A stretch of 38,005 nucleotides of DNA from a virus. A program made the position numbers and the translations under genes. The DNA lies in IMG/VR virus record IMGVR_UViG_3300025082_000024, positions 1 through 38,005 of that record. One strand, 5' to 3'. Shown here in pieces: positions 1 to 38,005 of this stretch (within the stretch, counting starts at the first letter, position 1; each line of letters starts with the position of its first letter). The notes beneath the pieces are model-generated. The model saw nothing but the letters and a program-made list of their open reading frames with translations, did no database searches and had not been told where the DNA came from.

Positions 1-115
1 ACTTGCTAAACCAAACTACCTACATAAAGACGGTAAAATTTCAAGTGCTTGCTATAAGATAGTAGGGGAACAAAAGATATACTTTACACATAAAGACAAC
101 CTTTATTCTCGCTAA
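1..115 (+). CDS. Small protein of unknown function, 3' part (gene begins at 37881)
   Basis: This open frame enters at the window edge (first full codon at 2-4) and ends at TAA 113-115. It is the C-terminal 38 residues of the gene that starts at 37881. The last codons and the stop (Tyr-Ser-Arg-stop) come from a sequence, TATTCTCGCTAACGGT, that also ends the unrelated gene at 27255-27476. The stop codon is thus supplied by the left box (TAAC) of the downstream palindromic element, as often happens in integron gene cassettes. Function unknown. Confidence 0.72.
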   Translation, partial: LAKPNYLHKDGKISSACYKIVGEQKIYFTHKDNLYSR

Positions 116-168
116 CGGTTTGAATAAAAATATGTGCGCAGCATTAGTTTTATTTTTTGTTGTAGCAC
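113..168 (+). repeat. attC-like palindromic junction element (full type)
   Basis: TAAC at 113-116, a 6-nt spacer GGTTTG, left arm AATAAAA (123-129), an inner palindrome around TGCGCA, right arm TTTTATT (148-154), a 4-nt spacer, then GTTGTAG (159-165). The architecture matches the other junction elements. The right end GTTGTAGCAC is the reverse complement, with one mismatch, of GTGCCACAAC at 414-423, beyond the next gene, so it belongs to that gene's unit rather than to its own left box. Confidence 0.7.
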
Positions 169-185
169 CGTAAAGCGAGCGAAAT

Positions 186-404
186 ATGAAAGTAGAAAAT
201 TGGATAAGTATTAAAGAAAATGGGTTGCCGAAAGAAGGTCGTTTCTTCTTAGTGTATTGCCCTCAATCATTCCCGAAAAATTACAGAGGGGTGGTTGCTG
301 AATTTTATGTTGACGGTAATTTCAAAATGTTCTATGACGAGGCATTTGAAAACCCAATAGAGGATGCAACCCATTACATACCATTGCCCGAAGCACCGAA
401 GTAG
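186..404 (+). CDS. DUF551-family protein
   Basis: 72 residues. It matches the small DUF551 proteins common in phages: an N-terminal WISIKENGLPKEG segment, a central VVAEFY core, and a C-terminal DATHYIPLPEAP motif. No biochemical activity is established for the family. A second, diverged copy lies at 35847-36056. The gene is flanked by a private inverted repeat (159-168 and 414-423), so it reads as one mobile cassette. The ATG at 186 has an A-rich leader (GCGAAAT) and no Shine-Dalgarno site, as usual in Bacteroidota. Confidence 0.85.
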   Translation: MKVENWISIKENGLPKEGRFFLVYCPQSFPKNYRGVVAEFYVDGNFKMFYDEAFENPIEDATHYIPLPEAPK

Positions 405-413
405 TGAGCGTAT

Positions 414-445
414 GTGCCACAACAGGGGGATAAAGAACACTCACA
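414..445 (+). repeat. Cassette right boundary with a 27-bp repeat shared with 36072-36098
   Basis: Starts with GTGCCACAAC (414-423), the inverse partner of the box in front of the DUF551 gene. Bases 419-445 are identical over 27 bp to 36072-36098, which follows the second DUF551 gene. The usual right half ending in GTTR is not visible, so it is scored as a half or truncated element. Confidence 0.65.
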
Positions 446-458
446 TATAAGATATTTG

Positions 459-466
459 TATATTTA
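459..466 (+). promoter_or_regulatory. Possible near-leaderless -7 promoter box (TATATTTA)
   Basis: TATATTTA differs from the Bacteroidota -7 consensus TANNTTTG only in the last base and sits exactly 4 nt before the ATG at 471. Four better matches in this genome have the same spacing. No -33 TTG is evident. Confidence 0.35.
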
Positions 467-470
467 AGGC

Positions 471-746
471 ATGGAAAACAAAAAAAGATTAGTATTCCAT
501 CGTAATAAAATGCTGTTTATTGATTGGATAGAGATGCTTAACATAAACGAACGCATGGAGAATAACCTTAAACATACAAGCAAATACAGCGTATTACTAG
601 ACAGGCCGTTTATTGTAGTAAGGCCCGAAAATCTGGATACTGATAAAAATGTAGTACCATGCTTTAAAAGGAACATACTAGGGAGATACAATATATATTT
701 CGATGGACCAGAAGAAGCGAAAAAAGAGTTAATTTTAAGGAACTAA
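471..746 (+). CDS. Hypothetical protein upstream of the terminase genes
   Basis: 91 residues, mixed alpha/beta with a basic start (MENKKRLVFHRNKM). There is no signal peptide, membrane segment or recognised motif. It lies between the last cassette-like unit and the small terminase gene, 50 nt before it, so it may be the first gene of the packaging operon. The minus-strand frame over the same bases is a shadow. Function unknown. Confidence 0.65.
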   Translation: MENKKRLVFHRNKMLFIDWIEMLNINERMENNLKHTSKYSVLLDRPFIVVRPENLDTDKNVVPCFKRNILGRYNIYFDGPEEAKKELILRN

Positions 747-796
747 TTGAGTCTCTAGCGTGTGCAAAAAGAGACAAAGATAAATACATAAAAACA

Positions 797-1159
797 ATGA
801 CTAACCAAAACAGAACCGAACATCATAAAAAATCAATAATTAAAGCGTTAGAAAAATCGCTTGGAGTTGTTACGGTAGCGTGCAAAAGCACAGGGATAGG
901 CAGGACTCAATTCTATGAGTGGCTAAAACATGATGAAGAGTTTGCTGAGGCGGTTAATGAATTGAGCAATGTAGCCTTAGACTTTGCCGAAAGTTCACTA
1001 CACAAGCAAATAAAAGAGGGTATACCTTCATCAACTATATTCTACTTAAAAACAAAAGGTAAGCATAGAGGCTATATAGAAAAAAGTGAGCTAGACGTTA
1101 CGTCTAATGGGGATTCAATAATACCTATCCAATGGGTAAAGAATGATACAGATAAGTGA
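797..1159 (+). CDS. terS: Terminase small subunit
   Basis: 120 residues. An N-terminal helix-turn-helix (about residues 24-45, VVTVACKSTGIGRTQFYEWL) is followed by acidic and amphipathic helices, the arrangement seen in phage small terminases. The protein is expected to bind the packaging start site on the phage DNA and present it to the large subunit. The gene overlaps the large subunit start (1143) by 17 nt, which implies translational coupling and supports the assignment. The leader is A-rich (ATAAAAACA). Confidence 0.85.
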   Translation: MTNQNRTEHHKKSIIKALEKSLGVVTVACKSTGIGRTQFYEWLKHDEEFAEAVNELSNVALDFAESSLHKQIKEGIPSSTIFYLKTKGKHRGYIEKSELDVTSNGDSIIPIQWVKNDTDK

Positions 1160-2372
1160 GGCTTATAAGCCGTTATACACATCAACAAAGAGGTATTTTT
1201 TAATCACAGGGGGTAGAGGTTCGCTAAAGTCTACCAGTATACACGACTTTATATCTAGGCTAACATACGAAAAAGGTCACGGCATATTGTTTCTCAGGTA
1301 CACAATGACAAGCGCGGAAAAGTCTATCATACCAGAATTTAAAGAAGCTATACAGCGTAATAATTCACATGATGTATTCCAGTTTAGAGGCGATAGAGTC
1401 ATAAACAAAATAACAGGCTCATTTATTCTATTCGCAGGTGTTAAAACAAGCTCAGGAAACCAGACGGCAACGCTTAAATCTATTCCTGGTCTTACTACGA
1501 TGGTAATAGATGAAGGGGAGGAGTTCACGGACGAGAAAACCTTCGACACTATAGACGATTCTATACGTAGCAACGATGCTAAGAACAGAATTATATGGAT
1601 CACAAACGCCACAACGCCAGAGCATTTTATTTATAAGAGATGGATACTGCCAAACAATAAACAAAAAAGGGTTGAGGGTTACGATGTCACAGTAAGCAAC
1701 CACCCAGATGTTGAGCACATACACACGACATACCATTTAGCAGAAAGGATGGATTATTTGCCTAAGAGTTGGATTGATAAGGCGAATAAGTCTAAGGTAG
1801 AAAACCCTAAGCACTACTATCATAACTATATTGGTGGATGGCTAGAAAAGGCCGAGGGGGTTATATTGCCTAATTGGAGAGAGGGCGTATTTGATGAGTC
1901 TTTGCCTTATGTTCACGGGCTTGACTTTGGGTTTTCACCAGACCCAACAGCATTAAGCAAGGTGGCTGTAGACAATAAGAAAAAATTAATATACGTTTAT
2001 GAGAAATTTTATTTAACAGAACTAAGTACGGAAGCCATCAAGGGGATGCTAACAGAATACACGGAAAAGGGCGATTTGATAGTAGCCGATTCTGCAGAAA
2101 CTAGGCTAATCAATGATTTAATTAGCGACAATATCAACGTATCTCCATGCACAAAAGGCGCGGGAAGCATAAAGAGGGGGCTTAAAAATATGATGGACTA
2201 TACTATAATCGTTTGCGGAGATAGCCCTAATTTAAAGACAGAATTAAATAACTATATTTGGAATGGTAAAGCGGGAATGAAAGCAGGGATTCCGATTGAT
2301 AAGTACAATCATTTAATTGACGGGGTCAGGTATTCATTCGAGAGGCTAACCACTTCAACAGGCTTATTATAA
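1143..2372 (+). CDS. terL: Terminase large subunit (PBSX/XtmB-like)
   Basis: 409 residues, the DNA-packaging motor. Walker A is GGRGSLKS (23-30) and Walker B is VIDEGEE (121-127), with catalytic Glu124. The C-terminal RNase H-like nuclease has acidic residues at D261 (HGLDFGF), D316 (VADSAE) and D393 (HLIDGVRY). Length and order fit the PBSX-type large terminase. It overlaps terS and is followed by a promoter box and the portal gene, the standard packaging order. Confidence 0.95.
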   Translation: MIQISEAYKPLYTSTKRYFLITGGRGSLKSTSIHDFISRLTYEKGHGILFLRYTMTSAEKSIIPEFKEAIQRNNSHDVFQFRGDRVINKITGSFILFAGVKTSSGNQTATLKSIPGLTTMVIDEGEEFTDEKTFDTIDDSIRSNDAKNRIIWITNATTPEHFIYKRWILPNNKQKRVEGYDVTVSNHPDVEHIHTTYHLAERMDYLPKSWIDKANKSKVENPKHYYHNYIGGWLEKAEGVILPNWREGVFDESLPYVHGLDFGFSPDPTALSKVAVDNKKKLIYVYEKFYLTELSTEAIKGMLTEYTEKGDLIVADSAETRLINDLISDNINVSPCTKGAGSIKRGLKNMMDYTIIVCGDSPNLKTELNNYIWNGKAGMKAGIPIDKYNHLIDGVRYSFERLTTSTGLL

Positions 2373-2378
2373 TTTATG

Positions 2379-2386
2379 TAATTTTG
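2379..2386 (+). promoter_or_regulatory. Promoter -7 box TAATTTTG before the portal gene
   Basis: TAATTTTG matches the Bacteroidota TANNTTTG consensus just after the terL stop and 14 nt before the portal ATG. No TTG is seen at the -33 position. The expected transcript start is about 2391, giving a very short leader. Confidence 0.5.
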
Positions 2387-2400
2387 TACCAAATGTATAC

Positions 2401-3792
2401 ATGAAAATACCGAAGATTATTAAGGCCATGGGTAGAGGTTTTGGGGTAAAGCACCAAGTAATAAATACCTTGACTACTGGCGAACATAGGAACTTAGTAA
2501 ACGGCAACCTTACAGTAATAGGGTTTGATGGCAACTCAGGACAAAAAGAGGATAATATTCTATTAAAAGAAGGGTATGAGGCCAATTCTCAAGCGTATTC
2601 CATTATTAAAAAAATAATGGAAAGCGGATCGGATATACCTTGGGTCCCCAAAATATTAAACAGTGATGGCACTACAAAGTTAGTTACAAAAGGCAAATTC
2701 TTTAATTTTGTTAATAACCCAAATGAAAGGCAAACCCAAAAAGATTTTAAAGAAAGCTCTTACGGATATATTTGTAGTACAGGTGATTTATTTTGGAACC
2801 CGCAGGAGATAATAGGCTTTAAAGCGACTAGGGATTTAAGGGTATTGCCTAGTCAATTAATGGAGGTTACCAAAACAAATGATAACCCGTTAACTCCTAC
2901 GGGTTATGTTTTTGAATTAGGCAGGATAAAAGAATCATTTTCTACAGAGGAGATAATACATCTTAAATACTTCAACCCAACGACAGAGGGCATAGAGTCA
3001 CTGAGAGGGATGTCTCCGTTAACGGCTGCATGGCTTACACTTTCAGGAGATAACCAAAGGGCTATAGCGCAGGATTCTATGATGAAAAATAGGGGAGCTG
3101 CTGGTATTATAACTAATGAGTCCGATATTGTAGCAACAAAAGACGAAAGGGATATACAGCAAGGCTTATTGGACAGAATGATGTCAGGGGCTAAGAATTT
3201 CAATAGGTTAATTGCTGGTAAATCTAAGGCGAAATTTATACAGCTAGGAATGTCCTCATCCGATTTGAAGATATTAGAAACGGGCATAGAGAACCTAAGA
3301 ATATTGTGTAACGTATTTGGTGCACCATCTGAGCTATTTAATGACCCTGCAAATAAAACATTTGCCAATCAAAAAACAGCACTGAAAGCGTTCTATGAGA
3401 ATGCAGTACTACCGATAGATAGGAGATTGTTAGCGAAATTTAATAACGAAATAGTGTCTCAGTGGTCAAGGCAGGACGGTGTGAAATATATAGTAACACA
3501 AGATTTATCGCATATCGGAGCATTACAGGAAGATGAAAAAGCGAAAGCCGACAAAGATAGAAGCGTATTACAGGGTGTCAATATAGTGCTAGGCATGCCG
3601 GTAAGCTCAGAGGCTAAGGTGTTATTATTAGTCAATCAATATGGATACACCAAAGAAGATGCAGAGAAAATAGTGGCCCCTGCTGGTAAAAAGAATAATA
3701 CTTTAGAAATACTAAAAAGTGTATCTCCGTTGTTGGCTAATAAATTCATTGAGAAAATGAGCGACGAAGAGGTATTAAGTTTGCTTAAATAA
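2401..3792 (+). CDS. Portal protein (HK97 family)
   Basis: 463 residues. It is expected to form the dodecameric ring at the packaging vertex through which DNA enters and leaves and on which the tail docks. Diagnostic stretches are GMSPLTAAWLTLSGDNQ, the central KFIQLGMSSSDLKILE segment and LCNVFGAPSELFND, all typical of HK97-type portals, plus a Lys/Asp-rich C-terminus. Length is normal for the family. The portal-protease-capsid order that follows is the canonical HK97 module. Confidence 0.93.
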   Translation: MKIPKIIKAMGRGFGVKHQVINTLTTGEHRNLVNGNLTVIGFDGNSGQKEDNILLKEGYEANSQAYSIIKKIMESGSDIPWVPKILNSDGTTKLVTKGKFFNFVNNPNERQTQKDFKESSYGYICSTGDLFWNPQEIIGFKATRDLRVLPSQLMEVTKTNDNPLTPTGYVFELGRIKESFSTEEIIHLKYFNPTTEGIESLRGMSPLTAAWLTLSGDNQRAIAQDSMMKNRGAAGIITNESDIVATKDERDIQQGLLDRMMSGAKNFNRLIAGKSKAKFIQLGMSSSDLKILETGIENLRILCNVFGAPSELFNDPANKTFANQKTALKAFYENAVLPIDRRLLAKFNNEIVSQWSRQDGVKYIVTQDLSHIGALQEDEKAKADKDRSVLQGVNIVLGMPVSSEAKVLLLVNQYGYTKEDAEKIVAPAGKKNNTLEILKSVSPLLANKFIEKMSDEEVLSLLK

Positions 3793-3799
3793 ATAAGGC

Positions 3800-3807
3800 T
3801 AAATTTG
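3800..3807 (+). promoter_or_regulatory. Promoter -7 box TAAATTTG, near-leaderless
   Basis: TAAATTTG ends 4 nt before the ATG of the prohead protease. A TTG at 3781-3783 lies 16 nt upstream, close to the flavobacterial -33/-7 spacing. Transcription would start at or within a few bases of the start codon, so the mRNA would be leaderless or nearly so. Confidence 0.6.
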
Positions 3808-3811
3808 TAAT

Positions 3812-4498
3812 ATGAACAAGAACTTTAAAAGCTGTGGACTAGAATTAAAAGACTTAGATGACTCTAAAGGGATCGTCTCTTTTTATTTTTCATCATTTGG
3901 GAATAAGGATAGTGATGGAGATATATTACAAAAAGGAGCATTTACTAAGTCGATCAAAGAGAACCTATCCCGTATTAAACACTTCAAGAATCATGATCCT
4001 AAGTTAGCTGTAGGCAAGATATTAGAATTAGGCGAAGACGAAAAAGGAGCCTTTGCGGTGTCTCAGATGTCTAAGTCTACACTAGGTAAAGACACGTTAA
4101 TAGAATATAAGGAGGGTATTATATCGGAACATTCACACGGATTCCAAACTATTAACGAGTCATTCAGCAAGGATAGGGACGCGAATATAATTACAGAGGT
4201 TAAATTGTGGGAAGTTTCCAGCCTGACGCATTGGGGAGCTAACTCACAAACCCCTGTGACGGGCATAAAAAGCCTTGAAGATGTAGGCAAGATATTCAAA
4301 AGCCTTGAAAAATTACTAAAGAACTCCGATATATCGGATGAAAGGGGCCTAGAGCTTCAAAAATCTTACGACCAATTAGGTACTTTAATTAAATCACTTG
4401 GTAAGCCGTCCGAGTCGGACACTTCAAAAGCCGACATATTAAAACGTGAGGATGATAAAGTTAAATTTTTAAAAGCCCTAATAACAGGGAAAAACTAA
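3812..4498 (+). CDS. Prohead maturation protease (HK97 family)
   Basis: 228 residues. The HK97/herpesvirus-type serine protease domain fills about residues 15-160, with catalytic His in KNHD (H61) and Ser in EHSHGF (S108). The Lys- and Ser-rich C-terminal 60 residues are probably a removable targeting tail. It cleaves scaffold-like N-termini of capsid subunits during head maturation. It sits between portal and capsid genes, and the near-leaderless promoter just upstream may let protease and capsid be transcribed apart from the portal. Confidence 0.92.
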   Translation: MNKNFKSCGLELKDLDDSKGIVSFYFSSFGNKDSDGDILQKGAFTKSIKENLSRIKHFKNHDPKLAVGKILELGEDEKGAFAVSQMSKSTLGKDTLIEYKEGIISEHSHGFQTINESFSKDRDANIITEVKLWEVSSLTHWGANSQTPVTGIKSLEDVGKIFKSLEKLLKNSDISDERGLELQKSYDQLGTLIKSLGKPSESDTSKADILKREDDKVKFLKALITGKN

Positions 4499-4508
4499 TA
4501 TTAAAACG

Positions 4509-5807
4509 ATGAAAAATATTTGGATTAAGGATGACGGTTCATTTAATAAGCTGTCAGAAAACGAGGTAGCTAGCCTTAAAAACGTTGAGGATTTATCAGC
4601 GTATCATATAGCAAAAGGAAGCCATGAGACTGCGGAGTTACGTAAGGAAATGGAAGGCAAAGTAGGTACGGAGGCAATCAAAGCCCTTGAAGAACAATTT
4701 GGCGAGCTTAGTAGAAAGCACGTTGAAAAGTTAGAGGAGTCAGTATTGGAACAAGGTAAGGAGATGGCTAATTTGAGAAAATCAAATGCTATTGAGTCTG
4801 CACCTAAAAACTTCGACCAAGAGCTAAGAGCTGTTTGGGCTAAGTCTAAGGATTCTATAGCTAACTTTATGACTGAAAAGGGAGATAAGTTTGCTTTGAA
4901 CTTAAAGACAGAGGTAACTAGAGCGTCTGTAGCTGATAATACAATGGCTTCGGATGTAGCTGGATTAGCTCACATTCCAAGAAGGAATAACGCGGTAAGT
5001 GATTTGTTTAACCAAGCTACTTTAGGTCCAGATTCAAACGGGACTATTAGGTATTGGCAAGAAGCTGCACAAACTGATAACGCTGCTCCTGTTGCTGAGA
5101 GTGCTGTAATTTCTGAGTCTGCTATTACGTGGGAAGAAATATTATTGCCACTTAGAAAAATTGGTGATTCTATGCGCGTAACAAGAGAAGCCTTAGAGGA
5201 TGTATCTTTTATTTCTGCTGAGATAAGAAACTTTTCATTGAAAAATGTTGAGCTTCAATTAGATGAACAAGCGTTACTTGGTGATGGTACTGGTCAAAAC
5301 TTTAGCGGTGTTGATTTGGTAGCTCCTAATTATGCTGCGGGTGGATTTGCTGGACTGTTTGGAACGGCTGCAACTATATACGATGTGATTTCTACAGGTA
5401 TTGTACAGATCGCAAACGCAGGACAAAACAGTGTATTTGTTCCTAATGCTATCGTTATGAATCCTACAGATGCTGAGTTGATGAGGTTGTCAAAAGATGA
5501 TAATGATAACTACATTATGCCAACTTGGTTAAGTGCTGACGGGATGAGTGTTAAAGGTGTTCGAATTATCGAATCACAATTAGTACCAGCGAATCAAGCA
5601 TATATCGGTGACTTTACTTTTGGTACAATGTGGGGAGCGGGAACGACTACTTTAGACGTAGCTACTCAACACGGTACAGATTGGATCGAAGATGTACAAC
5701 GTTTGAAAGTAACAGTTAGAAAGCAATTAGTAATTAGAACGGCTCACGCTGGTGCATTTTTGCACATACCTTCTATTACTGCTGCTCAAACTGCTTTGAA
5801 CGCGTAA
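4509..5807 (+). CDS. Major capsid protein (HK97 fold)
   Basis: 432 residues. The first ~100 are a charged, coiled-coil-like delta domain (Glu/Lys rich) expected to act as a built-in scaffold and be removed by the adjacent protease. The rest has the typical features of an HK97 shell protein: a conserved NAVSDLFNQATLGPDSNG region, an ALLGDGTGQN loop, and AIVMNPTDAELMRLSKDDN near the A-domain. A strong intrinsic terminator follows directly, as expected for the most highly expressed gene. Confidence 0.94.
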   Translation: MKNIWIKDDGSFNKLSENEVASLKNVEDLSAYHIAKGSHETAELRKEMEGKVGTEAIKALEEQFGELSRKHVEKLEESVLEQGKEMANLRKSNAIESAPKNFDQELRAVWAKSKDSIANFMTEKGDKFALNLKTEVTRASVADNTMASDVAGLAHIPRRNNAVSDLFNQATLGPDSNGTIRYWQEAAQTDNAAPVAESAVISESAITWEEILLPLRKIGDSMRVTREALEDVSFISAEIRNFSLKNVELQLDEQALLGDGTGQNFSGVDLVAPNYAAGGFAGLFGTAATIYDVISTGIVQIANAGQNSVFVPNAIVMNPTDAELMRLSKDDNDNYIMPTWLSADGMSVKGVRIIESQLVPANQAYIGDFTFGTMWGAGTTTLDVATQHGTDWIEDVQRLKVTVRKQLVIRTAHAGAFLHIPSITAAQTALNA

Positions 5808-5819
5808 TTAATACCATTA

Positions 5820-5847
5820 GCAAGGGGTTAAACTCCCTTGCTTTTTT
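5820..5847 (+). terminator. Intrinsic terminator after the capsid gene
   Basis: Perfect 7-bp stem GCAAGGG (5820-5826) / CCCTTGC (5835-5841) with an 8-nt loop, followed by TTTTTT (5842-5847). It lies 12 nt after the capsid stop and would reduce read-through into the connector genes. Confidence 0.88.
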
Positions 5848-5861
5848 AAAACTTTACTATT

Positions 5862-6041
5862 ATGAAAATTGAAATAATAAAAGACCATGACTCAGGATTA
5901 AAAAAGGGACAAGTAAAAGAAGTTTCAACGGGTATTGGCAAGAGCTTAATCACCGAGGGCCTAGCTAAAGAGGTCAAAGCTGATAAAGCACCAAAGAAAG
6001 ACAAGGCTAAGAAAGCCGAGTTAAAAAACAAAGCTAAATAA
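5862..6041 (+). CDS. Small Lys-rich head-region protein
   Basis: 59 residues. The N-terminal ~40 form a compact beta-type unit (KIEIIKDHDSGLKKGQVKEV, then a KSLITEGLAKEV segment) of a kind found just after capsid genes in many phages. The C-terminus is a Lys/Ala tail. The ATG follows ACTATT, and the stop is 3 nt before the next ATG, so the two are co-translated. Probably a minor head or connector component; no activity is known. Confidence 0.75.
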   Translation: MKIEIIKDHDSGLKKGQVKEVSTGIGKSLITEGLAKEVKADKAPKKDKAKKAELKNKAK

Positions 6042-6044
6042 TAA

Positions 6045-6563
6045 ATGAGTCGCTTTGTAACTACCGAAGACTTCGAGAGTGGCGAGTTTCTTATAAGCAA
6101 TAAGAGCGACACTACACACCTACAAGCTATCATTGACAGGGTAGAGGTTGAGGCGTTACAAGATTTATTAGGGAAAACCCTTTACGATTTATTTATAGCA
6201 GATTTAAACACTACACCAAGCCCACAGATACCACAGGATGCCAGATTTACGGCTATATATGATCCTATTTATGAAGATGAGACTATAAGGATAAGGTCCG
6301 AGGGGTTTATAGCTATGCTTAAAATGCTTATTTGGTTCGAGTTTATAAAAACAACATGGAAAGAAAACACACCAGTAGGGATAGTTTCAAATGCATCCGA
6401 GAACAGTAAGCAATTAAGGCCGTCCCAAGCAGGAATAGAAGGAACTTACAATAGAGGAATTAAGAGTTTCCATGCTGTGTTGGATTACATAATAATCAAT
6501 TCATCGACGTATCCAGAACATGAAGGCAAAGGAAAGGCCCGTAATTTTATATCATGGCTGTAA
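6045..6563 (+). CDS. Head-tail connector protein (DUF6712-like)
   Basis: 172 residues, largely helical, with segments such as LQAIIDRVEVEALQDLLG and a Trp/Phe-rich middle helix (MLIWFEFIKTTW). The position directly after the capsid genes and the helical content fit the gp6-type connector family seen in Bacteroidota siphophages (DUF6712-like). It would form a ring under the portal. It overlaps the next gene by 10 nt. The family name is from memory and not verified. Confidence 0.65.
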   Translation: MSRFVTTEDFESGEFLISNKSDTTHLQAIIDRVEVEALQDLLGKTLYDLFIADLNTTPSPQIPQDARFTAIYDPIYEDETIRIRSEGFIAMLKMLIWFEFIKTTWKENTPVGIVSNASENSKQLRPSQAGIEGTYNRGIKSFHAVLDYIIINSSTYPEHEGKGKARNFISWL

Positions 6564-8809
6564 CTACACGGGACACGGTAGATATTATAAGGGATATTGT
6601 TGCTTCAATGACTCCCAATATAACTATTGATGAGGCTACCGATAACCTAGACGGGACATACACACTAAAAACAAGTAACACTTATTGGTTGAGACCAGTA
6701 AAAAATGTATTAATAGGTAGTAAAAAATATCAGATAGTATCATTCGTTATAAATGAATCTATAACAATCAAAGATGTAACAACGGGCGCGGGGATACCTG
6801 TTGTGACTTCATTCCCTTTACCTGCTCCTAATTTCTTCCACGGTGCAACGGTTCCCGCTTCGGATCAGCAATCAAAAGAAAAGAGCGCAGCCTTAAAGAC
6901 TCCTTTTATATGGTTGTATGAAAGGTTAGACGAGAAGCCGATACTAGACGTATTTTCAAGATGGGGTAGAGAATCTAATCCTAGACTTTTCTTTATGGAT
7001 GAGGCAGACTCTAAGAACCAGTACGCGCCAGATCAAAAATTTTCCGTTACCGATCCAATGAGGCAAATGGTTGAATTGTTAATAGATGTAATAAACAGCG
7101 AGCCATCACTTTATAAAGAGATAGAAGATTATAACAGCACAGCTATAGCAAATTGGGGTCAATTCACAACAGATAAAGGCAACGCGGACAGATTCTTTTC
7201 GCAAGATTTAAGCGGTCAATTATTGAATTTAGAATTAACCACAACGAAACAGGCTTGCAGTAAAGAGGCTTTAATACTTTCGGGGTGTAGCTTATCTGTA
7301 GACGTTGCGGTATGTCCTGTTACTACTATAGGCGGTTCAGATGGAACAGCGGAGGCGTTCCCATGTGGTAATACCGATAGTGTTACTTATGAATGGAATG
7401 ATCCATTATCACAAACAACTAAAAAAGCGGTGGGATTATCACAAGGTAATTACCAAGTGATAGCAACCGACACGGGTGTATCTGGATGTACTACTATTGG
7501 TTCTGGTGTCGTGGAAGGGCCTGGTACACCTCCTTCATGTAATTTGTTAATAACAGATATGGAGTCAACTAGGCCATCTATATTTGGTGCTAGTGATGGG
7601 ACTGCAACAGCTACCATAACTGGCGGGTCTGGTCCTTTGTCTTATTTTTGGAGTAATGGAGAAACTACTAACCCTGCAACTGGGTTAACTTCTGGATTGG
7701 TCTCTTTGTCTGTATTAGACACTTTGGCGGGGTCTTGTCATAAAACAGACTTTGTTACAGTAGACATAGGTATGGCTTATAGTTTTTATACTAAAGAAAG
7801 CGGGAGTACTTTGTTTAGCCATACAGGTGACGGGACTGCAATATGGACTGACGGGATAGAAACACTTGTTGGCGATAGTGTAACGTTTAATTTTTCAGAC
7901 AGCACAGAAAAAAAAGTAACAGTATACGGAGACCCTTCTTTAATTACTGCTTTGTCTTCTCTTTATTTTCATGGAAACAAGGTTACTAACGATATGGACA
8001 TATCTAACCTTATAAACTTAACAGGGTATTTGTATTTATATAATAATGATGATACTAATTTTAATGTTAATTTCCCAACTACATCTAGTCTTATCACTAG
8101 GGTAAGAATAGATGGTTGTGCAGAATTAACGAGTATTGATATTAGCGGAATTACAAGCTCCGCATTAAGTAGTATAAATATCGCCTCTAACCCTAAATTA
8201 ACAAGTTTTACGGGTGGTGTTTCTAGTGGTCCAATAACTTCTTTTTTAGCAAACTTTAATACAATACAAACAGAATTAGATATATCTGGATATACGGGAT
8301 TATCTAACACTATCAGGTTTGAAAACACCAGTATAGAAACCTTAACATTACCTGTAACTAGTGGTGCTTTTACTTTAATATATGGCAATAGTGCTAATTT
8401 AAGCTCTGGCGATTTCTCTAATTTGGGTAATATTTCGGGGGATTTTAGGGTATATAGTAATACTAATTGCTCTAATTGGACATTCCCTAGCTCAACAGGT
8501 TCTTTTAGCAGATTCGATATAGGAAGTTGCGATTCTGGGTACGTTGATTTAACCGTTTTTTCTGGGATGATGTCTGAGGATGGAAGCGGTATATATGTTG
8601 ATGATATGAGTTTGACAACAGCCGAAGTTAACAGGATGCTAGTTGAGGCGTATGCTCATGTATCAAGCGAGGGCGCGGGGGGTGACTATACAGGAAGGGT
8701 ATATGCGATACAAAACAATTCAGCACCAGATGGATCAAGTGGGGGTTATGATGGAGACCAAGCAGTAATTGATTTAGTAGCGAAAGGGGTAACAGTAACA
8801 ACGGATTAA
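6554..8809 (+). CDS. Connector/tail-terminator-like protein fused to SprB-like and LRR-like adhesin domains
   Basis: 751 residues. About 1-235 resemble the neck/tail-terminator proteins of Bacteroidota phages (TPFIWLYERLDEK, RLFFMDEAD, DPMRQMVELLIDV). About 255-320 and 340-405 are two Ig-like SprB/PKD-type repeats with the signature GGSDGTA, GASDGTATATITGGSG and YFWSNGE. About 430-690 are leucine-rich-like repeats (ISNLINLTGYLYL, LTSIDISGI). A distinct C-terminal unit follows (690-751). SprB repeats are typical of flavobacterial surface adhesins. The fusion suggests an adhesin fixed at the head-tail junction. Function is inferred. Confidence 0.75.
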   Translation: MAVTTRDTVDIIRDIVASMTPNITIDEATDNLDGTYTLKTSNTYWLRPVKNVLIGSKKYQIVSFVINESITIKDVTTGAGIPVVTSFPLPAPNFFHGATVPASDQQSKEKSAALKTPFIWLYERLDEKPILDVFSRWGRESNPRLFFMDEADSKNQYAPDQKFSVTDPMRQMVELLIDVINSEPSLYKEIEDYNSTAIANWGQFTTDKGNADRFFSQDLSGQLLNLELTTTKQACSKEALILSGCSLSVDVAVCPVTTIGGSDGTAEAFPCGNTDSVTYEWNDPLSQTTKKAVGLSQGNYQVIATDTGVSGCTTIGSGVVEGPGTPPSCNLLITDMESTRPSIFGASDGTATATITGGSGPLSYFWSNGETTNPATGLTSGLVSLSVLDTLAGSCHKTDFVTVDIGMAYSFYTKESGSTLFSHTGDGTAIWTDGIETLVGDSVTFNFSDSTEKKVTVYGDPSLITALSSLYFHGNKVTNDMDISNLINLTGYLYLYNNDDTNFNVNFPTTSSLITRVRIDGCAELTSIDISGITSSALSSINIASNPKLTSFTGGVSSGPITSFLANFNTIQTELDISGYTGLSNTIRFENTSIETLTLPVTSGAFTLIYGNSANLSSGDFSNLGNISGDFRVYSNTNCSNWTFPSSTGSFSRFDIGSCDSGYVDLTVFSGMMSEDGSGIYVDDMSLTTAEVNRMLVEAYAHVSSEGAGGDYTGRVYAIQNNSAPDGSSGGYDGDQAVIDLVAKGVTVTTD

Positions 8810-8811
8810 AT

Positions 8812-8988
8812 ATGAGGTGGGTACTAGTATATCAAGATGGAAGCGTTATTATGTTTATAGAAACAAGCGGGAAGGTGCACACTAATAGTATTGTAAAAGA
8901 ATTTGATACAGAGCAAGAGGGCTTAGATTTCATTGAATTAGAGGGCTTGGAATACACACCAGAAGAGCGCGAAGAAAGCCAAAATTAG
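8812..8988 (+). CDS. Small acidic hypothetical protein
   Basis: 58 residues (MRWVLVYQDGSVIMFIETSG start, very acidic end). It begins 2 nt after the preceding stop, with A-rich TTAAAT in front of the ATG, so it is co-transcribed with the adhesin fusion. No motif recognised; by position it may be a small virion or chaperone protein. Confidence 0.65.
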   Translation: MRWVLVYQDGSVIMFIETSGKVHTNSIVKEFDTEQEGLDFIELEGLEYTPEEREESQN

Positions 8989-8994
8989 AATAAT

Positions 8995-9002
8995 TATCTT
9001 TG
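8995..9002 (+). promoter_or_regulatory. Promoter -7 box TATCTTTG before the tail tube gene
   Basis: TATCTTTG matches TANNTTTG. The tail tube ATG is 45 nt downstream, after an A-rich leader ending AAAATAAAAGAAC, the kind of leader Bacteroidota use for strong translation. With the terminator at 10023-10054 this makes a one-gene unit. Confidence 0.6.
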
Positions 9003-9047
9003 CTTTTAGATAAACATAAAACTTATTATAAATTAAAATAAAAGAAC

Positions 9048-10004
9048 ATGGCAATACAATGTAACTGCGCAGATTCAGGAAGCGCACATAATTTTGGAGG
9101 TGTAAGTGATTGCGCCAATGGAATAGGCTTATCGAAAAACGCTATATTAATGGTGAACGATAAAGCGGATGGAACTAGCAACGGGTTAGACGTAGTAAAC
9201 GACACTATTAACACCGTGTTGATGGATGGTAAATTCAAGGCTCAATTAGAGACTGATAGATGGTTGTTTTTGGAAGGGATTAAGCAAGTAACGGCTGCAC
9301 CAATCGACCCAAATACGGAAGAGGTAGACGATATTACCGTTACAACATCTGAGAATCCTAAAGAGGTATCTTTTACTATTGTTACAATGGAGGCATTTAA
9401 ACTAGCTGCTAAACTTAATTCTCATGCTTGTAGACCTATTTCTATTATATGGAATGATGATTTAGACAATTTAGTAGGAGACCTTAACGGTGACATATTC
9501 CAAGGTAGAAAAATACAGGCGGGCTCATTTAGAGCTGTTGTTATTGAGGCTGAATTTGGAGTAACACCAAAAGTACAAGTAACGTTTAAGTATGATATAG
9601 AGGCTTTAGAGTCTAACGTTGATTACATTAAGCAATCTAATATGAACGGTTACAGCGTAAGAAGAGACGCAATTTCTTTGATCGATGTTAGGATTATTAA
9701 CATGGTAGCCACTACAACGGGTATTGCGTTTGATCTTGTTAATGATTTTGGGGATGCTGTTACTAGGATTGGAGCAGGTGGATTAACTGCTACTGAACTC
9801 GATTTTTATAACGTAACTGATGATAACGTAGAGCCTGTTACTGGTGGAATCGTTGAGGGTGTTCTAGGTTCTTATACTGCTACATGGACCAGTGCTACAG
9901 CTGTTGGTGAAGTGATGGAAGTAAGAGGCATCGGAGGTGTTAATTACGTTCAAAAGAAGTACGATCTGAAAGGGATAAAAGATAAGACTGTAGTTACAGC
10001 ATAA
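9048..10004 (+). CDS. Major tail tube protein (putative)
   Basis: 318 residues. The Cys-rich start (MAIQCNCADSGSAHNFGGVS) and the next ~200 residues resemble tail tube proteins of Bacteroidota siphophages. The last ~95 form a probable Ig-like surface domain (DLVNDFGDAVTRIGAG to the end). It has its own promoter box and a terminator, as expected for an abundant structural protein, and lies upstream of the chaperone-position and tape measure genes. Confidence 0.75.
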   Translation: MAIQCNCADSGSAHNFGGVSDCANGIGLSKNAILMVNDKADGTSNGLDVVNDTINTVLMDGKFKAQLETDRWLFLEGIKQVTAAPIDPNTEEVDDITVTTSENPKEVSFTIVTMEAFKLAAKLNSHACRPISIIWNDDLDNLVGDLNGDIFQGRKIQAGSFRAVVIEAEFGVTPKVQVTFKYDIEALESNVDYIKQSNMNGYSVRRDAISLIDVRIINMVATTTGIAFDLVNDFGDAVTRIGAGGLTATELDFYNVTDDNVEPVTGGIVEGVLGSYTATWTSATAVGEVMEVRGIGGVNYVQKKYDLKGIKDKTVVTA

Positions 10005-10022
10005 TATTCTCTATCTATAATT

Positions 10023-10054
10023 AAGCCCTTGGTATTAATTTATCAGGGGCTTTT
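10023..10054 (+). terminator. Intrinsic terminator after the tail tube gene
   Basis: AAGCCCTTG (10023-10031) pairs with CAGGGGCTT (10044-10052), one mismatch, loop of 12 nt, followed by TTTT. It ends the tail tube transcript. Confidence 0.8.
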
Positions 10055-10090
10055 ATTTTAAATTATTATTACCTTAGCAAAAAAAAAGTT

Positions 10091-10195
10091 ATGAGAAAGG
10101 AAGTATTAGCAGAAAAAAAAGCAGCTATAAGCAAGCAAGCAGCGAGAGTAAAAAAGGTTAAAGTAAAAACAAAAGAAAGCAAAAAGGGCAAATAA
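10091..10195 (+). CDS. 34-residue basic protein
   Basis: A very short Lys/Ala-rich peptide starting MRKEVLAEKKAAISKQAARV. The ATG has a good A-rich leader (GCAAAAAAAAAGTT). Its stop overlaps the next ATG (TAATG, 10193-10197), which favours a real, translationally coupled gene over chance. Function unknown; such basic peptides may help assembly or bind nucleic acid. Confidence 0.55.
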   Translation: MRKEVLAEKKAAISKQAARVKKVKVKTKESKKGK

Positions 10196-10683
10196 TGCCT
10201 AGCAATCTATTTCCTGCACTTGTAGAACTTAACAACAAAATACAGGCATTAGACCAGAGGGTGATTATTAACACTATACTATCTAGGCCCGAATTCAAAA
10301 AGTTAATAATACAATTAAATACTAAGGGACAACCAACGTCTCAATTATTTGAGTTAAATGTAGACTCGGACGGTGTACAACTTAGCTCTATTGGTGGCAA
10401 TTACTCCCCTTACACTTTAGAAAACGCATCCCCTCCTAAAAAGGGGGCATCTAAGATTAACCTATTTTATACTGGCGATTATTACAAAACCTATAGAGTA
10501 GAATTTCCCTCTTTGGCAGCAGATTATTTTAACATATTACACAACCCGCAAAAGGATGACGATAATTTGGAAGACGATTGGGGGGATAAAATAGCGGGGC
10601 TTACTAGTGGCAATCTTGAAATAATTGCCGAAAAGATAACCCCTTTAATGGTTGAGTTGACACTTAAAATGGTAGGGGTATGA
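10195..10683 (+). CDS. Putative tail completion protein
   Basis: 162 residues with no recognised motif. It is coupled to its neighbours by start/stop overlaps on both sides (TAATG at 10193, ATGA at 10680). The position between tail tube and tape measure, and a segment FPALVELNNKIQALDQRVII followed by YYKTYRVEFP, fit a minor tail or tail-completion role. Inferred from context. Confidence 0.6.
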   Translation: MPSNLFPALVELNNKIQALDQRVIINTILSRPEFKKLIIQLNTKGQPTSQLFELNVDSDGVQLSSIGGNYSPYTLENASPPKKGASKINLFYTGDYYKTYRVEFPSLAADYFNILHNPQKDDDNLEDDWGDKIAGLTSGNLEIIAEKITPLMVELTLKMVGV

Positions 10684-11192
10684 GTAAGCCTATTATGTTT
10701 GAGGGGATTTACGATATGTTTATTTTTAACTGGTGGCAATTAGCGGAAACGAATGACCTAACATGGCTGTTAATGGATCGCAATGCTTTTATTTCGTCAG
10801 GAAAAAAAGTAAAAGGACGTATAGAAACCAAATTAAACCAGCGCAAAAAAATAATCTCTAACCAGTTTTTTAATGAGATAGCATTAAATTCAGATACGGA
10901 GGTATATATATTAAAGCTGTATAAATTACAAGAAATAAGAACTGAATTTATTTTAACAGGGGATAGATCGTTAGAAACTGAGTACCTAGTATTGTTAAAA
11001 CAGATTGAAGGAAAGGAAAAATTAGCCAAATTATCGGCTAAGGACAATTACGAGGAGAAAGGTTTGCTGGGTAAGTTCATGGGGTGGCCGATCAATGACA
11101 GGGCCACTACTATAAAGGAATACCATAGCTATGTGTCTCTTTTGGTAAAAGAGAATGAAGCTATGAAAGCGTCAAAACCATCGAAGAAATAG
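10680..11192 (+). CDS. Protein in the tail assembly chaperone position
   Basis: 170 residues, helical, with an aromatic N-terminus (FIFNWWQLAETNDLTWLL) and a Lys-rich end. Directly before a tape measure gene siphophages usually encode the tail assembly chaperone, often with a programmed frameshift. I see no slippery heptamer or overlapping extension here, so a frameshifted form is not supported. Role inferred only from position. Confidence 0.55.
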   Translation: MSKPIMFEGIYDMFIFNWWQLAETNDLTWLLMDRNAFISSGKKVKGRIETKLNQRKKIISNQFFNEIALNSDTEVYILKLYKLQEIRTEFILTGDRSLETEYLVLLKQIEGKEKLAKLSAKDNYEEKGLLGKFMGWPINDRATTIKEYHSYVSLLVKENEAMKASKPSKK

Positions 11193-11209
11193 CATTGGTT
11201 ATAATTGCT

Positions 11210-11217
11210 TAATTTTG
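11210..11217 (+). promoter_or_regulatory. Promoter -7 box TAATTTTG before the tape measure gene
   Basis: TAATTTTG matches TANNTTTG, 22 nt before the GTG start at 11240. A TTG at 11195 is too close (12 nt) to be a standard -33 box. Confidence 0.5.
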
Positions 11218-11239
11218 TATCGAACCCAATACTCTTTAA

Positions 11240-14236
11240 GTGGCTAAAAAAATAACCCACGATGACATAGCCGAGAAAAATCTACTTGCTCCGCTAGTAA
11301 AAGAATTTGATAACGTTATAAAAAAAACCCTAGAGGCTACAGATGTTGTCCGCGAGTTAAATAAAGAGTTATCCAATAAAGCAACCATTGAAAGTGCCAA
11401 AGATTTAGAACGCCTCGCTGAAATTACTAAACGAATAACTAAGGTTGAGGAGAAGTTAATTGATATAGAAAAGGAAAAGACTAAAATACAAACCAAGGCT
11501 ATTGCCTTACTCAAGAAAAGGAGAGAAGAGTCTGAGGAGTTGACCAAGACTCAAAAACAACGGTTAAAACTTGAGAAAGATTTAAAACAAGCCAACTCCG
11601 ATTCAATACAAGATAATGAGGAGATTAAGATTCAATTACAAGAGCAAAGAAAGATTAATAAAAAAATCGCGAAGGATAAGCTCGGATTAATTGATGCGTA
11701 TGATAAAGAGTCTGAGACATTAAATAGGCTAAGAAAGAAGTATAAAAACTTAGCGGTACAAAATAAGGAGAACACCAAAGAAGGTAAAGATTTATTAAAA
11801 AACATAACACGCCTTGACAAGAAACTAAAAGAAGTAGACGAAACCGTAGGACAAAACCAAAGATCGGTAGGTAAATATTCAAAAGCATTTGAGGGGCTAA
11901 ACAAAACAATAGGCAAACTCGGTCTTATTGCGCTAGTAGTAAAAGGGTTTGAGTTACTTTCTGGTGTTTTTGCAGATAGTAGAGAGGGGGCTTTGTCCTT
12001 AAAAATAGCCTTTTCTAAATTCACAGAGACGGCAAAGGTTTTTGTGAATAGTGTTATAAATTCCTTTTCAGGTGTTAAGGATTTCTTTGTAGCTATAGGA
12101 GATTCATTTTCTTTGGTTGGTAAAAAGATAGAGCGCACATTCTTAGAGATTTTAGATGTAACTCCTTTTGCAAGAGATGTTACACAGGATTTAAAAGCCA
12201 TAAATAACGAAATTAAAGAACTAGAAAAATCAAGCGTCAGTGATGCTATAGATAAGATAACAGGTGCATTTGAGGGTAATGTAAGCGCAACGTCTAAGGC
12301 CATAGATGCACAGGAGGATTATCTTAAATTGCAGTTAAAAACTAGAATATCAATAGAGCAACAAGAGAAAGCGTTAGCGGGACTAGCCGAGAAAAGGCAA
12401 ATACTACAAGACATAAGCGATGATGACACTATCGGGTTTATAACAAGGGCAAAGGCAGTAAAGAAAGCTCAAGAGGCAGCCGTTGAGTTTGCAAACTTAG
12501 AAAATGAGTTAGCCTTAACAAAAGAAAAGCTAACAATAGATGCCGTTAAACAAGATTTAAGGAGGTCTAAATCTTTAACAGATTCAGCATTAGCGCAAAT
12601 AAAAACAGGCGAACAGTTAAAAAAGATATTAGAAGACTCTTCTATAGCTAGAAAGGTATCGGACACTAACGACGAAGCGTTTACGGCTGCATTTGTTGAG
12701 AGGAGGGAAAAAGAGGTAGAGGCTCAATCTTTTGCTAGGGATCAGGAAGAGAAAAACAGAAAAACAGCGAGAGATGATTTTGAGCAAGAGTTAGATATAT
12801 TAGAAGAGTTCACAGAGAAAAGAGTAGCGAGTAATGAAAAAATAATAAATAGTGATAGCGCGTCATTAAAAGAAAGGCAAAAGGCATTAACCGAAAATAG
12901 AAAAATAGAAAATGAATTATTAGATGCTAGTATTGACTTGATAATAAAACAAGGGAAAGCCTCTATTGATTTAAGAAAGGACTTGACCGAGGCCGAAAAA
13001 GAACAGCAAAAAGCATTATTAAATACAGAAAGTATTCAGGAAATAATAAATGAAAAAGATTCGCAGGAGATGTTTAACCTAATAAGAAAGTTAGACTTAG
13101 GAGAAATTGAAGAAAAAAGGCTTAAAGAGACGCTTAAAATAAAACAAGACATTAGTCAAGTTAACCAAGAATCAATAAAAGCCGAACAAGAAGCCATAGC
13201 AAAAACAAAAGAGCTTAAAGATGATATACTATTACAGGAAAGGTTATTATCTGGTGAGTTAGTAGATATAGAAAATGAAAAGTATAGCAATGAAAAAAAC
13301 AACCTAAGGGAAAGAATAGATTTATTAAAAGAGGATTCCATAGAAAGGCTAGAACTCCAAAAAGAACTTAATGACCTGCTTATAGGTGAAGAAAAAGATA
13401 AAAATAAAAAAATAGCAGATGCAGATTCAAAGGCAGCAGATAAAAAAGCAAAAGAAGAGGAGGAGAGAAAAGAAAGAAGAAAGGAACTTGCTAACCAAGC
13501 AGTAGATGAGACAATAAGCAGAATAGATGAACAGAATGACGCTAAGACTCAGTTAATAGATGACGATATATCTAGATTGCAGGATTCTATAGCTATACAA
13601 CAAAGGATAGCGAACGAGGGGGGAGAGAATATACTAGCCGAAGAAAAAGCAAGACTTGCTAAAAGGAATCTAGAAAGGAAAAGAGAGTTAAAAAGACAGG
13701 CACAGCAAGAACAGGCCATTGCTTTAGCTCTAGCGTTTGTTAATTCCTTCGCAGCATATAGTAAAGATGAGCCTAAAGGAGCATTAAGAAAAGCATTAGT
13801 TGATACATTCTTAGCTAAAGGGGTGGCCTCTTTGATTACTGGCTCTTTTTATGATGGAGTAGAAGATACTGGGACGGTATCTAATCCTTTAGACTCAAAA
13901 GGTGGTAGGCTAACAATGACCCACGACCATGAGAGAATATTATCTTCGGCTCAAAACTCAATGATCCCTAAAGGTATGACGAATGATGAGTTGGCAAAGA
14001 TGGCTTATGATTATCACAATGGTAATACGTGGGGATTTATGCCACAGATAAGCGGGGCGGGAGACAATACGCCCCTTGTTAAAGCAATAGAAAATAATGC
14101 AAAGACAATAGAACGTTCTCTCAAAAAATACCAAAGCCACCAAGAAAGCGAATTAGATACAATGGGTAATTTTGTTATCTATACAATGAGAAAAGGCATA
14201 AAGACAATAAGAAACGTTACAAGCCCTAAACTATAA
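11240..14236 (+). CDS. Tail tape measure protein
   Basis: 998 residues; starts with GTG, since no ATG fits the promoter box 22 nt upstream. The protein is almost entirely Lys/Glu-rich coiled coil, with a hydrophobic stretch near residues 225-245 (IGKLGLIALVVKGFELL) and a second near the C-terminus (AIALALAFVNSFAAY) before a Gly-rich end. It is the longest gene in the window and sits between tail tube and baseplate genes. By the usual ~1.5 angstrom per residue, the tail would be about 150 nm long. Confidence 0.9.
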   Translation: MAKKITHDDIAEKNLLAPLVKEFDNVIKKTLEATDVVRELNKELSNKATIESAKDLERLAEITKRITKVEEKLIDIEKEKTKIQTKAIALLKKRREESEELTKTQKQRLKLEKDLKQANSDSIQDNEEIKIQLQEQRKINKKIAKDKLGLIDAYDKESETLNRLRKKYKNLAVQNKENTKEGKDLLKNITRLDKKLKEVDETVGQNQRSVGKYSKAFEGLNKTIGKLGLIALVVKGFELLSGVFADSREGALSLKIAFSKFTETAKVFVNSVINSFSGVKDFFVAIGDSFSLVGKKIERTFLEILDVTPFARDVTQDLKAINNEIKELEKSSVSDAIDKITGAFEGNVSATSKAIDAQEDYLKLQLKTRISIEQQEKALAGLAEKRQILQDISDDDTIGFITRAKAVKKAQEAAVEFANLENELALTKEKLTIDAVKQDLRRSKSLTDSALAQIKTGEQLKKILEDSSIARKVSDTNDEAFTAAFVERREKEVEAQSFARDQEEKNRKTARDDFEQELDILEEFTEKRVASNEKIINSDSASLKERQKALTENRKIENELLDASIDLIIKQGKASIDLRKDLTEAEKEQQKALLNTESIQEIINEKDSQEMFNLIRKLDLGEIEEKRLKETLKIKQDISQVNQESIKAEQEAIAKTKELKDDILLQERLLSGELVDIENEKYSNEKNNLRERIDLLKEDSIERLELQKELNDLLIGEEKDKNKKIADADSKAADKKAKEEEERKERRKELANQAVDETISRIDEQNDAKTQLIDDDISRLQDSIAIQQRIANEGGENILAEEKARLAKRNLERKRELKRQAQQEQAIALALAFVNSFAAYSKDEPKGALRKALVDTFLAKGVASLITGSFYDGVEDTGTVSNPLDSKGGRLTMTHDHERILSSAQNSMIPKGMTNDELAKMAYDYHNGNTWGFMPQISGAGDNTPLVKAIENNAKTIERSLKKYQSHQESELDTMGNFVIYTMRKGIKTIRNVTSPKL

Positions 14237-16195
14237 ATGCTTAAATCATTCTATACATTAGGAGTAACAAGTATTGAGCCACCAATTAACGCGCCTGGTG
14301 CAGAAATTGAATTAAATTTTGATGTAGACGATCCAGCATCAGTACAAGTAAAGGTGTCTAATGATTGGGATTTTGGTAATATTTCATCTCAGATAATACT
14401 TAAACATATAGCAGGCGGAAATAATGGAGGTGTAGGTATTTTCGAGGGCCTTCCGATTAAGTGGGATATTGAAGACAAGAACGGCAGGATAAATATATTA
14501 GACCATTATTTAGATTTAACGGACCCAGACACATTAATAGATTGCGATAGAATTATTACTACGTCAAGAGCAAGGGGGGGTATTGATTGGTTAAATGATA
14601 TAACTAATAATGTTTATTACAATATATTATTAAAAAATGGGACCATAACTAGTAATGATTACATACAAGTACCTTATGTTATCTCTGGAATCCCTGACTA
14701 TAAAGAAACTGCTATAGCGATACTTACTGCATACGCTATATTAAGTACTCTTAGGGATATGCGTAAAGAAATGTTAAAAGTTATTGCAGATATAAGTTCA
14801 ATCACATCTGCTATTGCTGGAATATTAAAGGCGTTAATATTGGTTGTGTGGATAATCGCTACACTCCTTGTAATAATACAGCTTATTATAAATATAAAAG
14901 ATACTCTTATTCAGAGTATAAAGTATCACGCGGGAATGAGGTTGCAACGACTATTAGAGGCAGGGGCAACGGCTATCGGTCTTAAGTTTGTTTCTACTAT
15001 ATTCAACGATCCGATATATAGGGACACGATTATAATACCTGCTAAATTTGAAACCCTTGACGATATATCAGACCTAGATAATAGGGGGTTTTCTAAGCCT
15101 ACAACCAAGAGTAACGGGTATTTTGACGGCAGCTATAGGGAACTATTAGCTATCTCAAAAGATATGTTCAATGCTAAACTCGTTATAATAGGCAAAGAAC
15201 TACACCTAGAAAGGAAAGATACAAACGTAGCTCAAGCAAAATACAAATTACCAGATATAAAATTAGAACCATTCAGGAATAATGCTAATGAATTGATAGC
15301 AAATTACGCTATTGAGTTTAGGGTAGATGAGAGAGACGAAAATACGATAGATCAATACAAGGGTACTATAACTAACGTACTAACACAACCAAAGAAGATA
15401 GTTAACTCTGATATGGTGCTGATGAAGGGGGCTAAGACTGTATCTATTCCTTTTGCTCTAGTCAAAAGAAAAAAAACATTAACACGGGTGGAAAAAATGA
15501 TGGATAATCTTTTTAAGGATTACCCAATACTTGTTAATGTAGTTGTGTTAGTTTTAAATGCAATTATTGTAATTCGCAATAGAATAATCAAAAGAATTAA
15601 AAAATTCTTAAAGAGATTAAAGACAATAGGTATTAAGATACCATTTAAGCCAAAACCCTTGAAGCCTATCCCCTTTATTAATCCTCAAACAATAGAGCAA
15701 AGAATCAACATGATGTTACTTAGTTCTGATGATTTCCAAGTACCAAAGATTGGTACATTTGATATATCTAATGAAACTACAAAAAAGGAAAAATCTACAG
15801 ATGCAGTTTCAATATGGAATAATTTATTAAATAATATAGTATCTGGAACTACTCTAGCAAGGCAAACAAAAGCAAAGGAAACTAATGATACTGATTGGGC
15901 AGCCGATACACTGTATGAAAAATTTCATTTTATTAATTCTCATGCCCCTAGTTCTGGTAATCCAAAGGGGAACCAATGGGATAGGCACGAGGTACTTATT
16001 CCGCATTTTTGTAAGGAAGATTTACTAAAAATAAATAATAATAATAACGTTATCTTTACACATGATGGAAGAGTAGCCAAAATTGAGACGTTAACATGGA
16101 ATCTACACGACGAAGTAGCAAACGGAACGATTAGGATTCATCAAACATATACTAAAAATTTAACAACTAAAACAGTTACCCCAGATGGATTCTAA
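14237..16195 (+). CDS. Baseplate or distal tail protein with two membrane-like segments
   Basis: 652 residues, starting immediately after the tape measure stop (TAAATG). About 1-150 are beta-rich and resemble a distal tail or hub domain. Residues 193-219 form a strong membrane-like helix (ILVVWIIATLLVIIQLIINI inside it). Residues 430-447 form a second, followed at once by a very basic stretch (RNRIIKRIKKFLKRLKTIGI). The C-terminal part (about 560-652) is again a soluble beta domain. Hydrophobic helices are unusual in an assembled virion protein and could serve envelope penetration. Function inferred. Confidence 0.65.
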   Translation: MLKSFYTLGVTSIEPPINAPGAEIELNFDVDDPASVQVKVSNDWDFGNISSQIILKHIAGGNNGGVGIFEGLPIKWDIEDKNGRINILDHYLDLTDPDTLIDCDRIITTSRARGGIDWLNDITNNVYYNILLKNGTITSNDYIQVPYVISGIPDYKETAIAILTAYAILSTLRDMRKEMLKVIADISSITSAIAGILKALILVVWIIATLLVIIQLIINIKDTLIQSIKYHAGMRLQRLLEAGATAIGLKFVSTIFNDPIYRDTIIIPAKFETLDDISDLDNRGFSKPTTKSNGYFDGSYRELLAISKDMFNAKLVIIGKELHLERKDTNVAQAKYKLPDIKLEPFRNNANELIANYAIEFRVDERDENTIDQYKGTITNVLTQPKKIVNSDMVLMKGAKTVSIPFALVKRKKTLTRVEKMMDNLFKDYPILVNVVVLVLNAIIVIRNRIIKRIKKFLKRLKTIGIKIPFKPKPLKPIPFINPQTIEQRINMMLLSSDDFQVPKIGTFDISNETTKKEKSTDAVSIWNNLLNNIVSGTTLARQTKAKETNDTDWAADTLYEKFHFINSHAPSSGNPKGNQWDRHEVLIPHFCKEDLLKINNNNNVIFTHDGRVAKIETLTWNLHDEVANGTIRIHQTYTKNLTTKTVTPDGF

Positions 16196-16403
16196 TAGCT
16201 TAAACGACATATTTAAAGACTCAATGGAGCACTTTAAAATATCAATGGACAGGGTTAGTAAAGAGGTGGATAAGGTAACTAAAAGTATGTCTAAAGAAGA
16301 CGCCGAGAAGCTAGAAAAAGGTATGCAGACAGCCGTCCCAGATGCTGAGCTAAAAGACATAGTAGAAAAAGCAGAGAGAATTAAAAAACATTTTGAGATT
16401 TAA
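16185..16403 (+). CDS. Small helical coiled-coil protein
   Basis: 72 residues. It overlaps the baseplate gene by 11 nt and shares its stop with the next start (TAATG at 16401). The sequence is a single amphipathic, heptad-like helix run (FKDSMEHFKISMDRVSKEVD). It may be an assembly factor or clip for the baseplate; not recognised. Confidence 0.65.
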   Translation: MDSNSLNDIFKDSMEHFKISMDRVSKEVDKVTKSMSKEDAEKLEKGMQTAVPDAELKDIVEKAERIKKHFEI

Positions 16404-18901
16404 TGGCTGCAATAGTTGAAGATATACGGATAAAAAATGTAGCATTAGGAGATACTGATTCTACTGATTGGTTGTTTGATAATATTGGGGATGTTATTAA
16501 TGTAGAGATTGATTTTAGAGTAGAGGATTACCTTGTAGTTAATTCGATAACACGAGGTGATGGAGATAGATATGTTTACGCATGGCCCACCTCAGCAGTT
16601 ACGGGACTGCTTGATGACGAATCTTTATTATGGTTTGAGCAAGATGGAATTATAGAAGATTGGAACGTAGGTGATACGATAATTATAAGCGGTTCAGATT
16701 ATAGCGATGGGACAAAAACCATAACAGAGATTGTAGACGGCAACATAATAAGGTTAACGCCAGAATTTACAGTAAGGGAACAGTTAAAAATAGGAAGTGT
16801 TGTAGCCAATAATACATCTATAGAGGGTATTGAGTTTTCACATAATTTAATAGAAAATGACGAGTCTCCTAATTTTATATCGAAAGTAGATGGCTCAGAG
16901 CGGAAAGCAAGAGTTACAGGATTAAGTAGCTTGGATACAGTCACTGAGCACGACATGGACCAGCTAGGTAACAAGAGCTACCAATATGGATATATAAAAG
17001 CAAAAGGTAATGGGAAGGGGTTGGCCGAGTCAACGGCTGTATCTCAGGGCTTTACTATATCCCAAACCTTAATTGTAGACCCTTTATTTTTATCGGACCA
17101 GATAGAAGACATAAGAAACGGAATAGCCCCTCCATATTTCAAAGATGGTAAATGCCTTAAATATATATTTAATATAGAAGCAAGTAAGGACGTTACCAAC
17201 CCCAACAAGAAAAAAGAGGGTGTCTCTGGTGAGGTTAGGGGTAATTCTGGATGGTTTAACGAAAGCTATAACACTAAAAAAACGAATTATTCTATTAGCG
17301 ATATAGCGTATAAAAAAGGAACAACGGTTAACCAATCTTTAGAACTAACCACCGATGAGACGCAGGTAGAATTTATAATTAATAACACAATAGATACCCC
17401 GTTTAGTAATGGCAATACTAAGTTTGTAATGAATTTCGCCTTGTTGCCACAACCAGAAACACAATACAGGGATGAGTTAAGCGTCACAAAGCAAGAACTA
17501 AAAACTAATTACATACTAGATAGGGCCGAGGGGGTTCTAGGATCAACGACTACTACACCCGACAACATAGGAACAGGGATACAAGTGTTTAAAGAGGTGG
17601 ATTTTCTATATGTTTCGACCTCTCAGATGAAAGTAATTGCTACTATAGATATGCCAGAGGAGGTAGTTGCTAGGGTTGCTAATTTGTCTAGTATGGATTA
17701 TGTCTTGTTTGTCTCTACACAAGACCACACGAAGAACAATAGGGGTAATAATAGTGATAAGGTTGCACTAAGTGTAGACGTTGGATTAATGTTTATTGAC
17801 ACCACAGACCCCACAATGATAGGTATTGACTTATCCTTTTTAACCCATCCGTACAGTAACATAGAAACGGAAACAACCACCGATTTAAACGCCCATAAAT
17901 TAGATGATTTATTAGGACTAGCTAGGTTTACGCTAGATCAGAATGGAAGGGAAGACGATGACATATATATTACAAGCGTTATAAATCAAATAATAATTAA
18001 AAAAGGTTCTCAGGAATACGAATTAGACGGTGATAATACAAGTCTAGTAGGAACCAAAAGAGTTAACGGCATAACGTTTATAGATAATCTATCAGATGAC
18101 AGGGGATTTAAGACTCCTGTTGATGAGAATAGAGCCAATATTAAACTATCCAGTAAGACGGCTTTAGATGCAGCGGGTATATTTAATTACGAGTCAGGTT
18201 TCCCGTTTATATTCAGATGGGAATCGTGGGAACCAAATGACGATATACCAGACGCTTTTCATGATACAACCAAGGACAATAATGGACTTAATCATAACTG
18301 GAATAGGTACGACAATAACCCAGATTGGGACATATTTTTTAAAGTAACTGTAAATGCCACAAAAAACGGATCACCTCAAACATATAGTGAGTATTTGCAG
18401 ATAAAGTCTAGCGACTATACAGAGGGGCCAGAATGGGACACGGAAAATATACAATCTTTTGAGGTGGCAAGCGGTGATAATTTATCTGGACTCATTCAAG
18501 GGTATGTAGACTCAAGGATAGAAGGGAATAAAACATATATAGGGGCTGTACTTCCTTCCTTGTCTGATTTGGTAATTGTTTTATCTATTAATGTCTATCG
18601 GTCGGGCAATTTTAAAGAGGTGTATACAACATCGAGTGCTTATGATAATCACCCTGATACATTTTGGTTAAGCACAAACGGAACTAATAGGCTAGAGATA
18701 ATAACCTCTGGCAGTCCTGTATTTAAAGGGCAAGCTCTACTTGATGCTGATTTATTAGACCCAGATATCGAAGACTGGAAAATAACCTGTAGGTTTTATG
18801 ATAAGCGGGCAGACGTGCCGTTTCCGTTGGCGGGGGCTAAACAGCTCGAAGATGATAATTTCAAACAGAAAGAAAGTAGCGACTTTAAACGACTAGATTA
18901 A
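16403..18901 (+). CDS. Large tail/baseplate protein (putative)
   Basis: 832 residues, beta-rich, Asp/Asn/Gly-rich, without signal peptide or membrane segment. The N-terminal MAAIVEDIRIKNVALGDTDS and the repeated beta-sandwich-like sections suggest a tail-tip structural protein or fibre anchor. It is co-translated with the preceding small gene and precedes the fibre genes. No enzymatic motif seen. Confidence 0.65.
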   Translation: MAAIVEDIRIKNVALGDTDSTDWLFDNIGDVINVEIDFRVEDYLVVNSITRGDGDRYVYAWPTSAVTGLLDDESLLWFEQDGIIEDWNVGDTIIISGSDYSDGTKTITEIVDGNIIRLTPEFTVREQLKIGSVVANNTSIEGIEFSHNLIENDESPNFISKVDGSERKARVTGLSSLDTVTEHDMDQLGNKSYQYGYIKAKGNGKGLAESTAVSQGFTISQTLIVDPLFLSDQIEDIRNGIAPPYFKDGKCLKYIFNIEASKDVTNPNKKKEGVSGEVRGNSGWFNESYNTKKTNYSISDIAYKKGTTVNQSLELTTDETQVEFIINNTIDTPFSNGNTKFVMNFALLPQPETQYRDELSVTKQELKTNYILDRAEGVLGSTTTTPDNIGTGIQVFKEVDFLYVSTSQMKVIATIDMPEEVVARVANLSSMDYVLFVSTQDHTKNNRGNNSDKVALSVDVGLMFIDTTDPTMIGIDLSFLTHPYSNIETETTTDLNAHKLDDLLGLARFTLDQNGREDDDIYITSVINQIIIKKGSQEYELDGDNTSLVGTKRVNGITFIDNLSDDRGFKTPVDENRANIKLSSKTALDAAGIFNYESGFPFIFRWESWEPNDDIPDAFHDTTKDNNGLNHNWNRYDNNPDWDIFFKVTVNATKNGSPQTYSEYLQIKSSDYTEGPEWDTENIQSFEVASGDNLSGLIQGYVDSRIEGNKTYIGAVLPSLSDLVIVLSINVYRSGNFKEVYTTSSAYDNHPDTFWLSTNGTNRLEIITSGSPVFKGQALLDADLLDPDIEDWKITCRFYDKRADVPFPLAGAKQLEDDNFKQKESSDFKRLD

Positions 18902-18907
18902 AATAAT

Positions 18908-18915
18908 TAACTTTG
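18908..18915 (+). promoter_or_regulatory. Promoter -7 box TAACTTTG, near-leaderless
   Basis: TAACTTTG followed by TAAT and the ATG at 18920. The context TTTGTAATATG is identical to the one in front of the prohead protease at 3804-3814. Confidence 0.55.
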
Positions 18916-18919
18916 TAAT

Positions 18920-19417
18920 ATGGCAGCAAGCGATAAAATATCAGGATATAACCCGTCCACAAGAACCATCCTAAAAGACACAGACAGACTAGATATATCA
19001 GAAGATGATGGAGTAGGTGGGTTTGATACGGTTTATAAGGTTGCCTCTGACCTTAAACCTATTGTTGCACAAAAATTATCTTTTGATTGCGCGTCAGGTT
19101 CGGAGGGTACTGTATCGATGGATTGGAACTGTTCAGGTAAGTTTACAGTAGCAAGAGAAGCACTAATAAGGATAAAAGTAAGTGGTAAGTCAGTAAGTGG
19201 TATAACTATAAAAATAGGCTCTACTTCTGGAGCAGGTGATATTATGTCAGATTATGAACTAATAGGAGGGGGGTTAGATATTGCGTTTCCAGTTCCATTA
19301 GCAGGGGCAAAACCAGGCATATTAAGCGACTCTGGAACGTATTTTTTAACACTTGTATCAGGGGCTAACTCTTGTGAGTGTGATGTATTTTTATATGGAC
19401 ACCACGAAGATGTTTAA
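18920..19417 (+). CDS. Tail fibre-associated protein
   Basis: 165 residues. The start resembles short N-terminal anchors of fibre proteins (ISGYNPSTRTILKDTDRLDI); the rest is a beta-sandwich-like domain (LIRIKVSGKSVSGITIKIGS). By position in the fibre cluster and composition it is probably a virion attachment protein. The first of a set ending at 22872. Confidence 0.55.
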   Translation: MAASDKISGYNPSTRTILKDTDRLDISEDDGVGGFDTVYKVASDLKPIVAQKLSFDCASGSEGTVSMDWNCSGKFTVAREALIRIKVSGKSVSGITIKIGSTSGAGDIMSDYELIGGGLDIAFPVPLAGAKPGILSDSGTYFLTLVSGANSCECDVFLYGHHEDV

Positions 19418-19925
19418 AACTCCTCAAATATCGAATGAAACCCGAATTAATCTAGGTCAAAAAATAGGACTAGATTTAATAAATAGAAAGATTAATTCTA
19501 CAGGGGAGGTACATTTATTTATTAAAGATGGTGTTAAGGTTGTTGACGGTACAACATCATACAATGATAAAGAATATACCGACATTATAAATAAGTTTAA
19601 GGGCAAAGTGCTGTTACTTGGTTTAGGATTTGGACGGAGCGTAATAGAGGCTTGTTATAATACTAAAGTAAAAGAAGTTACAGTAGTAGAAAGAAACCCT
19701 AAAGTAATTAAGTTGTTTTGGGAACTGTACGGGCAGAAGTTTAAAGGTGTTAAAAAATTATCTATCATAGAAGAGGATGCAGATAATTACAAAGAAAAAG
19801 GTTTTGACCATGTTTTTATAGATATATTTTGTCCTCCATTAGATAAAAGGATATATAGACTGGTTATGAATAAATTAAGAGAAAGGTTTAAAGGGTCAAT
19901 AGTTCATTATATAGATTTATACTAA
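19410..19925 (+). CDS. SAM-dependent methyltransferase-like (spermidine synthase-like fold) protein
   Basis: 171 residues from the ATG at 19410, which overlaps the preceding stop by 8 nt; longer starts at 19353 or 19395 run through the upstream gene and are less likely. Motif I is VLLLGLGFG (67-75). The acidic residue at the end of strand 2 is Glu94 (VTVVERNP), then EEDADNY (121-127) and a strand-4 motif FDHVFIDIF (132-140). This is a class I SAM/decarboxylated-SAM-binding Rossmann fold closest in feel to polyamine synthases. DNA-methylase signatures (DPPY, NPPY) are absent. Its position inside the fibre cluster suggests modification of a virion or surface molecule; the substrate is unknown. 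Confidence 0.75.
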   Translation: MFKTPQISNETRINLGQKIGLDLINRKINSTGEVHLFIKDGVKVVDGTTSYNDKEYTDIINKFKGKVLLLGLGFGRSVIEACYNTKVKEVTVVERNPKVIKLFWELYGQKFKGVKKLSIIEEDADNYKEKGFDHVFIDIFCPPLDKRIYRLVMNKLRERFKGSIVHYIDLY

Positions 19926-19926
19926 A

Positions 19927-21081
19927 ATGGGTGCAAGAATATTTAAAAGAAATCCAGACACGGGGCAAAATGAGGAATTAGATGAAATAAAAAGCGGTCT
20001 CTGTTTTAATTGGAGCAGTACAACAAGTACCCCCGTAGGGTTTTCCGAAATAAGGTTTAATGATGCTGATTATTCATTATCGACCAACATATACATAGAT
20101 AATTTTTCTTTATCACAAATTGATATAAAAGAAATACTATTGGATGCACAAAGTGGCGGTACTATAATGGTGTCGGGAGACAACCACGAATGGAATAAAA
20201 CCCTATTTAGGATAACTGGCGATCCTGTAGCAAATTCAAGTGATGTAACTATACCAGTTAGTTTTATAAGTGAGCAAGATACAATAGCATTTACACATTC
20301 TAATGGCGATCCTATATCTATTCAATTATCACCTGCTCCTTCGCCTGGTGCTTCTAGTGAATTTACGGACGATTTATTTAGAATCCAAGATAATACAGAT
20401 AACACAAAAGAGCTTGCCTTTGAAGTTGATTCTATTGCAACCGCCACTACTCGGACGATTACGGTGCCTGATTCAAATGTAGATTTGGGCGATATAGATA
20501 CGAATAATGCCAAAGTAAGCAACGCTACACATACAGGAGACGCAACAGGTGCAACAGCATTAACACTAGCAACGGTTAATAGTGACGTAGGCAGCTATGT
20601 AAAACCCACTTTAACAATTAACGCTAAAGGATTAGTTACAGCAGCAACAAGCGAAATAATAGGAGGACTAGTAGTAACCTCCACAAGTACAACAAATGTT
20701 GCAAACGGTTCTTATAATGTATTAGAAGATACCACTGAGTTAACCTCTGTAAATTCTGGAATTGCTCAAGACTCAGACTGGACGCTAGAAATAACACAAG
20801 CAGGTATAACAAACCAAAAGGGGAGAGTATCAGCGGTGGTTAAATGCGAGAAAACAGGGGGCGCGGGTCGGCAATATGACTTTGCAATCTTTAAAAATGG
20901 TAGTATAATTTCCGATTCAGAGATGACCGATTTAACGTTGGAAAACAACGATACATGGAGCAATATTAAATGTACTGCACCCGTCGAAATGTCTACAGGT
21001 GATTTATTTAGTTTAAGGGTTTCTGGTAATGGGACGGGGGATGATATAGAATGTACAAACGGAACTATTTACATAGATTAA
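19927..21081 (+). CDS. Tail fibre / receptor-binding protein (putative)
   Basis: 384 residues. About 1-130 form an anchor; 130-190 include FRIQDNTDNTKELAFEVDSI and TITVPDSNVDLG. About 190-245 carry a fibre-type repeat (THTGDATGATALTLATVNSD, LTINAKGLVTAA) common in tail fibres. The last ~130 residues look like a jelly-roll head domain (KGRVSAVVKCEKTGGAGRQY). The ATG follows the methyltransferase stop by one base. Likely host recognition. Confidence 0.75.
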   Translation: MGARIFKRNPDTGQNEELDEIKSGLCFNWSSTTSTPVGFSEIRFNDADYSLSTNIYIDNFSLSQIDIKEILLDAQSGGTIMVSGDNHEWNKTLFRITGDPVANSSDVTIPVSFISEQDTIAFTHSNGDPISIQLSPAPSPGASSEFTDDLFRIQDNTDNTKELAFEVDSIATATTRTITVPDSNVDLGDIDTNNAKVSNATHTGDATGATALTLATVNSDVGSYVKPTLTINAKGLVTAATSEIIGGLVVTSTSTTNVANGSYNVLEDTTELTSVNSGIAQDSDWTLEITQAGITNQKGRVSAVVKCEKTGGAGRQYDFAIFKNGSIISDSEMTDLTLENNDTWSNIKCTAPVEMSTGDLFSLRVSGNGTGDDIECTNGTIYID

Positions 21082-21086
21082 AAAAA

Positions 21087-21911
21087 ATGAAACTAGCAAT
21101 AAAAACATCAGACATAGAGAATACGGTCACTAGCTTAAAGGCTATTAATCATGATTTAATAAGTGATTTAGAAAATAAATATATAACCTCTACTGGTGCG
21201 GTTGTTAGGTATGAGAAATTATCAACAAGGGGGGATTATTCCCCAGACGACCAGGAAGACGGAGTAGGTTATTGGGTCAAAAACAAGTCAAACCCTTTTT
21301 ATTTAGTAGATGATACGTATGATTTTGGGGCTAATAATGCTACGGATAAATCAAATAATATAATTTTAATAAGAGATTATGGCAGAAATATGTGTAACGA
21401 TTTTCTACAATTTTCTGCTTTTGTTACAGAGCAGTTAAATATTAAGACTTGGGCGGGGTGTAGTAATGATGAAAAAATGTTTTTAATTGATAACCACATA
21501 AAAGAAACTAACACAACAACAGAGGACGATATAACATTAAAAGAAACTCATTTAATAAATGAACAGGGCATGACCTCCCAAGATGCGCTAGAATATCTAG
21601 GGGCTAGGTTTTCAGAGTTTAACGATAACCAAAAAGATTCATGTAGACAAAGAATAGAGAGTAAGGATTTGTGTATATCTATATCTAAGTATTTATCGGC
21701 TATTGATGTAAGGCTGTTAACTGAAAAAGTTAAAGACGAATATTCATACTTTCACAACTACGGTTACAGGGATTTAATACACTTTATAGAAAGCTCAAAC
21801 GGTAGAGAGTCCGACGGGCTAGAACAGCAAGGATACACCTTGAAAACAGGGTCTATAAATGATTTAAAAAATGAATTATTAGGGATATTGAAATTAGGGA
21901 TTTATAGTTAA
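21087..21911 (+). CDS. Virion-associated hypothetical protein
   Basis: 274 residues from ATG 21087, chosen because it has an A7 leader; an earlier in-frame ATG at 21051 lies inside the fibre gene. Acidic, mainly helical, with no membrane segment. A central section (LKETHLINEQGMTSQDALEY) and the end (LKNELLGILKLGIYS) are the most regular. No family recognised; position suggests a tail-tip or fibre-assembly role. Confidence 0.65.
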   Translation: MKLAIKTSDIENTVTSLKAINHDLISDLENKYITSTGAVVRYEKLSTRGDYSPDDQEDGVGYWVKNKSNPFYLVDDTYDFGANNATDKSNNIILIRDYGRNMCNDFLQFSAFVTEQLNIKTWAGCSNDEKMFLIDNHIKETNTTTEDDITLKETHLINEQGMTSQDALEYLGARFSEFNDNQKDSCRQRIESKDLCISISKYLSAIDVRLLTEKVKDEYSYFHNYGYRDLIHFIESSNGRESDGLEQQGYTLKTGSINDLKNELLGILKLGIYS

Positions 21912-21945
21912 TAGCGAATAATTAGGATTAAAAAAGTAATATACA

Positions 21946-22872
21946 ATGCCTAGAGGGGATAGCCAGGAACTAATAGTAAAACTAATACCATCAAGCCCTA
22001 TTGCGCCATCAAGATCAGTACCTTTAGCACCTTCTATTGTTGATGATTGTTGTTTTGAGTTACCTATATTTGGGGCCGTTTCGGATACTGACCCGTTTAA
22101 GAATGATAGAACGGGTTTTATTAGAAAATATGACAGGTTAATAACTGGGGTTAGTATAGTTATACAGAAGTATGAAAATGGGTCATTCGTCGATAAGCAC
22201 ACAATTACAGATAATTCATACGGTACATTCTCGGATTTTGGCGTGTTTGAGGCGAACGGGTTTAAATATATTAGCGTGTATATAGATTGGAGATTAGTAC
22301 TCATAGGCTTTGACGCTGGTTCTTACAGGCTAAAAACGATTGAAGTTAACTCCCTCGCCTCTACTGCGGACCAAAATGACTACAGTGAGGAGTATTGTTT
22401 AAGAGAGTTTAGAGCAGATTTGGCAGATGGAACGGTAGTATTTGACACGGTATTATCTGGAACGCTAGGAGACATAAAAGATAGATCCAAAGTATTTGAA
22501 TATCCGAGCGGATGGAAAGACAGTATACGGATACCCGCCAAATTTGGTAAAAATAAGAGCAGTTACGAACAGGAATATACGGAGTACCGAAACGGTGCAA
22601 AAGTGTTTATTAAAGATGTTCAAACAGAGTCTTTTGTGTTAGAAATATTTTTAGTTCCTGCAAGCGTTCACGACTTTATGAAGACTAGAATTTTTCAGGC
22701 TAATGATATTTATGTTACTGATTACAATACCAATAATGCTAATATCCATGTGTCAACAAAAATAATCAAGCCAGATAGCTATGAACCAAGATGGGGTATT
22801 AGAACTAAAATGGCTCCTTGCGTGGTAGAATTTGAGGACGCTTATAATAATAAAAGACATAGAAACTGTTAA
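21946..22872 (+). CDS. Putative minor tail protein
   Basis: 308 residues, beta-rich, with no enzymatic motif. The layout (Pro-rich N-terminus; YCLREFRADLADGTVVFDTV; C-terminal MAPCVVEFEDAYNN) recalls conserved structural proteins at the end of Bacteroidota phage tail modules. The gene ends 3 nt before the lysis module. Exact role unknown. Confidence 0.6.
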   Translation: MPRGDSQELIVKLIPSSPIAPSRSVPLAPSIVDDCCFELPIFGAVSDTDPFKNDRTGFIRKYDRLITGVSIVIQKYENGSFVDKHTITDNSYGTFSDFGVFEANGFKYISVYIDWRLVLIGFDAGSYRLKTIEVNSLASTADQNDYSEEYCLREFRADLADGTVVFDTVLSGTLGDIKDRSKVFEYPSGWKDSIRIPAKFGKNKSSYEQEYTEYRNGAKVFIKDVQTESFVLEIFLVPASVHDFMKTRIFQANDIYVTDYNTNNANIHVSTKIIKPDSYEPRWGIRTKMAPCVVEFEDAYNNKRHRNC

Positions 22873-22875
22873 CTA

Positions 22876-23199
22876 ATGAAGCCTAAAGAAATAGAAAAAG
22901 AATTTAAGTCTCATCATGAAAGGCTTTTGCTAGTAGAGGCGAAGGAGCAGGCATACGCTGAGATAATGAACTCTATTTCGGACTTAGCCATACTTACCCA
23001 TAAATGTGTTGATAAGATGGAATTTGTTAAGGAGGGTTTAGTTAAAATAGATAAATCACTAAACGATACGGACCCCCCTATATTTATAAAGGTTGATAGG
23101 ATTAACCTTAGACAAAAATTAATAATGATCGCATTAGGCTTTTTACTTGCTGGGTGTGGTAGCTTATTTTTTGCCATCCTAGAGAATGGATTTAGCTAA
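22876..23199 (+). CDS. XhlA-like membrane protein (holin accessory)
   Basis: 107 residues: a soluble helical, coiled-coil N-terminal part (1-78) and one C-terminal membrane helix (about 82-102, LIMIALGFLLAGCGSLFFAI) with a short tail. This is the XhlA/haemolysin-type topology often found next to holins and endolysins. It starts the lysis module, 57 nt before the endolysin. Role inferred from topology and position. Confidence 0.65.
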   Translation: MKPKEIEKEFKSHHERLLLVEAKEQAYAEIMNSISDLAILTHKCVDKMEFVKEGLVKIDKSLNDTDPPIFIKVDRINLRQKLIMIALGFLLAGCGSLFFAILENGFS

Positions 23200-23256
23200 A
23201 TAATTATATTATATTTTTTATTTGTTAAGGACATACGTTAATTTCACAAAAAAACC

Positions 23257-23733
23257 ATGAACGATTCCGAAATAATAGAAGGTATAAAAGATTATTTTGA
23301 TATACGCGAACTTGTAGACAAAGAAACATTTAAAGCACACGGACAAAAGGCTTGGCAATTTATTGATATTCGATTATTGCATACGATCTTAATCATAAGG
23401 GATGAGCTAGATTTACCAATAACGGCAAATGATTGGCTTTGGGGTGGTAGATTTTCTCAAAGAGGATTAAGAACAAACATTTGCAATTATGTAAAAAACA
23501 AAACAGACAAAAACAAGCTATACTTATCAGCTCATTGCCTTGGAAAAGCACTAGATTTTGACGTTAAAGGTATGGAGGCGTATGAGGTTAGAAACTGGAT
23601 ATTAGAAAACGAGTATCTATTCCCTTACAAAATAAGATTGGAAAACCTCAAGGATGGCACATCTATTAATTGGGTCCATTTAGATGTGTATTACCTCGAT
23701 AAGAACCCAAAGATATATATGTTTAACGTGTAA
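23257..23733 (+). CDS. Endolysin, M15-type peptidase
   Basis: 158 residues. Zinc-binding motifs of the M15 D,D-carboxypeptidase/L-Ala-D-Glu endopeptidase fold are present: SAHCLGKALDFD (H93, D100) and NWVHLDVYY (H141). It would cut peptidoglycan stem peptides at lysis. There is no signal peptide, so export needs a holin. Flanking membrane-protein genes support a lysis cassette. Confidence 0.85.
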   Translation: MNDSEIIEGIKDYFDIRELVDKETFKAHGQKAWQFIDIRLLHTILIIRDELDLPITANDWLWGGRFSQRGLRTNICNYVKNKTDKNKLYLSAHCLGKALDFDVKGMEAYEVRNWILENEYLFPYKIRLENLKDGTSINWVHLDVYYLDKNPKIYMFNV

Positions 23734-23746
23734 CTTAAATATTAAC

Positions 23747-23754
23747 TATCTTTG
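23747..23754 (+). promoter_or_regulatory. Promoter -7 box TATCTTTG before the holin-like gene
   Basis: TATCTTTG, 17 nt before ATG 23772, with an A-rich leader AACATAAAACG. It would allow the holin-like gene to be transcribed separately from the endolysin. Confidence 0.5.
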
Positions 23755-23771
23755 GCAACAAACATAAAACG

Positions 23772-24086
23772 ATGGGAAAAGGAAAAGGAAAAGCGATATT
23801 AGGTAGTATTATATCTTTTGCGTCTGGATTGGTAGGGGTTAAAAATCCAGCCATAGGGTTAGCTATTGGTTTGATTAAAAAGAAACCAGTAGGCCAACAG
23901 GTAAAAGAATTTATGGACAAAAATAAACAATCTGTAGCAGCGGGCGAGGGCAATACTGACTTCGCTGGTGTTTTTGGCTCTGTTATGGGTGGATTAATAG
24001 TTATAGGATTCACGGCATTAGCTACCTATTTATTAGTAACTGAAAAGATAACATTTGAGCAATTTTTGCAAATGATTTGTTTTTAA
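23772..24086 (+). CDS. Holin-like small membrane protein
   Basis: 104 residues. A basic start (MGKGKGKAIL), a weakly hydrophobic Gly/Ala segment (9-34), a Lys-rich hydrophilic linker, and a clear membrane helix at about 70-89 (VMGGLIVIGFTALATYLLV). Size and topology fit a holin downstream of the endolysin. It could equally be another structural membrane protein. Confidence 0.65.
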   Translation: MGKGKGKAILGSIISFASGLVGVKNPAIGLAIGLIKKKPVGQQVKEFMDKNKQSVAAGEGNTDFAGVFGSVMGGLIVIGFTALATYLLVTEKITFEQFLQMICF

Positions 24087-24128
24087 ATCGGTTCTCGTTG
24101 TTTTAATTATTGCATATAATTAGGTTAT

Positions 24129-24158
24129 TTTGGTAAATAGATTATATATTTAACCAAA
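24129..24158. promoter_or_regulatory. Operator-like inverted repeat upstream of the lipoprotein gene
   Basis: TTTGGTAAAT (24129-24138) is the inverse of ATTTAACCAAA (24148-24158) with one bulged base, around an AT-only centre. It sits 27 nt before the lipoprotein ATG. With no T-run afterwards it looks more like a dyad operator or promoter region than a terminator. Confidence 0.45.
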
Positions 24159-24184
24159 TTAATCAACCTATAAATAAAAATAAC

Positions 24185-24508
24185 ATGAGAAATATATATT
24201 TATTACTAATAATTGCGGTTCTGTCATCTTGTAAAAAAGATGTTTGCACAACCTGTACATATTCTATTACTGCTATAAACACATCCACAGATGAGATTGC
24301 TTATTTTGAGGAGGGTACTTATTCAGAGGAAGAAGAAGAGGCAGGGTGTGAAATGACCACAGAAGATTATCAGAATGAAAAAGAAAGCGAATTAGCCAAT
24401 ACAATAGATTATGAAAATGCTTTAAACCCTATAATGGAGCTTGATCCAGAAACGGGGGATATTAATTTTCATGATGAGGTGTATACATATACATTAAATT
24501 GCAAATAA
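24185..24508 (+). CDS. Outer-membrane-type lipoprotein, separately expressed
   Basis: 107 residues. A classical lipoprotein signal: Met-Arg-Asn, hydrophobic core (IYLLLIIAV), lipobox LSSC with acceptor Cys16, then KKD. The mature part is small, very acidic and contains four further Cys (CTTC near the start, one central, one near the end). It has its own leader and is closed by a terminator, the arrangement of a moron gene. Possible roles: an o-spanin-like lysis factor, since it follows the lysis genes, or superinfection exclusion. The sequence does not decide between them. Confidence 0.75.
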   Translation: MRNIYLLLIIAVLSSCKKDVCTTCTYSITAINTSTDEIAYFEEGTYSEEEEEAGCEMTTEDYQNEKESELANTIDYENALNPIMELDPETGDINFHDEVYTYTLNCK

Positions 24509-24546
24509 TTTTCTATATTTAAGTTTCATAGTGTGGTTTGGTTATT

Positions 24547-24580
24547 AAAAGGGGTTACTCATTCGGGGTAACTCCTTTTT
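24547..24580. terminator. Intrinsic terminator closing the lipoprotein unit
   Basis: AAAAGGGGTTAC (24547-24558) pairs with GTAACTCCTTTT (24568-24579) with one mismatch and a short loop. It is A-rich before and T-rich after, so it could work in both directions. It separates the late lysis/lipoprotein region from the early genes. Confidence 0.85.
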
Positions 24581-24688
24581 CTTTGCGTAATTCTATATAT
24601 AAAACATAATTAATTGTAACTTTTACAAGATATTTGTTGTATAACCCACAAAGAATTGTTATTTTTACATCAACTTAATAACTACAAC

Positions 24689-24916
24689 ATGAAACAAATA
24701 ATTAAAACACACCAAGAAGGATTAGACATACTAGATAAAATAGACTATAACGAAAGACTACTCAAGCAGTCGATTAAGTTTGAGCATCAATGTCTCGGCA
24801 GGGCTTGGCCTTTGCCTGATAGTCATTTTGATAATAAGGATGAGATAGAGTCAGAAATAAAAAAGCTAAAATCTCATTATTTAATAATATTAAACAACCT
24901 TAACAACCTTATATAA
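24689..24916 (+). CDS. Hypothetical helical protein, first gene of the early operon
   Basis: 75 residues from ATG 24689 (leader AACTACAAC); the upstream in-frame start at 24656 lies in the promoter-like region. Two amphipathic helices (MKQIIKTHQEGLDILDKIDY; the C-terminal KKLKSHYLIILNNLNNLI). The stop overlaps the next start (TAATG). Not recognised. Confidence 0.6.
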   Translation: MKQIIKTHQEGLDILDKIDYNERLLKQSIKFEHQCLGRAWPLPDSHFDNKDEIESEIKKLKSHYLIILNNLNNLI

Positions 24917-25134
24917 TGGAACCACACGAACAATACCAAAGATTTTTAGAAAAACAAGAAGATAACGACTCATTTATGATTGTAGATATAGACGAGCCTG
25001 TTGTTGATATACTAACGCCTGAGCAGATAGAGGACCATATAGCAAAAATAAAGCGAGTACAGGCCATGAAACACAGTTTGTTTAGCAGGATTAAGAGTGC
25101 TACTATTAAAATAATTAAAAACACATTAAAATAA
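24916..25134 (+). CDS. Hypothetical protein, acidic then basic
   Basis: 72 residues: acidic N-terminal half (NDSFMIVDIDEPVVDILTPE) and basic helical C-terminus (LFSRIKSATIKIIKNTLK). Both ends overlap neighbouring genes by one base, so translation is coupled across 24689-25376. Function unknown. Confidence 0.65.
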   Translation: MEPHEQYQRFLEKQEDNDSFMIVDIDEPVVDILTPEQIEDHIAKIKRVQAMKHSLFSRIKSATIKIIKNTLK

Positions 25135-25376
25135 TGTTTGGATCGGATGTACAGATTACAAAGATTTCATGCCCCTACTGCTTTGAAAGCTGGGGGTGTG
25201 AGGTTATAGATGGCAGGGTTGTTAAATTAGGCTGCGGGTGTGGTGCTCAAGTAGAGATTAAAGATTTAACGTGTAGCGAAGATAGAGGCGGTAACGTTGT
25301 AAATTTAACCTACTTCATACAGGAAAAGGATTATTTAATAAGAAAAGAAAAAGTAAAAAACGATATATTATTATGA
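25134..25376 (+). CDS. Zinc-ribbon-like small protein
   Basis: 80 residues. Cysteines CPYC (about 14-17) and CGCG (about 34-37) are spaced like a zinc ribbon, with a Trp between. The rest is beta-like then basic. Probably binds nucleic acid or a protein partner. The stop overlaps the following ATG by 4 nt (ATGA). Confidence 0.65.
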   Translation: MFGSDVQITKISCPYCFESWGCEVIDGRVVKLGCGCGAQVEIKDLTCSEDRGGNVVNLTYFIQEKDYLIRKEKVKNDILL

Positions 25377-25615
25377 GAAAAAACGAGATAATAATTGTTA
25401 ACAGAATAGACGAAGTAATGAAGCAAAAGAACATGAAGCCTGATTATGTTTGTCGAAGGTATGAGGAGTTAACAGGAAAAAAACTAAGTACCGATAGGCT
25501 TTGGAGGTGGCGAAAAAACAAACATAACTTAAATCTGTTTGAGTTAACTAATATTTCCTTAGTGTTAAAATGCAAAATGTTTTGTGAAATAGTAGACAGA
25601 AACCCAATTAATTAA
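25373..25615 (+). CDS. Helix-turn-helix protein, possible early regulator
   Basis: 80 residues of the Cro/C1 type in overall plan: an N-terminal helix pair (VNRIDEVMKQKNMKPDYVCR), recognition-helix-like STDRLWRWRKNKHNLNL, then a closing helix (FELTNISLVLKCKMF). Very basic. It is the only recognisable transcription-factor-like gene in the window, and could control early genes or the nearby dyad at 24129. No repressor-type C-terminal domain. Confidence 0.65.
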   Translation: MRKNEIIIVNRIDEVMKQKNMKPDYVCRRYEELTGKKLSTDRLWRWRKNKHNLNLFELTNISLVLKCKMFCEIVDRNPIN

Positions 25616-25618
25616 ATT

Positions 25619-25708
25619 ATGAAAAACGAGGATTATTTACAACCGTCACCAGAAGATGAAGCGGAATATAACAGACAATTATTAGAGTCAGAATGGCTTG
25701 AATATTAA
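25619..25708 (+). CDS. 29-residue acidic peptide
   Basis: Short frame starting MKNEDYLQPSPEDEAEYNRQ and ending LEY-stop. Leader AATTAAATT, 3 nt after the preceding stop and 17 nt before the SSB gene. Position inside a tight operon and good Tyr/Glu-rich coding character suggest it is real, but it is too short to judge further. Confidence 0.45.
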   Translation: MKNEDYLQPSPEDEAEYNRQLLESEWLEY

Positions 25709-25725
25709 ATTAATAAATTAATAAA

Positions 25726-26064
25726 ATGAGTTTAAAAATTGAAGGTAAAATATTAACGATCTTACCAATCGAAACAGGAACAAGTAAAGCGGGTAAGGAA
25801 TGGCAAAAGATGAATTTTGTTATTGATACGGCAGCACAATATAACCCAGAGGTATGCTTCCAAATCTTCGGAGGCGATAAAGCGGGTGAATTTTTAGCCA
25901 CCAATAAAGAGGGGGATCATATTATTGTACATTTTAATGTTTCATCCAGAGAATTTAACGGTAAATATTACCACAATTTAGACGCTTGGAAGGTTGAGCC
26001 TGTAGATATGTTAGCAAATGAACCCGCGCCAACTCCTGAAGTAGATGAAGATTTAGGGTTTTAA
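25726..26064 (+). CDS. DUF3127 single-stranded-DNA-binding (OB-fold) protein
   Basis: 112 residues. The start LKIEGKILTILPIETGTSKAG, the KEWQKMNFVIDT strand pair, CFQIFGG and the end EDLGF match the DUF3127 family of Bacteroidota, an OB-fold SSB-like group. The acidic C-terminal tip with a final Phe is the usual SSB partner-binding tail. Expected to coat ssDNA during phage replication or recombination, working with the annealing protein at 27665. Confidence 0.85.
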   Translation: MSLKIEGKILTILPIETGTSKAGKEWQKMNFVIDTAAQYNPEVCFQIFGGDKAGEFLATNKEGDHIIVHFNVSSREFNGKYYHNLDAWKVEPVDMLANEPAPTPEVDEDLGF

Positions 26065-26069
26065 TAAAT

Positions 26070-26113
26070 TATAATGAGGTCGTTTTAATGCCTGTTACAT
26101 ATTATTAGCATTA
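26070..26113 (+). repeat. Degenerate cassette junction element
   Basis: Short stem AGG/CCT around the loop CGTTTTAATG (26081-26090), ending in GTTAC (26094-26098). A box TTAGCATTA (26105-26113) follows that is the exact inverse of TAATGCTAA (26265-26273) behind the next gene. The expected G of GTT is A here. The first junction of the left array. Confidence 0.55.
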
Positions 26114-26135
26114 GTTTAATTTAAAAAATATAGAA

Positions 26136-26267
26136 ATGACACAACAAGAAAGAACAGAACTTTACAAAAAAGAAAGCGGATTTAATTACTTAGAAAAAGG
26201 TGATAGTTGGGCTTTTGATGATGGTGTTTGGCACTTTGACGGTGATTTATGGTATTACCCTAATTAA
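26136..26267 (+). CDS. 43-residue cassette protein, aromatic-rich
   Basis: Starts MTQQERTELYKKESGFNYLE, then DSWAFDDGVWHFDGDLWYY: an unusually high Trp/Phe/Tyr/Asp content. Good A-rich leader (AAATATAGAA). Bracketed by a private 9-bp inverted repeat (26105-26113 / 26265-26273). Function unknown. Confidence 0.55.
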   Translation: MTQQERTELYKKESGFNYLEKGDSWAFDDGVWHFDGDLWYYPN

Positions 26268-26363
26268 TGCTAACGGTCCAGCTATGATTAGTAAAATTGA
26301 AACACGAACAAATAAATTATTAACCAACATTGGCTTTTATTAATTATAGCCCGTGTTATAAAC
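26265..26363 (+). repeat. attC-like palindromic junction element (full type)
   Basis: TAAC 26271-26274, 6-nt spacer, left arm GCTATGATTA (26281-26290), right arm TAATTATAGC (26341-26350, one mismatch), 4-nt spacer, GTTATAA (26355-26361). Its right box GTTATAAAC (26355-26363) is the exact inverse of GTTTATAAC at 26558-26566, beyond the next gene. Confidence 0.75.
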
Positions 26364-26372
26364 TTTTGAATT

Positions 26373-26555
26373 ATGAATGTAAAAGAATTGATTAAGGAAT
26401 TAAAAAAGTATGATGAGAAAACAGAAGTATGTGCTGGATATTTAACATCTAATAACTGTATGGTACACGCTGACTTAATTATTAAAGAATCTCATCCAAT
26501 AGGTGATAGAGATACCGAAGAAGAACTTTTGCTGTGGGTAGGGTGTGAAGAGTAA
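26373..26555 (+). CDS. Small cassette protein resembling a widespread phage family
   Basis: 60 residues. The N-terminus MNVKELIKELKKYDEKTEV is typical of a widespread family of short phage proteins that begin with this helix and a turn; their function is unknown. Bracketed by a perfect 9-bp private inverted repeat (26355-26363 / 26558-26566), so it forms one unit. Confidence 0.7.
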   Translation: MNVKELIKELKKYDEKTEVCAGYLTSNNCMVHADLIIKESHPIGDRDTEEELLLWVGCEE

Positions 26556-26557
26556 TT

Positions 26558-26613
26558 GTTTATAACGCATTGTGTATGGCATCGTTTTAATGTGCTATAC
26601 ACGTTGTTGTAAA
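26558..26613 (+). repeat. attC-like palindromic junction element (full type)
   Basis: TAAC 26563-26566, 5-nt spacer, left arm GTGTATGGCA (26572-26581), loop containing CGTTTTAATG (26583-26592), right arm TGCTATACAC (26593-26602), 3-nt spacer, GTTGTAAA (26606-26613). The box GTTGTAAA is the exact inverse of TTTACAAC (26848-26855) behind the next gene. Confidence 0.78.
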
Positions 26614-26634
26614 TCTTTTAAAAATACGGATAAA

Positions 26635-26835
26635 ATGGAAAAATATTATTTTAAAACAACTGGATGGGATAATGGAACTTGCACCGAGAAATGCAAGGTA
26701 AAAGACAATGGTGTAATGATTGGAAGTGTAAAATGTCAGCAATGTGAATTTTGCGTAGAACACCAAAAACCTTGTGAATTTACAGGTGATGTAGATTGGA
26801 TAAAATGCAGTAAACTTGATGAAGCACGTAAGTAG
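26635..26835 (+). CDS. Cys-rich (zinc-binding-like) cassette protein
   Basis: 66 residues from ATG 26635; the longer frame from 26572 starts inside the palindromic element and is rejected. Cysteines occur as CTEKC, CQQCEFC and two single Cys, with His between, suggesting one or two zinc sites. Flanked by a private 8-bp inverted repeat. Function unknown. Confidence 0.65.
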   Translation: MEKYYFKTTGWDNGTCTEKCKVKDNGVMIGSVKCQQCEFCVEHQKPCEFTGDVDWIKCSKLDEARK

Positions 26836-26847
26836 TGTTTTTAATTG

Positions 26848-26881
26848 TTTACAACGCATTGTGTATGCCTAGTAGCGTATA
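26848..26881 (+). repeat. Half-type cassette junction element
   Basis: TTTACAAC (26848-26855), GCATT, then GTGTATGC and a short stem with GCGTATA, closely resembling the left part of 26558-26613. No GTTR end follows, so the right half is missing. Confidence 0.55.
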
Positions 26882-26921
26882 AATAGAAATAAATATTGAT
26901 TAATAAATAAAACTTATAAAA

Positions 26922-27179
26922 ATGACACCAGAAACAATTAAAGAACAAGCAGAGCTATTAGGTATAAACGTTGTTAGCAAATCGTTACGGATTGTAAGCG
27001 ACAAATGTGTAAATAGTAACTGGGTTGCAGATTGGGCAGCTATGGAAGATCAAGAACATTGCCAATGTATAGTAGGATGTAAGATTAAGGTAGAATTTTC
27101 GCAAAACGGACACAAACCATACCCTTACATAGTTGACCAATTAGAGTACCAAAATTTAGTAGATAAAACTAAAGAATAG
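26922..27179 (+). CDS. Hypothetical cassette protein with Cys/His
   Basis: 85 residues: MTPETIKEQAELLGINVVSK start, then Cys and His residues (DQEHCQCIVGCKI) that could bind metal, and an acidic/Lys end. Leader TATAAAA. Located between two half-type junction elements; no private inverted repeat could be found. Function unknown. Confidence 0.6.
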   Translation: MTPETIKEQAELLGINVVSKSLRIVSDKCVNSNWVADWAAMEDQEHCQCIVGCKIKVEFSQNGHKPYPYIVDQLEYQNLVDKTKE

Positions 27180-27189
27180 TAATGTTTGC

Positions 27190-27235
27190 TAACGGTTTGG
27201 CTATGCGTAGTGCCGACCTTGATAAATTACTACAC
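27190..27235 (+). repeat. Half-type junction element sharing 28 bp with 32744-32771
   Basis: TAAC at 27190-27193, then a stretch that is the same, apart from one base, as that at 32745-32771 (CTAACGGTTTGGCTATG start). A short hairpin GTAGT (27207-27211) / ACTAC (27229-27233) follows. The right half with GTTR is absent. Confidence 0.6.
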
Positions 27236-27254
27236 TAACTTAAAAGTATTAAAG

Positions 27255-27476
27255 ATGGACTTTGAGCAAATATCTGATAAAGAAAAAGAGGCATTACATA
27301 TAGCTTGTGTTAGCGAGAGTAGTTTAGTTTTTAGAAAAGGTGACTTTGGCGACACGATAGAATTTGATAAATATGATGATGGCGAATTTAGCATTGAATT
27401 AATGGATAGTGGGAGCTATTACTTTACAAAAGAACAGTTAGCATTTATAGTGAAATGGATTTCCTATTCTCGCTAA
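27255..27476 (+). CDS. Hypothetical acidic cassette protein
   Basis: 73 residues from ATG 27255; the frame starting at 27186 begins inside the junction and is rejected. MDFEQISDKEKEALHIACVS start, acidic beta-like middle (DKYDDGEFSIELMDSG). The end Tyr-Ser-Arg-stop lies in the sequence TATTCTCGCTAACGGT, also found at 104-119, so the stop comes from the element's TAAC. Function unknown. Confidence 0.6.
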   Translation: MDFEQISDKEKEALHIACVSESSLVFRKGDFGDTIEFDKYDDGEFSIELMDSGSYYFTKEQLAFIVKWISYSR

Positions 27477-27540
27477 CGGTGAGCTAAACCAGCTTGAGCG
27501 ACGCGAGGCACGAGTGGGGTTTAGCGAGTGTTGTAAATTT
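27471..27540 (+). repeat. attC-like palindromic junction element (full type, GC-rich core)
   Basis: TAAC 27474-27477, 5-nt spacer, perfect 8-bp arms GCTAAACC (27483-27490) / GGTTTAGC (27518-27525), an inner GC-rich hairpin, 4-nt spacer, GTTGTAAA (27530-27537). GTTGTAAATTT (27530-27540) recurs as a direct repeat at 27613-27623. Last element of the left array. Confidence 0.78.
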
Positions 27541-27594
27541 TCACCCCGAAACCCTTGTAAACATTGAGAAAATAAAAATACTTTGGATGTGGTG

Positions 27595-27624
27595 TTGTTT
27601 ATCCAGTTTAAAGTTGTAAATTTG
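27595..27624 (+). promoter_or_regulatory. Full flavobacterial-type promoter for the recombination/replication operon
   Basis: TTG (27595-27597), 19 nt, TAAATTTG (27617-27624): the -33/-7 arrangement known for Bacteroidota. ATG 27665 is 40 nt downstream after an A/T-rich leader. It is the best promoter in the window. Confidence 0.75.
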
Positions 27625-27664
27625 AAACAATAATAAAAATTACTAATAACTAATACTACCAATT

Positions 27665-28240
27665 ATGAAAAACTTAGAATTGTGGAGCAAGGTTGAGAAA
27701 ACCAATCCAGAGTATACAAAAAAAGCAAATGTAAAGGGAAACCTTTTAACATCAATAGCACCTCAATATCAAATAAAACAGGCAACAGAACAATTTGGCG
27801 TATATGGTATCGGTTGGGGGTTTAGATCAATGGAGTTTGATTATACGTTAGCTAATATCGGTATGGCAACTTTTAAAGCTGTTTTTTATTTTCCAAATGG
27901 AGAATTTGAGATTGTTAACAGCGTACAACTTTACAAGGATGGAGCACAAACAAAGATAGATGATGATTTTGCAAAAAAAGTAGAAACCGACACACTGACA
28001 AAAGCCCTTAGTAAATTAGGTTTCAATGCTGATATATTTTTAGGCAAATTTGATGATACTAAATATGTAGAACAAATGAAACAGGAATTTAAAGAACCAG
28101 CAAAAAAACAAATATTTAAAGAGGGGGGATTTGATAAAGCGTTAAGCTCAGACCAAAAAACGATTTTATCAGTATTGAGCAAATACGAATTAACGCCAGA
28201 TCAAAAGAAACAATTAACCGAAAAACTAAAAACAGCGTAA
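27665..28240 (+). CDS. Putative single-strand annealing recombinase (Rad52/Sak-like)
   Basis: 191 residues. The arrangement LWSKVEKTNPEYTKK at the start, IKQATEQFGVYGIGWGF, and ETDTLTKALSKLGFNADIF followed by GKFDDTKYV is typical of phage annealing proteins of the Rad52-like group. The C-terminal 45 residues form a separate helical tail. Placement beside an SSB-like gene and a Gp157-like gene supports a recombination role. The subfamily is not certain from sequence alone. Confidence 0.65.
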   Translation: MKNLELWSKVEKTNPEYTKKANVKGNLLTSIAPQYQIKQATEQFGVYGIGWGFRSMEFDYTLANIGMATFKAVFYFPNGEFEIVNSVQLYKDGAQTKIDDDFAKKVETDTLTKALSKLGFNADIFLGKFDDTKYVEQMKQEFKEPAKKQIFKEGGFDKALSSDQKTILSVLSKYELTPDQKKQLTEKLKTA

Positions 28241-28242
28241 TT

Positions 28243-28731
28243 ATGAAAAATACGTTATACCAAATAAAGGAAAGTTATTTGTCCCTAATGGACGATATAG
28301 AAGCAAGTGAAGGGGTACTATCAAAAGAACAAGAAAGCGCGTTAGAGATCAATAAAAGCGAGTTAGATAGTAAGTCAATCGCATACCTAGAAGTAATAAA
28401 AAGCAGCAAGGCATTTATTTGTACAATAGACGATGAGATTAAGCGTTTACAGGCACTTAAAAAAAGAAACAATAATCTAATAGACAGACTAGAAAATAGT
28501 TTACTTAGTGCTGTTAGTTTGTTTGGAGAGTTTGCCGTTGGAACTTTAACTTTTGGAACACGTAAAAGCGAATCAATAACAGTTAAGGATATAAATAGTT
28601 TGCCTAGCGAGTTTAAGACGGTAAAAGTTACTGAGACAGCTAATAAATCGGATTTAAAAGCTGCTATAAAAGGAGGCAAAGAAATAAAAGGAGTTACTTT
28701 AAATGTTAATGTTAATTTGAAAATAAAATAA
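28243..28731 (+). CDS. Gp157-like phage protein
   Basis: 162 residues. Long coiled coil (about 1-95) with DDEIKRLQALKKRNNNLIDR, then a beta-rich end (FGTRKSESITVKDINSLP, KSDLKAAIKGGKEIKGV). This is the pattern of the Siphovirus Gp157 family, first noted in streptococcal phages in connection with phage resistance. It lies 2 nt after the annealing gene, as such proteins often do. The mechanism is unknown. Confidence 0.8.
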   Translation: MKNTLYQIKESYLSLMDDIEASEGVLSKEQESALEINKSELDSKSIAYLEVIKSSKAFICTIDDEIKRLQALKKRNNNLIDRLENSLLSAVSLFGEFAVGTLTFGTRKSESITVKDINSLPSEFKTVKVTETANKSDLKAAIKGGKEIKGVTLNVNVNLKIK

Positions 28732-28743
28732 CAGATAAATATT

Positions 28744-29139
28744 ATGAAATTTAATGAACAAACAGGAACAACAATAGAGGAGGCTTTTAATATATTTCAT
28801 AAAGATAACCCCCATATTTACCAGAAATTTGCAGAGCAATGCTTTTTAGCAGTTAACAAGGGTAAAAAAAAGACCTCCGCAAAGATGATTATTAACGTCA
28901 TAAGGTGGCATAGTTATTTAGAAACAAATACGGATGATGAGTATAGGATTAATGATGCTTTTTCTGCTCACTATGCGCGTAAATTCATAGAGGACTATCC
29001 GCAACATAATGAATTGTTTGAGTTAAGGAGGCTTAGGGATGGAAGCGAAAAAGAAAATACAGATACATCATATGAAATAAAATTTGGTATGCCTGTATTG
29101 AAAAAAGACAACAATAGACCCTCGATGTATGACTTTTAA
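28744..29139 (+). CDS. Conserved phage protein of the replication region
   Basis: 131 residues. The N-terminal half (TIEEAFNIFHKDNPHIYQKF), a basic helix (KTSAKMIINVIRWHSY), then INDAFSAHYARKFIEDYP and FELRRLRDG. This layout recurs in phage proteins near replication genes; it looks like a small winged-helix or helical DNA-binding protein, but no function is established. It overlaps the next gene by 11 nt. Confidence 0.65.
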   Translation: MKFNEQTGTTIEEAFNIFHKDNPHIYQKFAEQCFLAVNKGKKKTSAKMIINVIRWHSYLETNTDDEYRINDAFSAHYARKFIEDYPQHNELFELRRLRDGSEKENTDTSYEIKFGMPVLKKDNNRPSMYDF

Positions 29140-29323
29140 ATCTTCATATACCATAACGGAAATAGACTCTATCTGTATGCAGATATGTAAGGATGGGGAC
29201 AATCTGTGCATGGATAAATTAATAGATATAGTAGATGAAGAGAGGCATATGTACGACGATAAAAACCTGATACATATTGACCACATAATAAAAACAGTAG
29301 AACAAATAATATGCGACCAATAA
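29129..29323 (+). CDS. Small acidic hypothetical protein
   Basis: 64 residues, rich in Asp, Ile and Met, with three Cys near the start (ICMQICKDGDNLCMDK). It overlaps both neighbours (11 and 13 nt), so it is translationally coupled. Not recognised. Confidence 0.55.
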   Translation: MTFKSSYTITEIDSICMQICKDGDNLCMDKLIDIVDEERHMYDDKNLIHIDHIIKTVEQIICDQ

Positions 29324-29490
29324 CAGATGTTAGGATATATTGCGGGGATAAGACTTGTAATTATGGAAGAGATATAGAGAATCCCGTTGTTATATCTCCT
29401 AGACCTAATATGAATAGAGTAATAGTAGAGGATGTTCCTTGCCCTCGATGTAAAAAAAGAGAATTAAAAAGGTACGATAAACTAAAATAA
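29311..29490 (+). CDS. Zinc-ribbon-like small protein
   Basis: 59 residues starting MRPITDVRIYCGDKTCNYGR, with CGDKTC (about 11-16) and CPRC (about 44-47): a four-Cys zinc-ribbon arrangement, basic C-terminus. It overlaps the preceding gene by 13 nt. Probably nucleic-acid binding; function unknown. Confidence 0.65.
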   Translation: MRPITDVRIYCGDKTCNYGRDIENPVVISPRPNMNRVIVEDVPCPRCKKRELKRYDKLK

Positions 29491-29505
29491 ATAGAATAAT
29501 ATTTC

Positions 29506-29513
29506 TATATTTG
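29506..29513 (+). promoter_or_regulatory. Promoter -7 box TATATTTG upstream of the replication initiator gene
   Basis: TATATTTG matches TANNTTTG. It lies upstream of a strong hairpin with a T-run (29554-29600) and then the gene at 29615, so transcripts from it would pass through the hairpin first. Confidence 0.5.
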
Positions 29514-29532
29514 TAATTCAAAATACGCAACA

Positions 29533-29628
29533 ATGAACAAAATTATACATAAGAACCCATGCTTTGAATGCCTGTTGCGGGCTACAGAGTATGGGTTTTT
29601 GCATTTCGTAACTCATGGCAGAAGATAA
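29533..29628 (+). CDS. 31-residue leader peptide candidate
   Basis: Short frame MNKIIHKNPCFECLLRATEY and onward to a stop at 29626, overlapping the start of the next gene by 14 nt. It spans a strong hairpin. It may be a leader peptide linked to attenuation, or an accident of the palindrome. Leader CGCAACA is acceptable. Low confidence as a gene. Confidence 0.3.
   Translation: MNKIIHKNPCFECLLRATEYGFLHFVTHGRR
29554..29600 (+). terminator. Terminator or attenuator hairpin in the leader of the DUF6291/DnaD-like gene
   Basis: AACCCAT (29554-29560) pairs with ATGGGTT (29591-29597); inside it CTTTG/CAGAG (one mismatch) and GCC/GGC also pair, giving about 15 bp, followed by TTTTT (29596-29600). It lies between a promoter box (29506) and the next gene (29615), so it either ends the upstream operon or attenuates the downstream gene. 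Confidence 0.65.
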
Positions 29629-30409
29629 AAAAGGGTTTCTTATGTATGCCGATCAGAGAGAACAGTTTGACCAGTTGACCGACGAGCAAGCAGGGAAACT
29701 AGTTAAACACCTTTTCGCATACGTTAATGATGAGAACCCGCAAACTGATGATATTGTAACTAAATTATCTTTTACGCCCATTAAAAGCCAATTAAAAAGG
29801 GATTTAATAAAATATAAAGATAAGAAGGAGCAATGGTCATCAGCAGGAAAAGCAAGCGCAGAGGCTAGAAGATTAAAAAGAGAACAGGATTTAACGGATT
29901 CAACGAACGTTAACGACCGTTCAAACCGTTCAACGGATTCAACTGTTAATGTTAATGTTAATGATAATGTTAATGATAATGTTAATGTAAAAGATAATAA
30001 AGATAAAGGGTGTGTGTTTAATTTTAAAAAATCTCTTTTAGATTATGGATTAAAAAAAGAGTTAGTAGAGGACTTTCTAAAAAACAGGAAAACCAAAAAG
30101 TTAACCAATACCGAAACAGCCTTAAATTCTTTTATTGAAGAAATAGAAAAAACTGGCAGCGAAAAAAACGAGGTATTTAAAATAGTAGTACAAAAAGGCT
30201 GGGGAGGTTTTAAAGCTAGTTGGATAGAAAGCACTAAAAATAATAGTGCAACAAATGATGGTATACCAGCGAATCCAGATATGAACTATTTAAATCATTT
30301 TAGCAGGACACCGCAAGAGTATATTGCAGCTCAGCGAAAATGGGCTGCTTTAGGTTATAAGGTGAAAAAGAATAGAGTAACTGGTAAGGTGGTTGATTTT
30401 TATAAATAA
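29615..30409 (+). CDS. Replication initiator-type protein (DUF6291 / DnaD-like)
   Basis: 264 residues. N-terminal DUF6291-like domain (FLMYADQREQFDQLTDEQAG, KLVKHLFAYVND) ending in a basic helix; a low-complexity linker of Val-Asn-Asp repeats (about 109-131); and a C-terminal helical domain with WGGFKASWIE, like DnaD-type replisome organisers. Expected to recruit host helicase to the phage origin. The linker is encoded by tandem GTTAAT/GATAAT hexamers (29947-29998). Confidence 0.75.
   Translation: MAEDKKGFLMYADQREQFDQLTDEQAGKLVKHLFAYVNDENPQTDDIVTKLSFTPIKSQLKRDLIKYKDKKEQWSSAGKASAEARRLKREQDLTDSTNVNDRSNRSTDSTVNVNVNDNVNDNVNVKDNKDKGCVFNFKKSLLDYGLKKELVEDFLKNRKTKKLTNTETALNSFIEEIEKTGSEKNEVFKIVVQKGWGGFKASWIESTKNNSATNDGIPANPDMNYLNHFSRTPQEYIAAQRKWAALGYKVKKNRVTGKVVDFYK
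29947..29998. repeat. Tandem hexamer repeat coding a Val-Asn-Asp linker
   Basis: About eight units of GTTAAT/GATAAT in a row inside the replication gene, giving Val-Asn and Asp-Asn pairs. The unit length keeps the frame, so gain or loss of copies would only change linker length. Likely a slippage-prone tract. Confidence 0.7.
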
Positions 30410-30415
30410 TTAGAT

Positions 30416-31648
30416 ATGAATTTTGATAAATATATTTGTGTAATGTTTCCTTATCCCAGCGGTAACGGGTTGCACATTGGACATTTTTATAATTATGCAA
30501 TAATAGATAGCTATTGTAATTATTTAAGGTATAAAAAGGAGTCAGTATTTCAGCCTTTTGGTTATGATAGCTTCGGTCTTCCAGCTGAAAATTATGCAAA
30601 AAAGATAGGAGGAGACCCAAAGAAGGTAACGGAAAACAACATAGTTAATTTTAACAACCAGATGGATCACATGAATACATCGTTTGATTATTTAATATCT
30701 ACGCATTCTAAAGAGTATCAGGTTCATACAAAATGGTTATTTAACCAATTATATGAAAAGGGATTAGCATATAAAAAACAGGGAATTGTTAATTATTGCA
30801 AATCATGTGAAACCGTACTAGCAAATGAACAGGTAATAAATAATAATTGCGAGAGGTGTAATAGTGTTATAGAAAAAAAGGAGTTAAGCCAATGGTATTT
30901 TAAAATAACTGACTACAAAAAAAGATTAATAGAGGGGTTGAATAATTTAGATTATCCTGGCAGTACGATTAATGCACAAAAAAAATGGTTAGAAAATCAG
31001 CACGATTGGTGCGTTAGCCGTCAACGGGACTGGGGTTGTAGGATACCCGTAAAAGGAGAGACTGATACTCTTGATACATTTGTAGATAGTTCATTTTATT
31101 ATATTATTTATTGTTTGGTCAAGGGCATAAAGCCTAAACAGGTAGATTTATATGTTGGAGGTGCTGAACACGCCTGTATGCACTTAATCTACGCTAGATT
31201 TATTAATATGTTTCTTTATGATATTGGGTATATTGATTTTGAGGAGCCATTTAAAAAAGTAATTCACCAAGGAATGATATTAAACAATGGCGAAAAAATG
31301 AGCAAAAGCAAAGGGAATATAGTTAACCCTGACGATTATAATCCTAAGATTCTTAGATTTTATATGATGTTTATAGGCCATTATTTTGATGGTGGTAGTT
31401 GGAGTGATGAAAATATAAAAGGGATAGAGAGATTTTTTAAACGGTTCGATTTATGGACATCGAAAGAGGGTAAAGATGTTATTGATCTAAACAAATTTAA
31501 GGATGAGATTTTTAACTATACAGATGCATTTAAATTTAATAAAGTGGTTAGCTCTTTTATGATATTGTTTAATAAAAACAAGAACAAGCAATTAACTAGA
31601 GAACAGAATTATGAATTAAGAAATTTACTTAAGATATATACAGCATAA
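30416..31648 (+). CDS. Minimal leucyl-tRNA synthetase-like protein without editing or C-terminal domain
   Basis: 410 residues; bacterial LeuRS is about 800-870. The class I catalytic core is intact: FPYPSGNGLHIGH (HIGH at 20-23), PFGYDSFGLPAEN, zinc-site Cys at 128, 131, 145 and 148, DTFVDSSFYY, YVGGAEHACMHLIYARF, and KMSKS at 294-298 (GEKMSKSKGNIVNPDD). Where LeuRS carries the ~200-residue CP1 editing domain, the chain passes directly from QKKW (191) to DWCVSRQRDWG. Only part of the anticodon-side helical bundle remains at the end, and the C-terminal tRNA-binding domain is absent. Probably activates leucine; tRNA charging is uncertain. It ends the early operon. Confidence 0.92.
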   Translation: MNFDKYICVMFPYPSGNGLHIGHFYNYAIIDSYCNYLRYKKESVFQPFGYDSFGLPAENYAKKIGGDPKKVTENNIVNFNNQMDHMNTSFDYLISTHSKEYQVHTKWLFNQLYEKGLAYKKQGIVNYCKSCETVLANEQVINNNCERCNSVIEKKELSQWYFKITDYKKRLIEGLNNLDYPGSTINAQKKWLENQHDWCVSRQRDWGCRIPVKGETDTLDTFVDSSFYYIIYCLVKGIKPKQVDLYVGGAEHACMHLIYARFINMFLYDIGYIDFEEPFKKVIHQGMILNNGEKMSKSKGNIVNPDDYNPKILRFYMMFIGHYFDGGSWSDENIKGIERFFKRFDLWTSKEGKDVIDLNKFKDEIFNYTDAFKFNKVVSSFMILFNKNKNKQLTREQNYELRNLLKIYTA

Positions 31649-31739
31649 TGTTAAGTATAAACTGCGTAGCCTAGCAGTAAAGTAGGCTGATGAAATAAAT
31701 GTTTAATTGGCTATGCTGTTTTATGCAGTGTTAGTATTA
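31646..31739 (+). repeat. attC-like junction element (full type) after the LeuRS gene
   Basis: Starts TAATGTTA at the LeuRS stop. Arms ACTGCGTAGCC (31661-31671) and GGCTA...GCAGT (31709-31729, with an insertion), spacer, GTTAG (31730-31734). The right box GTTAGTATTA (31730-31739) is the inverse, 9 of 10, of TAATGCTAAC (31998-32007). First junction of the right array. Confidence 0.6.
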
Positions 31740-31750
31740 TTTAATTGATT

Positions 31751-31996
31751 ATGAAACTAGCAATAGAAATATGGGATAAACACATTGAGGTATTTGAACA
31801 CTTTGATTTGGTTTGCCATAACGGAAGCTCATTAGAATATGAAACTCGAAGTAACGCATTATTTAATGCCCTTGTTACTTTTGAGCAGATGTTAAATTTA
31901 GCTAACCCTGTGATGAAACTACGTATAAATGAAGCGATTGATTACTTAAAGGGTAGTAAACACTACTCATATTCAAACCAAAATAGCACTTACTAA
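31751..31996 (+). CDS. Hypothetical cassette protein
   Basis: 81 residues from ATG 31751; a TTG two codons upstream is not needed. Helical (LFNALVTFEQMLNLANPVMK), with a His/Trp-bearing start (MKLAIEIWDKHIEVFEHFDL). Bracketed by a private inverted repeat (31730-31739 / 31998-32007). No family recognised. Confidence 0.6.
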   Translation: MKLAIEIWDKHIEVFEHFDLVCHNGSSLEYETRSNALFNALVTFEQMLNLANPVMKLRINEAIDYLKGSKHYSYSNQNSTY

Positions 31997-31997
31997 T

Positions 31998-32067
31998 TAA
32001 TGCTAACGCTTGTGTATGCTCTGTATGGAGTGCAACGGAATATGGAGTATGACACGTTGTTATACTC
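31998..32067 (+). repeat. attC-like palindromic junction element (full type)
   Basis: TAAC 32004-32007, 4-nt spacer, left arm GTGTATGCTC (32012-32021), right arm GAGTATGACAC (32045-32055, one extra base unpaired), 3-nt spacer, GTTATAC (32059-32065). Closely similar to 37599-37668. The right box GTTATACTC is the inverse, 8 of 9, of GAGTATAAT (32276-32284). Confidence 0.78.
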
Positions 32068-32085
32068 TTTTAAACAAAACAAATT

Positions 32086-32277
32086 ATGAAAGACTTATTT
32101 AAATCATCAGTAAAAAGTAACTTAAAGTTTGAGCCAATAGAACCTAATTATGAGGGTATAGCTAAAGTATTATCTGAGCTTGAAAAACTATACAAGGTTT
32201 GTGATAACAAAGAACTACTAGATAAATGTTTAGAGAACTTTTGTGTACCTAAACACTTGATTAGCCAAAATAATTGA
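32086..32277 (+). CDS. Hypothetical cassette protein
   Basis: 63 residues, basic start (MKDLFKSSVKSNLKFEPIEP) then a helix with Cys (LEKLYKVCDNKELLDKCLEN). Leader ACAAATT. Bracketed by a private 9-bp inverted repeat (32059-32067 / 32276-32284). Function unknown. Confidence 0.6.
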   Translation: MKDLFKSSVKSNLKFEPIEPNYEGIAKVLSELEKLYKVCDNKELLDKCLENFCVPKHLISQNN

Positions 32278-32340
32278 GTATAATGGTTAGTATAAGAAAC
32301 GTGGCTTTTCGCCATGTTATTTATACAGTGTTAGTTGCAG
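32276..32340 (+). repeat. attC-like palindromic junction element, compact double stem
   Basis: Outer arms GTATAA (32290-32295) / TTATAC (32321-32326), inner arms CGTGGC (32300-32305) / GCCATG (32311-32316) with a TTTTC loop, 3-nt spacer, GTTAG (32330-32334). The right box GTTAGTTGCAG (32330-32340) is the inverse, 10 of 11, of TTGCAACTAAC (32738-32748). Confidence 0.75.
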
Positions 32341-32372
32341 TTTTATTAATAATAAATTTAAAAATAAATAAG

Positions 32373-32747
32373 ATGAATAAGAAATTAGCAAAAATTACAA
32401 GTGCAAAACTTGAGATTAAAGAAAGAGGAATTTTAAACTTTTGGATATTTGTTGAATACGAAGAAGGTGGAGGACAAGGAATAGGCGGTTTGGCTTTGGA
32501 TGAATGGGATAAAGACAAGAAAAAAAGAGTTGGAACGGCTTATGGTTGTGAAATGATAAGGTGTTTATTAGAAACATTAAGCGTTAATGATTTTAGCGAA
32601 ATGAAAGATAAAATGATTTGGGTACACGGTGAAGGTGATGGATTAAGATTTGCACCAAAAGGAATTGCACCATTAAAAGTAAGTGGAGAAAATAAAGAGC
32701 CATTGATTTTTGAAGATGTATTTAATGAGTTTGGTAATTGCAACTAA
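32373..32747 (+). CDS. Conserved hypothetical cassette protein
   Basis: 124 residues from ATG 32373; the frame from 32274 starts in the junction and is rejected. It has GGGQGIGGLALDEWDKDKKK and a VGTAYGCEMIRCLLETLSV helix, a layout I associate with small phage proteins of unknown function. The C-terminus and stop (Asn-Cys-Asn-stop) overlap the next element's TAAC. Private inverted repeat of 10 of 11 on both sides. Confidence 0.65.
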   Translation: MNKKLAKITSAKLEIKERGILNFWIFVEYEEGGGQGIGGLALDEWDKDKKKRVGTAYGCEMIRCLLETLSVNDFSEMKDKMIWVHGEGDGLRFAPKGIAPLKVSGENKEPLIFEDVFNEFGNCN

Positions 32748-32785
32748 CGGTTTGGCTATGTGTAGTGCCGATATTAAAACTACAC
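32738..32785 (+). repeat. Half-type junction element, near-copy of 27190-27235
   Basis: TAAC 32745-32748, then the same GGTTTGGCTATG... stretch as 27190 onward, and a perfect 7-bp hairpin GTGTAGT (32760-32766) / ACTACAC (32779-32785). There is no right GTTR end. Confidence 0.6.
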
Positions 32786-32801
32786 GCTTAAATAAAGACT
32801 T

Positions 32802-33035
32802 ATGAAAACTAATATAGTAGGAACACCAAAAGGAATAGGTAAAGAGGCATTACATATAGGTGGTGTTATAATTTCGTTGCCGTTGCGTGAACGAATAGAA
32901 TTTATTTTAAATGCTTCAAAAAAAGCTACTAAAAAACGAAAAGAACAAGGATTCCCAATGACACATAAAAAAAGGCAGATGTATGAAATGGGTTTTGAAG
33001 ATGCTATTGAATGGATTTTAGGTAATGAATTATAA
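32802..33035 (+). CDS. Hypothetical basic cassette protein
   Basis: 77 residues: MKTNIVGTPKGIGKEALHIG start, then a very basic helical region (NASKKATKKRKEQGFPMTHK) and an acidic/hydrophobic end. Might bind nucleic acid. Its stop TAA is part of the following element (TATAACA). Function unknown. Confidence 0.6.
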   Translation: MKTNIVGTPKGIGKEALHIGGVIISLPLRERIEFILNASKKATKKRKEQGFPMTHKKRQMYEMGFEDAIEWILGNEL

Positions 33036-33120
33036 CAATGGTTAGCCTAAAAAGCGTGACCGCAAAAGATTGATTTACGCATGAATCTGCCTCATGCTTT
33101 TTTAGGCAGTGTTATAAATA
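33031..33120 (+). repeat. attC-like palindromic junction element (longest stem)
   Basis: TAAC 33033-33036, 8-nt spacer, left arm GCCTAAAAAGCGTGA (33045-33059), right arm TCATGCTTTTTTAGGC (33092-33107; one mismatch and one extra base), 3-nt spacer, GTTATAA (33111-33117). The right box GTTATAAATA (33111-33120) is the exact inverse of TATTTATAAC (33307-33316). Confidence 0.8.
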
Positions 33121-33128
33121 GTTTTGTT

Positions 33129-33305
33129 ATGATTTATGAAATATGGGAAGACCCCAAGAATAAGCCTATAAAAATTGCCACAAATGAAATAAAACACCTT
33201 TTTAAAGGAGATACAATTGTGATTAATGGAGAAATGTATGTTGTAGATAATAAACGGCTTAACGTTGATACTGAAACATTGATTGTTTGGGTTGAAATAT
33301 GCTAA
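33129..33305 (+). CDS. Hypothetical cassette protein
   Basis: 58 residues from ATG 33129; the frame starting 33081 begins in the palindrome and is rejected. Beta-type pattern (DTIVINGEMYVVDNKRLNVD), ending TLIVWVEIC. Perfect 10-bp private inverted repeat on both sides. Function unknown. Confidence 0.6.
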   Translation: MIYEIWEDPKNKPIKIATNEIKHLFKGDTIVINGEMYVVDNKRLNVDTETLIVWVEIC

Positions 33306-33306
33306 T

Positions 33307-33345
33307 TATTTATAACATTATGCTATAGCATATATGCTATAGCCC
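33307..33345 (+). repeat. Half-type junction element with a tandem decamer
   Basis: Starts TATTTATAAC (33307-33316), the inverse of the box in front of the preceding gene, then ATGCTATAGC twice in tandem separated by ATAT. The right half (GTTR) is absent. End of this run of cassettes. Confidence 0.6.
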
Positions 33346-33373
33346 TATTTTATAAAATATTTACTTTTTATAT

Positions 33374-33381
33374 TAAATTTG
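33374..33381 (+). promoter_or_regulatory. Promoter -7 box TAAATTTG, near-leaderless
   Basis: TAAATTTG followed by AAAT and the ATG at 33386. Same spacing as at 3800, 18908 and 33849. Confidence 0.6.
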
Positions 33382-33385
33382 AAAT

Positions 33386-33526
33386 ATGACAAAAGAGGAA
33401 TTTATAAAAGACTATTGCGAAAATTCAGTAATAAATGAGGGGTTTATTGATAAATATCTGGATGTTGTAGAATGTGACAAAGACGCTAGGGGGTGGAAAG
33501 TAATTAATAAAAATGATAATGAATAA
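33386..33526 (+). CDS. 46-residue hypothetical protein
   Basis: Starts MTKEEFIKDYCENSVINEGF, acidic, ends in Asn/Asp. It begins 4 nt after a promoter box and overlaps the HNH gene, so it probably leads that operon. Not recognised. Confidence 0.55.
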   Translation: MTKEEFIKDYCENSVINEGFIDKYLDVVECDKDARGWKVINKNDNE

Positions 33527-33839
33527 ACACGTAAAGAATTATTTGACTTTTTTTGGATACGAAAAAGGGGATTGGATACCTTCTGAAGTCTCAGGATGTG
33601 CAGGAAATGACATACACCATATCCACGCAAAAAAAATGGGAGGCAGAAAACAGTTTGAATATAAAGGCAAGGTATTCGATATTGATGCTATAGAGAATTT
33701 AATTTGCTTAACGAGGCTAGAACACGAGGCAGCACACGACCCCACAAGGATGGACCACTTAACTAAAGATGAACTTTGGGAGCTGCATAAAAAAAAGCTA
33801 GAAGCACATGAAAGGGTAAGCAAATCTAGGATGCAATGA
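33519..33839 (+). CDS. HNH endonuclease-like protein
   Basis: 106 residues from ATG 33519 (an ATG at 33513 is an alternative). The HNH pattern is present: DIHHIHAKKMGG, a central DAIENLICLTRLEHEAAH with the Asn and the final His. The N-terminal Cys (GCAGND) may add a zinc ligand. Small HNH proteins often assist terminase or act in recombination or homing. The distance from terS makes the packaging role uncertain. Confidence 0.75.
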   Translation: MNKHVKNYLTFFGYEKGDWIPSEVSGCAGNDIHHIHAKKMGGRKQFEYKGKVFDIDAIENLICLTRLEHEAAHDPTRMDHLTKDELWELHKKKLEAHERVSKSRMQ

Positions 33840-33848
33840 TAGTATTGT

Positions 33849-33856
33849 TATATTTG
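33849..33856 (+). promoter_or_regulatory. Promoter -7 box TATATTTG, near-leaderless
   Basis: TATATTTG followed by CTAT and the ATG at 33861, the same 4-nt spacing as three other promoters here. Confidence 0.6.
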
Positions 33857-33860
33857 CTAT

Positions 33861-34040
33861 ATGGAAATAATTAAGAATAGTTGTGGTAGGCGAGGGTGTG
33901 AGCTTAGAATTATATTGCCTGTCTGTAGGGTGTCTAAGTATGTTTCTACAAAATTGCTACGAACCGACGGGAATATTACGAAGATATTACGTACTACTGG
34001 TCTATTTGTGGATCAAGTGGAGGAGAAAAAAGCAGCGTAA
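33861..34040 (+). CDS. Small basic hypothetical protein
   Basis: 59 residues starting MEIIKNSCGRRGCELRIILP, basic with Cys, ending in EEKKAA. The start is supported by the promoter box 4 nt upstream. Its 3' half overlaps the next frame. The composition would suit a nucleic-acid-binding protein; nothing more can be said. Confidence 0.55.
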   Translation: MEIIKNSCGRRGCELRIILPVCRVSKYVSTKLLRTDGNITKILRTTGLFVDQVEEKKAA

Positions 34041-34206
34041 ATACAGGTCCATATTATCACCTCTTGGATTATGTCCTCAATGTCAAAATTTTTGGATTAA
34101 TACTATACTATACCCTATATTCTTTGGATTAACGCCAGAATATATATTATCTATAGGAGGTACCTATATTGTGGTTGAGCTTATAATTATTATAAAAAGA
34201 AAATAA
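33940..34206 (+). CDS. Small membrane protein with a CPQC motif
   Basis: The frame opens before 33940; the start is uncertain. ATG 33940 and TTG 34006 are both possible, and a GTG at 33883 seems too far upstream. The conserved-looking part is LSPLGLCPQCQNFWINTILY, a following membrane helix and a second one at the end (IVVELIIIIKRK). Small membrane proteins with this Cys-x-x-Cys-Asn/Gln-x-Trp pattern occur in Bacteroidota phages; function unknown. Confidence 0.5.
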   Translation: MFLQNCYEPTGILRRYYVLLVYLWIKWRRKKQRKYRSILSPLGLCPQCQNFWINTILYPIFFGLTPEYILSIGGTYIVVELIIIIKRK

Positions 34207-34253
34207 TTACCCTTTTTTGTTGCTTGTATTGTTTAAAGTCGTAATATTACAAC

Positions 34254-35168
34254 ATGAAACAACAAACAAACACAATTATGGAAACAATAACAGAAATAAA
34301 AAACAGAACGGAGCAAGTAAAAACGATGGCGTTAGGCCACCTTTGGGAGCTTTGTTATAGAGCACATTCAAACACATCTTTTAGCCCTGAAAAGCGAGCT
34401 AATAGTTATGTAAGCGAATACAGCGAGATGTTAGAAGCCGACTTAAAAGAATTGAGAGAAAACCAAGGCAATTACAAAGAAAAATTCATATCAAGGTTTA
34501 GTGATTGGATGAGTGCAAAAGGTAGATGTATTTCCTCAATGATTACAGGCGGTTCTAATTTTCCAGTAAGACGGGCGCAAAAGGCTAACGATTCAGAGCG
34601 TAACAAATGCGATTCTTTCTACCATTGGAGGGAAAAATATTTTAAAGCGGTTAATAGAGTACCAACAAAAAGCCCAGAGGATGACAAGGAAGCAGCAGAA
34701 CGCAAGCTAGAAAAATTGGTTAACAATCAATTGGAGAGGAAAGCGATTAATGCAGCAATAAGAAAAAGCAAACTAACGAACGAAAGCGAGTTATTAAATC
34801 ATTTAATTGCTTTAGATTTTAGTCCGAAGAATATAAAATTAATTGATTACAGAGGCGGTAAATTTAAAATTCCATCTTTTTACCTAACCAACAACAACGC
34901 AATGATTAAAAACACTAAGGATAAGATCAAAGCAATGGAAACCAGAATAGAACGCAAAATGACATGGGAAGATATTACGTTTGAAGGTGGTTACGTGACA
35001 ATCGAAGATGATCGTTTAAAGATATTCCACAACGAAAAACCAACCCGCGAAGTAATACAGGAAATTAAATCTAATGGTTACAGGTGGTCTCCTAATTGGG
35101 TTTGTTGGTGCAGAAAACATACAGGCAATGCAGTATTCGGATTGAAACATTTATCATTTTTAAAATAG
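34254..35168 (+). CDS. Conserved Bacteroidota mobile-element protein with C-terminal LPD-like domain
   Basis: 304 residues. An N-terminal helical region with SPEKRANSYVSEYSEMLEAD and the conserved SMITGGSNFPVRRAQKANDS, a charged middle, and a C-terminal domain (VTIEDDRLKIFHNEKPT, IKSNGYRWSPNWVCW). That domain resembles small LPD-type domains of phage and conjugative-element proteins. Similar proteins occur in Bacteroidota mobile elements without a known activity. Placement in an accessory operon is consistent with host-interaction work. Confidence 0.65.
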   Translation: MKQQTNTIMETITEIKNRTEQVKTMALGHLWELCYRAHSNTSFSPEKRANSYVSEYSEMLEADLKELRENQGNYKEKFISRFSDWMSAKGRCISSMITGGSNFPVRRAQKANDSERNKCDSFYHWREKYFKAVNRVPTKSPEDDKEAAERKLEKLVNNQLERKAINAAIRKSKLTNESELLNHLIALDFSPKNIKLIDYRGGKFKIPSFYLTNNNAMIKNTKDKIKAMETRIERKMTWEDITFEGGYVTIEDDRLKIFHNEKPTREVIQEIKSNGYRWSPNWVCWCRKHTGNAVFGLKHLSFLK

Positions 35169-35173
35169 AAATC

Positions 35174-35344
35174 ATGACAAACCTAATAGAACTAAATAAA
35201 GAAGTTATAAGCTACTGTAAGAATAATTATCCAAATTGCGGTGGCTGTGGTTTGTCTGAATCGTGCTTAGTACAGATACCAATAACAGAACACCATATCA
35301 ATAAAAACACAAAGGAGTTAAACGAAAAAGTAAAAGGATTATGA
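35174..35344 (+). CDS. Small Cys-rich protein
   Basis: 56 residues from ATG 35174 (leader AGAAATC). Four Cys in YCKNNYPNCGGCGLSESC (spacing C-x6-C-x2-C-x5-C) suggest a metal site. The stop overlaps the next ATG by 4 nt (ATGA). Function unknown. Confidence 0.6.
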   Translation: MTNLIELNKEVISYCKNNYPNCGGCGLSESCLVQIPITEHHINKNTKELNEKVKGL

Positions 35345-35532
35345 AAAAACAGAATTTAAAAACAGTAAAAAACTACGCCAATAGCGTAACATTAGACAGC
35401 ACAGGAAACAATCCAACGGTGCAATATATTTACAGGCTAATAAGCGAGCAAGTAATACCCAGTGAAAAGATAGACGGGGTGCAGTTCATTGATTATGCGG
35501 TTGATGTTAAGGGCATAAGCAAAAAGGGATAA
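35341..35532 (+). CDS. Hypothetical protein
   Basis: 63 residues, basic at both ends (MKKQNLKTVKNYANSVTLDS; ending GISKKG), with a central YIYRLISEQVIPSEK helix. Translationally coupled to the preceding gene. Followed by a weak cassette junction. Not recognised. Confidence 0.55.
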   Translation: MKKQNLKTVKNYANSVTLDSTGNNPTVQYIYRLISEQVIPSEKIDGVQFIDYAVDVKGISKKG

Positions 35533-35589
35533 TGTGAATAATAAAGAGTTTAAAGCGGAGCGTATTCGCTTTATTTAATGTTAGAAATA
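35530..35589 (+). repeat. Weak attC-like junction element
   Basis: TAATG at the preceding stop, arms AAAGCG (35552-35557) / CGCTTT (35567-35572) with AATAAA/TTTATT outside, then GTTAGAA (35580-35586). Similar order to the other elements but with less regular arms. GTTAGAAATA is approximately the inverse of TATTTACTAAC (35771-35781), with one extra base. Confidence 0.5.
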
Positions 35590-35604
35590 GTAAAAATTAA
35601 ACAG

Positions 35605-35760
35605 ATGAAAACAAAATTAAAACAACACAAAGAGATAATTAGATGGATAGCAATGATACCTATTGCAGCAGTGATACCAATAATGCCAATTACAATAATT
35701 TTATTGGGCGTACAGTTGATATGCTTCGGGTTAATGTTTTATGTTGGATGGGGGTATTAG
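35605..35760 (+). CDS. Small membrane protein
   Basis: 51 residues from ATG 35605; the ATG at 35578 is inside the junction. A basic N-terminus (MKTKLKQHKEIIRW) and then one long or two short hydrophobic segments (IAMIPIAAVIPIMPITIILL, GVQLICFGLMFYVGW). Possible inner-membrane effector such as a superinfection or defence modulator; this is only inference. Confidence 0.6.
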   Translation: MKTKLKQHKEIIRWIAMIPIAAVIPIMPITIILLGVQLICFGLMFYVGWGY

Positions 35761-35770
35761 TAATTTTTAT

Positions 35771-35829
35771 TATTTACTAACGTTATTAATAAATTGGCGT
35801 TTCAATGCAATTTATTTTGTGTTGTACGC
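35771..35829 (+). repeat. attC-like palindromic junction element (full type)
   Basis: TAAC 35778-35781, 6-nt spacer, left arm AATAAATTG (35788-35796), loop with CGTTTCAATG, right arm CAATTTATT (35808-35816), 4-nt spacer, GTTGTAC (35821-35827). The right box GTTGTACGC is the exact inverse of GCGTACAAC (36068-36076). Confidence 0.78.
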
Positions 35830-35846
35830 TTTCTAAAATACGAATT

Positions 35847-36056
35847 ATGACAGAAATATTTAATGTAAAAGACAAATTACCCGATGTAGAATGTGGAAGC
35901 TATTTAGCTTATGCGCCACGTAGTTTTCCAAAAAATAGTAGATGGGTAGTTGCTGAATACTATGACGATGTAAAAGGGTTTTATGATGAAGCTGGTGAAA
36001 ACTTCATGGAAGATGTGACCCATTGGTGCGAACTACCAAAAGAACCAGAAGCGTAG
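35847..36056 (+). CDS. DUF551-family protein, second copy
   Basis: 69 residues from ATG 35847; the frame from 35805 begins in the junction. Same plan as the gene at 186-404: VKDKLPDVECGSYLAYAPRS, WVVAEYYDDV, EDVTHWCELPKEP. The two proteins are clearly related but diverged. The region just after each gene is identical over 27 bp. Bracketed by a perfect 9-bp private inverted repeat. Confidence 0.83.
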   Translation: MTEIFNVKDKLPDVECGSYLAYAPRSFPKNSRWVVAEYYDDVKGFYDEAGENFMEDVTHWCELPKEPEA

Positions 36057-36067
36057 TATTTTATATT

Positions 36068-36098
36068 GCGTACAACAGGGGGATAAAGAACACTCACA
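36068..36098 (+). repeat. Cassette right boundary with a 27-bp repeat shared with 419-445
   Basis: Starts GCGTACAAC, the inverse of the box before the gene. Bases 36072-36098 are identical to 419-445. As at that site, no right half with GTTR is seen. Confidence 0.65.
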
Positions 36099-36132
36099 AC
36101 GGATAGATATATGAATTTTTAAAAACACGGAT

Positions 36133-36363
36133 ATGAAAACTAAAAGATGCGGATATTGCGGAACACCAATAGACAACGAATGTAACCCTCTAAGCCTTGA
36201 GGAATGCAATAAACTTACAGAGAAGCAACTAAATGAAGCTGAACAAGACCACGGAAACTGCTGTGTAAATGAACAGCAAGAAGATAATTATATTACCGTA
36301 ACTAAAGATATGGCTTCTGATGCTTGCGACCCTAGCTTAGAGGGAATGCGATGGAAATGGTAG
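36133..36363 (+). CDS. Cys-rich hypothetical cassette protein
   Basis: 76 residues: MKTKRCGYCGTPIDNECNPL start with a CGYC zinc-knuckle-like pair, further Cys (ECNKL, GNCC, DACD), and a Trp at the end. A zinc-binding small protein is likely; function unknown. Confidence 0.6.
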   Translation: MKTKRCGYCGTPIDNECNPLSLEECNKLTEKQLNEAEQDHGNCCVNEQQEDNYITVTKDMASDACDPSLEGMRWKW

Positions 36364-36380
36364 TGTTTTTATTATTTATA

Positions 36381-36415
36381 TACCGTGTTAGCATTGCGTT
36401 TTAATGAATGCTAAC
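36381..36415 (+). repeat. Empty mini-cassette: GTTAGCATT / AATGCTAAC with an 11-nt centre
   Basis: A CCGTGTTA end like that at 26351-26358, then GTTAGCATT (36387-36395) and its perfect inverse AATGCTAAC (36407-36415), separated only by GCGTTTTAATG. It looks like a unit that has lost its gene. The loop carries the CGTTTTAATG motif (36397-36406). Confidence 0.6.
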
Positions 36416-36466
36416 GCTTAGGCTAAACGGTCGTTTTAATGCCGTTTTAGCCATTGTTAGGCTTAG
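36407..36466 (+). repeat. attC-like palindromic junction element with a classical GTTAGGC core
   Basis: TAAC 36412-36415, 5-nt spacer, left arm GGCTAAACGG (36421-36430), loop with CGTTTTAATG (36432-36441), right arm CCGTTTTAGCC (36442-36452, one extra base), 3-nt spacer, GTTAGGC (36456-36462), which fits the classical GTTRRRY. The right box GTTAGGCTTAG is the inverse of TTAAGCCTAAT (36713-36723) over a core of 9 bases. Confidence 0.8.
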
Positions 36467-36488
36467 TATTAATAAAAAAGATAAGATT

Positions 36489-36716
36489 ATGAAAAAACAA
36501 TTTTTATTATTTGCAGGAGATGATTACTACCCTGAAGGTGGTGCAGACGATTTTAAAGGCTCTTTTGAAACAACCGAATTAGCAGTAACGGCACACAACC
36601 CAAGCGAACACAAATATGATGGCGGTTGGGCTAACATATTTGATTTAAAAGAAGAAAAAATTGTTAAGCAATTCAGTAGGGGAACTTGGTATGAAGGTGA
36701 TACTGAAATATATTAA
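36489..36716 (+). CDS. Hypothetical cassette protein
   Basis: 75 residues from ATG 36489; the frame starting 36408 begins in the palindrome. FLLFAGDDYYPEGGADDFKG and DGGWANIFDLKEEKIVKQFS suggest a small beta protein. Private inverted repeat on both sides. Phage proteins with a similar start are common, but no function is known. Confidence 0.6.
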   Translation: MKKQFLLFAGDDYYPEGGADDFKGSFETTELAVTAHNPSEHKYDGGWANIFDLKEEKIVKQFSRGTWYEGDTEIY

Positions 36717-36770
36717 GCCTAATGAGAAAAGCTAGGGCGCGTTTCATGCGCTTTAGGTTATGTTACCTAT
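36713..36770 (+). repeat. attC-like junction element
   Basis: Starts TTAAGCCTAAT, arms around CTAGGGCGC (36733-36741) / GCGCTTTAG (36748-36756) with a loop GTTTCAT, then TTA and GTTACC (36762-36767). The right box GTTACCTAT (36762-36770) is the exact inverse of ATAGGTAAC (37275-37283). Confidence 0.65.
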
Positions 36771-36810
36771 TGTACCTTTTGTGCGGTGGGAATTTAAAAA
36801 ATGATAACAA

Positions 36811-37278
36811 ATGAAAGAAGGAATGGAATATAGAGCATGGGTTACAGCCGATAAAGGTGGTTGGTATAACTGTGATAATTGGAATGAATTTGATTGGGAC
36901 AACAGAATGAGGAAAGTTGGAGCAATGTACTTCCCTTTAGGTAGTTATTCAGGCAAGGATATATCATTAGAGGAGATTGAATGTGAGGGCGAAGACAATT
37001 ACGCTAGTGGGTGGATTGCCTTAAATGAATGTATACTAATGCCATGGGTAGGGTTAAAGGACACTAAAGACGTTAAATTCTTCGTTGGAGACATTGCCGT
37101 GTTTGACAATGGAGATAAATTCGTTCTAAAAATGGAGGATTGGCTAGAATTTTTCGCTGATTGGGTTGGAGATGCTGAATGTGAAGATCAAACAAGGGAT
37201 TTATATAGAATTGAACGATCTACTATAATCGGTAATATTTACGAGAATCCAGAGTTGTTGGAGAAAAAGGTATTATAG
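36811..37278 (+). CDS. YopX-family protein
   Basis: 155 residues. The start MKEGMEYRAWVTADKGGWY, the middle LNECILMPWVGLKD followed by FFVGDIAVFDNGDKF, and the end IGNIYENPELLE are the marks of the YopX family of phage proteins. The function of the family is not established. The ATG follows an A-rich stretch (GATAACAA). Private 9-bp inverted repeat on both sides. Confidence 0.85.
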   Translation: MKEGMEYRAWVTADKGGWYNCDNWNEFDWDNRMRKVGAMYFPLGSYSGKDISLEEIECEGEDNYASGWIALNECILMPWVGLKDTKDVKFFVGDIAVFDNGDKFVLKMEDWLEFFADWVGDAECEDQTRDLYRIERSTIIGNIYENPELLEKKVL

Positions 37279-37371
37279 GTAACGCTTGTATAAGATACGT
37301 GCGACTAAGAAAGCAAAACAAATTAAAACTAAATGTTAAATGAGCATGGATTTTATACCATGTTATATTGA
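37275..37371 (+). repeat. attC-like palindromic junction element (full type)
   Basis: TAAC 37280-37283, 4-nt spacer, left arm GTATAAGATACGTGC (37288-37302), right arm GCATGGATTTTATAC (37344-37358; three mismatches), 3-nt spacer, GTTATAT (37362-37368). The right box GTTATATTGA is the exact inverse of TCAATATAAC (37599-37608). Confidence 0.75.
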
Positions 37372-37378
37372 GTGAATT

Positions 37379-37597
37379 ATGAAAATAAGAGTAACAGTAA
37401 GAGAAACGGTTTACAAAACATTAGAGGTTGATACTATTGATTTTGGAATGGAAGAAACAACAACAAAGCAAGTTTTTGAGTTGGCGGAAACAATTAACGA
37501 TATTAAGGAAAACCCAAGCGGTCTACTTAACCAATATAAAGATGAAGTGGATACTCAAAAAGAAATAAATAGCGTTGAGATAGTTCCAATAGGCTAA
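37379..37597 (+). CDS. Hypothetical cassette protein
   Basis: 72 residues: beta-type start MKIRVTVRETVYKTLEVDTI, acidic helix (QVFELAETINDIKENPSGLL), beta-type end (EINSVEIVPIG). Bracketed by a perfect 10-bp private inverted repeat. Function unknown. Confidence 0.6.
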   Translation: MKIRVTVRETVYKTLEVDTIDFGMEETTTKQVFELAETINDIKENPSGLLNQYKDEVDTQKEINSVEIVPIG

Positions 37598-37598
37598 T

Positions 37599-37668
37599 TC
37601 AATATAACGCTTGTGTATGCTCTGTATGGAGCAAAGCGGAATATGGAGTATAAACCTTGTTATAAGTA
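37599..37668 (+). repeat. attC-like palindromic junction element (near-copy of 31998-32067)
   Basis: TAAC 37605-37608, left arm GTGTATGCTC (37613-37622), right arm beginning GAGTATA (37646-37652), GTTATAA (37659-37665). Most bases match the element at 31998-32067. The right box GTTATAAGTA (37659-37668) is the inverse, 9 of 10, of TACTTATAAT (37873-37882). Confidence 0.72.
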
Positions 37669-37676
37669 TTTTAATT

Positions 37677-37871
37677 ATGAACACAGTATATTTTCAACCA
37701 CCCGACATAAAGAAAGAATTTTGTGAAATTGGTATGATTTCAGAAACCGACCCAGATTACATTTGGTACTTAGATGAACCATGTAAAGTATTAATCAAAG
37801 ATGTAAAAATAATAGACAAGGAAAACGTAGCCTACGACAAAAAGAATAGGGTGCATAAAGTAAAAAGCTAA
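37677..37871 (+). CDS. Hypothetical cassette protein
   Basis: 64 residues from ATG 37677; the frame from 37611 begins in the palindrome. MNTVYFQPPDIKKEFCEIGM start, acidic, ending in a basic segment (KKNRVHKVKS). Preceded by GTTATAAGTA and followed by TACTTATAAT, a private inverted repeat, but with no palindrome after it. Function unknown. Confidence 0.6.
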   Translation: MNTVYFQPPDIKKEFCEIGMISETDPDYIWYLDEPCKVLIKDVKIIDKENVAYDKKNRVHKVKS

Positions 37872-37880
37872 TTACTTATA

Positions 37881-38005
37881 ATGGACAAGAATAAAAAACG
37901 TAACGATATGAGAGAAGAAATACTAAAAGTGGTAATGAACCACATGGAGAAAGCAGAAACAGCATTTAAAATAACTGATGAGTTATGTATTTTATTTGGT
38001 GTTAG
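37881..38005 (+). CDS. Small protein of unknown function, 5' part (gene continues at position 1)
   Basis: The frame opens with ATG at 37881 and runs 41 codons plus two bases to the window end without a stop. Joined to position 1 it continues in frame (split codon AG|A, Arg) to the stop at 113-115, giving a 79-residue protein starting MDKNKKRNDMREEILKVVMN. The N-terminal half looks helical and charged; the C-terminal half is rich in Lys and Tyr. The ATG lies inside the right-hand box of the preceding cassette unit (TACTTATAAT, 37873-37882). I do not recognise the family. The seamless join is the main evidence that the molecule is circular or circularly permuted. Confidence 0.75.
   Translation, partial: MDKNKKRNDMREEILKVVMNHMEKAETAFKITDELCILFGV

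Follow-up and report, generated by a model that had tools for sequence, protein, structure and literature searches.

Two phage-borne arrays of attC-like hairpins with reversed polarity and apparent coding of the N-termini of downstream proteins

In integron cassette arrays and CALINs the boxes RYYYAAC and GTTRRRY are situated around imperfect inverted arms, L'' and L', and the sites are normally viewed as non-coding tags after genes. For canonical attC sites it has been reported that exchange occurs at R' only, that the extrahelical bases (EHBs) are located on the R''-L'' arm, that on the bottom strand the R' box has a G after its AAC, and that removal of the EHBs results in a partial loss of strand specificity and a shift to R'' (Bouvier 2009, PMC2727003). 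CALINs, i.e., attC clusters without an integrase, are also known from phage genomes, including the Polaribacter phage P12002L, and some phage attC sites were recombined by IntI1 in E. coli (Qi et al. 2023, PMC9892861). Two further phenomena are related. In the case of the attI1 reading frames ORF-11 and ORF-18, and of short reading frames within attC, a recombination site has a translation start that aids the next cassette (PMC8876359), and two cassette genes can be joined to fused gene cassettes, which arise by loss of the attC (PMC4670013, PMC8876359).

A contig of 38,005 bases was analyzed here, and this whole stretch of DNA is called the window. Genes for a terminase, a portal protein, an endolysin and replication identify it as a phage, the nearest relatives of the terminase are found in Riemerella and Flavobacterium phages (46% identity), and the host type of this uncultured phage is Bacteroidota-type bacteria. 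The phage contains two arrays, in which small gene units on the same strand (GTT...AAC) alternate with attC-like hairpins (AAC...GTT) that have the order AAC, spacer, arm, loop, arm, spacer, GTT, and the limits of the units coincide with the R boxes. The left array extends from about 26.1 to 27.5 kb. The right array starts at about 31.6 kb, gives way to ordinary genes between 33.4 and 35.5 kb, and runs to the window end and on into the window start. This arrangement is revealed by the contig L005, which is identical to the window over 11.7 kb and bridges the window end and the window start over 42 bases, so that the right array crosses the contig join.

Between 26070 and 27540 the initial annotation had described five small genes on one strand, each followed by an element, and all of these genes and elements were recovered; all features are on the + strand. 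Gene unit 1 (26104-26274) contains a gene for 43 aa (26136-26267) and has the ends ATTAGCATTAGTTT / TAATTAATGCTAAC, which are complementary at 9/9 positions and have the G/A marker mismatch described below. It is followed by hairpin S1 (26272-26357), which has a scanner score of 31 and a DNA fold z of -2.1. Unit 2 (26355-26566; gene 26373-26555, 60 aa; ends GTTATAAAC / GTTTATAAC) is followed by hairpin S2 (26564-26608, score 27), and unit 3 (26606-26855; gene 26635-26835, 66 aa) has the ends GTTGTAAA / TTTACAAC. The next two elements, as well as the element at 32746 in the right array, had been regarded as half-type. This turned out to be wrong, because all three are complete and their right arms are found 85-100 nt further, within the next ORF (GGTATAAACGTTGTT, GGCATTACATATAGCTTGTGTT and GGCATTACATATAGGTGGTGTT for the elements at 26853, 27191 and 32746). 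Thus, S3 (26853-26975) carries an ATG in its loop (26922) and its right arm codes for GINVV, and unit 4 (26973-27193; ends GTTAGCAAA / TTTGCTAAC) is the body of ORF 26922-27179 and has no start of its own. The same is true for S4 (27191-27311; score 28.5), with an ATG at 27255 in the loop and a right arm that codes for ALHIACV and has 55 viral relatives. Unit 5 (27309-27477) is the body of ORF 27255-27476, again without its own start, and its ends are GTTAGCGAGAGTAG / CTATTCTCGCTAAC, also quoted as GTTAGCGAGA / TCTCGCTAAC. S5 (27475-27532; score 25.5, fold z -1.9) is the last hairpin of the left array.

The right array begins with hairpin S6 (31647-31732), for which a fold was found and which has the right end GTTAG. 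Hairpin S7 (32005-32061) has an extra base in the right arm and recurs between other genes as S18 (37606-37661). After S7 follow a unit at 32059-32284 (gene 32086-32277; own-end match 7/9), hairpin S8 (32282-32332; fold z -4.3), and a unit at 32330-32748 (gene 32373-32747) with the ends GTTAGTTGCAGTTT / TAATTGCAACTAAC, also quoted as GTTAGTTGCA / TGCAACTAAC. Next is the start-carrying hairpin S9 (32746-32867), which has an ATG in the loop (32802) and the leader MKTNIVGTPKGIGKEALHIGGV; the adjacent unit (32865-33036; ends GTTATAATT / AATTATAAC) is the body of ORF 32802-33035 and lacks a start. The block is completed by hairpin S10 (33034-33113; score 31, fold z -3.0) and a unit at 33111-33316 (gene 33129-33305; own-end match 8/9).

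Beyond the ordinary genes, hairpin S13 (35779-35823; score 23) precedes a unit (35821-36076; own-end match 7/9) with a DUF551 gene according to Pfam (35847-36056). The phage has two DUF551 genes, and the other one (186-401) is also at a cassette position. Hairpin S15 (36413-36458; score 26.5) and hairpin S16 (36721-36764; fold z -2.6) surround the unit 36456-36723 (gene 36489-36716). The further units are at 36762-37283, with a gene for a YopX-domain protein (36811-37278; Pfam PF09643; own-end match 7/9), at 37362-37608 (gene 37379-37597; with own-end match), and at 37659-37882 (gene 37677-37871; own-end match 8/9). The first two are separated by hairpin S17 (37281-37364; score 26), and the last two by S18. 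S19 (37880-38003) is likely a start-carrying hairpin with an ATG at 37908 in the loop, and the ends of its body are GTTAGCGAGAGTAA / TTATTCTCGCTAAC. Its ORF runs beyond the window end to the AAC at position 114 and is present as a whole in L005; the array then continues with hairpin S0 (114-161; score 29). The start-carrying sites of the window are thus three, plus a fourth across the join, the arms of which were judged by eye only.

Several side observations were made. The loop motif CGTTTTAATG is present at the tip of otherwise unlike short hairpins (window 26085, 26582 and 36432; L116, L118, L122, L234 and L242). At 36098-36387 the arms AACGGATAGATATATG ... TATTTATATACCGTGTT seem to flank the whole gene 36133-36363, again judged by eye only, and at 36387-36415 there is a geneless unit with self-complementary ends (GTTAGCATTGCG...GAATGCTAAC). 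A 21-base inverted repeat (29545-29647, 81% complementary) surrounds position 29615, where the replication gene starts. The region 29912-29947 was considered as an attC-like site and rejected, because it is a coding repeat. An Rfam search of the window yielded no match, and most window cassettes have no Pfam family.

The number of sites was higher than in shuffled sequences in every array block, e.g., three AACG...GTT sites with a scanner score of at least 26 were observed between 26060 and 27560 versus 0.02 expected from shuffles. R boxes that bound imperfect inverted L''/L' arms are present, as scored against shuffles, but the boxes are relaxed to YAAC and GTTR. When most of the short sites were folded as single-stranded DNA, z was about -2 to -4, which is only weakly significant, and the sites with long loops were not significant; the strong evidence is comparative, not based on folding. 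The + strand, i.e., the gene-coding strand, folds better at 12/14 window sites. This strand preference, together with 13 terminator-like matches versus 5.5 expected from shuffles, would agree with ordinary hairpins in the intergenic regions of small phage genes, which would act as rho-independent terminators or as mRNA structures. However, most sites have no T run, only few of the array hairpins pass a terminator scan, and terminators do not account for the box-and-arm order, the hairpin families common to unrelated phages and bacteria, the right arms within coding sequence, the re-assortment of modules, and the complementarity of unit ends. The terminator reading was rejected, because few of the hairpins have a GC-rich stem followed by a T run and because of the own-end complementarity, and it is hardly conceivable that it is correct.

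Unit ends that are complementary to each other are a hallmark of integron cassettes. For 51 cassette bodies from viral contigs the own ends matched at 6.76 of the nine positions beyond the core, in comparison to 3.48 when starts and ends were permuted (sd 0.20, maximum 4.14; 2000 permutations). The match of own ends was 0.87-1.00 at positions 0-9, it never occurred at position 10, it was present again at positions 11-13, and there was none beyond. The mismatch at position 10 is fixed, with a G at the unit start and an A in the reverse complement of the unit end. For each body, the best-matching position close to the stop codon was taken as its 3' end, and these chosen ends were retained in the permutation, so that the excess is slightly favoured by this choice, but the gap between 6.76 and 3.48 far exceeds any effect of it. 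In addition, no choice of ends was needed for the control array L182 (Balneolaceae), which is located next to an intact intI and has the same own-end profile over positions 0-10; the profile of the window units matches that of this IntI-bearing control. The bacterial attC arrays, i.e., sedentary chromosomal integrons as represented by L182, also share the alternation of cassettes and hairpins and the R-box sequences with the phage arrays. Self-pairing of R''/R' over 9-11 nt was reported for most cassettes (Bouvier 2009, PMC2727003). Within an array each site obtains its two boxes from two different units, as is to be expected after cassette insertion.

The initial annotation had recognized the attC-like order of the elements, which was confirmed, but it had missed the start codons in the loops and the flipped polarity. 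It had also noted an extra unpaired base in the right arm. This base is real (e.g., 32005-32061 and 36413-36458), but it is not placed as in a canonical attC, which has its extra bases in the left (L'') arm. The window sites have the extra bases in the right arm, the longer spacer on the left and the G after the left AAC, and in the control L182 the extra-base arm, the side of the longer spacer and the position of the G are all mirrored. A G after the left AAC is present in the units of both groups, and a C before the GTT on the right is present in the control. Because the right arm carries the extra bases, which canonically belong to the L'' arm, the phage sites are antiparallel to the genes. 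The EHBs are present in some sites, in the arm expected for the reversed orientation, and they are absent in the KALHI family described below.

The orientation was also reflected in the neighbouring genes. In bacterial contigs the genes beside the site were on the opposite strand (46/54 and 55/55), in viral contigs on the same strand (22/23 and 21/21). The units that were found by their ends alone had a similar distribution, i.e., 22 antisense versus 3 sense for bacterial units and 68 sense versus 6 antisense for viral non-KALHI units. Cassette genes mostly parallel to attC, the arrangement of bacterial attC arrays with their non-coding sites, are thus not the rule at the phage sites, and the comparison shows that phage sites are antiparallel to their genes, opposite to bacterial arrays.

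The second deviation from canonical sites are the start codons. The viral contigs were scanned for the right arm that codes for KALHI, which yielded 55 distinct sites. In this family the loop contains an ATG, from which the frame stays open across the KALHI-coding right arm and the GTT box. An in-frame ATG was present in 54/55 sites, the ATGs upstream of the arm were distributed over the three frames as 52:8:2, and past the GTT the frame remained open for a median of 53 codons versus 6 in the other two frames. The leader type M...KALHIxxV precedes 42 unrelated clusters among 50 bodies. There is no ATG within the first 15 codons of 30 of the 46 distinct bodies, and in 34/51 bodies the closing box TAAC includes the TAA stop codon. 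The leader of S3, MTxETIKEQAELLGINVV, represents a second family and precedes at least five unrelated bodies, also in L234, L190, L216 and L185/L192; the scan for this family with a 16-base pattern gave many chance matches. In a third family, EQLRI[AG]xV, the N-terminal part is longer and comprises about 18-50 residues before the arm.

About 20 further sites with a coding right arm were present among the other units found by ends alone. The complementary left arm was mostly located 83-125 bases upstream, in two cases 184 bases, and 15-17 of these about 20 hairpin families scored above all or nearly all shuffles. In this general census some of the frames that are open through GTT could be due to chance; the evidence at the level of families is independent of them. 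The leader families were gathered with exact DNA patterns, so that the conservation of the searched arm is uninformative, and the viral contigs are fragments. The pN/pS value of the leaders was 0.58, indicating weak purifying selection and a weak constraint at the protein level. The coding of the leaders is inferred from frame conservation and this weak selection, without expression data. Pfam had no family for ten leader-fused proteins, the leader site had no match in 50,697 catalogued phages, and the leader-type arm was not found in 299 Flavobacteriaceae genomes. Comparison, not experiment, indicates that in many cases the site supplies the N-terminus of the next protein.

Three single cases were observed in addition. 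Upstream of position 5850 in L117 a KALHI leader follows an apparent tRNA 3' end and has no left arm, i.e., it is a decayed or relocated site, and the leaders at L138 10259 and L145 7193 resemble lipoprotein signal peptides, so that a coding hairpin may set the location of the protein. A general two-state RNA switch, based on local pairing of the left arm ahead of the ATG, was dropped, because it was significant in only 2/21 sites.

In attI1 and attC the short peptide terminates at the core site or close to it, and translation of the cassette gene starts anew (PMC8876359), whereas the ORF of the phage site continues into the cassette, and the product is a single protein. The fused gene cassettes of integrons (PMC4670013, PMC8876359) are also different, because the complete site is kept within the coding sequence of the phage. 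Coding hairpins, N-terminal leaders or a systematic reversal of polarity are not described in the consulted parts of the study of phage CALINs (PMC9892861). A search of open-licence papers found no report of systematic polarity reversal in phages or of attC sites that encode the N-terminus of the protein downstream, and, with this restriction, start-carrying, polarity-flipped sites inside genes appear undescribed.

The initial annotation had named a fixed gene order in related phages as a refutation of its cassette reading, and the reading passed this test. Over the 1,007 bases past the array end (33302-34308) L242 and the window have 97% identity, but the last cassettes of L242 are different ones, i.e., it carries other cassettes at the flank shared with the unit 33111-33316. 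The cassette 36456-36723 recurs with about 92% identity in L239/L240, L241 and L242, and thus occurs in four phage contexts. In L239/L240 and L242 the similarity starts at GTTAGGC. In the L241 copy there is no upstream hairpin and the similarity starts just before the ATG. The similarity ends at GCCTAA or ACCTAA. The hairpins on both sides of this cassette are different each time or missing. Judged by these relatives, cassettes were gained, lost or shuffled at the site boundaries. A difference between L242 (1960-2134) and the window (34254-35168) was also seen, i.e., a gene for 304 aa is missing in L242 and the break is within a repeated sequence of the start region.

Leaders and bodies were also exchanged against each other. 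The body is 99% identical between L101 and L127, the leader only 63%, and the switch is exactly at GTT. Leader MKTNIVGTPKGIGKEALHI of S9 precedes four unrelated bodies (window, L116, L132 and L134). From such alignments it is evident that hairpins and gene bodies have been re-paired at the R box. Among 1,087 pairs of similar sites the downstream body was common to 16 pairs and the upstream gene to none, and the classical assignment of the hairpin to the upstream gene was dropped for this reason.

The main rival explanation is homologous recombination within shared hairpins. In this case the hairpins would be relic attC sites of old host-integron cassettes, which now serve as shared linkers for modules that are swapped by phage homologous recombination, without an integrase. 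Conserved hairpin families of 60-120 nt indeed flank unrelated genes, an exonuclease/recombination-like protein (phrog_7838) is encoded beside the left array (gene 27665-28240), module exchange would be explained, and there is no integrase in the 32 phage records. Relic linkers leave unexplained the own-end complementarity, which extends over about 13 positions and has a single fixed mismatch, and also the breakpoints exactly on GTT between wholly unlike hairpins, as seen with three hairpins at the start of unit 36456-36723 (TTGTTAGGC). We regard this explanation as unlikely, although it has to be taken seriously.

An integrase that might move the cassettes is not encoded by the phage. This absence had been claimed initially and was confirmed: TIGR02249 had no match in the window and none above the cut-off in the 32 related phage records, and a complete integron with integrase gene and attI was not found in the window. 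The view of an attC-like cluster without integrase on a phage gained support from the own-end complementarity, the bacterial site family, the cassette turnover and the R-box boundaries. A stretch of 22 bases of the left arm was found in 66 bacterial and 22 viral contigs. The site family is present in Bacteroidota, Chlorobiota/Ignavibacteria, Neomarinimicrobiota and Calditrichota (L028-L093), and most of the genomes concerned have no clear integron integrase. Of 20 bacterial genomes holding the site, four had an IntI that exceeded the NCBIfam cut-off, and none was shown to adjoin exactly this hairpin. In L181 (Neomarinimicrobiota) intI adjoins AACGG-type sites of similar build. The bacterial versions of the site are not coding, as the frame was not enriched.

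Hairpin substrates and strand polarity are also characteristic of IS200/IS605-like HUH transposases. Another single-strand-DNA hairpin enzyme of this kind, instead of an integron integrase, could therefore have moved the cassettes, which would also agree with the lack of IntI in most site-holding genomes. But the R-box consensus (GTTR/YAAC) and the neighbour base in AACG fit integrons, the own-end complementarity of about 11 nt is that of an IntI-bearing array, and the IntI gene of L181 adjoins AACGG-type sites; an HUH-type enzyme is thus very unlikely.

The explanation that we consider probable is that the phage carries two integron-type cassette arrays (CALIN) with coding, flipped sites, exchange at two boxes, and an integrase acting in trans, with the mover, the recombination and the expression being inferred. 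Due to the flipped polarity the exchange point is predicted to be the left AA^C. The moving cassette would then consist of the site and the downstream gene, and the site could hold the 5' end of the gene, in agreement with the 16 site pairs that share the downstream body and none that shares the upstream gene. As a result of the reversal the site would precede the gene and contribute its start, and each cassette would be a self-contained expression unit. Because many sites have no EHBs, exchange is inferred to occur also at the GTT box, comparable to the EHB-less mutant of Bouvier. Such an exchange would swap leaders or N-terminal segments between bodies and generate new leader-body pairs and new fused proteins. 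The enzyme may be an integron integrase that is encoded by the host or by a co-resident element and would act in trans on the folded strand. Against this explanation stand the absence of EHBs in the main leader family and the re-assortment at both boxes, unlike the one-sided exchange of a classical attC.

A more specific version remains tentative, and we would not yet rely on it, i.e., a two-sided, polarity-flipped system that assembles two-part proteins from start-carrying hairpins and startless C-terminal cassettes, with an in-frame R box and a host integrase in trans. If it were true, the assembly of two-part proteins would be a prokaryotic analogue of exon shuffling.

Very few integrons were reported for Bacteroidota by IntegronFinder 2.0, and the group is nearly free of complete integrons (PMC9024848). 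Since the site family is present in many genomes of the Bacteroidota group, a large pool of cassettes may so far have escaped notice. In the phage the site codes for the start of a gene and the box is a swap point within the reading frame. This makes several questions testable, i.e., how cassettes that are remote from any Pc promoter are expressed, how one attC comes to be common to unrelated genes (cassette birth), and how Bacteroidota phages diversify their small accessory proteins.
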